Source: Spirochaetales bacterium (GTDB taxonomy: Bacteria > Spirochaetota > Spirochaetia > Treponematales > UBA12059). Taken from it: 44,832 nucleotides of DNA. The DNA is taken from assembly GCA_016928955.1 (NCBI GenBank), contig JAFGJV010000005.1, forward strand, positions 1 to 44,832. Direction: 5' to 3'. Positions 1 to 44,832 of this stretch are shown here, piece by piece. The notes under the pieces are model-generated. The model was given only the letters and a program-made list of their open reading frames with translations, was not told the DNA's origin and searched no databases. The position numbers were made by a program, and so were the translations under genes. Each line of letters starts with the position of its first letter. The stretch's first letter is position 1.

Positions 1-190
1 GGGGGGGTGAGGAGGGCGTATACGCCGCAGTTCGCCCTTGCCTGAGGTCGGACGGAGCCCTAGCTCCCAGAGCGACCAATAAGGTTCACGGCAGTAAGCA
101 GGTCTTGAGAGTCCCCCGCGCGCTCAGGCGGACGAGCGCCGACACACAACGCCGACCGGCCCGAAACGAGCATCCTGGCGGTCAGGTTTT
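1..190. other. Left-edge stretch without a recognised gene
   Basis: No convincing reading frame and no gene of a known RNA family could be identified. A run of seven G at 1-7 could pair with the five C at 113-117, and the part around 80-105 (GACCAATAAGGTTCACGGC) has the look of a conserved structured RNA. However, I could not fold it into 6S RNA, SRP RNA, RNase P RNA or tmRNA. It may be the 3' part of an RNA or leader that begins outside the window. Confidence 0.2.
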
Positions 191-192
191 CC

Positions 193-222
193 TTGACAAG
201 TCCGAAAATCGGCCCGTATCAT
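193..222 (+). promoter_or_regulatory. Sigma-70-type promoter of the EF-G-like gene
   Basis: Perfect -35 TTGACA at 193-198, an 18-bp spacer and -10 TATCAT at 217-222. The expected transcript start is near 229, giving a leader of about 95 nt before the EF-G-like start codon at 324. Confidence 0.65.
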
Positions 223-323
223 CTTAGAACTAAACTACGCTACAGCAAGGTCTGTGTCGTAAGGGGCTGGCCCTGCCCGCGCGGCAGCGCGACGGCCTCG
301 AATATCCCGTAAGGAGCACGTTC

Positions 324-2408
324 ATGGCCTACACGACCGAACTCATCAGGAACGTGGCGCTTGCCGGCCACGGCAGTACTGGCAAAACAACTTTGATCGA
401 ACACATCCTGTTCACCGCCGGAGCCATAGGCAAGCCCGAAACCATTGAGTCAGGCAAAACGGCCAGCGACTACTACGAAGAGGAAGTCGAGCGCAAGATA
501 TCCGTTCATACGTCCCTGACCCACGCGCTCTGGGCCGACAAAAAAATCAACCTTTTGGACACCCCCGGTTCGTCCGACTTTGTGGGAGACGTGGTCCTTG
601 CCCTCCGCGCGTGCGAATCCGCGCTGATTCTGGTGGATGCCCGTTCCGGCGTGCAGATAGAAACCATCAAGGTGTGGCGCAACCTGGACAGCAGGCAGAA
701 GCCGCGCATGGTGTTCATCAACCGCATGGACGAGGAGCGGGCCGACTTCAAGAACGCCTTTGCAGACGTCAAGGACAAGTTCAAGTGCAACCTGGTGGCG
801 GTCACCATACCCATGGGCGACGGCGCGTCGTTCAAGGGCGTCATCGACGTGATCAACCAGAAAGCCTATCCCCTGCCGGCCAGCCACGAGCAGAAAGAAA
901 GCGCCGCCCCCGTGCCCGCAGAGTACGCGGACGCCGTCAAGGAGGCCCGCGCCGCGCTGTCTGAGGCCGCCGCCGAGGGCGATGACGACCTGATGGAAAA
1001 ATACCTGTCCGAGGGAGAGCTGTCCCAGGACGAGATCGTGAAGGGCCTGTCTGAGGCCCTGGCCGGCAACCGGATCGTGCCGGTATTCGCCGGCGCCGGA
1101 CTTAAGAACTCGGGGACGGCGGCCGTGCTTGACTTCTTCGCGGCCATGGCTCCCGACCCCCTCACGCTCACACCCGAGCCCGTGCAGGGCGACAAGACCG
1201 TCCGCGTCGACCCATCGTCGCCCCTGGCCGCCCTGGTCATCAAGACGCAGATCGACCAGTTCTCCGGCAAGCTGTCCTACGTCAAGGTCATCGGCGGCAA
1301 GCTCAGCACGGAGTCCGACTTTGCCAACATGACCGACGGCAAGAAGGAACGGCCGGCCAAACTGTACACGGCGCAGGGCAAGAAGCTGGAAGAGGTCAAG
1401 GAACTGTGCGCCGGAGACATAGGCATACTGGCCAAGAGCCCGTCGCTCAAGACCAACGACACCCTCTGCGCCCCCGAGCGCCAGGACGTGTTCGTGCCGC
1501 TCCGACTGCCCCAGCCGGTGCACGCCGTTGCCATAACCGCGGCCTCAAAAAAAGAGGAAGACAAGCTGTCCGAGCTCCTGCACAAGGCCGCCGAGGAAGA
1601 CCTGACCTTCAGCGTGCGGTTCAACTCGGAAACCAAGGAAACCGTGATAGCCGGCATGGGCGAGCTCCACATCAACATGGTGCTGGACAAGATCCGCCAC
1701 GCCGCCAAGATAGCCGTGGAAACCCGTGTTCCCCGCGTCGCCTACCGCGAAACCATCACCAAGAAAGCCGGCGGGGAATACACCCACAAGAAGCAGTCCG
1801 GCGGCCACGGCCAGTACGGACGCGTGGTGCTGGAGGTTGAGCCCCTGGCCCGCGGAGAGAACTACGCCTTTGAGAACAAGGTATTCGGCGGCGCCGTGTC
1901 CAAGGGTTTTGTGCCCGGCATAGAGAAGGGCATCCACCAGGCCATGGAAGCTGGCATCGTGGCCGGGTATCCCATGGTGGACATCAAGTCAAGCCTGATG
2001 GACGGCAAGGAACACCCGGTGGACTCGTCCGAGATGGCCTTCAAGATCGCCGCGCGCGGGGCTTTCCGAGAGTCGTGCAAGAACGCCGGTCCCACCCTGC
2101 TCGAGCCCGTCAACTCGCTGACCGTGTTCGTGGAGGACAAGTACCTAGGCGACGTCATGTCGGACCTGTCCGGACGGCGCGGCCGCATATCGGGCCAGCA
2201 GCCCATAGGCGGCGGCATCGTGGAAATCAAGGCTGAGGTCCCGCACGCCGAGCTCCTCCGCTACTCCATAGACCTGCGCGCCATGACCAGCGGCACGGGC
2301 AGCTTTGAGGTGGAGTTCGACCACTACTCGCCCATATCCGGCAAGATTGCAGACGACGTGGTCAAGGCCGCCGCGGCCTTCCGCACCCAGGAAGAGGAAG
2401 AGGACTGA
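324..2408 (+). CDS. Elongation factor G-like translational GTPase
   Basis: The 694-residue protein has the five-domain EF-G layout. The GTP-binding domain comes first, with P loop GHGSTGKT at residues 15-22, DTPG at 79-82 and NRMD at 133-136. Domain II follows, and domain IV contains KQSGGHGQYGRV, near the usual EF-G wording. The AAGGAG ribosome-binding site at 311-316 lies 7 nt before the ATG. Two signature positions are unlike canonical EF-G. The catalytic His of DTPGH is Ser (DTPGSSDF), and the Lys of NKxD is Arg. This fits the EF-G-like/EF-G2 class, whose ribosomal role is often accessory, rather than the main fusA translocase; that assignment is inference. The gene stands alone with its own promoter and terminator and converges on lhr. 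Confidence 0.9.
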   Translation: MAYTTELIRNVALAGHGSTGKTTLIEHILFTAGAIGKPETIESGKTASDYYEEEVERKISVHTSLTHALWADKKINLLDTPGSSDFVGDVVLALRACESALILVDARSGVQIETIKVWRNLDSRQKPRMVFINRMDEERADFKNAFADVKDKFKCNLVAVTIPMGDGASFKGVIDVINQKAYPLPASHEQKESAAPVPAEYADAVKEARAALSEAAAEGDDDLMEKYLSEGELSQDEIVKGLSEALAGNRIVPVFAGAGLKNSGTAAVLDFFAAMAPDPLTLTPEPVQGDKTVRVDPSSPLAALVIKTQIDQFSGKLSYVKVIGGKLSTESDFANMTDGKKERPAKLYTAQGKKLEEVKELCAGDIGILAKSPSLKTNDTLCAPERQDVFVPLRLPQPVHAVAITAASKKEEDKLSELLHKAAEEDLTFSVRFNSETKETVIAGMGELHINMVLDKIRHAAKIAVETRVPRVAYRETITKKAGGEYTHKKQSGGHGQYGRVVLEVEPLARGENYAFENKVFGGAVSKGFVPGIEKGIHQAMEAGIVAGYPMVDIKSSLMDGKEHPVDSSEMAFKIAARGAFRESCKNAGPTLLEPVNSLTVFVEDKYLGDVMSDLSGRRGRISGQQPIGGGIVEIKAEVPHAELLRYSIDLRAMTSGTGSFEVEFDHYSPISGKIADDVVKAAAAFRTQEEEED

Positions 2409-2440
2409 GCCAAAGCCTTTCCCAGAAGCGCTGAGTATCG

Positions 2441-2470
2441 ACGGGGAGCCCGACGCGGCTCCCCGTTTTC
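2441..2470 (+). terminator. Rho-independent terminator after the EF-G-like gene
   Basis: A 10-bp perfect stem (ACGGGGAGCC at 2441-2450 with GGCTCCCCGT at 2457-2466), a 6-nt loop, and TTTTC at the end of the stem. It lies 33 nt after the stop codon and before the convergent lhr gene. Confidence 0.8.
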
Positions 2471-2483
2471 ATTGCCCGGCGAC

Positions 2484-5400
2484 CTACCACAGCGTCATGG
2501 TTCCCCGGTCGCGCTCAAAGCCGATGCTTGAAAGCGCCCGGGACCACGGTCCGTCAGCCGCAGGCTGGCCGTTGACGCGGGCCACCACGATTTTCCGCTG
2601 GGGATCCACTGCCCGCTCCCTGGCCATGACCAGGAACGACAAAAGGGCTTCCAGGTCGGGATCGTCGGGCCTAAGCGACACGTCCAGTTCCCTGCCGCCT
2701 TGCCGCGACACGCACGCCAGCTCCCCGCCGCGGTAGGCCAGCCAGTTTCCCGCCAGGCGGGCGGGAGGCTTCAGCCCCCGCGCCACCGCTCGCCCGCCCA
2801 GGTCCATGCCAGCAAGGCTCGCCGGATCAGCCGCGCTGACGCTCCATATCCCGGTCTCCTCCGCTCCGTCCTTCCAGAGGGCATAGGCGTCCGTATCCAT
2901 GAACTGGGGGCCTTCCAGTTCCGCAAAAAAGCGCCCGCACACCAGCTCTCCCGCCAGTTCCATGCGCCTGAAGGCCGGGAACAGCCGGCCCCAGCGGAGC
3001 CCGGGAGCATCCCGTTCCAGGACGCCCCTGGCTACCACCCCGTATCTGAGGGCCGCTATCCTGGCACGCCTGGTATCCAAACCAAAGATGTCTGCCGGGT
3101 CAAGATCAAGCTGCTCGAGCTCCAGGGAAAACCAGCGTCCAGGAACGGGCGGCCCCGCCTTCCACCGGTCGCGCAAGGCCAGGGGCACACGCGGGTGCCC
3201 GGGTCGCGCGCCGTGTCGCTCGGGGAACCTGGCCTGTCCCGCGTCCGCCCCGCTGGCGCCTGGCCAGGCCTTCCTCCGCGGCCCGAAACTGTCGGAGCTT
3301 ATGCGGCCGGACCTCAGTTCCCGGCGCATGGCATCCCTGAGCGCTGCCAGGTCCAGGCCCGAGCTGTCCCTGATGGCCCATACGTCCACGGGCGAGTGGC
3401 CGGGGGCTATCAGCGAGCTCCGTGAGCCGTCCCAGAACAACTCCCAATCGTCCGGGGAGCAGAACGCCACGTCGTCGCCCTGGCCGTACCAGAGCACGGA
3501 GCCGGAGGACACAAGGGCGTCTAGGCTGTCGGGCGAATAGGCGCTGACGCGGGACGGAAAGATGGCTGTTTCCCACAGACCGGCCCTGGCCGGGTAACCT
3601 GACAGACGGCGCAGCACCTCGGACAGATCCTCGTTGCGCCTTCCCAGGCCGTGCAGGACGGCAAGGAAAGCGGCCAGGCTGCCTTCCGGCCGGGGTTTGA
3701 CGGCAGGCCGGGCCGCCGAGCGCACCGACCGCAGGAGGCCGTCCAGAATGTCCCTGTCGCATACCGCCGGCTCCGGTGGCCAGCCATCCACGCGGAAAGC
3801 CGACGCGTCCAGCACCACGGCCCCTTCGTCGCTCAAGGCCGCGCACAGTCCGTCCAGAAGCGCGGGTTCTGCCCCCGTCAGGAATCCAAGCCGGGAGAGC
3901 GCCACAATGCCTCCGCCGCGCAGCCACTCGGGCAGCCAGGCGTATGGCCCGGCTTTGAGGAGGCTACGGCGACGCTGGTGGACGACAAGGTCCATGCCGG
4001 CGCCCGGCAAGCGCAGGCGGGCAAGGCGACCAAGCGGCCCCGGCCTGGCCCCACCCTCAAGGGCGGCCACAGCTTCCGCGGCCAGGTCTGCGGGGCAGGC
4101 GGCAAGGAGGCGCTCCCACTCGTCCAGCGGCACGGCGACGCGCTCGTCCACCCAGTCTGCCAGGGCATCCGGGCTGTCAGGAGCCCAGCCGGGATCTTCC
4201 CTGAGAAGCCTGGCCATAAACGCGGCGTACACGGGTCCGGGTATAGCCGGCCTCTGGGCTTCATGGTCCAGGGCCTGGGCAAGGGCCCGGTCAGCGTAGC
4301 TGCCGGCGTCCGCCGCGCCCGAAGGCAGTTCGTCGCCATCATAAAGATAGCGATTGGTGGCCATCCAGCCCGAGCCGCGCGCCAGGGGACTGGGCACTGT
4401 GGACACGAAGGACGACAGCTCTATAGCCCCGGCCGCCAAGTCCGCAAGCACGGCCGCAAGCGCCGGCAGGTCGTAACGTTCGTCCAGGACCAGATGCCAG
4501 CTTTCCTTGATGGCCGGAACGTCCGGAGCCCCGGACAGACGCTCGAACAGGCGCTTTGCCCTGAGGCGGGTAATCCACAGGGGCGTGCGCCTGCCAAAAC
4601 CCGCCTTGGGAAGGAGCAGGGACCTGGCGGCGCATTCCCTGAAAGCCGCGCCGAAGGCCGCGCTGGTGGCCACCCTGGCGCGCAGGCGCCTGGCCAGTTC
4701 CCGGCCGTCTCCCAGGGTCTTGAAAGCGTCTTTGACGGCGCGCGCGGCTGAGGCGGGGTCCGGCAGGGGCACCAGGAGCCATACCGAGTCGTCATTGGCC
4801 AGGACGTCCACGCCCACGCCCAGATTCTCAGCCAGGATGCCGGAAACGGCCAGCCCAAGGGGTTCGTTCACGGCCAGGCCGCGCAGGGTGTGGACGAACA
4901 CGGGCACTGCGTCGCCGGAGCGGGCCGGATCCTTGTACAGTTCCAGCACTACCCGGCCCGCCCCAGGAAGTCCCAAGCCGCCGCCGGCCCGCGCCTGGGC
5001 CGACAGGAAGGCGTCCAGCCGATCCCGCGAGGAAGCGTCCATGTCCAGGCCAGCGAGCTCCCGCCGGAAGGCCTCAGGGTCATCCTGGAACAGAGCGCAC
5101 AGCCTGAGCATGCGGCCGCTCACGCCCGCTCCGCGCGCCGCCGTTTCCGCCTTCCAGAACGGCATGAAATCTGCCGCCCGGTCCAGGGGCTGGACTTCCA
5201 CCGCCTCGTCGCCAATGGCCACGATCTTCCACGCCATGGCTCCGAGCGTGAAGCTGTTGCCAACGCGACGCTCGAACACGAATTCCTCGTCCAGCTCGCC
5301 GATGCGCTCCCCCGAGCCGGCCAGCCGGAGCGAATAGTACCCTCTGTCTGCTATGGCACCGCCAGAGCCGTACAGAAGCATGGCGGCCCCGTCTTTGGCG

Positions 5401-6938
5401 CGCAGGGTACCGCGTTCGTCGTCCAGCCACACGCGCGCGGTAAGGTCCCGGGACCTCGACCCGTTCAGGCGGCCGGCCAGGGTGGCAAGCACGGCGTCGA
5501 AATCCTCCCTGCCCAGGTCGCGGTACGGCGAATAGGCGCGCACCCGGTCAAAGACATCCTGCACAGCCAGCTCGTCCCACAGGACGGCAGACAGAATGAC
5601 CTGGGCCAGAACGTCCAGGGGCTGGGACAGGGGGCGTACAGGATCAAGCTCCCGGTCCCGTACGGCTCCGGCCAGGGCTGCCGCCTGAAGAACATCCGGC
5701 GCGTGGAAGGGATAGAGCAGTCCCCTGCTCTCCGCTCCTACCCGGTGGCCCGACCTGCCTATGCGCTGTATGGCCTGGTCGGCCCTGGACGGGGTCCCCG
5801 CCAGGGCAACCAGGTCGATGGAGCCAACGTCTATGCCCAGTTCTAGGGAGCTGGTGGCCACAACGCAGGGCAGGCGGCCTTCCTTGAGTTTGCGCTCCAC
5901 GGCGCGCCGCACGTCCTTGGACAGGGATCCGTGGTGGGCCCAGGCCGTGCCGTCGCCGGCCTCCTCGTTGAGCATGGCCGCCAGGCGCTCGGCGCGCCGC
6001 CGCGAATCCGCGAACATGATGACTCCGCGCTCGTTCGGAAGCCTTTTGGCCAAATCCCTGACCACGGCGGCATAGCGAGACGCCGGGGCGTCGGTTTCCT
6101 GGGCGTCAGGAGACAGGCCGGGAACCGGCGGCCTAACGGGCGCCTGGGGCCAGAGTACGGACAGGGACAGGCGCCTTTCGTCGTCCCCCTGAACGATATC
6201 CACCGCGCGCTGTTTGTATACCGCGGCACCGTCCGGAGCGCGGCTCAGCTCAGCTCCGCCAACAAAACCGGCCGCCGCCTCTGGGTCGCGGAGGGTCGCC
6301 GACAAGGCCACGCGCTGGTACTCTCCGGCCAGTTCGGCCAGCATGCCCAGTGAGCAGGCCAGAAGGGTGCCGCGCCTGCCGCCCAGCACCGCGTGCAGTT
6401 CGTCCACCACGGCCAGCTTGACCGATGCCAGAAGGCCGCGGCCGCTTTTGGACGCCAGCATGATGGCCAGGCTTTCCGGCGTGGTGCAGAGCACGGATGG
6501 CGGGTGTTTGAGTATGCCACGGCGCTCTGCCGCGGCAGTGTCGCCAGAACGCGTGGCCACCCGTACCTTGGGAAAAGCCTGCCCTCGATCAACAAAAAAG
6601 CGTTCCAGGCCACGGACAGGGTCCAGGAGATTCAGGCGTATGTCCTCGTTCAAAGCTTTAAGCGGCGACACGTACAGCACGGACAGCGCGTTCGCGTCCA
6701 GGTCCCCGGACGCGAACCCGGACAGGGCGTGAAGAAAGGCTGCCAGGGTCTTGCCCGAGCCCGTAGGAGCCAGGGCCAGCACGTGGCGGCCCCCAGCTAT
6801 ACGTTCCCAGGCGCTGGATTGGACGGCGGTCGGCCTTCCTTTGGCCGTACTGAACCAGGCGGCGACCAGGGGGTGGAACGACGATGGGATGCCGGCGCAC
6901 ATACGGTCATGGTAGGGCCGCAAAGCCTGAAAGCGCAA
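2484..6938 (-). CDS. lhr: Lhr-type superfamily 2 ATP-dependent helicase
   Basis: A 1484-residue helicase, close to the length of full-length Lhr of enterobacteria (about 1500). Motif I is APTGSGKT at residues 57-64, motif II is DELH at 179-182 and motif III is SATL near 213-216. The second RecA lobe contains ATSSLELGIDVG and QAIQRIGRSGHR, the Lhr version of motifs V and VI. The long C-terminal part (winged-helix, beta-sheet bundle and Lhr-CTD in the family) is present. Lhr acts in DNA repair and unwinds RNA:DNA hybrids. The first start is TTG at 6938, 23 nt after the nrdG stop; an ATG at 6902 is an alternative, and neither has a strong ribosome-binding site. It is the last gene of the anaerobic reductase unit and seems to depend on read-through from it. 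Confidence 0.9.
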   Translation of the reverse strand: MRFQALRPYHDRMCAGIPSSFHPLVAAWFSTAKGRPTAVQSSAWERIAGGRHVLALAPTGSGKTLAAFLHALSGFASGDLDANALSVLYVSPLKALNEDIRLNLLDPVRGLERFFVDRGQAFPKVRVATRSGDTAAAERRGILKHPPSVLCTTPESLAIMLASKSGRGLLASVKLAVVDELHAVLGGRRGTLLACSLGMLAELAGEYQRVALSATLRDPEAAAGFVGGAELSRAPDGAAVYKQRAVDIVQGDDERRLSLSVLWPQAPVRPPVPGLSPDAQETDAPASRYAAVVRDLAKRLPNERGVIMFADSRRRAERLAAMLNEEAGDGTAWAHHGSLSKDVRRAVERKLKEGRLPCVVATSSLELGIDVGSIDLVALAGTPSRADQAIQRIGRSGHRVGAESRGLLYPFHAPDVLQAAALAGAVRDRELDPVRPLSQPLDVLAQVILSAVLWDELAVQDVFDRVRAYSPYRDLGREDFDAVLATLAGRLNGSRSRDLTARVWLDDERGTLRAKDGAAMLLYGSGGAIADRGYYSLRLAGSGERIGELDEEFVFERRVGNSFTLGAMAWKIVAIGDEAVEVQPLDRAADFMPFWKAETAARGAGVSGRMLRLCALFQDDPEAFRRELAGLDMDASSRDRLDAFLSAQARAGGGLGLPGAGRVVLELYKDPARSGDAVPVFVHTLRGLAVNEPLGLAVSGILAENLGVGVDVLANDDSVWLLVPLPDPASAARAVKDAFKTLGDGRELARRLRARVATSAAFGAAFRECAARSLLLPKAGFGRRTPLWITRLRAKRLFERLSGAPDVPAIKESWHLVLDERYDLPALAAVLADLAAGAIELSSFVSTVPSPLARGSGWMATNRYLYDGDELPSGAADAGSYADRALAQALDHEAQRPAIPGPVYAAFMARLLREDPGWAPDSPDALADWVDERVAVPLDEWERLLAACPADLAAEAVAALEGGARPGPLGRLARLRLPGAGMDLVVHQRRRSLLKAGPYAWLPEWLRGGGIVALSRLGFLTGAEPALLDGLCAALSDEGAVVLDASAFRVDGWPPEPAVCDRDILDGLLRSVRSAARPAVKPRPEGSLAAFLAVLHGLGRRNEDLSEVLRRLSGYPARAGLWETAIFPSRVSAYSPDSLDALVSSGSVLWYGQGDDVAFCSPDDWELFWDGSRSSLIAPGHSPVDVWAIRDSSGLDLAALRDAMRRELRSGRISSDSFGPRRKAWPGASGADAGQARFPERHGARPGHPRVPLALRDRWKAGPPVPGRWFSLELEQLDLDPADIFGLDTRRARIAALRYGVVARGVLERDAPGLRWGRLFPAFRRMELAGELVCGRFFAELEGPQFMDTDAYALWKDGAEETGIWSVSAADPASLAGMDLGGRAVARGLKPPARLAGNWLAYRGGELACVSRQGGRELDVSLRPDDPDLEALLSFLVMARERAVDPQRKIVVARVNGQPAADGPWSRALSSIGFERDRGTMTLW

Positions 6939-6961
6939 GCGGCATCAGGTTGCTTTCCGGC

Positions 6962-7675
6962 TCAGACGCCGCGCACCCTGGTTTTGGGAGCCACGCGCCT
7001 GATGATGTCCGCCAGGTCCTTGAGCCGGGCCTCCGTCACAGGCCCAACCCGCTCCGCCCACGCCGGATCCAGTACGCGGGCCGAGCGGTATGCCTGGAGT
7101 ATCACCTGGTCGTCAGGGCGGAAATAGGGGGCAACAGCCTCAGCGTCATCCGGGCCAAAAATGCCTGGGGCGCAGGTTATCCGGAACTCGTAGGGTACGC
7201 CCATGGAGCGGATCACGTCCATGCTCCTGGCCACCCGTTCCGCGGCGTCCGCCGGTGCTCCCGGCCACAGCTCGCCGTAGCGCACCAGGGCCGTCTTCAC
7301 GTCCATGGCCACGTAATCCAGAGACAGTACTTCCAGGCGTTCGGGCTGGGAGCCGTTGGTGTCCAGCTTGACTGCGTAGCCCAGGCGGCGCGCGTCCGCC
7401 ACCAGCTCGGGCAGACAGGAAGTCATGGTGGGCTCGCCCCCGGATATAACCAGGCCCGTAAGGAGGCCCCGCCGTTGTTCCAGATGGGCCCTGAGCTCGG
7501 CCCAGGTCTGGCCCGCCGCGCCGGCTCTGTTGAGCGCCAGGTCGGGATTATGGCAGTACAGACAGCGGAAATTGCAGCCGGCCAGAAAGGCCACCGCCGA
7601 CACCCGGCCGGGATAATCGACGAGGCTCAAAGGCTGTATCCCGACGCGGACCGAGTCCAGGTCGGGCGCTTTCAC
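6962..7675 (-). CDS. nrdG: Anaerobic ribonucleotide reductase activating protein (radical SAM), NrdG2 type
   Basis: Radical S-adenosylmethionine enzyme that installs the glycyl radical on class III ribonucleotide reductase. The Fe-S cluster motif Cx3Cx2C is GCNFRCLYCH near the N-terminus, followed by the glycine-rich SGGEPT SAM-binding motif and a DTNG segment. The preferred start is GTG at 7675, whose GTGA overlaps the stop of the upstream thioredoxin-like gene; this gives 237 residues beginning VKAPDLDSVRVG. The frame stays open for 23 more codons upstream, but that part lies inside the previous gene and looks unlike protein. The overlap implies translational coupling. Its target should be the glycyl-radical segment on the gene just upstream. 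Confidence 0.9.
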   Translation of the reverse strand: MKAPDLDSVRVGIQPLSLVDYPGRVSAVAFLAGCNFRCLYCHNPDLALNRAGAAGQTWAELRAHLEQRRGLLTGLVISGGEPTMTSCLPELVADARRLGYAVKLDTNGSQPERLEVLSLDYVAMDVKTALVRYGELWPGAPADAAERVARSMDVIRSMGVPYEFRITCAPGIFGPDDAEAVAPYFRPDDQVILQAYRSARVLDPAWAERVGPVTEARLKDLADIIRRVAPKTRVRGV

Positions 7676-8187
7676 ACCGCGGCGCTTTCCCGGACGGGCG
7701 CAAGGATGGCCTTGAGCTGGCCCGTGGTGTACGCGCGGGCGCATTCCTCCCCGTCGGCGTCCATCAGCACGGCCGTCGGCGTGGCCATGATGTCATAGGC
7801 GCGGGCAAGCTCGATGCCCTCGTCCGCGTCCACGTCCACAACATGGCCTTCAAGGGCCGTGGTCGCCAGATAGTCGCGCACGGGCGGGCAATTGTGGCAG
7901 GAACGGCGGGTAAAGAGCAGCCAGGACTGGGCGGGCTTGCCCGTATCCACCCGCCTGGTTCTCCCGGGTTCGGACGGCGCCGGCGCCTCGAAACCCCTGG
8001 TCTCGGCGCCCGGGAAGGAAAATTCCATTCGCTTGCCGAATTCCTCGCGTTTGCCGGCGTTCCAGTTCCTCACCGAGCGGTAGTAGCCCACAATGCGGGT
8101 ATATACCTCCGTGGGCGTTCCCTCGACCGACAACAGCTGCGTTTTCAGCTCGGCCAAACGAGCTTCTTTTACTTTCCGTGCGTCCAT
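7672..8187 (-). CDS. Glycyl-radical segment of class III RNR fused to a thioredoxin/glutaredoxin-like domain
   Basis: A 171-residue protein in two parts. Residues 1-58 read like the end of a class III reductase NrdD: TEVYTRIVGYYRSV then NWNAGKREEF. Gly34 in RIVGY sits where NrdD proteins carry the glycyl radical. Residues 85-165 look like a thioredoxin/glutaredoxin fold, with strand WLLFTR, the redox motif C97-H-N-C100-P and a cis-proline loop MATPT. The preceding nrdD ends without this segment, so the two gene products probably make one reductase together, with the CxxC domain as electron donor (inference). It has its own ribosome-binding site, TGGGAGGGG 4 nt before ATG, 81 nt after the nrdD stop. 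This argues for a real separate gene rather than a recent frameshift. Confidence 0.85.
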   Translation of the reverse strand: MDARKVKEARLAELKTQLLSVEGTPTEVYTRIVGYYRSVRNWNAGKREEFGKRMEFSFPGAETRGFEAPAPSEPGRTRRVDTGKPAQSWLLFTRRSCHNCPPVRDYLATTALEGHVVDVDADEGIELARAYDIMATPTAVLMDADGEECARAYTTGQLKAILAPVRESAAV

Positions 8188-8268
8188 CGTTCCCCTCCCA
8201 GTGCTTGTTCTTCTATCCGTGCTAACGGCGTTCCCGCCGCGGGCAAGCGCGATCGCAGGTTCCCGGCA

Positions 8269-10353
8269 TCAGAAACCGGCTAGCTCACGTTCCAGAATGG
8301 CTATTTCCTCCCGGATCCGAGCTTCCTTCTCCGCCTTGCATTTGGGGCAGGAGAAGTGCTCGCCGGCCACGTATCCGTGTACGGGGCACACGGAGAACGT
8401 GGGCGTGACCGTGTAGTAGGGAATGCGGTAGCGCGACGCCACAGCTCGCACCAGATCCCTCACGGCGCGCCAGTCCTCCACCGCCTCGCCCAGGAACATG
8501 TGGAAGACGGTGCCGCCCGTGTAGCGCTTCTGAAGGGACTCCTGGTGGTCCAGGGCGGCAAAGAGGTCGTCCGTGTGGTCAACGGGAAGCTGGGTAGAGT
8601 TGGTGTAATACGGCTCGTCCCCGCCGGCGCTAATGATTTCCGGATACCGGGACTTGTCGTGCTTGGCCAGGCGGTAGGACGTGCTCTCGGCCGGCGTGGC
8701 CTCCAGGTTGTACAGCTCTCCGGTGTCCTCCTGCAGGTCAGAGAGCCGCTGGCGTAAATGGTCCAGCACTTCCTCCGCAAAGGCCTTGCCTTCGGGCGCC
8801 GCCAGGCCCTTGCTCAGGAAATTGAGACAGCACTCGTTCATGCCCACCAGGCCTATGGTGTTGAAATGGTTGTCGAAATTCTTGAGATAGCGCTTTGTGT
8901 ATGGAAACAGGCCGCCATCGAGCAGCCGGGAGCACACCTTGCGCTTGATGGTCAGGCTCTTGGCCGCCAGGTCGGTCAGCCTGTCCAGGCGCTTATAGAA
9001 TTCCCCCTTGCCCTCGGACAGGTAGCCTATCCTGGGCAGGTTCAGGGTAACCACGCCGATAGAACCGGTCAGCTCGTCAGAGCCAAAAAGTCCGCCGCCG
9101 CGCTTGCGCAGTTCCCGCTTGTCCAGCTGGAGGCGGCAGCACATGGAGCGTACGTCGCCGGGGTCAAGGTCCGAGTTGACGAAATTCTGGAAATACGGCG
9201 TGCCGTACTTGGCCGTCATCTCGAACAGCAACTGGGCGTTGGGACTGTCCCACTCAAAATCCTTGGTAATGTTGTATGTCGGTATGGGATACTGGAAGCC
9301 CCTGCCGTCGGCGTCGCCGCCGAGCATGAGCTGAATGAACACACGGTTGACGGTGTCCATCTCCGCCTGGCAGTCGCCGTAGGTGAAATCCTGCTCCTTG
9401 CCTCCCACCACGGCCGGCCTGTCCCGCAGGTCCGGCGGGCACACCCAGTCCAGCGTGACGTTGGTAAAGGGAGCCTGGCTGCCCCAGCGGCTGGGCGTGT
9501 TCACCCCGAACATGAAGGACTGGATGCACTGCTTGACTTCCTCGTCCGACATGGCGTCGACCCGGACGAAGGGTGCCAGGTAGGTGTCGAAACTGGAAAA
9601 AGCCTGGGCTCCGGCCCACTCGTTCTGGAGTATGCCCAGGAAATTGACCATCTGCTGGACCAAGGTGGACAGATGCTTGGCCGGCGAGCTGGTGATCTTG
9701 TCAGGCACTCCGCCAAGGCCCTCGGCTATCAGCTGGCGGAGCGACCAGCCGGCGCAGTACCCTGAGAACATGGACAGGTCGTGGATGTGAAAGTCCGCGT
9801 TCTTGTGCGCCTCGGCAATTTCCTCGGGATAGATGTTCTTGAGCCAGTAGTTGGCGGTGACGCTGCCGGAATTGTGGAGGATGAGGCCGCCCAGGCTGTA
9901 GTTGACATTGGCGTTTTCCTTGACGCGCCAGTCCACCTGGGCCAGGTAGCCGTCCATGGTGGAGCTGATGTCCAGCATCAGTTTTTGGGCGTCGCGGACG
10001 GCCTGGCGTTTTGCCCGGTAGAGTATGTACGCCCTGGCCACTTCGGCCTCCCGGGCTTCTATCAGGGCCATCTCGACCAGGTCCTGGATCTCTTCTATGG
10101 CTGGTATCGAATTCGGGTGGCGCCCCGACTGGAGAAGCCCAAGGCGGGTTTCCACGTCGGTTACGATGCGCTCCACCTGGTCCCTGTCCGCCACGCCCCG
10201 GACCGCGCGGAAAGCCTTCTCTATGGCGGCCGCTATCCTACCGCGGTCATAGCGCTCCACGGAGCCCGAGCGCTTGGCCACCCATCGGCCGCCGTCGTCC
10301 GAAGCTCCAAGAAAAGACTTCCATTCAGGAAAAACGTCCCCTGGCTCGCCCAT
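8269..10353 (-). CDS. nrdD: Class III (anaerobic) ribonucleoside-triphosphate reductase, main catalytic chain
   Basis: Reduces ribonucleotides to deoxyribonucleotides without oxygen. Residues about 24-115 form an ATP-cone regulatory domain (VAKRSGSVERYDRGRI), followed by the ten-stranded NrdD barrel. Cys405-Cys406 in RSMCCRLQLD are candidates for the thiyl-radical cysteine. Near the C-terminus is the zinc-binding part CPVHGYVAGEHFSCPKC (residues 656-672). The chain then ends with a charged helix EEIAILERELAGF instead of the usual glycyl-radical tail (RxxGY plus WNxGK), which is on the next gene. The start ATG lies 2 nt after the nrdR stop, with a G-rich ribosome-binding site inside nrdR. Regulation by NrdR is expected from the operon and promoter. 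Confidence 0.93.
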   Translation of the reverse strand: MGEPGDVFPEWKSFLGASDDGGRWVAKRSGSVERYDRGRIAAAIEKAFRAVRGVADRDQVERIVTDVETRLGLLQSGRHPNSIPAIEEIQDLVEMALIEAREAEVARAYILYRAKRQAVRDAQKLMLDISSTMDGYLAQVDWRVKENANVNYSLGGLILHNSGSVTANYWLKNIYPEEIAEAHKNADFHIHDLSMFSGYCAGWSLRQLIAEGLGGVPDKITSSPAKHLSTLVQQMVNFLGILQNEWAGAQAFSSFDTYLAPFVRVDAMSDEEVKQCIQSFMFGVNTPSRWGSQAPFTNVTLDWVCPPDLRDRPAVVGGKEQDFTYGDCQAEMDTVNRVFIQLMLGGDADGRGFQYPIPTYNITKDFEWDSPNAQLLFEMTAKYGTPYFQNFVNSDLDPGDVRSMCCRLQLDKRELRKRGGGLFGSDELTGSIGVVTLNLPRIGYLSEGKGEFYKRLDRLTDLAAKSLTIKRKVCSRLLDGGLFPYTKRYLKNFDNHFNTIGLVGMNECCLNFLSKGLAAPEGKAFAEEVLDHLRQRLSDLQEDTGELYNLEATPAESTSYRLAKHDKSRYPEIISAGGDEPYYTNSTQLPVDHTDDLFAALDHQESLQKRYTGGTVFHMFLGEAVEDWRAVRDLVRAVASRYRIPYYTVTPTFSVCPVHGYVAGEHFSCPKCKAEKEARIREEIAILERELAGF

Positions 10354-10355
10354 GC

Positions 10356-10826
10356 CTAATCCCCCCCGCGAGCGCTCTCCAAGCGCTCGATTTCTTTTAC
10401 GAATTCGTCCATCGACTCGAATTTGCGGTACACGCTGGCAAAGCGTATGTAAGCCACCTTGTCCAGTTCGTAGAGTTTGTGCAGGGTCATGCGGCCCAGT
10501 TCTGCGGAAGGCACCTCGTTAGTGCCCTTGCCCACCATGGCGGCCTCGTCCTCTATCTCGTTGAGGATATTTTCTATGGTAAGCTGGGAAACAGGCCGCT
10601 TCTCAAGGGCCCGCGACAAGCCACGCTCAAGTTTGGCGCGGTCAAAGGGCTCACGCCGCCCGTCGCGCTTGACGACCATCAGCGGCTTTTCCTCGATGCG
10701 CTCGTAACTGGTGAAGCGGAAACCGCACGCCAGGCACTCCCGCCTGCGGCGTATGCTCTCGCCATTGGCGAGCGTGCGTGAATCTATAACCCTGTCGTCC
10801 ATGGACAGGCAGTGGGGGCATCTCAC
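10356..10826 (-). CDS. nrdR: Transcriptional repressor NrdR
   Basis: A 156-residue repressor of ribonucleotide reductase genes. The zinc ribbon starts at once with MRCPHC (Cys3, Cys6) and continues with CLACGFRFTSYE. The ATP-cone that senses ATP/dATP follows (MVVKRDGRREPFDRAKLERG). The length and both domains are typical. The start is GTG at 10826, with GGAGG 10 nt upstream; a later start would remove the first zinc ligands. It is the first gene of the nrdR-nrdD unit and is preceded by two NrdR-box-like sites, so it probably controls its own operon. Confidence 0.96.
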   Translation of the reverse strand: MRCPHCLSMDDRVIDSRTLANGESIRRRRECLACGFRFTSYERIEEKPLMVVKRDGRREPFDRAKLERGLSRALEKRPVSQLTIENILNEIEDEAAMVGKGTNEVPSAELGRMTLHKLYELDKVAYIRFASVYRKFESMDEFVKEIERLESARGGD

Positions 10827-10880
10827 GGCGCGGGAACCTCCGAAACGTGCTCAGCGGAAAACAGACGGGCGTTGCCTAAC

Positions 10881-10897
10881 TTGGTATGGTTCTTGCA
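10881..10897 (+). promoter_or_regulatory. Possible sigma-54 promoter facing the small helical protein gene
   Basis: TTGGTATGGTTCTTGCA matches the -24/-12 pattern TGGCACG-N4-TTGCW except for two C-to-T changes in the -24 half. GG (10883-10884) and GC (10895-10896) have the required 10-nt gap. It shares the spacer GTTC with the stronger sigma-54 site at 24568. The start would be near 10908, about 300 nt before the gene at 11205. Confidence 0.35.
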
Positions 10898-10906
10898 TTG
10901 CCACGC

Positions 10907-10922
10907 ATACTACAAATGGTGG
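10907..10922 (-). promoter_or_regulatory. NrdR-box-like site, downstream copy
   Basis: ATACTACAAATGGTGG agrees at 11 of 16 positions with the NrdR box consensus ACACWATATATWGTGT. It lies exactly 32 bp (three helical turns) from the second copy at 10939-10954, which matches the known pairing of NrdR boxes. It is about 17-32 bp downstream of the predicted transcript start. Confidence 0.55.
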
Positions 10923-10938
10923 ATACATAGCACCTACC

Positions 10939-10954
10939 CCACATGATATAGTGG
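10939..10954 (-). promoter_or_regulatory. NrdR-box-like site overlapping the -10 element
   Basis: CCACATGATATAGTGG agrees at 12 of 16 positions with ACACWATATATWGTGT and has CCAC/GTGG dyad arms. It covers the predicted -10 box of the nrdR operon promoter, so a bound repressor would block RNA polymerase. Confidence 0.65.
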
Positions 10955-10973
10955 GTCAGCTAGGTCCTGTCAA
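10945..10973 (-). promoter_or_regulatory. Promoter of the nrdR-nrdD-nrdG-lhr unit
   Basis: Read on the minus strand: -35 TTGACA (10973-10968), a 17-bp spacer and -10 TATATC (10950-10945). The transcript should start near 10938, leaving a leader of about 110 nt before nrdR. The -35 and spacing are ideal. Confidence 0.7.
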
Positions 10974-11110
10974 TACTGAAAGAGGACGTAAACCGATTAA
11001 CGAATGTAAATTTTCTATAGCCCATCCTGGGCCCAAGCCCGCGCCCTGGCCAAAACACGTCAAAGCTTCGTACCACCGAACAGGAATGTGCGAAGAACGC
11101 TTGCCTTTTT

Positions 11111-11138
11111 GTCTCCACGGGGCGAATGTAATGGAGAC
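11111..11138. repeat. Short inverted repeat in the nrdR/11205 intergenic region
   Basis: GTCTCCA (11111-11117) and TGGAGAC (11132-11138) are perfect 7-bp arms around a 14-nt loop. No U-run follows in either direction, so it is not a standard terminator. It could be an operator or a leader hairpin of the gene at 11205. The rest of the 10827-11204 gap holds the nrd promoter and boxes, and otherwise nothing that I recognise. Confidence 0.35.
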
Positions 11139-11204
11139 ACAGGCATCCGTGCCTGGCCGGTATCACATTACCCATACGGCTCGTCCGTTCAAGGAGGACA
11201 ATCC

Positions 11205-11555
11205 ATGGCTTTTTCCGACAAGATCAAAACCATCGTCGAGCAAAGTTTGGCCGCGTCCAAGGAAATTCTGTCCAAGGTGGGCGACAAGGCCCAGCAGTGG
11301 GGCGAGCTGGGCGTGCTGAAGATGGAAATTGTCCAGCTCCGGTCCCAAGCACAGAAGCTGACCGCAAAGCTCGGGGCCATAGTCTACGAAACCCTGGTCG
11401 AGAAGGGCCAGCAGTCGGTCACCAAGGATTCCCCGGCCGTGAGGGAAACCCTGGCCCAGCTGTCCGCCTTGGAAACCCAGATTGACGACAAGGAAGCACT
11501 CTTTGCCACCAAGGGCGGCAAGGAAGACGACCTTAAGGACGACGATATCAGGTGA
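11205..11555 (+). CDS. Small all-helical, coiled-coil protein of unknown function
   Basis: A 116-residue, charged protein that is almost certainly all helical: MAFSDKIKTIVEQSL, then a central coiled-coil-like stretch (LKMEIVQLRSQAQKL) and an acidic tail KEDDLKDDDIR. It has no signal peptide, membrane segment or cysteine. The start ATG at 11205 has a textbook AAGGAGG 7 nt upstream; the frame is open further up, but that part is non-coding in appearance. I do not recognise a family. Size and make-up recall small cytosolic envelope- or stress-associated helical proteins, but no function can be given. It is followed by a strong hairpin shared with the convergent methyltransferase gene. Confidence 0.75.
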   Translation: MAFSDKIKTIVEQSLAASKEILSKVGDKAQQWGELGVLKMEIVQLRSQAQKLTAKLGAIVYETLVEKGQQSVTKDSPAVRETLAQLSALETQIDDKEALFATKGGKEDDLKDDDIR

Positions 11556-11565
11556 GTCCCCGCGG

Positions 11566-11595
11566 GGGCCGCCGGCATCCCAAGGCCGGCGGCCC
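11566..11595. terminator. GC-rich hairpin between convergent genes
   Basis: A perfect 11-bp stem GGGCCGCCGGC (11566-11576) with GCCGGCGGCCC (11585-11595) and an 8-nt loop. It sits exactly between two convergent stop codons. There is no real U-tract, so it may be a weak bidirectional terminator or a 3'-end stabiliser. Confidence 0.5.
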
Positions 11596-12375
11596 TTACG
11601 CCGTTTCCTTCTTGCCTATCCTGCACACGTACATGGGCCCGGAGCCACCTGCCTTGTCGGGCAGGAACAGAAGTCCATAGTCCGTGCGCTCGGCGCCCTC
11701 AACATCTTCAGGCGCGTCCAAGAACACATCCTGCCCATATTTTTTCACGAGCCTGGACACGGGGCCGTCGTTTTCCTCGGGGGACAGGGCGCAGGTAGAA
11801 TACACCAGCGACCCACCGGGGGCCAGCATGAGGAAAGCGCTGGACAAAAGAGCCCACTGTCTCTGGGCCAGGAAACGCACCCTGGCCGGCGTCCACGCGT
11901 CCAGGGCACTCTGGCTTGCGAGCACATGGCGCTCGCTTGAGCAGGGAGCGTCGAGCAGTATGGCCCTGAAGCGGCCGCGCTCGCTGGGCCTCCCCCCGGC
12001 CGCCGCCGCGTCAAATCCGGATACCCTGACCCGCGGCCTGAGCTCGGGGGGCAGGTGGGCGTCCAGCACGTCGGACAGGCGGCGCCGGCGGTCGCTGGAC
12101 AGCTCGTTGGCGAGTATGGTGGCCCCCGGCGGCAGGCGGCTGGCCATCACTAGGGTCTTGCCCCCGGGCGCGGCGCAGGCATCCAGGATTTCCCCGTGTT
12201 CGGGAAGGCGCAGTACCTTGGCGGCGGTCACAGACGCCGAGTCCATACGGTACGGCGCCGCAAGTCCAGCCGCGTAGTCCACGGCGTCCGTGGGCCCCAT
12301 GAGGGCATCCCTCAGGTCGGTCCAGCGGTGGCCGTACAGGGCGGAAAAGTTGGCGTCGAATTCGCGCTCTCCCAT
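11596..12375 (-). CDS. RNA (cytosine-5) methyltransferase of the NOL1/NOP2/Sun (RsmB/RsmF) family
   Basis: Transfers a methyl group from S-adenosylmethionine to C5 of a cytosine in RNA, most likely rRNA. Visible motifs are DACAAPGGKT (SAM-binding motif I), LLDAPCSS (motif IV with the release cysteine) and YSTCALSPEEN (motif VI with the catalytic cysteine in TC). At 259 residues it is the core catalytic domain only, without the N-terminal NusB-like domain of RsmB or the PUA-like tail of RsmF. The ATG at 12375 is chosen because AAGGAGG lies 6 nt upstream on the minus strand; the 29 extra codons before it look non-coding. The exact target base cannot be read from the sequence. Confidence 0.9.
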   Translation of the reverse strand: MGEREFDANFSALYGHRWTDLRDALMGPTDAVDYAAGLAAPYRMDSASVTAAKVLRLPEHGEILDACAAPGGKTLVMASRLPPGATILANELSSDRRRRLSDVLDAHLPPELRPRVRVSGFDAAAAGGRPSERGRFRAILLDAPCSSERHVLASQSALDAWTPARVRFLAQRQWALLSSAFLMLAPGGSLVYSTCALSPEENDGPVSRLVKKYGQDVFLDAPEDVEGAERTDYGLLFLPDKAGGSGPMYVCRIGKKETA

Positions 12376-12564
12376 GTCCGTCCTCCTTCGAGCCGCGGGG
12401 CGTCTTCCGAACGACACCCGATCGTCCTTTGCCGTGGTAAGCCCGCGGATGGCGCTGGGCACACTGTGCAGAATGTTGGAAAGCGCCTATCTTTTCAAGC
12501 GCTCGTCGGCACGGTAGCCGCCACCACGATTGACAACATCTTCCGCCGGATGGGAGAATCCAGC

Positions 12565-13680
12565 ATGCGCGATTATTTCGACCAGGCCAGGGAAGGCGTT
12601 CGTCAGAGGATACGGGAAGCCCTTGAGGCCAGTTCCCTGCGCTGGGACAGGGCCGCGCCCGGCATGGGACAAGACGCCGCTCGGAGGCTGATGGATTTCG
12701 CGGTCCGCGGCAAGATGATACGCGGCGTCCTGGTCAAGCTGGGCTATGAACTGGCCGCCGGAAGGACAGCTTCCGGCACGGACCTTGAGGCCCTTGAAAA
12801 AGCCGGGGCGGCCATGGAGCTGTTCCAGTCCGGGCTCCTGGTACATGACGACATCATGGACCGCGACACCACGCGGCGGGGCTTCCCGACCATGCATGTA
12901 GGCTACGAGCGGACGCTGTCCGACGCCGGTTACGCGGAACCCGCGCATTACGGCGTGGCCTTGGGCATCTGCTCGGGCGACCTGGCGTATTTTGCCGGCT
13001 TTGGCATACTCACAGCCCTGACGCTTGCCGGCGACGCGGCGCGCGAAGCAGCCCGGATAGCGTCTGACGAGTTGTGCCTGGTAGGAGCCGCCCAAATGAC
13101 GGACGTGGCCAACGGCGCGGCAAACTCGGGCACGCGCAACGCCTTTGGCGATGGCCCTTTGGAGCCTACGGAAGCCGACATCATTCGCCTGTATCGCTAT
13201 AAGACCGGGCGCTACACCTTCAGCCTACCCCTGGCCATGGGAGCCGCGCTTTCAGGAGCCGGCGCTAACGCGCGCCATGCCCTGGAAGCGGCCGGCGAGG
13301 AACTGGGCATACTCTTCCAGATCAAGGACGACGAGCTGGGCCTCTTTGCCAACGAGGCGGAGCTCGGAAAACCCTTGGGTTCGGACCTGCGTGAGGACAA
13401 GAAAACCCTCCTCCGCCATCTCCTCTTCAAGTCGGCCGCCCCGGACGACCAGACGCGCCTGGCAGCCATATTCGGCAAGCATGAGCTTGACCCCGAGAGT
13501 CTGGAATTTGTGCGCGCCGCCGTGGTCAGCTCGGGAGTGCAGGCCGAACTCGCGCATCGCATGCAAGCCTGCGCCAACGCAGCCCGGTCTGCCCTGGGCG
13601 ACCTTTTGGACAGGGCCCCCGAGCCTGCCGCCCGCGCCTTCAGGGAACTGGTGGCCTACAGCCTGGAGCGCTCATCGTGA
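12565..13680 (+). CDS. Polyprenyl (farnesyl/geranylgeranyl-type) diphosphate synthase
   Basis: A 371-residue trans-prenyltransferase that condenses isopentenyl diphosphate with an allylic diphosphate. The first aspartate-rich motif is LVHDDIMDRDTTRRG, and the second is FQIKDDELGLFANE, in the DDxLG form seen in many geranylgeranyl diphosphate synthases. GKMIRGVLVKLGYELA matches the conserved GGKxxRP-like helix in a less usual form. Start ATG 12565 has GGGAG 8 nt upstream. The frame is open to 12196, but the upstream part lies antisense to the methyltransferase gene and is not credible. Product length (C15, C20 or longer) cannot be decided by eye. The next gene overlaps its stop, so the two are probably co-translated. 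Confidence 0.9.
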   Translation: MRDYFDQAREGVRQRIREALEASSLRWDRAAPGMGQDAARRLMDFAVRGKMIRGVLVKLGYELAAGRTASGTDLEALEKAGAAMELFQSGLLVHDDIMDRDTTRRGFPTMHVGYERTLSDAGYAEPAHYGVALGICSGDLAYFAGFGILTALTLAGDAAREAARIASDELCLVGAAQMTDVANGAANSGTRNAFGDGPLEPTEADIIRLYRYKTGRYTFSLPLAMGAALSGAGANARHALEAAGEELGILFQIKDDELGLFANEAELGKPLGSDLREDKKTLLRHLLFKSAAPDDQTRLAAIFGKHELDPESLEFVRAAVVSSGVQAELAHRMQACANAARSALGDLLDRAPEPAARAFRELVAYSLERSS

Positions 13681-14270
13681 ACCGTGGATTGCCCGAGGGC
13701 GTTCGGCAAATTCTGTATGCCGTCCTTGCGATGGCCGCACTACCGGCTGGCGCCCAAACCCAGGATCCCTACGCCGGCCTGTCCGACAGCCAGCTGGACG
13801 GCATACGATCGGCCTTCTACCAGGCCGCCGATTCCATGGAAGCCACCATGGGCGCCATCCGCTCGATGGAAGCAGAGCTGGGCGGTCCCGCCGGTTCCTG
13901 GCCGCTGGTGGCCCGGGCATACAGGGCTTCCCTGGAAGGCCTCATCGGCAAGCACCATCCCAGCCTGATGGAAAAATTCCGCAGGGTCAACGCGTCCCTG
14001 GACGCCTGGCGGGGCCTGGTCGAGGCGGCTCCGCTTTCGCTCGAACTGCGCTTTCTCCGCTATTCGTACTTTCTCCAGCTGCCTGGCATCTTCGGTGTGG
14101 GCTCGTACCTGGAACCCGACCGGAAAGCCCTGCTCGAGCTTCTGGAAGCCAAGGCCGACGCGCGCGTGCCGCCTGGCCAGCGCCGCGACATGATCGAGTG
14201 GCTTCTCAAGGAAGGCAAGCTGCCGGCCAGGGACCGACAAAGACTCGAGCGCGTGCTAGCCGACAGCTGA
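13677..14270 (+). CDS. Small secreted (periplasmic) protein of unknown function
   Basis: A 197-residue protein with a likely signal peptide (hydrophobic ILYAVLAMAALPA, cleavage after A26 in AGA-QTQ). The mature part is predicted mostly helical and contains SFRYSYFLQLPGIFG-like wording (RFLRYSYFLQLPGIFGVG). GTG at 13677 overlaps the stop TGA of the prenyl synthase gene (GTGA), indicating translational coupling. I do not recognise a domain. There is no lipobox cysteine and no catalytic motif. The context with an isoprenoid enzyme gives no clear job. Confidence 0.75.
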   Translation: MNRGLPEGVRQILYAVLAMAALPAGAQTQDPYAGLSDSQLDGIRSAFYQAADSMEATMGAIRSMEAELGGPAGSWPLVARAYRASLEGLIGKHHPSLMEKFRRVNASLDAWRGLVEAAPLSLELRFLRYSYFLQLPGIFGVGSYLEPDRKALLELLEAKADARVPPGQRRDMIEWLLKEGKLPARDRQRLERVLADS

Positions 14271-14305
14271 GTACGCGCTCGCCCCGAGGGTAGCGCCAGG
14301 TCTTC

Positions 14306-16444
14306 TCACTTGTACACGTCGCCCAAAGCGGCGCGTAGCATGCTTTCTATGTCTTTGTGGCCTAGCCGAACGGCCATGGCCAGGGCGTCGTCCTCTACCC
14401 AGTCGGTCAGGCGCAGGTCTGCCCCGGCGGCCATGAGCTGTTTCACCGCGGACGTATTGCCCGCCTGAACCGCCTGCATGAGGGCCGTTTCTCGCTTTCG
14501 CTCAATCACGCCGCTGGCCTTGCCCTTAAGGAGGTCCATGCGCGCGTTTGTATCAAGCTTGAGGCCAAGTACATAGTCGATCATGGCCTTGTTGCCAGAA
14601 CGCACGGCGTAGCCCAGGGCTGTGTAGCCCTCAAAAGAGACGCGGTGGACGTCGGCCCCTTTCTCGACCAGATACTTGGCGATGGTTACGTTGCCCGACT
14701 CGCAGGCGGCCAAGAACGGCGTGCGGTAGGGGTACAGCTCAAGCCCCACACTGGCGAGCTTTGGCTCCAACTCAGCACCTGAATCAAGAAGAAGTTTCAC
14801 CATGTCGAGCGACCCGCTTATGGCCGCGTCGCCCAGCATGGAATCACGGTGGGTTGGCCACATTGCGTTGAGCGCGTAGCCTTCAGCCAAGAGGAAGCGA
14901 ACTATGTCCAGTCGGCTGGCCATGATGGCGTCTTCCAGTATCTGCTTTTTTTCAAACATGCCAAGCTTGGCCGACGGCGACGTGTATACCGTCTTGAAGC
15001 CGCCTGTGTCGTTGGCAGCAACCCGCTCGAGCAAGAGTTCGTAGGTGCTTGGCGCGTAGTCGGGATACTCTTCCTTGAGGCCTCCCTTGTCCAAAAGATA
15101 GCGGTACAGTTCGGGGTTTTCTTTCTTGGCCGCGCGGAGGGCAGTCTCCATGTCTTCCTTGGGCAGATCCTGGCGCCGCTCAAGCAGAAGGTCAACGATC
15201 TCATAGGACTTGGTTATGGCATGCCAGCGCACGGCCATGGTCAAGGGATAGATAGCTAGCTTTTGGGCCGCAAGAAATGCTGTGAGATTGGGTAGTTCCT
15301 TGCGAAGGGCTGCCGCGCTTCCTGCATAGATGGCGCCCATGAGCGGATGCTCGGTGGCCCCTGCCTTGAGGAGGGCCGAGGCCAGGTCTGCGCGCAGGTC
15401 GGCACGGGCGGCGAGCATGGCTGTCCAGCCCTCGTCGTTTGGCTGGTTCACGTCCACGCCCGCGTCTATGAGCGCCTTGACCGTTGGGAAACTGCCGCTT
15501 GAGGTGGCAAACAGTATGGGCGAGCGCTGTTTTACGTCGTTCCTGGTGTAGTTTATGGTGCTCGAGCCCATGAAAAAATCGCTGACAAAGGCGGTGGCAG
15601 ACTTGGCGTTTATGTTGGCCCCGGCCTCTATGAGGAGTTTGCACACATCCGCATAACCTCCACGGGCGGCCATCATAAGCGGCGTGTACTTGTACTCCGA
15701 TACGGCCGCGTCCACTTTTGCCCCGGCGGCAAGCAGGAGGCGAACGCAGTCGGCATGCCCCATCGCAGAGGCGGCCCACAGGGGCGTGGCTTTAATGTAG
15801 CCAGACAAGCATGCGCTTGATTCAGTCTTGGCTTGCTGTTGTATTGCCTGTTCCACCAGGTCGGCGTATCCATGGAGTGATGCCTGAACCAAAAATGGAC
15901 CTGGGTCAGCGGTTCCATATCCGTTGCCGAAATTATTAACGTTATACGATGAGTGGGGCGCACGAAAAAAAAGCGACATGACTGCGTGGCTGGGTGTTTG
16001 CAATGCAAGAGCGTACAGCTTGTAGCTTGAGCCTACCGTGCATCCCTTGGCTATCAGGTAGTCCACGGTGGCCGGCTGTTCTAGCTCGGCCGCCCGTATA
16101 AGGGCGCGCTCGCCGCTTTCCTGGTCGAACCATCCGCGATCTACTATGGCCTTGACCACATCCAGCCGCCTGTGGGCAACGGCCAGTTCCAGGGGCGTGG
16201 CGTCCTTGGGGCTGACCACATACTCTCCCTCGCCCACGCCCTGGCTGACCAGGGACAAAGCGCGGCTGTAATCCCTGAGCTTTATGGCCCGCATGAGCGG
16301 GGCCGCGCTGGCTATGGTGCCGCCCTCGCCGTAGGCCTGGTCGCCGCCCATTTCCAGCATTTTTGACACGGTGGCGCACGAGCTTAAGACAAGGGCTGAA
16401 AGCGCCAGGGCGCACACGAGCGAACGAAAAGGTCTGTTCTTCAT
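14306..16444 (-). CDS. Ankyrin-repeat lipoprotein
   Basis: A 712-residue protein with a lipoprotein signal peptide (LVLSSC, lipidated Cys23), followed by many 30-33-residue ankyrin repeats. Clear ones read TPLMMAARGGYADVCKLLIEAGANIN, then GWTAMLAARADLRADLASALLKAGA, GYTALGYAVRSGNKAMIDYVL and ETALMQAVQAGNTSAVKQLMAAGADL, with about 12-15 units by eye. It should be tethered in the cell envelope and bind other proteins. ATG 16444 has AAGGAG 7 nt upstream. It is the last of three minus-strand lipoprotein genes. Base composition is somewhat lower in GC than the neighbouring housekeeping genes. The partner is unknown. Confidence 0.88.
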   Translation of the reverse strand: MKNRPFRSLVCALALSALVLSSCATVSKMLEMGGDQAYGEGGTIASAAPLMRAIKLRDYSRALSLVSQGVGEGEYVVSPKDATPLELAVAHRRLDVVKAIVDRGWFDQESGERALIRAAELEQPATVDYLIAKGCTVGSSYKLYALALQTPSHAVMSLFFRAPHSSYNVNNFGNGYGTADPGPFLVQASLHGYADLVEQAIQQQAKTESSACLSGYIKATPLWAASAMGHADCVRLLLAAGAKVDAAVSEYKYTPLMMAARGGYADVCKLLIEAGANINAKSATAFVSDFFMGSSTINYTRNDVKQRSPILFATSSGSFPTVKALIDAGVDVNQPNDEGWTAMLAARADLRADLASALLKAGATEHPLMGAIYAGSAAALRKELPNLTAFLAAQKLAIYPLTMAVRWHAITKSYEIVDLLLERRQDLPKEDMETALRAAKKENPELYRYLLDKGGLKEEYPDYAPSTYELLLERVAANDTGGFKTVYTSPSAKLGMFEKKQILEDAIMASRLDIVRFLLAEGYALNAMWPTHRDSMLGDAAISGSLDMVKLLLDSGAELEPKLASVGLELYPYRTPFLAACESGNVTIAKYLVEKGADVHRVSFEGYTALGYAVRSGNKAMIDYVLGLKLDTNARMDLLKGKASGVIERKRETALMQAVQAGNTSAVKQLMAAGADLRLTDWVEDDALAMAVRLGHKDIESMLRAALGDVYK

Positions 16445-16516
16445 ACAAGCTCCTTCAACAAGCTCTGGATTCGTTTGGCTGGGATTATTTTCTTAGTCCC
16501 CGAAACCAATTCAATT

Positions 16517-17806
16517 CTAATTGGCTACAATATCGTCCTTAAAAGTTTTCCAGACATCCGCCGCTTGATAATCAGACAACACGGCAAACGGTACATAGTA
16601 GGTACGGTCGGGCATCAAAGACGGATCCCCGTAGAACGTGTATGTATCAATCGTGGGTGGAACCATAGGATACAGGCGAACTGATGTTAGCGCGTGGCAC
16701 CAGCCAAACACGCCGTAGGGCATAGTGGTGATCCCATACCCTAGCACAACGGAGTTCAGTGAATCGCAGCCTTGAAAAACGCTATAGCCCAGCTCGTTGA
16801 TGCTACCTAGGTCGACGGTCTCAAGGGCATCGCAGTTCTCGAAGGCGGAATCAAGCATTTTCGTTACGTTCGGTGCATCGGGTAGCGAGCTAAGCCTCAA
16901 GCAGCCTTCGAACGCATGAGGTGAGAACTCCGTCAAAGAGCTGCCAAGGCTGGCGCGCTCAAGGGCTTCACAATGGGCAAAAGCAAGCTCGCCAATAGTC
17001 TGGAGAGAGTCGGGAGCATCTATCTCCTTCAGCGCGTCGCACATAAAAAAGGCTTGAACCCCTATGGACTGGAGCTTGCTTCCAAAGCTGACGGTCTCCA
17101 AGGCATCACAACGGTAAAAAGCCTGGTTGCCTATGCTCAAAAGCCCGTCGGGTAGCTCTATGGCCGTCAGTGATGTACACCTGAGAAAAGCTCCATTGCC
17201 TAAGGAGGTGACCTTTGATCCAATATCAACCGAGAGTAAGGCGGAGCAACCTGAAAAAACAGAATCGCCTATTGTTGTAACCGACTCGGGCACGGTAACC
17301 CGTTTGATAACCGTGTTGCCGTCCACTTTGAAAAAGGTCTGGTTCAGCGCCGTTACAGGCATGCCGCTATCCGCCGTCGGAGGTATGGCCACGTATTCGT
17401 CGCTTCCAATGTATATCCCAAGGGTAACCTGACCCCCCGCGGAGGTTCTGCCAAAATCGGTGTAGGGCGTGTAGGTCAGCTCATACAGAGCTTCCGCACA
17501 GGAGGATGTATCCCAGCCATCCTTACAGGCTATGGCCTTCATGGTTTCCGCTATGGGGATAGGTCCTGAATAAACTGGGCTTGTCGAGTCCGGCTCGGAA
17601 CCGTCTACCGTGTAGCGAATCAAAGCCCCGTCGGTGGAACAGGTAATTTCCACGAGCCGGGCCCTGTTCTGCGGCCCCGGTTCCAGTGAAAAGCCGGGAA
17701 TCGCCACAACGGGCACTTCGTCCACACCAAGGGCGCACGAGGCAAAACCCAGTGTAACGGTAAAGAGCGTAAGCGTAATGGCCCAAGACGCGTTCTTTCT
17801 GTTCAT
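16517..17806 (-). CDS. BspA-type leucine-rich-repeat surface lipoprotein with chitobiase-like C-terminal (Fn3-associated) domain
   Basis: A 429-residue protein. The lipoprotein signal peptide ends LGFASC (Cys24). Residues about 45-110 match the CHB_HEX_C/Fn3-associated type (TCSTDGALIRYTVDGSEP then SPVYSGPI), a small beta domain usually attached to surface or carbohydrate-active proteins. From about residue 150 come roughly ten BspA-like repeats (VTTIGDSVFSGCSALLSVDI, LLSIGNQAFYRCDALETVSF). BspA-like proteins in treponemes and oral bacteroidetes bind host or bacterial surfaces; adhesion here is inference. The ATG at 17806 has AAGGGGAG close upstream; the six codons before it are probably not translated. 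It lies between the FG-GAP and ankyrin lipoproteins. Confidence 0.88.
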   Translation of the reverse strand: MNRKNASWAITLTLFTVTLGFASCALGVDEVPVVAIPGFSLEPGPQNRARLVEITCSTDGALIRYTVDGSEPDSTSPVYSGPIPIAETMKAIACKDGWDTSSCAEALYELTYTPYTDFGRTSAGGQVTLGIYIGSDEYVAIPPTADSGMPVTALNQTFFKVDGNTVIKRVTVPESVTTIGDSVFSGCSALLSVDIGSKVTSLGNGAFLRCTSLTAIELPDGLLSIGNQAFYRCDALETVSFGSKLQSIGVQAFFMCDALKEIDAPDSLQTIGELAFAHCEALERASLGSSLTEFSPHAFEGCLRLSSLPDAPNVTKMLDSAFENCDALETVDLGSINELGYSVFQGCDSLNSVVLGYGITTMPYGVFGWCHALTSVRLYPMVPPTIDTYTFYGDPSLMPDRTYYVPFAVLSDYQAADVWKTFKDDIVAN

Positions 17807-17869
17807 AGTCTCCCCTTCAATCATGTACTTGCCTTTTGGTTCTCTATAGGCACGAAAACATTTCTGCCC

Positions 17870-19153
17870 TCATTTCCGGAAATCAAAAACGGCTCCGGCG
17901 GTTTCTGCCAGGGTAGCGCTCCGCTCTTCTCCCACCAGAATGCCTGTTGGGTGGACGGCCACCGCCGAACCGAACCAATTGGATTCGTCCGGATTCGGAG
18001 AGGACAAAACGGACACCATGCGCCACAGGCCGTCTGGACAGAGCCTATATACCCATGCGATACCCGCATTGCTTGCGAATCTGTTGTCGTAGGGATCCGA
18101 CACAGCCATTCTTCCGGCCGCTATGCTCACGTGCCGGTACTGGTGCGTATTACTGCCCGTAGACGGAGGGACAAATTGGGCTTCCCGGGCCCAAGAGCCC
18201 GTTCCCGAATCCCGCTTAAAGATGCACACAGGGGCATCTATACCGCTGGACGGATTACCCAAAGCGGCTACGACGGCTCGATCGCCGTCAAAGGCAAGAG
18301 ATGAGCCAAAGCCAAGGCCGGCTATGCCTTCATTGGGCACCAGCTCGCGCGTATGGCTCCAACTTGTGCCGTCGTACTCGTATACATACACAAGCCCGCA
18401 GGCAACATTGTCCACTGCTTCCGGATCAAAGGCGTATTCCGCGCCCGTAGCCCCGGCCAGTATGATGCCGTCTCCCATGGCCAAGGAAGTCCCAAGGCGA
18501 TAGTCTGTCCAGCTGTTGTCGTCCAGCGTTGCTTCAAGCGACCACGCTGTTCCGGAGCGCTTGAACACATATACGATTCCCGCGGATTCTATTGCTCCTG
18601 CCTTTTTATCCGGCGCTCCTATAACCGCCCGATCTCCATACAGGGCAAGGGAAGCGCCGAAGTAGTCACCGGCAAGCGGACTGGGCGCTGCTAGTTCCGC
18701 CTCCTGGGTCCAGGAACCGTCGGCCCCCCTAGCAAACACAAACACGGCGCCTCGGAGGCTTGATCTCCGGGGCGCGCCCACGAGTGCCAGGTCTCCGTGT
18801 ATGGCCCCCGTAGTACCGGCTTCATCCCGCGGATCAAGATCCGATGGCTTGAGCGTGGCTACATGCTTCCATATACCGCTTGCGTCCAGCTCGTACACAA
18901 ACGCGCCGACGTCGGCTCCAATGGTAGGGCAGCCTACCAGAGCCCTGTTCTGATGTACTGATATGGAACGGCCCATGTGGCTGTTAGGGTATTCGGATGG
19001 ATGGTCCAGGCGCTCCAGGGAGCGGGCGACATACTGTTCTGAATAGTCCGTATACGAATTCACATCCGAGCAGGAGGCCAGCAAAGACGGCCCCAGTACC
19101 ATACATACACAAACCATGCAGGCCAGGGAAGCCCGCGCTCCTCTACATTTCAT
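17870..19153 (-). CDS. FG-GAP-repeat (beta-propeller) lipoprotein
   Basis: A 427-residue protein with an unusually Cys-rich lipoprotein signal peptide ending SLLASC (Cys28). The rest is a row of about seven repeats of the type FGxSLAxxGDRAVIGAP...GxVYVF, for example YFGASLALYGDRAVIGAP and GFGSSLAFDGDRAVVAAL, the sequence pattern of FG-GAP propeller blades. It is probably displayed in the envelope; function is unknown. ATG 19153 is preceded by AAAGAGG 6 nt upstream, better than the first in-frame start at 19195. It is the first gene of the three-lipoprotein group and diverges from the membrane-bound LuxR-type regulators across a gap holding a perfect dyad. Confidence 0.85.
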   Translation of the reverse strand: MKCRGARASLACMVCVCMVLGPSLLASCSDVNSYTDYSEQYVARSLERLDHPSEYPNSHMGRSISVHQNRALVGCPTIGADVGAFVYELDASGIWKHVATLKPSDLDPRDEAGTTGAIHGDLALVGAPRRSSLRGAVFVFARGADGSWTQEAELAAPSPLAGDYFGASLALYGDRAVIGAPDKKAGAIESAGIVYVFKRSGTAWSLEATLDDNSWTDYRLGTSLAMGDGIILAGATGAEYAFDPEAVDNVACGLVYVYEYDGTSWSHTRELVPNEGIAGLGFGSSLAFDGDRAVVAALGNPSSGIDAPVCIFKRDSGTGSWAREAQFVPPSTGSNTHQYRHVSIAAGRMAVSDPYDNRFASNAGIAWVYRLCPDGLWRMVSVLSSPNPDESNWFGSAVAVHPTGILVGEERSATLAETAGAVFDFRK

Positions 19154-19219
19154 GCTGCACCTCTTTGTGCGGCAGTCTAGCGCAGAAGCTTGCATCTGAG
19201 TAAAAGGGCCGGGGCTGAT

Positions 19220-19254
19220 TTTTGTATGAGACCGTACTCATACAAAAGTATGAG
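19220..19254. promoter_or_regulatory. Perfect 28-bp dyad with a third half-site, likely operator
   Basis: TTTTGTATGAG (19220-19230) and CTCATACAAAA (19237-19247) are perfect 11-bp arms around 6 nt, followed at once by a third GTATGAG (19248-19254). It lies in the 146-bp gap between the FG-GAP lipoprotein and the first LuxR-type gene. The centre is about 62 bp upstream of the predicted start of the LuxR-type gene, a usual activator position. The AT-rich stem and lack of a GC core argue against a terminator. Confidence 0.6.
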
Positions 19255-19259
19255 GCACC

Positions 19260-19289
19260 TTGTTCCAGTGGTATCTTTGAGCGTATACT
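19260..19289 (+). promoter_or_regulatory. Promoter of the first 7TM-LuxR gene
   Basis: TTGTTC (19260-19265), an 18-bp spacer and TATACT (19284-19289). The -10 ends 10 nt before the ATG at 19300, so the transcript would be nearly leaderless. Confidence 0.5.
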
Positions 19290-19299
19290 GCGGACAATT

Positions 19300-20253
19300 A
19301 TGGAAATCATTGTGCTTCGCCGCATATCAGTCTTCAGCGCCATCGCGTTAGGCCTGGCGCTTGGGGCGGCGATACCCTTTGTCAGGAAAAAGCGGGGCGA
19401 CAAGGGATTCAACGCTTTCTACTACACGCTGGTGCCCGGCATAGTGTCGGCGATCCTTGAGCTCGTATTGTCGAATTGCAGCGAAAGCTCAGCCTACCGC
19501 CCGCTCTTGGTGGACCTGGCTCGCGCGGCTCGCATACTCATGGGGCCCGCATGGCTGAGCTTCTGCCATGTTCACTATACGTTGATCCTCCGCGGCAGAG
19601 GCTTGCCCCTCTATCGGTGGTGGCTCGCCCTGAACGCTGTAGGCGTGCTTCTGCTTGCCGGATCCATCGCATGGCCGGAATTCGAGGCTGTCCAGAAACG
19701 CGCGTCATCCCTGATCCTGAGCTCAACGCTTTTTTACGCGGGCAGTATGGCCTTTGCCGTGCTCAGGCACACCAAGAAACTTTCCCTTTCCTCCTGGGCG
19801 GGAATCGTTTGCGCCGGCATCAGCATGGTGTACTATCCGTTCATAGCGCTGTCTGAGGCCTTCGGGCTCCAGTTCAGCAATTTTTCCACGGACTACCCCC
19901 TGTCTTTCCAGGTATTTCCGTTCTACTTCAGCGTCATCTGCCTGATAGTGGCCTTCTTCCTCTGGCTGTCCCACAAAGGTTGCACCAAAGGACAGCTGGT
20001 TACATCCGCCGAGGGCCCGTCCGCCGCGTACACGCCCCCACCGGGCCTGCTGTCGCCCAGGGAAAAAGACGTATACGCCCTGTTGGTCCAGGGATGCTCG
20101 GCCTCAGACATAGCCGACAGGCTGTGCGTGTCTCTGTCGACGATAAAAACCCATACCCGGTCCATATACACCAAACTGGACCTGAGCGGCAGGCACGAGG
20201 CTATGGCCCTCCATAGAGGGACCAAGCCTGGCGAGCCTGGGACGCGGGACTAG
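19300..20253 (+). CDS. Seven-helix membrane protein with C-terminal LuxR-type DNA-binding domain (first of a pair)
   Basis: A 317-residue protein. About seven hydrophobic helices fill the first 220 residues, for example FSAIALGLALGAAIPFV, WWLALNAVGVLLLAGSIAW and FYFSVICLIVAFFLWL. A linker and a LuxR-type helix-turn-helix follow (LSPREKDVYALLVQG then SLSTIKTHTRSIYTKLDL). It appears to be a one-component membrane receptor that binds DNA directly. Helix 3 carries FCHVHY, helix 5 FYAG and RH, and helix 6 VYYP; the same residues recur in the next gene. ATG 19300 is preferred over 19222 because the upstream codons lie over the operator and promoter. It probably regulates itself and the divergent lipoprotein genes (inference). 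Confidence 0.82.
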   Translation: MEIIVLRRISVFSAIALGLALGAAIPFVRKKRGDKGFNAFYYTLVPGIVSAILELVLSNCSESSAYRPLLVDLARAARILMGPAWLSFCHVHYTLILRGRGLPLYRWWLALNAVGVLLLAGSIAWPEFEAVQKRASSLILSSTLFYAGSMAFAVLRHTKKLSLSSWAGIVCAGISMVYYPFIALSEAFGLQFSNFSTDYPLSFQVFPFYFSVICLIVAFFLWLSHKGCTKGQLVTSAEGPSAAYTPPPGLLSPREKDVYALLVQGCSASDIADRLCVSLSTIKTHTRSIYTKLDLSGRHEAMALHRGTKPGEPGTRD

Positions 20254-20255
20254 CC

Positions 20256-21176
20256 ATGGAGACAGCAGTCTACCTGGCGTCACTCGCGGCAGTCCTGTGG
20301 ACAGCCTCGTCTGTGTCCAGGATCGCAAGCTCGAACGTCAACAAAACGGACAATCATTCTGCGGACCGGGGTCTGCCTTTCATGCTCGTTCCTCTCGGGC
20401 TCGTAGGCCTGGTCATACTGCTTGAGCACGCGCGCCTATACGGTCCCTCTATGGACACCCTCGGCATGCGTCTGGCCGTAGGCTTCACGCGGCGCTGCAT
20501 GGGCGGAGCCTGGCTTTTTTTCTGCACGGCGCATTACCGGCTGTATTCGCTTGTCGAGCCCAGGCACCGACTTACGCCCTGGTTGCTGTGGCTGAGCCTG
20601 GCAGCCAACCTTGCGTACGTTGCGCTGAACCTTGTCATGGGACCAGGCGCCTGGGATACGGCCAGCATGGGGCTCATGATGGCCGTAGCCTTCTATGCGG
20701 GCGCGGACGCCATCTTCCTGGCAATCAGGCACGACGCCTTCCTGGCGTCCTCAAAGGCAGGCATCCGCATAGCCATGATGACCATGGTCGTCTACCCGGT
20801 GGTGGTGATCAGCGATCTGGCGGGCGTGCGTTTCCCGGGCCTGAGCCACGGCCGGCCCATGTGGAGCCAGACAAATCCGCTCTACCTGCTGGTTCTGCTT
20901 GCGATGCTCGAGCCGGCACTGCCAAAGACCAGCCGGACTGATATCCAGGCCAGTGACAACGCTCCTACGGAGAGCGCCAATGGCCAGCCAAAGCTTTCCC
21001 TTTCCCAGAGGGAACACCAAGTTCTGCGCTTGATAGTAGAAGGCAAGAGATACAAAGAAATAGCCGCCGCGCTTGACATCAGCATGCCCACGGTAAAAAG
21101 CCACGTAAGCTCCGCGTACCGCAAACTCGGCGTCAAGGGACGGGCTGACCTCTACCGCCGTTCTTTGCTACAATAG
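20256..21176 (+). CDS. Seven-helix membrane protein with C-terminal LuxR-type DNA-binding domain (second of a pair)
   Basis: A 306-residue paralogue of the preceding gene, starting 2 nt after its stop. It has the same plan: about seven helices (VPLGLVGLVILLEHA, WLLWLSLAANLAYVALNL, YLLVLLAMLEPAL), then a LuxR-type helix-turn-helix (LSQREHQVLRLIVEG with PTVKSHVSSAYRKLGV). Shared positions include FCTAHY in helix 3, FYAGADAI...IRH in helix 5 and VVYP with a following S-L-G pattern in helix 6. The sequences differ strongly outside these positions, so the pair is an old duplication, perhaps forming a heterodimer or sensing two ligands. There is no phosphoacceptor receiver domain. The ligand is unknown. 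Confidence 0.85.
   Translation: METAVYLASLAAVLWTASSVSRIASSNVNKTDNHSADRGLPFMLVPLGLVGLVILLEHARLYGPSMDTLGMRLAVGFTRRCMGGAWLFFCTAHYRLYSLVEPRHRLTPWLLWLSLAANLAYVALNLVMGPGAWDTASMGLMMAVAFYAGADAIFLAIRHDAFLASSKAGIRIAMMTMVVYPVVVISDLAGVRFPGLSHGRPMWSQTNPLYLLVLLAMLEPALPKTSRTDIQASDNAPTESANGQPKLSLSQREHQVLRLIVEGKRYKEIAAALDISMPTVKSHVSSAYRKLGVKGRADLYRRSLLQ
21145..21174 (+). promoter_or_regulatory. Promoter of the HAD phosphatase gene inside the end of the LuxR-type gene
   Basis: CTGACC (21145-21150), an 18-bp spacer and TACAAT (21169-21174), ending 7 nt before the ATG at 21182. There is no ribosome-binding site, so a leaderless transcript is likely. Confidence 0.5.
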
Positions 21177-21181
21177 CGCCC

Positions 21182-21838
21182 ATGATCAAAGCCATCATTT
21201 TTGACCTGGACGGCACCCTGGTGGATACGCTTGCGGACATAGCCGGCATGATGAACATGCTCCTGTCCGAGCGCGGCCTGCCCACGCACAGCCTGGAAGA
21301 CTACCGGTACATGGTGGGCAGAGGCTTCGCAAGCCTTCTGCGCTCCGCCTTGCCTCCGGATTCGAGCGTGGATCTTGACCGCTTCGAGATGGACGCCTTT
21401 GCCCGCTACAAGGCCATGGGCTCAGGGTCTTCCCGGCCCTATCCCGGGGTGGTGGATGCCCTGGCGACGCTCGCTTCCGGCGGCATCAAGCTGGGTGTCC
21501 TGTCCAACAAACCCGATCCCATGACCGCGGACATGATAGCCACCCTGTTTCCCGGCACCCGCTTCGGTTTTGTGCGGGGCGGGTTGCCCGGCGTGCCGCT
21601 GAAGCCTGACCCAACCACGGCACTGGAGGCGGCCACAGCCCTGGGCGCGGCTCCCTCCGAGTGCGCCTTTGTGGGCGACTCCGACGTGGACATGCGCACG
21701 GCCGTCAACGCCGGCATGCTGGCCGTGGGCGCCGCCTGGGGCTTCCGCACGGAGGACGAACTCAAGGCGGCCGGGGCGGCCGTAATCGCTCAGTCCATGG
21801 CCGACGTAACGGCCCTGGCTTCGGATTCATCCCGATAG
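21182..21838 (+). CDS. HAD-superfamily phosphatase, phosphoglycolate phosphatase-like
   Basis: A 218-residue hydrolase. Motif I is FDLDGTLVDT (nucleophile Asp8, general acid Asp10), motif II is the SNKPDP region, and motif III/IV ends with FVGDSDVDMRTAVNAGM. A four-helix cap follows motif I, as in Gph and related beta-phosphoglucomutase-type enzymes. The closest functional guess is 2-phosphoglycolate phosphatase, but substrates of this group overlap and cannot be read from sequence. No Shine-Dalgarno precedes the ATG. The gene is followed after about 145 nt by phosphoglucomutase. Confidence 0.88.
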   Translation: MIKAIIFDLDGTLVDTLADIAGMMNMLLSERGLPTHSLEDYRYMVGRGFASLLRSALPPDSSVDLDRFEMDAFARYKAMGSGSSRPYPGVVDALATLASGGIKLGVLSNKPDPMTADMIATLFPGTRFGFVRGGLPGVPLKPDPTTALEAATALGAAPSECAFVGDSDVDMRTAVNAGMLAVGAAWGFRTEDELKAAGAAVIAQSMADVTALASDSSR

Positions 21839-21907
21839 AGGGCCGCGGCGCGCGGGGCCAGCCCTGAAATGGGGCCGGCGGGCATTCCCCCGGCCCTGGA
21901 TTACCAG

Positions 21908-21913
21908 TATACT
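21908..21913 (+). promoter_or_regulatory. Possible -10 box of the phosphoglucomutase gene
   Basis: TATACT at 21908-21913, with a poor -35 (TTCCCC at 21885-21890, 17-bp spacer). The transcript start would be near 21920, about 60 nt before the ATG at 21983. Confidence 0.35.
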
Positions 21914-21982
21914 GAAGCGGACGGCGGCCGGCACGGCCGCCTCATTCGTCGTCGATTACCATACACGCATGGGGGTTATAGC

Positions 21983-23731
21983 ATGGACACAAACGATATC
22001 CTGGCGCGCGCGCGCGATTACCTTGCCAAAGAGAGCGACCCAGACTTCCGTAAGCAGGTTGAGGACCTGATAGCCGCGAACGATCTCAAGGAACTTGAGG
22101 ATCGCTTCTACCGGGACCTGGAATTCGGCACCGGCGGGCTCAGGGGCGTCATAGGCGGCGGCTACAACCGCATGAACTCGTACGTGGTCAGGCGGGCCAC
22201 GCAGGGCATGTGCGACTATCTCAAGGCAAGCGTCAAGGGCAAGAGCCTGTCGGCCTGCGTGGCCTACGATTCCCGCCGCTACTCAGCCGTGTTCGCCCTG
22301 GACACGGCCCTGATCTTTGCGGCCAACGGCATCACCGCGTACCTGTTCAGCGCGCTCAGGCCCACCCCCGAGCTGTCCTACGCCATACGCCGCCTTGGCG
22401 CGGATACCGGCGTGGTCGTCACGGCCAGCCACAACCCTCCGGCGTATAACGGCTACAAGGCGTACTGGAACGACGGCGCCCAGGTCATAGCCCCTCACGA
22501 CACGGGCATCATAGAGAAGGTGAACGCGGTCAGGGACATCAAGAGCATGCCCAAGGAAGAAGCCCTGGCCAAGGGACTCCTCAAGATCATAGACAAGGAA
22601 ATAGACGAGCCCTACGTGGCCATGGTCAAGTCGACGCTGTTCAGGCCGGAGCTATTCGCTAGGATGGCGGCCGACGTCAAGATCGTGTACACGCCGCTCC
22701 ACGGCACGGGCGCCCTCCACTTTGAGCGCGTCATGGGCGAACTGGGCCTGTCCGTGGCCACGGTGCCCGAACAGCGGGAGCCGGACGGAGAGTTCCCCAC
22801 GGTGTCCTACCCCAACCCCGAGGAGGCCGCGGCCCTCAAAATGGCCCTGGACCTCGGCGCACAGCTCAAGGCCGACGTGGTCATGGCCACGGACCCGGAC
22901 GCTGACCGGCTGGGCATAGCGGTACCGAACGCGGCCGGGGGCTTCAGCCTGATCAGCGGCAACCAGCTTGGCGCCCTGCACCTGGACTACATCCTCCTGT
23001 CTCGCAAGGAACTGGGCAAGATGCCCAAACGCCCGGCGGCCATACGGAGCATCGTGACCACCGGCCTGCAGACCCGCGTAGCCCAGGCGTACGGCGCCGA
23101 AAGCCATGAATGCCTGACAGGCTTCAAGTGGATAGCCGATGTCATGCGACGCTTTGAGGAAACGGGCCTGGACTTTGTGTACGCCACCGAGGAGAGCTAC
23201 GGCTACCTGGTGGAAACCGACGTGCGCGACAAGGACGGCATCAGCGCGGCCGCCATGACCGCCGAAATGACCCTGTACTGGCGGAGCAAGGGCAAGAGCC
23301 TCCTTGAGCGCCTGGACGAGCTGTTCATGGAGCACGGCTACCACGAGGAAAAGGGCATCAACAAGTATTTCGAGGGCGCCGAGGGCATGACCATCATGAA
23401 GGGCATCATGGAACGCTACCGCGCCAAGCAGCCGAGCGCCTTTGGTGGCGTCAAGGTGGCCCGCATCAAGGATATCAAGACAGGCAAGGAATGGCAGGCA
23501 GGCAAACCTGAGTCGGCCAAGGACCTGGATCTGCCGTCCAGCGACGTCATCCAGTGGTATCTTGAGGACGGCACCATGGTAACGGTCCGCCCGTCTGGCA
23601 CCGAGCCCAAGATCAAGTACTATATCCTGGCCCGGACGCCGGTCGAACGCGACGGTCTGGCCGGAGCCAGGGCGGAGAGCGCGCGGAAAATCAGCGCCAT
23701 AGAGGCGGACATCAGGGCCGTGCTGTCGTGA
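21983..23731 (+). CDS. pgm: Phosphoglucomutase/phosphomannomutase (alpha-D-phosphohexomutase)
   Basis: Interconverts hexose 1- and 6-phosphates through a phosphoserine. At 582 residues it belongs to the longer PGM2-type branch. The active-site loop is TASHNPP (Ser149), the metal-binding loop is DPDADRLGIAV, the sugar loop includes EESYGYLV, and the phosphate-binding loop near the end is RPSGTEPKIKYY. All four functional loops are intact. ATG 21983 has GGGGG 7 nt upstream; the frame is open to 21869, but those codons lie in the leader. It supplies glucose 1-phosphate for the UGPase-like enzyme encoded at 39507. The next gene overlaps the stop. Confidence 0.95.
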   Translation: MDTNDILARARDYLAKESDPDFRKQVEDLIAANDLKELEDRFYRDLEFGTGGLRGVIGGGYNRMNSYVVRRATQGMCDYLKASVKGKSLSACVAYDSRRYSAVFALDTALIFAANGITAYLFSALRPTPELSYAIRRLGADTGVVVTASHNPPAYNGYKAYWNDGAQVIAPHDTGIIEKVNAVRDIKSMPKEEALAKGLLKIIDKEIDEPYVAMVKSTLFRPELFARMAADVKIVYTPLHGTGALHFERVMGELGLSVATVPEQREPDGEFPTVSYPNPEEAAALKMALDLGAQLKADVVMATDPDADRLGIAVPNAAGGFSLISGNQLGALHLDYILLSRKELGKMPKRPAAIRSIVTTGLQTRVAQAYGAESHECLTGFKWIADVMRRFEETGLDFVYATEESYGYLVETDVRDKDGISAAAMTAEMTLYWRSKGKSLLERLDELFMEHGYHEEKGINKYFEGAEGMTIMKGIMERYRAKQPSAFGGVKVARIKDIKTGKEWQAGKPESAKDLDLPSSDVIQWYLEDGTMVTVRPSGTEPKIKYYILARTPVERDGLAGARAESARKISAIEADIRAVLS

Positions 23732-24399
23732 GCTATCCCTGGACGCGGGGAGGTCCCGGCACCAACCGGAACTATTCCAGGCGGCCGTCCGGATCCCCCG
23801 GCGGCCGTCCTGCGTCAAGGCGCCTGTCCCAAGACGAGCTGGACACCCTGTACACGGCGCTCGGGAGGGGCCGCTTTGTCGCCCTGGATGTTGAAACCAC
23901 GGGCCTGTCCGCCGCGTCCGAGCGCGTGGTCGAGATATGCGCGCTTCGTTTTTCCCTTCGGCGCCAGGATACTGCCTGGCTCCTTGAACCGGGCGACGAG
24001 TTCGAGCGGCTGGTGAATCCGGGGCGCCCCATGCCGGACGCTGCCCAGGCCATCCATGGCATCAGCGACCTGGACGTATCCGGCGCTCCGGGCTTTTCCG
24101 AGCTGGCGCCGGCCCTGGCCGAATTCCTGGGCGACGACCCCCTGGTTGCCCACAACGCTCCCTTTGACCTGGGTTTTCTTGCGGCCGAGTTCGGCCGCGC
24201 TGGCCTTGCGGTCCCGGCAAATCCGGGGTATGATACCTTGGTGTTGGCGCGGACAGCTGTGCCCCACCTGCCCAGCTACTCGCTGGTTTCCCTGGTTTTC
24301 GCCTTTGGGGTACACAGTGATGGCGCCCACCGGGCTGGATGGGACACCAGGGCATGTATGGAAGTGTTCCACCGCTGCGTTTCCCTACTGTACAAGTAA
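23728..24399 (+). CDS. DEDDh-family 3'-5' exonuclease (DNA polymerase III epsilon-like)
   Basis: A 223-residue nuclease with all DEDDh residues visible: ALDVETTGL (Asp and Glu of Exo I), HNAPFDLGFL (Exo II) and HRAGWDTRA (Exo III, His and Asp). IHGIS marks the typical DnaQ-like loop. The first 30 residues are a basic, disordered tail (NRNYSRRPSGSP). The GTG at 23728 overlaps the stop of the phosphoglucomutase gene (GTGA), indicating coupling. It lacks the polymerase-clamp-binding end of a full PolIII epsilon, so it may be a stand-alone proofreading or repair exonuclease. Confidence 0.88.
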   Translation: MSYPWTRGGPGTNRNYSRRPSGSPGGRPASRRLSQDELDTLYTALGRGRFVALDVETTGLSAASERVVEICALRFSLRRQDTAWLLEPGDEFERLVNPGRPMPDAAQAIHGISDLDVSGAPGFSELAPALAEFLGDDPLVAHNAPFDLGFLAAEFGRAGLAVPANPGYDTLVLARTAVPHLPSYSLVSLVFAFGVHSDGAHRAGWDTRACMEVFHRCVSLLYK

Positions 24400-24404
24400 A
24401 CCCG

Positions 24405-24445
24405 GAAGCTCGACATAATTGTCGAGCTTCGACATAATTGTCGAA
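24405..24445. repeat. Two near-identical tandem palindromes, possible enhancer sites or terminator
   Basis: TCGACATAATTGTCGA occurs twice, at 24410-24425 and 24429-24444, 19 bp apart. The first is extended to 11-bp arms (24405-24430). They lie about 170 bp upstream of the predicted sigma-54 transcript start, where enhancer-binding proteins normally bind. A U-rich stretch follows at 24451-24460, so part of it could also end transcription of the exonuclease gene. Confidence 0.6.
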
Positions 24446-24567
24446 CATATTTTTCCGTTTTTCTTACCAATCTACTCTTCTTTTTTCCCACCTCTGCCCC
24501 GGTTTAGATAAGTCTTGCCCAGTAAGGAATTACTGGCAACAGAATTCTCGATTGGGATAGCCCTCTT

Positions 24568-24583
24568 TGGCACGGTTCTTGCC
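24568..24583 (+). promoter_or_regulatory. Sigma-54 (-24/-12) promoter of the giant lipoprotein gene
   Basis: TGGCACGGTTCTTGCC fits TGGCACG-N4-TTGCW at every position but the last. GG is at 24569-24570 and GC at 24581-24582 with the obligatory 10-nt gap. The start should be near 24594, leaving a leader of about 190 nt. Apart from this promoter and the palindromes, the 24400-24785 gap shows no gene. Confidence 0.75.
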
Positions 24584-24785
24584 GATACTATTATGGGTAG
24601 GAGCGTCATGTCATGGCCGCGAACACCGAGAGCAGCCGATATGACGCCGTTTCTACCCCCGGGGTTGGCGCTATTGGAGATTTCGTCACGTTACTCGTGC
24701 AAGCGCTACCTGCCCACGTTATAGTCATGAGTGCGGCGGTGCAGTACCCCAGGGGGCGCATCGCTCTGGAATTACGGAGGAAACT

Positions 24786-27700
24786 ATGACCAAGACAGGG
24801 TCGCACAAGAGCGCTTTTTCGTCGGTCGTGACGATCGTCGCGCTGATCCTATCGGCACTGGTGCTTTCAACCTGCAAGGGCCCCTTGTTCGGGCTCGGCG
24901 GTGCCGTCGACCTGGAAGCTCCCCGGTCAATCGAGGTTACCCCCGGTTCCGGCTCGTACCGTTCCGGCGTCATAGCCGTGAGCGGCGTGGCCGAGGACGC
25001 ATACGGCCTGGCTTCAGCCAGCGTGTCCGTCCTGGACAAAGCCACGGGGCAGGTGCTCAGGACCTACCCGGCCACCGTGTCTGGTTCCACCTGGACCACA
25101 GGCGCCGTGGTGGATACCACGCAGTTCCCTGACGGCCAGTACACCGTGGCCGTTACCCTCAAGGACGCGCGCGGCAACTCGTCGGAGGACCGCGTTCTCA
25201 TAGGCTTTGACAACAGCGCGCCCACCGTGCTGGTGGAGGAGCCCCTGGACCTGGACGCAGAGTACAACGGCTACATCACCCTGGCCGGCCAGGCGCACGA
25301 CAGCATGTCGTCCATCGTGAGCGTCACCGTGGGCGTGTACCGCGCCAGCGACTCAAGCATGGTGGACGAGTTCCTGTCCGCCACCGTGCCCAAATGGGCC
25401 GTGCAGTTCAACGCCGCCGATCCCGCGTACTCCCTGACCCTGGCCGATCTCGTGCTGGTGGTCCAGGCCACCGACGAGGGCGGCAATACCAACACCTGGC
25501 AGTACGAGTACAAGCCCCTGGCCACGGCCAACGCCGGCAGCCCCGTGACCGCGTCCCTTGTGAACCAGCTCGAGTCCCAGGCCCAGGATACGGACACGGT
25601 GGACGGCCTGACCTTCAACAAGGCGACGCTCCTGTCCTACCGCTCCTTCCTGGACCCTGCCGTGCCGGCAGACGCGTCCATACTCAAGGTCAATGTAGAC
25701 AGCGACAAGCCCACGTTCACCTTCGTGACGCCCGGAGAGGCTTCCATCAGCGAGGCCACCGCCGAGCGTTACGCCGGTGGCACCAAGGCAAACGGAACCA
25801 TCAGCGACGACGACAACAACGAAACCATGCTTGCGTGGTACCGCTACGTTCCTTCCACCGGCAATATTGAGGACGGAGCCTGGACCCCCGCCACGGTGGA
25901 AGGCTCCGGTTACGACCAGCGCTGGAGCTTCAACCTTCCAGGAACGAACGGTATCTATAAGATCCAGGTTAGGGCCCAGGACAAAATAGTAGCCGGTAGC
26001 CCGACAGCTGACAGCGTGTTCGGGGAGTCCGCCGTTCGCTATGTGATAGTGGACGATGGACGCCCCTTGGTCAGCATAGACACGAACAATCCCGTACCGT
26101 GGAACCTGTATTACGGTAGCGGCCAGTCCATACTGGTCAGCGGCTCGGCGTCGCGCACCGGCGTCGGGAACTCGATCGTGGACGTTGAGATCCAGGTCGG
26201 CTCGAATCCCTGGGCCGACGTTACGGGTCTTTCGGGACTGGGCACGAACACCGTTACCTGGTCCAGCCATTCTTTGTCCCTGGCTGGCTTGCCAGGCGGA
26301 TCCACCCAGGTTCGGGTACGCGCCCAGGATAATCTGGGCGTATGGGGCCAGGCGGAAGTCCTCATTATCATGGACGTTGACGCCCCGGTCATTACCATCA
26401 GCGACCCGGGCGTGGACCTGAACGGTTCCGTTACCTTCCGGGGCATCACCGAGGACGGCGCGGCGGACGCCTTTATCACCGTGCTCGACCGCGTGCAGGC
26501 CAAGCTGGACGCGGCGTTTACCGCAGATCCCGACGACGGCACCGAGATCACCGGCACCTATTCGTGGTCCTGGCTGTACAACACCCAGAGCCTCTCGGAC
26601 GGCGGCCATACCCTGTACATACGCGCCTGGGACACGGCCGGAAACTCGTCCACCACAAGCCGCGCCTTCACCGTGCTCCAGAGCACGGATAAACCCAGCG
26701 TGGCGGTGAACAACCTTGCAGGCGGCGAGGTTATAGGCGGTACCTTCACGGTGTCAGGCACGGCCAGTGACGACGACGGCGTGGCATCCGTTGACGACGG
26801 CATCCAGATTCTGATCGAGCGCGAGGATCCTCCGGCCACCTGGACCGTTTACCAGGCCTGGACGGACATAGCATCCCGCTCAGGCTCGCCGTCAGCGTAC
26901 TCGTGGACCTATGCCCTGCCCTCCCTGCCCTCGGGCAGCTACCGCGTGAGCGTCCGCGCGCGCGACATCAATTCCGTCGTGGGCGACTACGGCTCGGCGG
27001 CCCTGCCCCAGGCCAACTACTGGGCGTCCACCGCGGCCCTGGCCATCAACGTGGACAACGACGTGCCCGTGGTCAACCAGGCTGCCTTCGTCCCAGCCAC
27101 CGGCTCCTACGTCAACGCCGGCTTCACGCTCTCAGGCACCATCACCGAGGACAAGGGCCTGTCTGCGGTCACCGTGTACGTCAACGGCACGGCCCGCGGC
27201 AGCGCCACCGTGACCGGCGCCGCGCCCACGTACTCCTTCGAGTTCGCCGTGGACCAGGCCTGGCTCACCGGCGTCGGCGGCGCCAACGCCATACGCGTGG
27301 ACGCTACCGATACCTCAGACCCGGCCAAAACCGGCTCCGGCCAGATCCAGGTGATCTTTGACGACTCGGAACCTTCGGCGTCCTTCCTGACCCCGGATGA
27401 CGGCTCAACGGTCAACGGCCTCATAGCCGTGAGCGGCACGGCCAGCGACAACAACCAGGTAAGCGCCCTGTACTACGCCGTTGCCACGTCGGCCCCGGCC
27501 TGGCCGGGCGGCTACACCCTGCTTACCGGGCAGAAATACTCCTTCAACTTCACCCTGGACACCACCGCCTATACCGACGACACGGCCTACACCGTGTACG
27601 TTGTGGCCGTTGACGGAGCGGGCAACGATTCGTCGCTGTCTCCCGCGACCCTGGCCATCGATATCGACCAGGACTCGGACCGGCCCATCATCAAGCTGTC

Positions 27701-30700
27701 CAACGTGGATCCCGACGGCCTGCCGTCGCAGACCACGCTCAAGATGTCCAACACCGTGTACGGCAGCGTGTCCGACGACGACGGTACCCTGACCTCGCTG
27801 GAAGTCAGCGAGGACGGCTCGGCCTGGTCGGCGGTCACCCTGTCGGGCGGCACCTTCAGCTACGACTCGTCCGCGGGCGACGGGGTCAAGACCCTGTGGT
27901 TCCGCGTGGTCGACAAGCTCGGCCGCTCCTTTGCCACCAACGCGGCGGCCAGCGCCGACCGCCCGCGCATAGAGAACGGGGCGCCGGGCATGTACATCGA
28001 GTCCACCGTGTCATACAGCGTGGACACCAAATTCCCGGACGTGTTCTCCGTCATATCGACCGACCGCACGGCCGCCTACGACTTTGCGGACGCCGTTGAC
28101 CTGGTCAACAGCATGTCCTTCGGCGGCTCGTCCGGCGTGTTCAAGGTACGCGTCCTGGCCACGGACGAATCCGGCATAGGCTCGGTCAGCGTGGCCGTGC
28201 CAGGCGCCTCCGGCTCGCCCTTCGCGGCCACGGCCAACGGCACCGAGGTCCAGGGCGGCACCACATACACGCGCTACGACACCGGCCTCATAGACGTGAC
28301 CAGCGGCATAACGGACGGCGCCCTGACCGTCACCATAGGCGTCACCGACGCGTCCAACCTGACCAGCACCCTGATACGCACCATCATCATTGACAACACG
28401 GCACCCTCGTACTCGGTGACCACGCCGGCCATGAACGAGGTGGTCAACGGCGACATCACCATCAAGGGAACGGCCCTGGACCAGACGGCCGGCCTTGCCA
28501 GCGTCGAGTACAAACTGGGTTACAACCACGCCGGCGAGGCATGGGCGCCGGTGGACGGCTCCATATACAGCTGGGAGATAGACCTGACCGGCGCCAACAA
28601 GTCGGACCTGTACGCCGGCAAGGCCGTGACCGCGGACTATGCATCCGACTATCTTCTCGCCACGGCACACGGGCTGGCGGACGGCACCATGGTCTTCTTC
28701 AGCGCCGCGACCCTGCCCGGAGGCCTGTCGGCCGCCACCACCTATTACGTTCGCGACTCCAGCGCCAACCAGTTCAAGGTCGCTCTCGCTCCCGCCGACC
28801 CCGCCGTGAACATCACCAGCAATGGTTCCGACGTGTTCGCGAGCGCCGAATCCAAGGATCCCGACAACGACCAGATATGGGATTTCCCCATACTTCTGCG
28901 CGCCACGGACAACGCCGGCAACCAGATCGTCACCACGGTCACGGATTACGTCATCAAGCTGGACCCGGGCGGGGATCGGCCGCGCGTAACCGTCTCCTAT
29001 CCCGACGAGCCGGGCAAGACTTTGGGCGGCACCATACGCGTGTACGGCCTGGCCACGGACGACGACGCGGTGAACTCGGTGTACATGCAGGTTGACGACA
29101 CGGGCGACGGCGTTGCCGACACGGACAGCCTGGGCACCGACTGGTACAACGGAGGGCTCGGGCAACCGGTAACCGGCTCGGCCAACTGGTACCGCATCAT
29201 CAATCAGAGCGGCGAGTTCGACCCGGTATCGGGCACCAACACCATCCACATACGCGCCCGCGGACAGGACATATACGGCACCTACGGCGCGTGGACGGCC
29301 TGGCAGGAAATCATCATAGACAAGAACGTGCCTCAGTTCGGCTCGCAGTCCGACATAGCCCTGGACCCAGACGCCACCCCGGCCAGCGGCAATGAAGACG
29401 TGTACGCCGTGGGCATGTGGGTCAACGGCGCCACCGTGTACCTGCGCGGCTCCATCACCGACGACGGCGGCATCACGGCCATCGAGGTTGACGGGTCGGT
29501 AAGCGGCTCCCTGGCCCTCAATCCCACCTGGTTCACCGCAGGCTATTCCGGCACCGGCTACGACATGGCCATTCCCATCACGCTGGACGCGGGAGCCTCG
29601 GGAGTCAAACAGCTGACCATCACCGCGTACGACAACAGCGCCACCCCGCGGGAGAGCGTCTTCGAGGTTCGCTTCAACTTCGACAACCAGGCTCCCACAG
29701 CCACCCTCAACGCGGCGGCCAGTCCCGCCGCCGTGGCCCAGAGCGATGGCTGGTACAAGGTCAAAGGCACGGCTCTTGACGACGGCTCGGACATAGACCG
29801 GGTTGAGGTGTACTTCGTACGCCGCGGCAACGGCAGCACCACCTTTGACCGCATATACAACCCTGGCCAGACCAACACCTGGGCCCTCCTGTCCAGCGTG
29901 GACTTCACGGACAACTACCCCACCCTCCAGGGCACGGCCAGCCGAGGCACCGAGTTTACCCTGACCCACGCGGCCCTTGCCAACAACAAGCTCATAGCTG
30001 TGGGCCAGAAAATCCTGGTCGGACCCGAGCTGCGCACCATCAGCGACTACGACAGCGCTACCGGCCTCATTACTTGGGCCGACGGCACCGTACTCACGTC
30101 GGAAACCTCGTACACCATCAGGCTCGGCCTCCAGGTCGACCACAAGGACACCATTGAGACGTCTGCGGTGGCCCAAGGCACCGTCGACCGGAGCGCCGGC
30201 CAGGAGAAAACCCTTGTGGACCCCGCCCTGTCGTCCAACACGGACATAAGCGTGGGCGACACGCTGAAAATCAACGGTGAGTACCGCATCATAGACACCT
30301 GGACACCGGGCACGGGCACCATCACCTGGACGGGTTTGGACGTGGCCGTTGGCGCTGGCCAGGCATACGAGGTCTACTCCGTTCTCAACGACGACATAGA
30401 CCACTACGTGGAGTACCTCAAGCAGACCAGCGGCATAGAGTACACCTGGTCGGTGGACATTAAGAGCGACGCCATACCGGACGGCCCCATAGAGATCCAC
30501 TACGTGGCCTTTGATACCGCGGGCAACCGCACCCACTACCAGACCACCGGTTACAAGGTCCAGAACAACGGGCCGCGCGTCGGCGCCATCGTGCTGGGTT
30601 CTGACCTGGACGGCAACGGCAGCGTCGATCCCCTGACCGAGACCGTGCAGTACGAGTATGACAGCGACACCGCTCTTACCGAGACCAAGGCCTTTGCGCT

Positions 30701-33338
30701 TACCGTCAAGGACGGACCCATGTACATAGAGCCCGTGGTCACCAACGGCAACGGGGACCTCCATCTGTGGATGACCGGCGCCCACACCCTGAGCGACTAC
30801 GCCCTGCGCACCGCCGGGACCGTGGATCCCATCGAGGTCATAGACGACGCCGAGCTGGCCGCCATGGGCGACGGCTCGCGTACCTTCACCATGGCCATCT
30901 GGGACGAGACCGAGGAAACCGAGCCGAACGTGGACAGCTTGAGCATCACGCGCGGCGCCACGGTGACCGTGGACTACGTGGACGGCGTGAAGCCCCACGC
31001 CGCCATCCGCCCGTTCTACTGGAACGACGAGGACGACAATTCCCTGTTTGAAAACAGCCGGGACAACGGCCACATAGAAATCACCGGCGTGACGCTGTAC
31101 GGCACAAGCGACCCTGACGTGTCCGGCAAGATCAGCGTGCGCGGCGTGGCCTACGACGACCAGCGCATCACGGCCATATACGCGTACATGGACGGCTATA
31201 CCTTCACTGGAGGCACCACCAAGACGATCGGCGCCTACACCTACACCCTCTTGTCCACCTACTCGGGTGGCTCGTGGACGGACGTGGACCAGTGGGCTAC
31301 CAACGGCTGGAAAGCCACCGTCACGGACGCCGGAATTGGCCAGGACGGCCACCGGATATCCTGGCTGCTGGACATAGACACCGGCAATAGCACGAACTTT
31401 GCGAGCCTTGCGGACACTGACCGCTTCATACGCGTTGTGGTTGAGGACAGGGCGGTAAGCCCCAGCCTTGAGACCGCCACGGCCAGCACGCTCACGGGCA
31501 CGGGAACGCGCCCCGCCATAAACAGCATCGTCGTCACTCCGGATCCGGACATCAAGCCTGGCCAGCTCGTCGTATTGGGTTCCGGCGACCAGGCATACGC
31601 GAGCCGCATCAGCTCCTACGACGCTGGCACCATCGTGTTCGCGTCCGCCGTAGACCAGGCCATAACGGCGTACACCATCTACCTGGACGGCCACCAGAAC
31701 CCCCTGTACCAGGTGGACGTTGTGCCGTACATAACGAGCATAGTCCGCGCGTCCAACAGCACCAGGTCAAGGCTGGGCAAGTATCCGCTGAGGAATTCCG
31801 AGGCCAACGTCATTGTGTCCGGCTTCAATCTCTTCACCTCGGCCACGCAGGACACCGACAACTGGATACGGATATACAGCGCGGCAACGGCCGGCAACTC
31901 AGACGCGGACGCCCTGGTCATAGAGGCCGCTCCCGCTCCGTCTACCAGCTCCTTCGAAATGACCATGAATGCCAACTCCAATTCAGGCTGGTTCCGACTG
32001 TCAGTGAACGGCATAGAGGCCATCAACAACATAGACGACAACGCCAAGGAGTGGAACAAAGAGATCGATGCGAGCAGCGCGGCGTCGACCGCCTCCTGGA
32101 CAAACGACCGCTACCTGATGCTGTTCAGGACGGGAGATTCCTTCAGGGACTCCCTGGACCCGGAATACGTATCGATGTCCTTTGACGCCAACAATAACCG
32201 TCTTGTAGGTGAATGGAGCAACTCGGGTTATTCGGCAACTTATTACGGCACGCCGGTGTCTGACGGTAATACCCGGACGCAGCTTTTCGCAACCTATGAT
32301 CCACCAACTTGGACAGACATATATGTGGAACCCGATGGCACGGTACACAGTGTTATTCTGGAGGATTACAATAATGGCGGTACCACATGGGGATTCCTTG
32401 CGGCTTACAGGAATACCGGCTCCAGGGTTTCAATTGAGGAATTAGGAGACGACAACCCTGACACGCCCCAGTCGGGTGACGGTTATGACGAAAAACTCCA
32501 CCAGTTCAGAAACGCAAGAATAGCCGTGCGGCCAGCGACAAATGACGTGTATGTCAGTTACTATGATTATTTCTCAAAGTGCCTTAAATACGGCCGCATG
32601 CTCAATGGTGCCCAGACCTTCGTTTCCGCGAACGGACACATGACTGATTCGGCCACTGTTGTGGCCGGTGTGGACGATTTCAGTGTAACTACGACTGACC
32701 CGGATGCTGGCTTGTGGTCAGATATACAGATCGACGACATAGGAGGTACGGATACGACATCCTGGCGGCCAGTGATTGTCTTCTATGACAACACAAATGA
32801 AAAGCTCAGGATTGCTCGCGGAAACTCCAATCAGCCTAGCGGAGCGGCCAACTGGACAATCAATGATGTTCCAGGTGGTTCCTATATGGGTTCTGGCTCA
32901 CTGTCCATGAAGATAGACGCGACCGGAGACCTTCATATAGTCACACGCGATGGCTATCAAGGCGGGTTGTATTACTTCCACGCCGATAACATCGATGGTA
33001 CCGGGTCTTATACCTTCGATGCGCCTGTTCTTATAGACGGGCAGACCGCAGACGGATCTTGGGCTGATTTGGCCTTAAACGGCACCTCTCCTATCATTTC
33101 CTACAAGAACGGCACCTCGTACAAGGGCCTCAAATACGCGTATGTGGCGAGCGGTACGGGCCTGTCGAGCTCGGATTGGGAATATATGATAGTCCCGTCT
33201 GCCACCGCCGTGGCAGACCAGCGCACAAACATCGAGTACACGGCCAGCGCCACGGACTTCCCGTATGACGGCAACGTGGCCTTTGGTTACGCGGCGTCCA
33301 ACTTCCAGATCATATACCTCAGGCGGCAGGTGCCATGA
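24786..33338 (+). CDS. Giant multi-domain lipoprotein with Ig-like repeats and C-terminal propeller-like region
   Basis: A 2850-residue envelope protein. The signal peptide ends ALVLSTC (lipidated Cys30). About 16 bacterial Ig-like units follow, each around 100-130 residues, typically P-x-V/I near the start and an SGTASDDDG/ITEDGG-like core, as in FTVSGTASDDDGVASV and VYLRGSITDDGGITAI. Small foreign-looking modules interrupt the row near DNA 28641-28860, 29938-30130, 30208-30380 and 31537-31690. The last 370 residues contain five or so repeats like IDATGDLHIVTRDGY and NGTSPIISYKNGT, which suggest a BNR/propeller fold. GGAGG lies 5 nt before ATG 24786. It is a single-gene unit between a sigma-54 promoter and a terminator. 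A surface stalk or adhesin is likely, but this is inference. The C-terminal part is lower in GC. Confidence 0.92.
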   Translation: MTKTGSHKSAFSSVVTIVALILSALVLSTCKGPLFGLGGAVDLEAPRSIEVTPGSGSYRSGVIAVSGVAEDAYGLASASVSVLDKATGQVLRTYPATVSGSTWTTGAVVDTTQFPDGQYTVAVTLKDARGNSSEDRVLIGFDNSAPTVLVEEPLDLDAEYNGYITLAGQAHDSMSSIVSVTVGVYRASDSSMVDEFLSATVPKWAVQFNAADPAYSLTLADLVLVVQATDEGGNTNTWQYEYKPLATANAGSPVTASLVNQLESQAQDTDTVDGLTFNKATLLSYRSFLDPAVPADASILKVNVDSDKPTFTFVTPGEASISEATAERYAGGTKANGTISDDDNNETMLAWYRYVPSTGNIEDGAWTPATVEGSGYDQRWSFNLPGTNGIYKIQVRAQDKIVAGSPTADSVFGESAVRYVIVDDGRPLVSIDTNNPVPWNLYYGSGQSILVSGSASRTGVGNSIVDVEIQVGSNPWADVTGLSGLGTNTVTWSSHSLSLAGLPGGSTQVRVRAQDNLGVWGQAEVLIIMDVDAPVITISDPGVDLNGSVTFRGITEDGAADAFITVLDRVQAKLDAAFTADPDDGTEITGTYSWSWLYNTQSLSDGGHTLYIRAWDTAGNSSTTSRAFTVLQSTDKPSVAVNNLAGGEVIGGTFTVSGTASDDDGVASVDDGIQILIEREDPPATWTVYQAWTDIASRSGSPSAYSWTYALPSLPSGSYRVSVRARDINSVVGDYGSAALPQANYWASTAALAINVDNDVPVVNQAAFVPATGSYVNAGFTLSGTITEDKGLSAVTVYVNGTARGSATVTGAAPTYSFEFAVDQAWLTGVGGANAIRVDATDTSDPAKTGSGQIQVIFDDSEPSASFLTPDDGSTVNGLIAVSGTASDNNQVSALYYAVATSAPAWPGGYTLLTGQKYSFNFTLDTTAYTDDTAYTVYVVAVDGAGNDSSLSPATLAIDIDQDSDRPIIKLSNVDPDGLPSQTTLKMSNTVYGSVSDDDGTLTSLEVSEDGSAWSAVTLSGGTFSYDSSAGDGVKTLWFRVVDKLGRSFATNAAASADRPRIENGAPGMYIESTVSYSVDTKFPDVFSVISTDRTAAYDFADAVDLVNSMSFGGSSGVFKVRVLATDESGIGSVSVAVPGASGSPFAATANGTEVQGGTTYTRYDTGLIDVTSGITDGALTVTIGVTDASNLTSTLIRTIIIDNTAPSYSVTTPAMNEVVNGDITIKGTALDQTAGLASVEYKLGYNHAGEAWAPVDGSIYSWEIDLTGANKSDLYAGKAVTADYASDYLLATAHGLADGTMVFFSAATLPGGLSAATTYYVRDSSANQFKVALAPADPAVNITSNGSDVFASAESKDPDNDQIWDFPILLRATDNAGNQIVTTVTDYVIKLDPGGDRPRVTVSYPDEPGKTLGGTIRVYGLATDDDAVNSVYMQVDDTGDGVADTDSLGTDWYNGGLGQPVTGSANWYRIINQSGEFDPVSGTNTIHIRARGQDIYGTYGAWTAWQEIIIDKNVPQFGSQSDIALDPDATPASGNEDVYAVGMWVNGATVYLRGSITDDGGITAIEVDGSVSGSLALNPTWFTAGYSGTGYDMAIPITLDAGASGVKQLTITAYDNSATPRESVFEVRFNFDNQAPTATLNAAASPAAVAQSDGWYKVKGTALDDGSDIDRVEVYFVRRGNGSTTFDRIYNPGQTNTWALLSSVDFTDNYPTLQGTASRGTEFTLTHAALANNKLIAVGQKILVGPELRTISDYDSATGLITWADGTVLTSETSYTIRLGLQVDHKDTIETSAVAQGTVDRSAGQEKTLVDPALSSNTDISVGDTLKINGEYRIIDTWTPGTGTITWTGLDVAVGAGQAYEVYSVLNDDIDHYVEYLKQTSGIEYTWSVDIKSDAIPDGPIEIHYVAFDTAGNRTHYQTTGYKVQNNGPRVGAIVLGSDLDGNGSVDPLTETVQYEYDSDTALTETKAFALTVKDGPMYIEPVVTNGNGDLHLWMTGAHTLSDYALRTAGTVDPIEVIDDAELAAMGDGSRTFTMAIWDETEETEPNVDSLSITRGATVTVDYVDGVKPHAAIRPFYWNDEDDNSLFENSRDNGHIEITGVTLYGTSDPDVSGKISVRGVAYDDQRITAIYAYMDGYTFTGGTTKTIGAYTYTLLSTYSGGSWTDVDQWATNGWKATVTDAGIGQDGHRISWLLDIDTGNSTNFASLADTDRFIRVVVEDRAVSPSLETATASTLTGTGTRPAINSIVVTPDPDIKPGQLVVLGSGDQAYASRISSYDAGTIVFASAVDQAITAYTIYLDGHQNPLYQVDVVPYITSIVRASNSTRSRLGKYPLRNSEANVIVSGFNLFTSATQDTDNWIRIYSAATAGNSDADALVIEAAPAPSTSSFEMTMNANSNSGWFRLSVNGIEAINNIDDNAKEWNKEIDASSAASTASWTNDRYLMLFRTGDSFRDSLDPEYVSMSFDANNNRLVGEWSNSGYSATYYGTPVSDGNTRTQLFATYDPPTWTDIYVEPDGTVHSVILEDYNNGGTTWGFLAAYRNTGSRVSIEELGDDNPDTPQSGDGYDEKLHQFRNARIAVRPATNDVYVSYYDYFSKCLKYGRMLNGAQTFVSANGHMTDSATVVAGVDDFSVTTTDPDAGLWSDIQIDDIGGTDTTSWRPVIVFYDNTNEKLRIARGNSNQPSGAANWTINDVPGGSYMGSGSLSMKIDATGDLHIVTRDGYQGGLYYFHADNIDGTGSYTFDAPVLIDGQTADGSWADLALNGTSPIISYKNGTSYKGLKYAYVASGTGLSSSDWEYMIVPSATAVADQRTNIEYTASATDFPYDGNVAFGYAASNFQIIYLRRQVP

Positions 33339-33361
33339 CGGCTGTCGCGCAATGACGACAG

Positions 33362-33395
33362 GGCCATCCGGACCGCAGTCCGGGTGGCCTTTTTT
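33362..33395 (+). terminator. Strong Rho-independent terminator after the giant lipoprotein gene
   Basis: A 12-bp stem with one G-T pair (33362-33373 with 33378-33389), loop CGCA, then six T at 33390-33395. It overlaps the end of the convergent gene by two bases. Confidence 0.9.
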
Positions 33396-34596
33396 ATCCC
33401 CTGAGCCAGTCCCGCAGTTCGCGGGCGGCGGCCTTGGCTGAAGCGGCGTCTGCAAAGGCGTCCCGGTACAGGCCGTTGACCACGTACCGGGACGCGGCCA
33501 CCGCGGCCAGGGCGTCGGCGGCCTGGATATCGGGCGCGGCCGCCGCGGCCAGGGCGCTTGAGCGGCCGGACAGGGCAGCCATTTCCTTGCCCAAGGCCGG
33601 ATCGTACAGGCCGCGCAGGGCATCAAGGGCTGACGCTCTGGATCCTACGATGGACGCCAGGGTCAGCGGGGCCACGATGGCGTCCTTGGGCGCGCCGCTG
33701 GCCGCAGGAAAGCGGGAACTACCGTACTCGTTGATGGCAGCATAGTCCACGCTCCGCCTGAACGACAGGGACTGGATGGCCATGAAAACCGAGCCGCCGT
33801 GTAGCAGAGCGCGCAGGTCTGCCGCTTTCAGGGCGTGCCACTCGGGGTGCACGAGGCCCAGGCGTATCCACGACTTAAGGCGCCCGGCGGCCGCCAGCAA
33901 GGCAACGGAACCCGGGCTTTGGCCGCCCGAGCCGCCCAGGACGTCGGCCATACCCGTGCCGCTGGCAAGAGCCTGCCTGGCGCTTTCGTAGCCCTGGTAT
34001 CCTGTTTCCGCCACCAGCATGACGGACAGCGCCTGGAGAAGGCTTTCGTCGTCGCCGCCGCAGAATACCAGGGGCCAGGCCGAACGTTCACGAGCGTCGC
34101 CAGAGGCATCTTTTAAGGAAGACCAGCGTTCAAGGGCCCGTTCCAGGTCCTCAAGGCTGGTCGGCTGGCTGAGGCCAGCCATGCCCATGCGCTGTTTGCT
34201 CCACGCTAGCTCAACGTGGTCCACGAGCACGGGCAGGGCCCGTTGCGTGCCGTTTACGGCGCCCGCCGCTCGGAGACTCGGGACGGTGAGCATGGCCAGG
34301 TCAAGAGGCAGTTCGGAGAAGGTCCGGTCACGGTACGCGAGAGCCGCTCGGTACACAAGCAGGCCACCAGGTAGCGTATCCCGCTCACTGTCGTCAGCGA
34401 CCAGCGATATCCGCGCCGTATCCGGGAGGCCCAGGCGGACTGCCAGGACTTCCGCGTCGGTCAGGCCAATGAGGGCGACGCGCGGCAACCAGGGCGACCA
34501 AAGCGCAACAACGAGCACGAGCGCGACGGAGGCCGCGACGGCCATCCATAAACGGAACACGCCCCTTGGGGCGCCTGATGCTGGATCGGCTTTCAT
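33394..34596 (-). CDS. Membrane-anchored protein resembling extracellular solute-binding proteins
   Basis: A 400-residue protein from ATG 34596. A basic N-terminus and one hydrophobic segment (LWMAVAASVALVLVVALW) give a signal anchor or uncleaved signal. The body has features of family-1-like sugar-binding proteins: a PTSLEDLERALERW helix, a GGGSVFMAIQSLSF-like stretch (LLHGGSVFMAIQSL) and an alanine-rich C-terminal helical tail. I am confident it is a gene, less so of the ligand-binding role; no transporter genes lie nearby. The start is chosen because a promoter -10 ends 6 nt before it, which excludes the 12 codons upstream. It diverges from the M23 peptidase gene. Confidence 0.75.
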   Translation of the reverse strand: MKADPASGAPRGVFRLWMAVAASVALVLVVALWSPWLPRVALIGLTDAEVLAVRLGLPDTARISLVADDSERDTLPGGLLVYRAALAYRDRTFSELPLDLAMLTVPSLRAAGAVNGTQRALPVLVDHVELAWSKQRMGMAGLSQPTSLEDLERALERWSSLKDASGDARERSAWPLVFCGGDDESLLQALSVMLVAETGYQGYESARQALASGTGMADVLGGSGGQSPGSVALLAAAGRLKSWIRLGLVHPEWHALKAADLRALLHGGSVFMAIQSLSFRRSVDYAAINEYGSSRFPAASGAPKDAIVAPLTLASIVGSRASALDALRGLYDPALGKEMAALSGRSSALAAAAAPDIQAADALAAVAASRYVVNGLYRDAFADAASAKAAARELRDWLRG

Positions 34597-34602
34597 GGCT
34601 AC

Positions 34603-34632
34603 ACTATACATTCCGCCACCTGGCCTTGCCAA
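34603..34632 (-). promoter_or_regulatory. Promoter of the solute-binding-like gene, leaderless arrangement
   Basis: Minus strand: TTGGCA (34632-34627), an 18-bp spacer and TATAGT (34608-34603), followed by only 6 nt before the ATG at 34596. Confidence 0.6.
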
Positions 34633-34646
34633 TCGAGCATTGGCCC

Positions 34647-34675
34647 TTGCCTACCCATGCCGGGATATGTAAAAT
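34647..34675 (+). promoter_or_regulatory. Promoter of the M23 peptidase gene
   Basis: TTGCCT (34647-34652), a 17-bp spacer and TAAAAT (34670-34675). The start near 34682 lies downstream of all in-frame ATG, GTG or TTG codons before 34752, which bears on the start codon of the gene. Confidence 0.55.
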
Positions 34676-34709
34676 TCACCCTGAGCGTCGCGAGCGCCGG
34701 AGGTATATC

Positions 34710-35729
34710 ATCAAACAGCGATCGTTCCTGGCCCTGGTCGGTTTCGCGGCCGTGTGGATGGCTGCCTTTGCCGTGGCCGCCGTTGGCATGGGTTCCTCTG
34801 CCCTGTCGCCCGTGGTCGGCGATAACGGCCAGACGCTGTACCGCTCTGGAGCGCCCGAGCTTCGTTCCGGCTCCGGCGCGCCGGACCTGCGCGGCCCGAG
34901 CCTGCTCCTTGCCGCCCTCGAGCCAGAGGCGCTCGCCGGGCTGTCGCGTGTCGCCGCCGCCGAGCGGGCTTCTGCCTGGCTGGCCGCGGCAGATCCGCGC
35001 TCGTCGTCGTCCTTGCGATCCCTGACCCTGGCCATTCTGCCCGAGCAACGCTGGTTCCAGGCCCGCCTGATCATGGAACGCGACGACGAAGGTCTGGAAG
35101 ACGACGCCGTGACCGGAGGGGCTTTTGGCGACGCGTACGCGGCCATCCTGGCCCTGGTGCCGTCGTCCAGGGTGTCCAGGGAAGCCCTGGAAAGCGTCCT
35201 GGACACGCTCTGGGCGGAGCGTGTTGCAGCCGACGATCTGCCGGCGGGACCCGTGCCGCCGCTGGCCCGGGCGGACCGCTGGATGCCCACCAAATCGTCG
35301 CTCGCGGTCAGCCACCGCTTTGCCCTGGACGTGTTCTTTACCCGTCTCAAGCGTTCAGGCGCGGCCGAGATCGGGCCTCCCGTCACTTCCATCAGCTCGG
35401 GCATCGTGGTGGCGGCGGCCGATGACTGGCGCGGCGGCGACAAGCCGGAAACCTACAAGTCCGGCGGCCTGTCGCCGCGGGCGGGCAACGGCGTCATTGT
35501 GTACTCGCCCGCGCACCGGCGCTACTATGTGTATTTCCACCTGCATGATGTGGCCGTGCGCCGCGGGGACGTCATACCCGCCGGTCAGCTCCTTGGGCAT
35601 GGCGGCAACACGGGTACCAACGCGCGCAAAAAGGGACACGGAGAGCATTTGCATATAGAAATCCACGAATCCGGCGGCGTGGTATGGACAGGGTACAAAA
35701 TACGCGATTTTCTGATCGGGCTGAAATAA
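34710..35729 (+). CDS. M23-family (LytM) metallopeptidase
   Basis: A 339-residue exported zinc peptidase, probably an endopeptidase acting on peptidoglycan or another envelope polymer. The zinc ligands are HRFALD (H-x4-D) and GEHLHIEI (HxH). FHLHDVAVRRGDVIPAGQLLGHGGNTG is the typical LytM core (quoted in part: GDVIPAGQLLGHGGNTG). The start is odd. A GGAGG at 34699-34703 points to ATC at 34710, giving (M)KQRSFLALVGFAAVW, a good signal peptide. The nearest normal starts are GTG 34752 and ATG 34758, inside the hydrophobic segment and without a ribosome-binding site. The frame is open upstream to 34566, but that part precedes the promoter. An AUC start is therefore likely, though a base error at this codon is possible. 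Confidence 0.85.
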   Translation: MKQRSFLALVGFAAVWMAAFAVAAVGMGSSALSPVVGDNGQTLYRSGAPELRSGSGAPDLRGPSLLLAALEPEALAGLSRVAAAERASAWLAAADPRSSSSLRSLTLAILPEQRWFQARLIMERDDEGLEDDAVTGGAFGDAYAAILALVPSSRVSREALESVLDTLWAERVAADDLPAGPVPPLARADRWMPTKSSLAVSHRFALDVFFTRLKRSGAAEIGPPVTSISSGIVVAAADDWRGGDKPETYKSGGLSPRAGNGVIVYSPAHRRYYVYFHLHDVAVRRGDVIPAGQLLGHGGNTGTNARKKGHGEHLHIEIHESGGVVWTGYKIRDFLIGLK

Positions 35730-35733
35730 GGCC

Positions 35734-35758
35734 CGGCTCCCTGGTCGAGCGGCTTTTT
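35734..35758 (+). terminator. Weak terminator-like hairpin after the M23 peptidase gene
   Basis: CCGGCTC and GAGCGG can pair with one bulged G around a 7-nt loop, followed by CTTTTT. The stem is short, so read-through into the next gene is possible. Confidence 0.35.
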
Positions 35759-35761
35759 AGT

Positions 35762-35769
35762 GGTATACT
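35762..35769 (+). promoter_or_regulatory. Extended -10 promoter of the outer-membrane protein gene
   Basis: TGGTATACT includes a TGn-extended -10 (TATACT at 35764-35769). No clear -35 is seen. The start would be near 35776, about 90 nt before the ATG at 35867. Confidence 0.4.
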
Positions 35770-35866
35770 AAAGGGAGCGGTTCGTCATCCGTTCATTCGT
35801 GGCCGGATGTTGCCCGCGGCCCGCGGACGGTGCCAAACCGCCCGCCGGTTCCCTCAAGGAGGTTGC

Positions 35867-36871
35867 ATGAAACGCTTGATAGTAGTTGCCTTGATAGTCC
35901 TGGCCGCCGTCGGCGCCTGGGCCCAGACGGACCTTGCCCAGTTCCAGGCCGGCTTCCAGGCCTTTGCTGAGGACATGGCCAAAACCCTGTCGTACAACGC
36001 CACCGTTGGCAACAACTGGTCGGACGCCTATATAGGGCAGTTCCCGCACTTTGGGGCAGGCGTGGCAGTGGGCGCCACCGGCGTGCCCGTGGACAGCGTG
36101 GAAGGGCTCTTTACGGCCATGGGCATTACCCTGCCGACCGAATTCCAGGAAACTGGGCTTCCCATACCCTCGGCGGCCCTGGCAGCCCGCATAGGCGGCT
36201 TTGTCCTGCCCTTTGACCTTGGCCTCAAGGCCATGATCCTGCCGCCTGAGGCCACAGGCTGGCTGTCCAGCGCTGGCGTCGGCGCAGACTACAAGCTCTT
36301 TGGCGGCAACGTGCGCATAGGCCTCGTCAAGGAAGGCACCCTGTTCCCGGACGTGTCCCTGGGCGCCGGCTACAACCGTCTGACCGGCTCCATGCTCAAG
36401 ACCCTGGATGTTGGTACGGCGACCTTCACCTATGAGGATGAGTCAGCTACGTCTCATACACTCGAGGTTTCAGACCCGGACATGGCTCTGAACTGGACAA
36501 CCGACAGCTTTGACTTTACCCTCCAGGTGTCCAAGAAGATCCTCTTTATCCGGCCCTTCGTCGGCGCCGGCTACTCCATGGGTAAGTCGACCGTGAACGG
36601 TGGTATGATGGCTGAAATGCTCTATGACAGCGCTCCCATTGACGCCGCGACCGCCGAAAGTATCAAAGCGGAACTTGAGGCCGCTGGCTACGACATGTCA
36701 GAATTCACTACCGAAGGCTTTATGTTCGCTGCCGAGCACGCCGACCCCGTGTTCCGCCTGTACGGCGGCCTGTCGCTTGAGCTTCTGTTCCTGGCCCTGG
36801 ACCTGCAGGCCCAGTACGTGCCAGCCACCAAGAGCTTTGGCGCCAACGCCATGCTCCGCTTCCAGCTGTAA
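35867..36871 (+). CDS. Outer-membrane beta-barrel-like protein
   Basis: A 334-residue protein with a cleavable signal peptide (LIVLAAVGAWA-QTD, cut after Ala19). The mature part alternates short amphipathic strands and turns (FPDVSLGAGYNRLTGSML, FIRPFVGAGYSMGKS), with NNWSDAYIGQFPHFGAG near the start. It ends in an aromatic/hydrophobic strand (NAMLRFQL), as expected for a BAM-inserted barrel. The pattern recalls a conserved spirochaetal family (possibly DUF6588), but I cannot verify this. ATG 35867 has AAGGAGG 4 nt upstream; the longer open frame before it overlaps the peptidase gene. It has its own promoter and a strong terminator, suggesting high expression. Confidence 0.82.
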   Translation: MKRLIVVALIVLAAVGAWAQTDLAQFQAGFQAFAEDMAKTLSYNATVGNNWSDAYIGQFPHFGAGVAVGATGVPVDSVEGLFTAMGITLPTEFQETGLPIPSAALAARIGGFVLPFDLGLKAMILPPEATGWLSSAGVGADYKLFGGNVRIGLVKEGTLFPDVSLGAGYNRLTGSMLKTLDVGTATFTYEDESATSHTLEVSDPDMALNWTTDSFDFTLQVSKKILFIRPFVGAGYSMGKSTVNGGMMAEMLYDSAPIDAATAESIKAELEAAGYDMSEFTTEGFMFAAEHADPVFRLYGGLSLELLFLALDLQAQYVPATKSFGANAMLRFQL

Positions 36872-36884
36872 GAAGAACAACAGC

Positions 36885-36920
36885 AAAAAAAGGAGGCCCG
36901 TCCTGGGCCTCCTTTTTTTT
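36885..36920 (+). terminator. Strong Rho-independent terminator after the barrel protein gene
   Basis: An A-run plus GGAGGCCC (36885-36899) pairs with GGGCCTCC plus a T-run (36905-36920) around a 5-nt loop. Eight T follow the GC stem. The symmetry would also allow termination in the other direction. Confidence 0.95.
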
Positions 36921-37214
36921 AACGCTCACGACGCACAACTTCCAGAATCACGGCCAGACGCTGGATGCCGGCAAAGCAAACTGCGTTATCAGCAGCCTGT
37001 TATGCTTGACAGCCGGCAGAAATGGCCAATGCTTTATTGCGTGCTCGCACCCGTAATGTGCTGCGGCAGATGTATCAGGATGGAGCCTTCTAAAACCTTC
37101 AGCTTTTAGAGGGTTACCTTAAAAAACCTAGCTTTTTTGACATAAAACGCAGGGAAGCCCCAATAACCATGGGTTTGCAGAGGTTCCCGGATGTCGAAAG
37201 GATAAAGCCACCCG
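36921..37214. other. Intergenic stretch without a gene, lower GC
   Basis: No supported coding region. It holds a perfect TTGACA at 37137-37142 with a poor AATAAC 19 bp further on, a possible promoter for the gene at 37215. Small A/T-rich inverted pieces (CTAAAA...TTTTAG near 37090-37110) have no clear role. Confidence 0.35.
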
Positions 37215-38273
37215 ATGAAGCTATTTGGTTCAAAGCCCAGACTGCCAGACAGGGAATGTTTTGTCCGTGCGGCACAGTCCAAGCCCTATATCCACCGTCC
37301 CAGCGCGGCCACCATCGAACTCGAAGACAAGGAACCAAGGCAGAATGCCTGGGGCATGCTAGGCACGGGAATTTTCATCCTTGGGTTTTGTGCCGTTGCG
37401 CTGTTCGCCTTTCCAGATCCGGCTGATCACCAGGCGGCCCTAGCTGGCAGCGCAGTTTTCATCCCAATCGGGCTCGGGCTTGCTATTTTCAGCGTGAATT
37501 TACACGTAGCGTTTACACGCGTAGGGATTGCACACGACACGGTATCCTGGCAGCGGCGCAATCTTTTTGGAGTACGCTCGTTCGAGGAGTCGCTGTCTTC
37601 CTACCTGTGCATCACCCCGCTCGCGCTAACCCATAGTAGCGATGGAGAATTAGCAGGAGTGATCCATTATGCTCGACTGATACACTCTGTGGATCCCGCG
37701 CGAGATGTGGTTTTCCCCGTCCGTGCACAGGATGAGATACAGATGATTCTTGACCGCGGTGGAGAGCGCGAAGCGTTTGAGAATTTGGCTCGAAATTTAG
37801 ATTTGCCGCTGGCGACTGTGCGTACTGACGGGAACATATCATTCCGACATCCTGACGCTCTTGACCAGTCGGTGTACATGCAGATATCAGACACGCCGCC
37901 GATACCCGCCGATGGGTCGTTTCCACCAAAAAAATACCATTTGACCGTGTTACCCGACGGTTTTGATGCCGTAAGGACATACCGTCTTTATCTCTTACCC
38001 TTTCTTGGTTTCTCCGGGTCCGCAGCACTGGTGCATCGTTTCAACCATATTATCAACGCCGGGTTCGGGCTGCCCCTTGTGCTGGTCATGTTCTCTCTGT
38101 TCATGCTCGCCTTCTCCCTGACACGTTTCCGCCTGACCCTCCGCAGCGGCATACTCGAACAAACGACATCTATTGCATGGTTCCGCATACATGAAAAGCG
38201 CATGACCCTGTCAGAGATCGAGGAGTTGGGCCGGATAATCGATCCCCTAACGCGCCGCGGCTGCTCCGTATAG
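37215..38273 (+). CDS. Integral membrane protein of unknown function
   Basis: A 352-residue protein. Two helices near residues 47-93 (LGTGIFILGFCAVALFAF and SAVFIPIGLGLAIFSV) are followed by a long soluble part, then hydrophobic segments near 263-305 (GLPLVLVMFSLFMLAFSL), and a cytosolic-looking tail ending RIIDPLTRRGCSV. I do not recognise a family. The split arrangement recalls small PH-like membrane proteins, but this is only a resemblance. AAAGGA lies upstream of the ATG. Codon use is clearly less GC-rich than in the flanking sugar genes (many ATA, TTA, CAT and GTA codons), which suggests acquisition or relaxed selection. Confidence 0.7.
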   Translation: MKLFGSKPRLPDRECFVRAAQSKPYIHRPSAATIELEDKEPRQNAWGMLGTGIFILGFCAVALFAFPDPADHQAALAGSAVFIPIGLGLAIFSVNLHVAFTRVGIAHDTVSWQRRNLFGVRSFEESLSSYLCITPLALTHSSDGELAGVIHYARLIHSVDPARDVVFPVRAQDEIQMILDRGGEREAFENLARNLDLPLATVRTDGNISFRHPDALDQSVYMQISDTPPIPADGSFPPKKYHLTVLPDGFDAVRTYRLYLLPFLGFSGSAALVHRFNHIINAGFGLPLVLVMFSLFMLAFSLTRFRLTLRSGILEQTTSIAWFRIHEKRMTLSEIEELGRIIDPLTRRGCSV

Positions 38274-38425
38274 CCTCAGATTCAGCCACCATATCCTGGG
38301 CTGAGGGCGATAAGACCGAGGTGCAGGGATGGTTCGAAAACGCCATACTAAGGCAGTTGGCCTCTATAGACAAGCATTCATAGTCCAAGCCCAGATCCCT
38401 TTTCCAGAAACGCCAGATCTCCCGC

Positions 38426-38454
38426 TTCACTTTTCGGGGCTCCCACGCTAGTAT
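38426..38454 (+). promoter_or_regulatory. Promoter of the glucokinase gene, leaderless arrangement
   Basis: TTCACT (38426-38431), a 17-bp spacer and TAGTAT (38449-38454), then GGCCCC and the ATG at 38461. There is no ribosome-binding site in between. Confidence 0.45.
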
Positions 38455-38460
38455 GGCCCC

Positions 38461-39510
38461 ATGATGGCAGACACGCCCACACCGCTCGTACTTGCCGCCG
38501 ACATAGGCGGCACCAACACCAACCTGGCTGTCATGGACCGGGACCGCATCCTGTTTTCCAGGCGCTACGCAACAGGCGCGGATCCCAGTCCCGAGGCCGC
38601 CCTCCTGCGCTTCCTGTCCGAGGCAGACGCGTCATCCGTACCCCGGCCGTCCCTGTCCTGCGTGTGCGGGGCCGGCCTTGTGCGCGATGGCGTCATCCGT
38701 ATGAGCAACGCTGCATGGATACTGGATCAAGCCGCCATAGCAGCGTCCCTAGGCATGCCGTGTTTCCTCATCAACGATTTCAGCGCCGTGGCCTGGGGCA
38801 TCCTGACCCTACATGCCGGCAACGACGATGAACTAGCCGTCCTCCGCAAGCCCGACGGAAGCTTCGCGCACGCTGACGCCTGGGGACCCATGGTCGCCCT
38901 TGGAGCTGGTACCGGCCTTGGCTGCGCCTGGATAACCCGCGACGGCGGTAGGCCCCGCGTGTACCCTTCGGAAGGCGGGCATGTGAGCATTCCCGTATAC
39001 GACGACCAAAGCGAGCGCCTGGCCTCCTGGCTCAAGGCGCGCTACTCCAGCCCGGCCGGCGTTGAGGCGGCCGTTTCCGGCCAGGGCCTTGCCAACATAT
39101 TTCTCTTCCTGTCTGGCGTGGACGCACATCCCACGCAAGCTTCGCTCGACATACTTTCTCAGCCTGAGTCCAGGCGCCCCGCCCTGATAGCGGCAGCGGC
39201 CGGAAGCGACAGCCTGTGCGCAAGGGCCATGACCATGTTCGTCGAACTGTACGCGCGCACCGCGGCCAACATGGCCCTGGCCTTCATGCCGTCCGGAGGC
39301 ATATACCTGGCCGGCGGGGTGGCCGCCAAGAACCTGGCCTGGTTCACGGACGGAGCCTTGTTCATGAGGAATTTCCTGGACTCGTACCGCGAGCATACCC
39401 GCGCCATCCTGGAAGACACCCCGGTATACGTGGTGAGGAACTACGACATATCGCTGGTCGGAGCCTCGTACGCCGCCCGCGTGCTGTCGGGAGCGGAGGA
39501 CTCTGCATGA
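38461..39510 (+). CDS. glk: Glucokinase
   Basis: A 349-residue sugar kinase with the actin-like fold. The N-terminal phosphate motif is LAADIGGTNTNLAV, followed by the sugar-binding stretch INDFSAVAWG, the second phosphate loop LGAGTGLGCAW and EGGHVSIP (the Glu that contacts glucose). The wording fits the Glk family (PF02685) better than ROK kinases, since the ROK zinc motif CxCGxxGC is absent. It converts glucose to glucose 6-phosphate. The first two codons are both ATG; the second at 38464 is an alternative. The following UGPase-like gene overlaps its stop (ATGA), so both are translated together. Confidence 0.9.
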   Translation: MMADTPTPLVLAADIGGTNTNLAVMDRDRILFSRRYATGADPSPEAALLRFLSEADASSVPRPSLSCVCGAGLVRDGVIRMSNAAWILDQAAIAASLGMPCFLINDFSAVAWGILTLHAGNDDELAVLRKPDGSFAHADAWGPMVALGAGTGLGCAWITRDGGRPRVYPSEGGHVSIPVYDDQSERLASWLKARYSSPAGVEAAVSGQGLANIFLFLSGVDAHPTQASLDILSQPESRRPALIAAAAGSDSLCARAMTMFVELYARTAANMALAFMPSGGIYLAGGVAAKNLAWFTDGALFMRNFLDSYREHTRAILEDTPVYVVRNYDISLVGASYAARVLSGAEDSA

Positions 39511-41045
39511 AGCCGATAACCGGGCATCCGGGCCGCTCGTCGCTGAGTCCCGCCCTCGTCGCGGACATGGAAAACAAAGGCATTGACATAGACCGCAGCC
39601 TGGCCGTGCTTGACCTGATCAATGGCGACCATGGCGACGACAGCGCTTCCCAGCCGTCGTTCCGCATCCCCCAGGTGGACGGGCGGCGCGTGGTTGACGC
39701 CAGGGGCCTTGGCGGCTTCTCGGTCGACCGCGACGCGGCCTTGGCCCGGCTGTCAGAACTCGGCATGCGGGCCCCGCCCGATCTCGAGCGCCGGGGAACG
39801 GACCTTGTATTCACACGGTCCGAGCTCGTGGCCCTGGGAGAGGAGCTTTTGGGCCAGGCCGCCTGGGGCGTGCTCAACGGAGGCTCGGCCACCAGCTACG
39901 CCGATAGGAAGAAAAACCAGGCGCTAGGGCCGCACGTATACGCTGCCATCCAACCGGGCTTTGAGCTCCTGGCTCCGCTGTGCGAGGGAGCGCCCAAAGG
40001 GCTCACGCCGGCGTATATCAACCCGGACGGCACGCCGGGGGAAAGCTTCCTGGTACTCAAGATGAGGGCGGCCTTGCGCCTTGCCGAACGCGCGGCCGGG
40101 AGGCTGGGCGGCCATTGTCGTCGCCCCATACTCCCCTTCTTCCAAATGACCAGCGACGCCACCGACATAGCCCTGCGCATAGCCTACGCCGAGTGGGACC
40201 ATCACCCCTGGCTACCCCCTGTCCGGACGGACGTGTGCGCCGATCCGCGCCATGGCCTGTCTGCCGTCCAGCCCTTGATGTCCGCGTATACCCACAGCGC
40301 CGACGGGCTGCCACGCCGCGTCTTTGACCGCGCCTGGGGCAAGGAGCATAGCGCCCTGGCCCTGCCCGGCGGCCACGGCCAGAGCTTCTGGGTGCTTGCT
40401 GGCGTATACCGCTCGCTCCTGGACCAGGGCTACCGTTACGCATGGATAGGCAACGTGGACAACTCGGGCTACGGCCCCGCCCCCCTGGCCCTTGCCGTGT
40501 TCGCGCTGTCGGGAAGCGAGGCTGCCTACGAGCTGGCGTACCGGACGCCGGTGGACATCAAGGGCGGCATCCTGGTTGAGGACGAGCAAGGAAAACTCAC
40601 CATAGCCGAGCTTGGCCAGGCCATGAGCCTGGACAGGGCGCTTGAACACGAGCGGAACGGGGCCCGCATCCTGTTCAACTGCGCCACCGGACTCTTTGAC
40701 CTGGCAGCCCTTGTTCCAAGGCTCGACGACATAGCTGACGCCCTGCCGCTCCGCGTGTCCGAACAGGATAAGGACTCAGGCAGGTACAGCCAGGCCGAAC
40801 AGAACACCTGGGAATCCATGGCCCTGTTCGATAGCCCTCTGTGCCTGGCGGTGGACAAGGCGGAACGCTTCATGCCGGCCAAGCTCCTGGCCGAGACCAT
40901 CCTGGCCAGCGGCATAGTTCCGGGATCGGCTGTGCCGCCGGACGTGGCTGCAACTGCGCGCGGCCTCTCGGAAGGCATGGCCCATTTCCTGGCCGGACCC
41001 TGCGGCCTTGAGCTGAAAGGCGGCCGCTGGCAGCCGCCCGCATAA
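39507..41045 (+). CDS. UDP-sugar pyrophosphorylase, UGPase-like (UTP--glucose-1-phosphate uridylyltransferase)
   Basis: A 512-residue nucleotidyltransferase of the eukaryote-type UGPase/UAP superfamily (PF01704). Recognisable parts are the nucleotide loop VLNGGSATSYADRKKN, MTSDATD, the GGHGQSFWVL loop (PPGHGD in most UGPases) and the metal/UDP motif NVDN. The nucleotide loop departs from the usual LNGGxGTxxG...PK, having SATSYADRKKN instead. The sugar or nucleotide specificity may therefore differ, or the branch is bacterial-specific. ATG 39507 overlaps the stop of glucokinase (ATGA). With glucokinase and the phosphoglucomutase at 21983 it completes a route from glucose to UDP-glucose (inference). 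Confidence 0.82.
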   Translation: MKPITGHPGRSSLSPALVADMENKGIDIDRSLAVLDLINGDHGDDSASQPSFRIPQVDGRRVVDARGLGGFSVDRDAALARLSELGMRAPPDLERRGTDLVFTRSELVALGEELLGQAAWGVLNGGSATSYADRKKNQALGPHVYAAIQPGFELLAPLCEGAPKGLTPAYINPDGTPGESFLVLKMRAALRLAERAAGRLGGHCRRPILPFFQMTSDATDIALRIAYAEWDHHPWLPPVRTDVCADPRHGLSAVQPLMSAYTHSADGLPRRVFDRAWGKEHSALALPGGHGQSFWVLAGVYRSLLDQGYRYAWIGNVDNSGYGPAPLALAVFALSGSEAAYELAYRTPVDIKGGILVEDEQGKLTIAELGQAMSLDRALEHERNGARILFNCATGLFDLAALVPRLDDIADALPLRVSEQDKDSGRYSQAEQNTWESMALFDSPLCLAVDKAERFMPAKLLAETILASGIVPGSAVPPDVAATARGLSEGMAHFLAGPCGLELKGGRWQPPA

Positions 41046-41063
41046 GCCCCGCCCCACAGGCTG

Positions 41064-43415
41064 CTAAAGGCCCAAGGCCAGGGCCAGAACCTCCTCCATA
41101 CGCTCCACCGGATGGAAGGCAATGCCTTTCTTCACGTGCTCGGGTATGTCCTCCAGGTCCTTCTCGTTGCCCTTGGGTATGATGATATCGCGTATCTTGT
41201 TGCGTTTGGCGGCCACCGTCTTTTCCCGCAAGCCCCCGATGGGTAGAACCTGCCCGGTCAGGGACAGCTCGCCGGTCATGGCCAGCCTGTCCTTGATGCG
41301 CTTGCCCGTGACCAGCGACACCAAGGCCGTGGCCATGGTGATGCCCGCCGACGGCCCGTCCTTGGGCGTGGCTCCCTCGGGTATGTGCAGGTGTATCTGC
41401 CGTTCCTCGAAATACGACGCTTTGATGCCCCGCGCCTCGGCCACGTGATGCCTCACCCAGGTGTAGGCTATGCCGGCCGATTCCTGCATGACAGAGCCCA
41501 TCTGTCCGGTCAGCTTGAAGCCTTCCTTGCCCGGATTGCTGACAGCCTCTATGATGAGCGTCTCGCCTCCCATGCTCGTCCACGCAAGGCCAACGGCCAT
41601 GCCCGGCACCGTGGCGCGCTTGATGTCGTCCGCGTCAAACCGCGCTTTTCCGAGGTATTTTTCCAGGGACGGCTTGTCCACCTCGAAGCGTTTCTTGTCG
41701 CACCCATGTCCGGTAACAACCTGCAGGGCTATCTTCCTGTGTATCCGGTCCAGGTATTTCTCAAAGTTCCTGACGCCGGCCTCGCGGGCATAGCCCTCCG
41801 CAATGGCCGACAAGGCGTCACGCGTGTATTTGATCTGCGTTTTCTTGAGCCCGGTGCGATCCAGGCTTTTGGGTATCAGGTAGGTACGCGCGATTTCCAG
41901 CTTTTCGCTGTCCACATACCCAGGCAGTTGGATGATTTCCATGCGGTCGCGCAGGGGGGCCGGAATGGTGTCCAGGGTGTTGGCCGTCACGATAAAGAAC
42001 ACGTTGGATACGTCGAATGGAAGGTCCAGGTAATGGTCGCGGAACGAGTTGTTCTGTTCCGGATCCAGCACCTCAAGGAGGGCGCTGGACGGGTCGCCCT
42101 GGTAGCTCGAACCCATCTTGTCGATCTCGTCGATCATGAACACCGGGTCCCTTGTCTTGGCGATTTTCAGTCCTTGTATTATCTTGCCCGGCAGGGCCCC
42201 CACGTAGGTACGACGATGTCCCTTGATCTCAGCCTCGTCGCGCATGCCGCCCACGCTGAAGCGGAAGAATTCCTTGCCCAGGGCACGCGCTATGGATTTT
42301 CCGACACTGGTCTTTCCAACGCCGGGGGGGCCCACTAGGCACAGGATCGACCCGCGCGAGTCCTTCTTGAGCTTGCGTACAGCCAGGTATTCCATGATAC
42401 GGTCTTTCACATCCTTGAGGCCGTAATGGTCGGCTTCTAGGATTTCCCTGGCCGACTTCATGTCAAAATCCTTGCTCGGCCCTGCCTTCCATGGCAGGTT
42501 GCACACCAGGTCCAGCCAGTTGCGGGTAACGATGAACTCGCTGGAATTGGGATCCATCAGGTTGAATTTCTCGAGCTCCTGGTCGACCAACTCCTTAACC
42601 TCGCCCTGGAACCCGAAGGAATCCAGCTTTTCCTTGAAGCGCTGGTAGTCGGAGCTCTTGGCGTCCGACGGCATCCCAAGTTCCTGCTTGATGGCCTTGA
42701 GCTCCTCTTTGAGAAAGTACTCGCGCTGGCTTTTTTCTATCTTCTCGTTGATCTCGCTCTGGATTTTCTTCTGGATGCGGAGCAGTTCCTGCTCGCGCTT
42801 TATGAAGATGAGGACGCGCTCCATCCGTTCCTTGACGTCGGTGAGCTCGAGTATCTTCTGCTGCTCGTTTTTGTCTATGTTGAGTATGCTGGCAATAAAG
42901 TCTGCTATCTTGCCCGGATGGTCAATGTTGATCATGTTCAGGCGCATTTCCTCTGAGAACAGCGGATTGTTCTCAGACACCTGTTTCATCTCGGACAGGA
43001 GCGCACGCGTGAGCGCCTTGATCTCGTCCGGCCCCTCGCCCTGGTCCTCCAGGTACTCAACGGCCGCCACGATGGGCTGTTCCTTGGCCAGGGCTTTCTT
43101 GATCTTGAAGCGCTTGAGCGTCGATATGAAGATATTGACCGAACCGTCCGGCAGGTTTATCCGCTTGACGATCTTGGCCACCGTGCCCACCTGGTGCAGA
43201 TCGCTTGCCATGGGCTTCTCGGTTTCCTCCCTGACGAGCACCAGGCCGACGATGCCGTCCGCCTGGATGGCGTCGTCGACCGTTCGTATGTCTTCCTGGC
43301 TTCCAAGCATAATGGGTGTGAAAATACCAGGAAAAATTGGCTTACCGTTCAGCGGGATAATCGGTATCTTGTTCGGCAGAATCATTTCAATGGGTACGAT
43401 CTGGTTGTCTGGCAT
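41064..43415 (-). CDS. lon: ATP-dependent protease Lon
   Basis: A 783-residue AAA+ serine protease. An N-terminal substrate-recognition domain (IPIIPLNGKPIFPGIFTPI) and long coiled coil (QSEINEKIEKSQREYFLKEELKAI, quoted as EKSQREYFLKEELKAI) precede the ATPase, with Walker A GPPGVGKT at residues 362-369 and Walker B VFMIDEIDK. The proteolytic domain has the catalytic Ser in PKDGPSAG and the Lys in the REKTVAAKRN helix. Everything typical of LonA is present. ATG 43415 has AAGGAGG 7 nt upstream; the 11 codons before it are not needed. Degrades damaged and short-lived regulatory proteins in the cytoplasm. Confidence 0.97.
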   Translation of the reverse strand: MPDNQIVPIEMILPNKIPIIPLNGKPIFPGIFTPIMLGSQEDIRTVDDAIQADGIVGLVLVREETEKPMASDLHQVGTVAKIVKRINLPDGSVNIFISTLKRFKIKKALAKEQPIVAAVEYLEDQGEGPDEIKALTRALLSEMKQVSENNPLFSEEMRLNMINIDHPGKIADFIASILNIDKNEQQKILELTDVKERMERVLIFIKREQELLRIQKKIQSEINEKIEKSQREYFLKEELKAIKQELGMPSDAKSSDYQRFKEKLDSFGFQGEVKELVDQELEKFNLMDPNSSEFIVTRNWLDLVCNLPWKAGPSKDFDMKSAREILEADHYGLKDVKDRIMEYLAVRKLKKDSRGSILCLVGPPGVGKTSVGKSIARALGKEFFRFSVGGMRDEAEIKGHRRTYVGALPGKIIQGLKIAKTRDPVFMIDEIDKMGSSYQGDPSSALLEVLDPEQNNSFRDHYLDLPFDVSNVFFIVTANTLDTIPAPLRDRMEIIQLPGYVDSEKLEIARTYLIPKSLDRTGLKKTQIKYTRDALSAIAEGYAREAGVRNFEKYLDRIHRKIALQVVTGHGCDKKRFEVDKPSLEKYLGKARFDADDIKRATVPGMAVGLAWTSMGGETLIIEAVSNPGKEGFKLTGQMGSVMQESAGIAYTWVRHHVAEARGIKASYFEERQIHLHIPEGATPKDGPSAGITMATALVSLVTGKRIKDRLAMTGELSLTGQVLPIGGLREKTVAAKRNKIRDIIIPKGNEKDLEDIPEHVKKGIAFHPVERMEEVLALALGL

Positions 43416-43443
43416 GTTCCGCCTCCTTTTCGAATCGATTGGC

Positions 43444-43456
43444 GACAATCATTGTC
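43444..43456. promoter_or_regulatory. Palindrome in the lon leader
   Basis: GACAATCATTGTC is a perfect 6-bp dyad with one central base, 29 bp before the lon start codon and inside the predicted transcript. It resembles the GACATAATTGTC core at 24412-24442, but the spacer differs. An operator is possible. Confidence 0.35.
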
Positions 43457-43494
43457 CTTGTGTACCAAGGATCAACATAAAGAACCAACCATAA

Positions 43495-43522
43495 AATATA
43501 GAGTTTTAACCCGATTTGACAA
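43495..43522 (-). promoter_or_regulatory. Promoter of lon
   Basis: Minus strand: TTGTCA (43522-43517), a 16-bp spacer and TATATT (43500-43495). The leader is about 73 nt. No CIRCE element or clear heat-shock sigma box was found. Confidence 0.55.
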
Positions 43523-43680
43523 GTTTTGACCGAGGAATATAAAGGTTCAACCCTCTGTTTGACGTTTTTGGCGACTCTCGACTGGTGTGACGAAGCTTTG
43601 ATGTCCTTGGAACTTGATGGCTGGCACCCGCCGCCCATGGTATTGTGCTCGGGACCCTTCCTGCATGGCAGGCGAGCGTA

Positions 43681-44640
43681 TCAGAGAACGGTCGACAACA
43701 TGCGCTTCAGTGCCTGTGCGTCCAGGGCCATACCAGGCACCTGTATAGCACGTTCGGCCGTCCAGTTTCCCAATCTCAAGCAACGCGGTACCGGGCTTCC
43801 AGATAGGGCGGCCATCAGGAACCCTGCCGAAAACGCGTCGCCCGCTCCAGTCTCGTCAAACACGTCTATGGAACGCACGGAGCTTTCAACGATACGGCCA
43901 TCGTGCATGCACACCGAGCCCGAAGCCGCCCTCTTCACAACGACCGTGCCCTTGGCCCCAGACGCGAAAGGCGCAAGAGCCTCGTCGACTCCGGCGCCGG
44001 CAAGAGTGGTGAACTCGTCCTCATTCATGAACACCCAGTCACAGTCTTCTTTGATCATGCGCATAAAGAGGGAACGGTGGGTGCTTGCCAGACGCTTGCT
44101 ACCTATGTCCAGGGCAAAACGGATGCCCCTCTCCCTTGCCCGTTCTGCCAAACGCGACAGGACAGCATCGCCAAGGGCCAAAAACCCGTCGGCGTACACC
44201 AGGTCGCTACCCGCAAAGAAATCGTCAGGGATCGCGGCCGGATCGAGCGTAGGCGCCACTCCGGGCTCCACAACCACCGTCCGGGTCCCGCTTGCCGGTT
44301 GCAGTACACAAAAAATTCCCGTCAGTCCCTCGCGCGCCTGCACGAAAGACCGCACTCCGGCGGACACGAGGTCGTCCGTATAGTGTTTACCAAGGGCGTC
44401 TGAGCCAACCGCACCGGCGTAGGCGGCCGCACCCCCCAGGGCCGCAAAGGCGCGTGCCGTGTTGGCCGCTCCACCCCCTGCCACCATGATCGGGTCTGCC
44501 AGGCGCTCCAGCAACCTGTTGATCTCAGCCCTGCTGGCATGCCGGGTAGTCCCCCTGTGTATGCCCATGAGAGCCCCAAGCTCGTCATTCTCAGTAGCGA
44601 TAACGTCAACAAGCGCATTACCCGCACTGGCAAGCTTCAT
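43681..44640 (-). CDS. PfkB-family carbohydrate/nucleoside kinase
   Basis: A 319-residue ribokinase-like kinase. The N-terminal substrate motif is GGGAANTARAFAALGG, and the C-terminal signature is DETGAGDAFSAGFL, with the catalytic Asp in GAGDAF. The layout NALVDVIA at the start fits the adenosine kinase-like branch, but the substrate (sugar, adenosine or another nucleoside) cannot be fixed by eye. ATG 44640 is preferred over the in-frame ATG at 44658, because a -10 box lies between them; there is no ribosome-binding site. It stands alone, downstream of an incomplete gene. Confidence 0.9.
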   Translation of the reverse strand: MKLASAGNALVDVIATENDELGALMGIHRGTTRHASRAEINRLLERLADPIMVAGGGAANTARAFAALGGAAAYAGAVGSDALGKHYTDDLVSAGVRSFVQAREGLTGIFCVLQPASGTRTVVVEPGVAPTLDPAAIPDDFFAGSDLVYADGFLALGDAVLSRLAERARERGIRFALDIGSKRLASTHRSLFMRMIKEDCDWVFMNEDEFTTLAGAGVDEALAPFASGAKGTVVVKRAASGSVCMHDGRIVESSVRSIDVFDETGAGDAFSAGFLMAALSGSPVPRCLRLGNWTAERAIQVPGMALDAQALKRMLSTVL

Positions 44641-44646
44641 ACGGTG

Positions 44647-44675
44647 ATAGTAGCACAACTTCTATCACTTGGCCA
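44647..44675 (-). promoter_or_regulatory. Promoter of the PfkB-family kinase gene, leaderless arrangement
   Basis: Minus strand: TGGCCA (44675-44670), a 17-bp spacer and TACTAT (44652-44647), then 6 nt before the ATG at 44640. Confidence 0.45.
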
Positions 44676-44747
44676 TAATCGTCAACGCGGCACTCTCCGA
44701 GGGCGACGCTTCAGCACGGCATCCTTGGATCCACTGCCCCCCCCACC

Positions 44748-44831
44748 TCAGCGCGCCCCCTCTGAACTCGGCTTTTTATATTCCGGGAGCAGATACACGA
44801 AGCGGCCCCCCTCGACGAGCCGCGCATACGT
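44748..44831 (-). CDS. C-terminal end of a gene cut by the window edge
   Basis: The last 27 codons of a minus-strand frame, reading TYARLVEGGRFVYLLPEY and ending KKPSSEGAR before a TGA. The alternation of hydrophobic strand and charged tail looks like a real protein end. No family can be named from this length, and it has not been tested against the other two frames beyond early stops. Confidence 0.45.
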   Translation of the reverse strand, partial: TYARLVEGGRFVYLLPEYKKPSSEGAR

Positions 44832-44832
44832 A

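Follow-up and report, generated by a model that had tools for sequence, protein, structure and literature searches.

Two neighbouring genes of a Spirochaetales contig, A and B, encode proteins with seven predicted membrane helices followed by a C-terminal LuxR-type (GerE) helix-turn-helix (HTH), and on balance they are probably membrane-embedded one-component regulators which act together at positions 19220–19254, controlling a divergent lipoprotein operon and themselves. The computed basis of this reading is the architecture, the topology, the paralogy, the conserved pairing, the conserved lipoprotein neighbourhood and the presence of an inverted repeat. Positions refer to the window, i.e. 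the whole stretch of 44,832 nucleotides that was analysed; helix positions are residues in the AlphaFold2 models.

14306..16444, minus strand: ankyrin-repeat lipoprotein with lipobox, third gene of the divergent operon
16517..17824, minus strand: BspA-type LRR_5 lipoprotein with lipobox, second gene of the divergent operon
17870..19195, minus strand: FG-GAP_2 repeat lipoprotein with lipobox LLASC, probably starting at an inner ATG; first gene of the divergent operon
19220..19247, no strand: perfect inverted repeat with 11-nt arms and a 6-nt spacer, TTTTGTATGAG accgta CTCATACAAAA; candidate operator in the divergent promoter region
19237..19254, no strand: overlapping inverted repeat CTCATAC-AAAA-GTATGAG with a third half-site, an 18-bp palindrome; candidate operator
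19300..20253, plus strand: gene A, 7TM-LuxR protein, ATG start, 317 aa; helices at about 2–32, 35–59, 67–96, 105–120, 126–157, 163–187 and 201–225, LuxR HTH at about 250–305
20256..21176, plus strand: gene B, 7TM-LuxR protein, 306 aa; helices at about 2–32, 40–62, 69–96, 102–128, 134–158, 164–189 and 202–217, LuxR HTH at about 248–301

Architecture and predicted structure of A and B

Genes A and B are both on the plus strand, separated by 2 bp. The ATG of A at 19300 agrees with the alignment of relatives; an in-frame TTG upstream, at 19222, is located inside the inverted repeat, and a start there would read across that repeat. Both proteins matched Pfam GerE (PF00196) above the curated cut-off of 23.5 bits (A, 45.7 bits; B, 68.2 bits); the other Pfam matches were weaker, of HTH type, and overlapped the same C-terminal stretch, NCBIfam yielded only related HTH matches far under their cut-offs, and no Pfam family covering the membrane part of A or B was found. 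The K-x-H of the recognition helix is retained (IKTH in A, VKSH in B), and the HTH of B superimposes on the NarL–DNA structure 1je8 with 0.8 Å rmsd over 52 columns. A and B are paralogues (BLASTP, 33% identity over 232 residues, E = 3e-24), with identities ranging from 26 to 33% across comparisons. The assembly as a whole (2.87 Mb, 59 contigs, 99.5% complete) contains no other GerE protein, which makes local control natural, and a third copy of the A/B membrane part was not found in it. An identity as AHL quorum-sensing LuxR proteins was rejected for lack of an autoinducer-binding domain: no such family matched A or B at E values up to 1, and the N-terminal part consists of the seven membrane helices.

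AlphaFold2 models from a 13-row alignment have, in A and B alike, seven long helices and then a four-helix HTH (A, pLDDT 83.5, pTM 0.72; B, pLDDT 84.3, pTM 0.69), with a linker at about 227–245 as the main poorly predicted inter-domain segment (pLDDT below 50). Lysine and arginine make up 17.0% of the predicted inside loops versus 7.4% of the outside loops among 13 relatives (p = 3e-8), and these charges fit an N-out/C-in orientation, by which the DNA-binding domain of A and B would be cytoplasmic. Together, the models and the loop charges give exactly seven predicted helices, an N-terminus outside and an HTH in the cytoplasm. The original prediction had described the two neighbours as about seven membrane helices plus a LuxR-type HTH, and hence as a one-step membrane sensor; this plan held up, and neither fewer helices nor an extracytoplasmic DNA-binding domain was found.

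The A model aligned to GPCR-like folds over its whole membrane part (designed GPCR-like fold 8oyx, Z 19.1, rmsd 3.6 Å, 215 residues; mGlu2–mGlu3 8jcx, Z 18.5; rank 50 still Z 16.0), and the B model more weakly (best Z 14.2), where the query models are themselves predicted and helical bundles reach a Z of about 14 through their common arrangement. A profile of 12 relatives matched no PDB sequence at E values up to 5, i.e. no sequence similarity to GPCRs of known structure was found, and with the behaviour of bundles in such scores the likeness is one of fold only; it may reflect convergence. Rhodopsin-like light sensing was rejected, as there is no Schiff-base lysine in helix 7 (no lysine in B, 202–217; the first lysine there in A is at the cytoplasmic end). 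Neither HisKA_7TM (PF16927) nor 7TMR-DISM_7TM (PF07695) matched A or B at E values up to 1.

Residues shared by A and B within the membrane part comprise FCxxHY in helix 3, FYAG and RH in helix 5, and YP in helix 6; these had been pointed out before, with the helix-6 motif slightly misquoted as VYP (VYYP in A, VVYP in B). By alignment, they are part of the general paralogy and not isolated matches. Conservation in homologues, on which their proposed significance depended, did not extend to most of them: in the 13-row alignment FC is retained only in A, B and one further protein (G275_2), and no protein other than A and B has H-Y and RH. In the models, helices 3 and 5 carry C90/H93/Y94 and R158/H159 (B numbering) at their cytoplasmic ends, and helix 6 has Y180-P181 in its outer half; the three motifs thus form no single pocket. 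The Cys/His metal or ligand site that had been suggested for FCxxHY and RH was therefore rejected, and the RH agrees with the positive charge that helices commonly carry at their inner ends. Across the membrane part just two residues are invariant, P181 and P208 of B, which are P180 and P207 in A; an acidic residue in 13 of 13 rows, D187 in B and E186 in A, gives P-x5-[DE] in helix 6, and in this alignment the mark of the family is P-x5-[DE] plus the proline before helix 7.

Relatives and the tandem pair

Single-sequence searches missed the relatives: a BLAST search of 99 genomes with the membrane part returned A and B only, and B alone against the genome contigs matched only unrelated LuxR domains, so that profiles were needed. 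The A–B group was found in 11 of 294 genomes of the order with profile A7 and in 13 of 394 with profile A9. A further profile, A8, constructed from A, B and a pair in genome G275, revealed nothing convincing beyond the known loci in 393 genomes of the phylum or in 245 genomes of the G275 family; two weak matches to part of the profile were obtained, one of them with stops.

Genome G275 belongs to another family of the same order and carries a tandem pair of 300 and 295 aa, with an ATGA overlap and in the same order as A and B. Its second protein, G275_2, has FC, SSxAG and YP in common with A and B, and both genes retain the helix-6 proline and QxxP preceding helix 7. In a tree of 13 proteins, A grouped with G275_1 (support 68; 63 with the membrane part only) and B with G275_2 (support 88; 84), the former support being modest (63–68). 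By this branching the tandem pair is probably older than the split between the two lineages. The same-order pair in G275 and the tree are the best evidence, from sequence comparison, that the A–B pairing is meaningful; the earlier view that the pairing is no accident is borne out to this extent. The 7TM-LuxR genes in relatives are mostly single. In genome G008 (L179, 7210–9157), a tandem 7TM-LuxR pair of a different subfamily, both proteins of 298 aa, was observed beside a TetR-like gene, which would mean that pairing emerged, or was preserved, repeatedly.

Among 23 genomes of the same family as the A/B host, about one quarter of the GerE proteins examined carry five or more hydrophobic segments. 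The membrane parts of LuxR proteins in relatives include HisKA_7TM, 7TMR-DISM_7TM and MASE6; LuxR outputs fused to HisKA_7TM or 7TMR-DISM_7TM are represented by L022, L072 and L076, with the HisKA_7TM matches in L072 and L076, which are other LuxR proteins. Within the A–B group, L094 is the sole member with a 7TMR-DISM_7TM match, of 21.9 bits and hence sub-threshold (cut-off, 29). Judged from these domain assignments, a LuxR domain combined with a multi-helix membrane domain is a recurrent theme in the host's family. LuxR proteins predicted to have about 11 TM segments were also observed outside the Coriobacteriia (L105, 447–1874; L110, 922–2469), as possible counterparts of the DadR type considered below. 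No description of seven-TM LuxR one-component regulators was found in the open-access literature (subscription papers lay outside the search). Of the suggestion that the family is undescribed, the part that stands is that no Pfam family represents the membrane domain of A or B; LuxR proteins with 10–12 TM helices are already described (PMC9734109), and LuxR–7TM fusions occur in relatives.

Lipoprotein neighbourhood and candidate operator

The three lipoprotein genes at 14306–19195 are a probable target of A and B. The LRR_5 protein at 16517..17824 is the only one in the A/B genome. Divergent to the G275 pair is a gene whose product, a lipoprotein of 808 aa, combines Big_2, Flg_new and LRR_5 domains; that genome has two LRR_5 proteins in all, this one included. 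Hence, a lipoprotein gene or operon containing LRR_5 is oriented divergently from the pair in either genome. At other loci of the group, an FG-GAP lipoprotein is encoded 3' of the receptor gene (G071, two loci; G157), the receptor gene is followed by a Big_13 lipoprotein (G006) or by a lipoprotein with an N-terminus resembling that of G071 (G003), or a Big_2 lipoprotein is encoded 5' of it (G023); an additional lipoprotein in G320 has lost its start at a contig end, and the loci of G002 and G013/G016 have no lipoprotein neighbour. The lipoprotein gene in G003 (L183, 6344–8342) appears to be split over two frames, by a frameshift or an assembly error.

An immediate lipoprotein neighbour is present at 8 of 13 group loci versus 8.4% of background genes (p = 2.8e-4), a comparison based on simple gene calling and one fixed lipobox rule, applied after the pattern had been noticed and in genomes in which lipoproteins are common. 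Most of the lipoprotein neighbours carry FG-GAP, LRR_5 or Ig-like domains. Adjacency to lipoproteins is no general feature of TM-LuxR proteins (4 of 22, versus 3 of 17 for soluble LuxR proteins) and, by these counts, appears only in the group defined by profiles A7 and A9.

Three further observations concern the surroundings. The window also encodes, at 24786–33338, a protein of 2850 aa that has bacterial Ig-like domains and a start resembling a lipobox and is possibly a further surface lipoprotein near the pair. In genome G015 (L155, 3763–8951), a soluble LuxR gene is located between two genes for ankyrin-like lipoproteins with N-termini resembling that of the 14306–16444 product. A HAD phosphatase gene begins 5 bp past B on the same strand (window 20256–21838), and A and B may be co-transcribed with the HAD, phosphoglucomutase and exonuclease genes.

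The divergent ORFs of A and the FG-GAP_2 gene are 104 bp apart, with the two overlapping inverted repeats in between. The 11-nt arms were matched by none of 1000 dinucleotide shuffles. The genome contains the 18-bp palindrome of 19237–19254 exactly once, and near-copies of the candidate operator (up to 3 mismatches) occur genome-wide at 71 sites versus 102 for the reversed control; being no commoner than the control, they give no sign of a regulon. The single copy and the unenriched near-copies fit a local operator, short of independent proof. Searches of the regions upstream of the G275 pair and of the other relatives yielded no matching inverted repeat, and given also the unenriched near-copies the candidate operator has no comparative support. 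No sigma-70-like promoter passed a consensus scan of 19100–19400.

Proposed mechanism, alternatives and known systems

In the proposed mechanism, the seven-helix bundle of A and B, with the N-terminus outside, would sense a signal in or across the cytoplasmic membrane. A ligand or a membrane state would alter the bundle, and the flexible linker at about 227–245 would pass this change on to the cytoplasmic NarL/GerE-type HTH. A and B would act together, in the form of either a heterodimer or two homodimers that depend on each other, with the overlapping inverted repeats as putative operator, and the targets would be the divergent FG-GAP, LRR_5 and ankyrin lipoprotein operon and the A/B operon itself. 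The heterodimer or two-ligand logic that had been proposed is possible.

Joint action has to be weighed against a reading in which the tandem is a mere duplication and A and B are membrane one-component regulators that each work as a lone homodimer, with different ligands or targets. LuxR-type HTH domains normally self-dimerise, most 7TM-LuxR genes in relatives are single, and A and B have diverged considerably (26–33% identity); the retention of the same gene order in G275, with the genes coupled in both genomes by the 2-bp gap or the ATGA overlap, and the tandem of another subfamily in G008 speak against independent action, which we consider a tentative, rather doubtful alternative. It is unlikely that the lipoprotein neighbourhood is incidental and that A and B regulate distant genes or the possibly co-transcribed HAD phosphatase and phosphoglucomutase genes downstream: the G275 pair adjoins an LRR_5 lipoprotein gene and not HAD or phosphoglucomutase genes, and lipoprotein neighbours are enriched as given above, against which stand the start of the HAD gene only 5 bp past the end of B, on the same strand, and the two group loci (G002, G013/G016) that have no such neighbour.

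A stronger version of joint action is quite improbable. It would make A and B a GPCR-fold receptor family wired to DNA, in which an obligate A–B heterodimer (cf. GABA-B, mGlu) reads a membrane ligand and binds the divergent operator with no G protein, kinase or second messenger in between, so setting which surface lipoproteins are displayed. Release of the HTH by regulated intramembrane proteolysis, with the seven-helix part as anchor and protease platform and not as ligand sensor, is very improbable. The poorly predicted linker (pLDDT below 50) would suit a cleavage site, but an anchor needs one helix and not a seven-helix domain with a conserved P-x5-[DE]; moreover, FLAG-tagged DadR without its TM part was produced yet inactive (PMC9734109), and CadC is a membrane-bound regulator that is active without cleavage (PMC5936718).

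If joint action of A and B at the divergent promoter region is the correct reading, seven-helix receptors can act as transcription factors without an intermediate step, small tandem receptor sets are dedicated to large surface lipoproteins, and membrane LuxR regulators extend beyond the Coriobacteriia, in which they were described. The route would be unusually short; the examples of such signalling known to date come mainly from gut Eggerthella. The locus is small, comprising two receptors, one candidate operator and one divergent operon in a genome with no other LuxR protein, and thus offers a clean test of a multi-helix membrane domain moving a LuxR DNA-binding domain.

The models of A and B resemble class C and designed GPCR-like folds, perhaps by convergence, in the predicted order and packing of seven helices and in the N-out/C-in orientation; they differ in having no sequence similarity and in an output that is predicted to be direct DNA binding and not G proteins. 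7TMR-DISM_7TM and HisKA_7TM are likewise bacterial seven-helix receptor domains, with varied cytoplasmic outputs, but neither family is matched by A or B. ToxR-like regulators (CadC, ToxR) consist of an N-terminal OmpR-type winged HTH, a single TM helix and a periplasmic domain; like A and B, they unite a sensor in the membrane and a DNA-binding domain in a single protein that acts from the membrane, whereas A and B have a C-terminal GerE HTH and seven helices, for which membership of the ToxR-like regulators was rejected.

Among tested systems, DadR of Eggerthella lenta comes closest to A and B. It is one of the LuxR regulators with 10–12 TM helices (DadR, HcdR, CadR) that are described and genetically tested in this organism; DadR is a 12-helix membrane LuxR protein which in response to dopamine activates the neighbouring dadh and may regulate itself (PMC9734109). 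The Coriobacteriia proteins resemble A and B in their N-terminal multi-helix membrane domain, C-terminal LuxR HTH, one-component plan and likely adjacent targets. Membership of this type was rejected, as both models have seven helices instead of 10–12; furthermore, the neighbours are metabolic enzymes in the Coriobacteriia but surface lipoproteins at A and B, and the conserved tandem pair sets A and B apart. Membrane-spanning LuxR one-component regulators are thus known, and what is new at this locus is that they have seven helices, are paired and are located beside surface lipoproteins.
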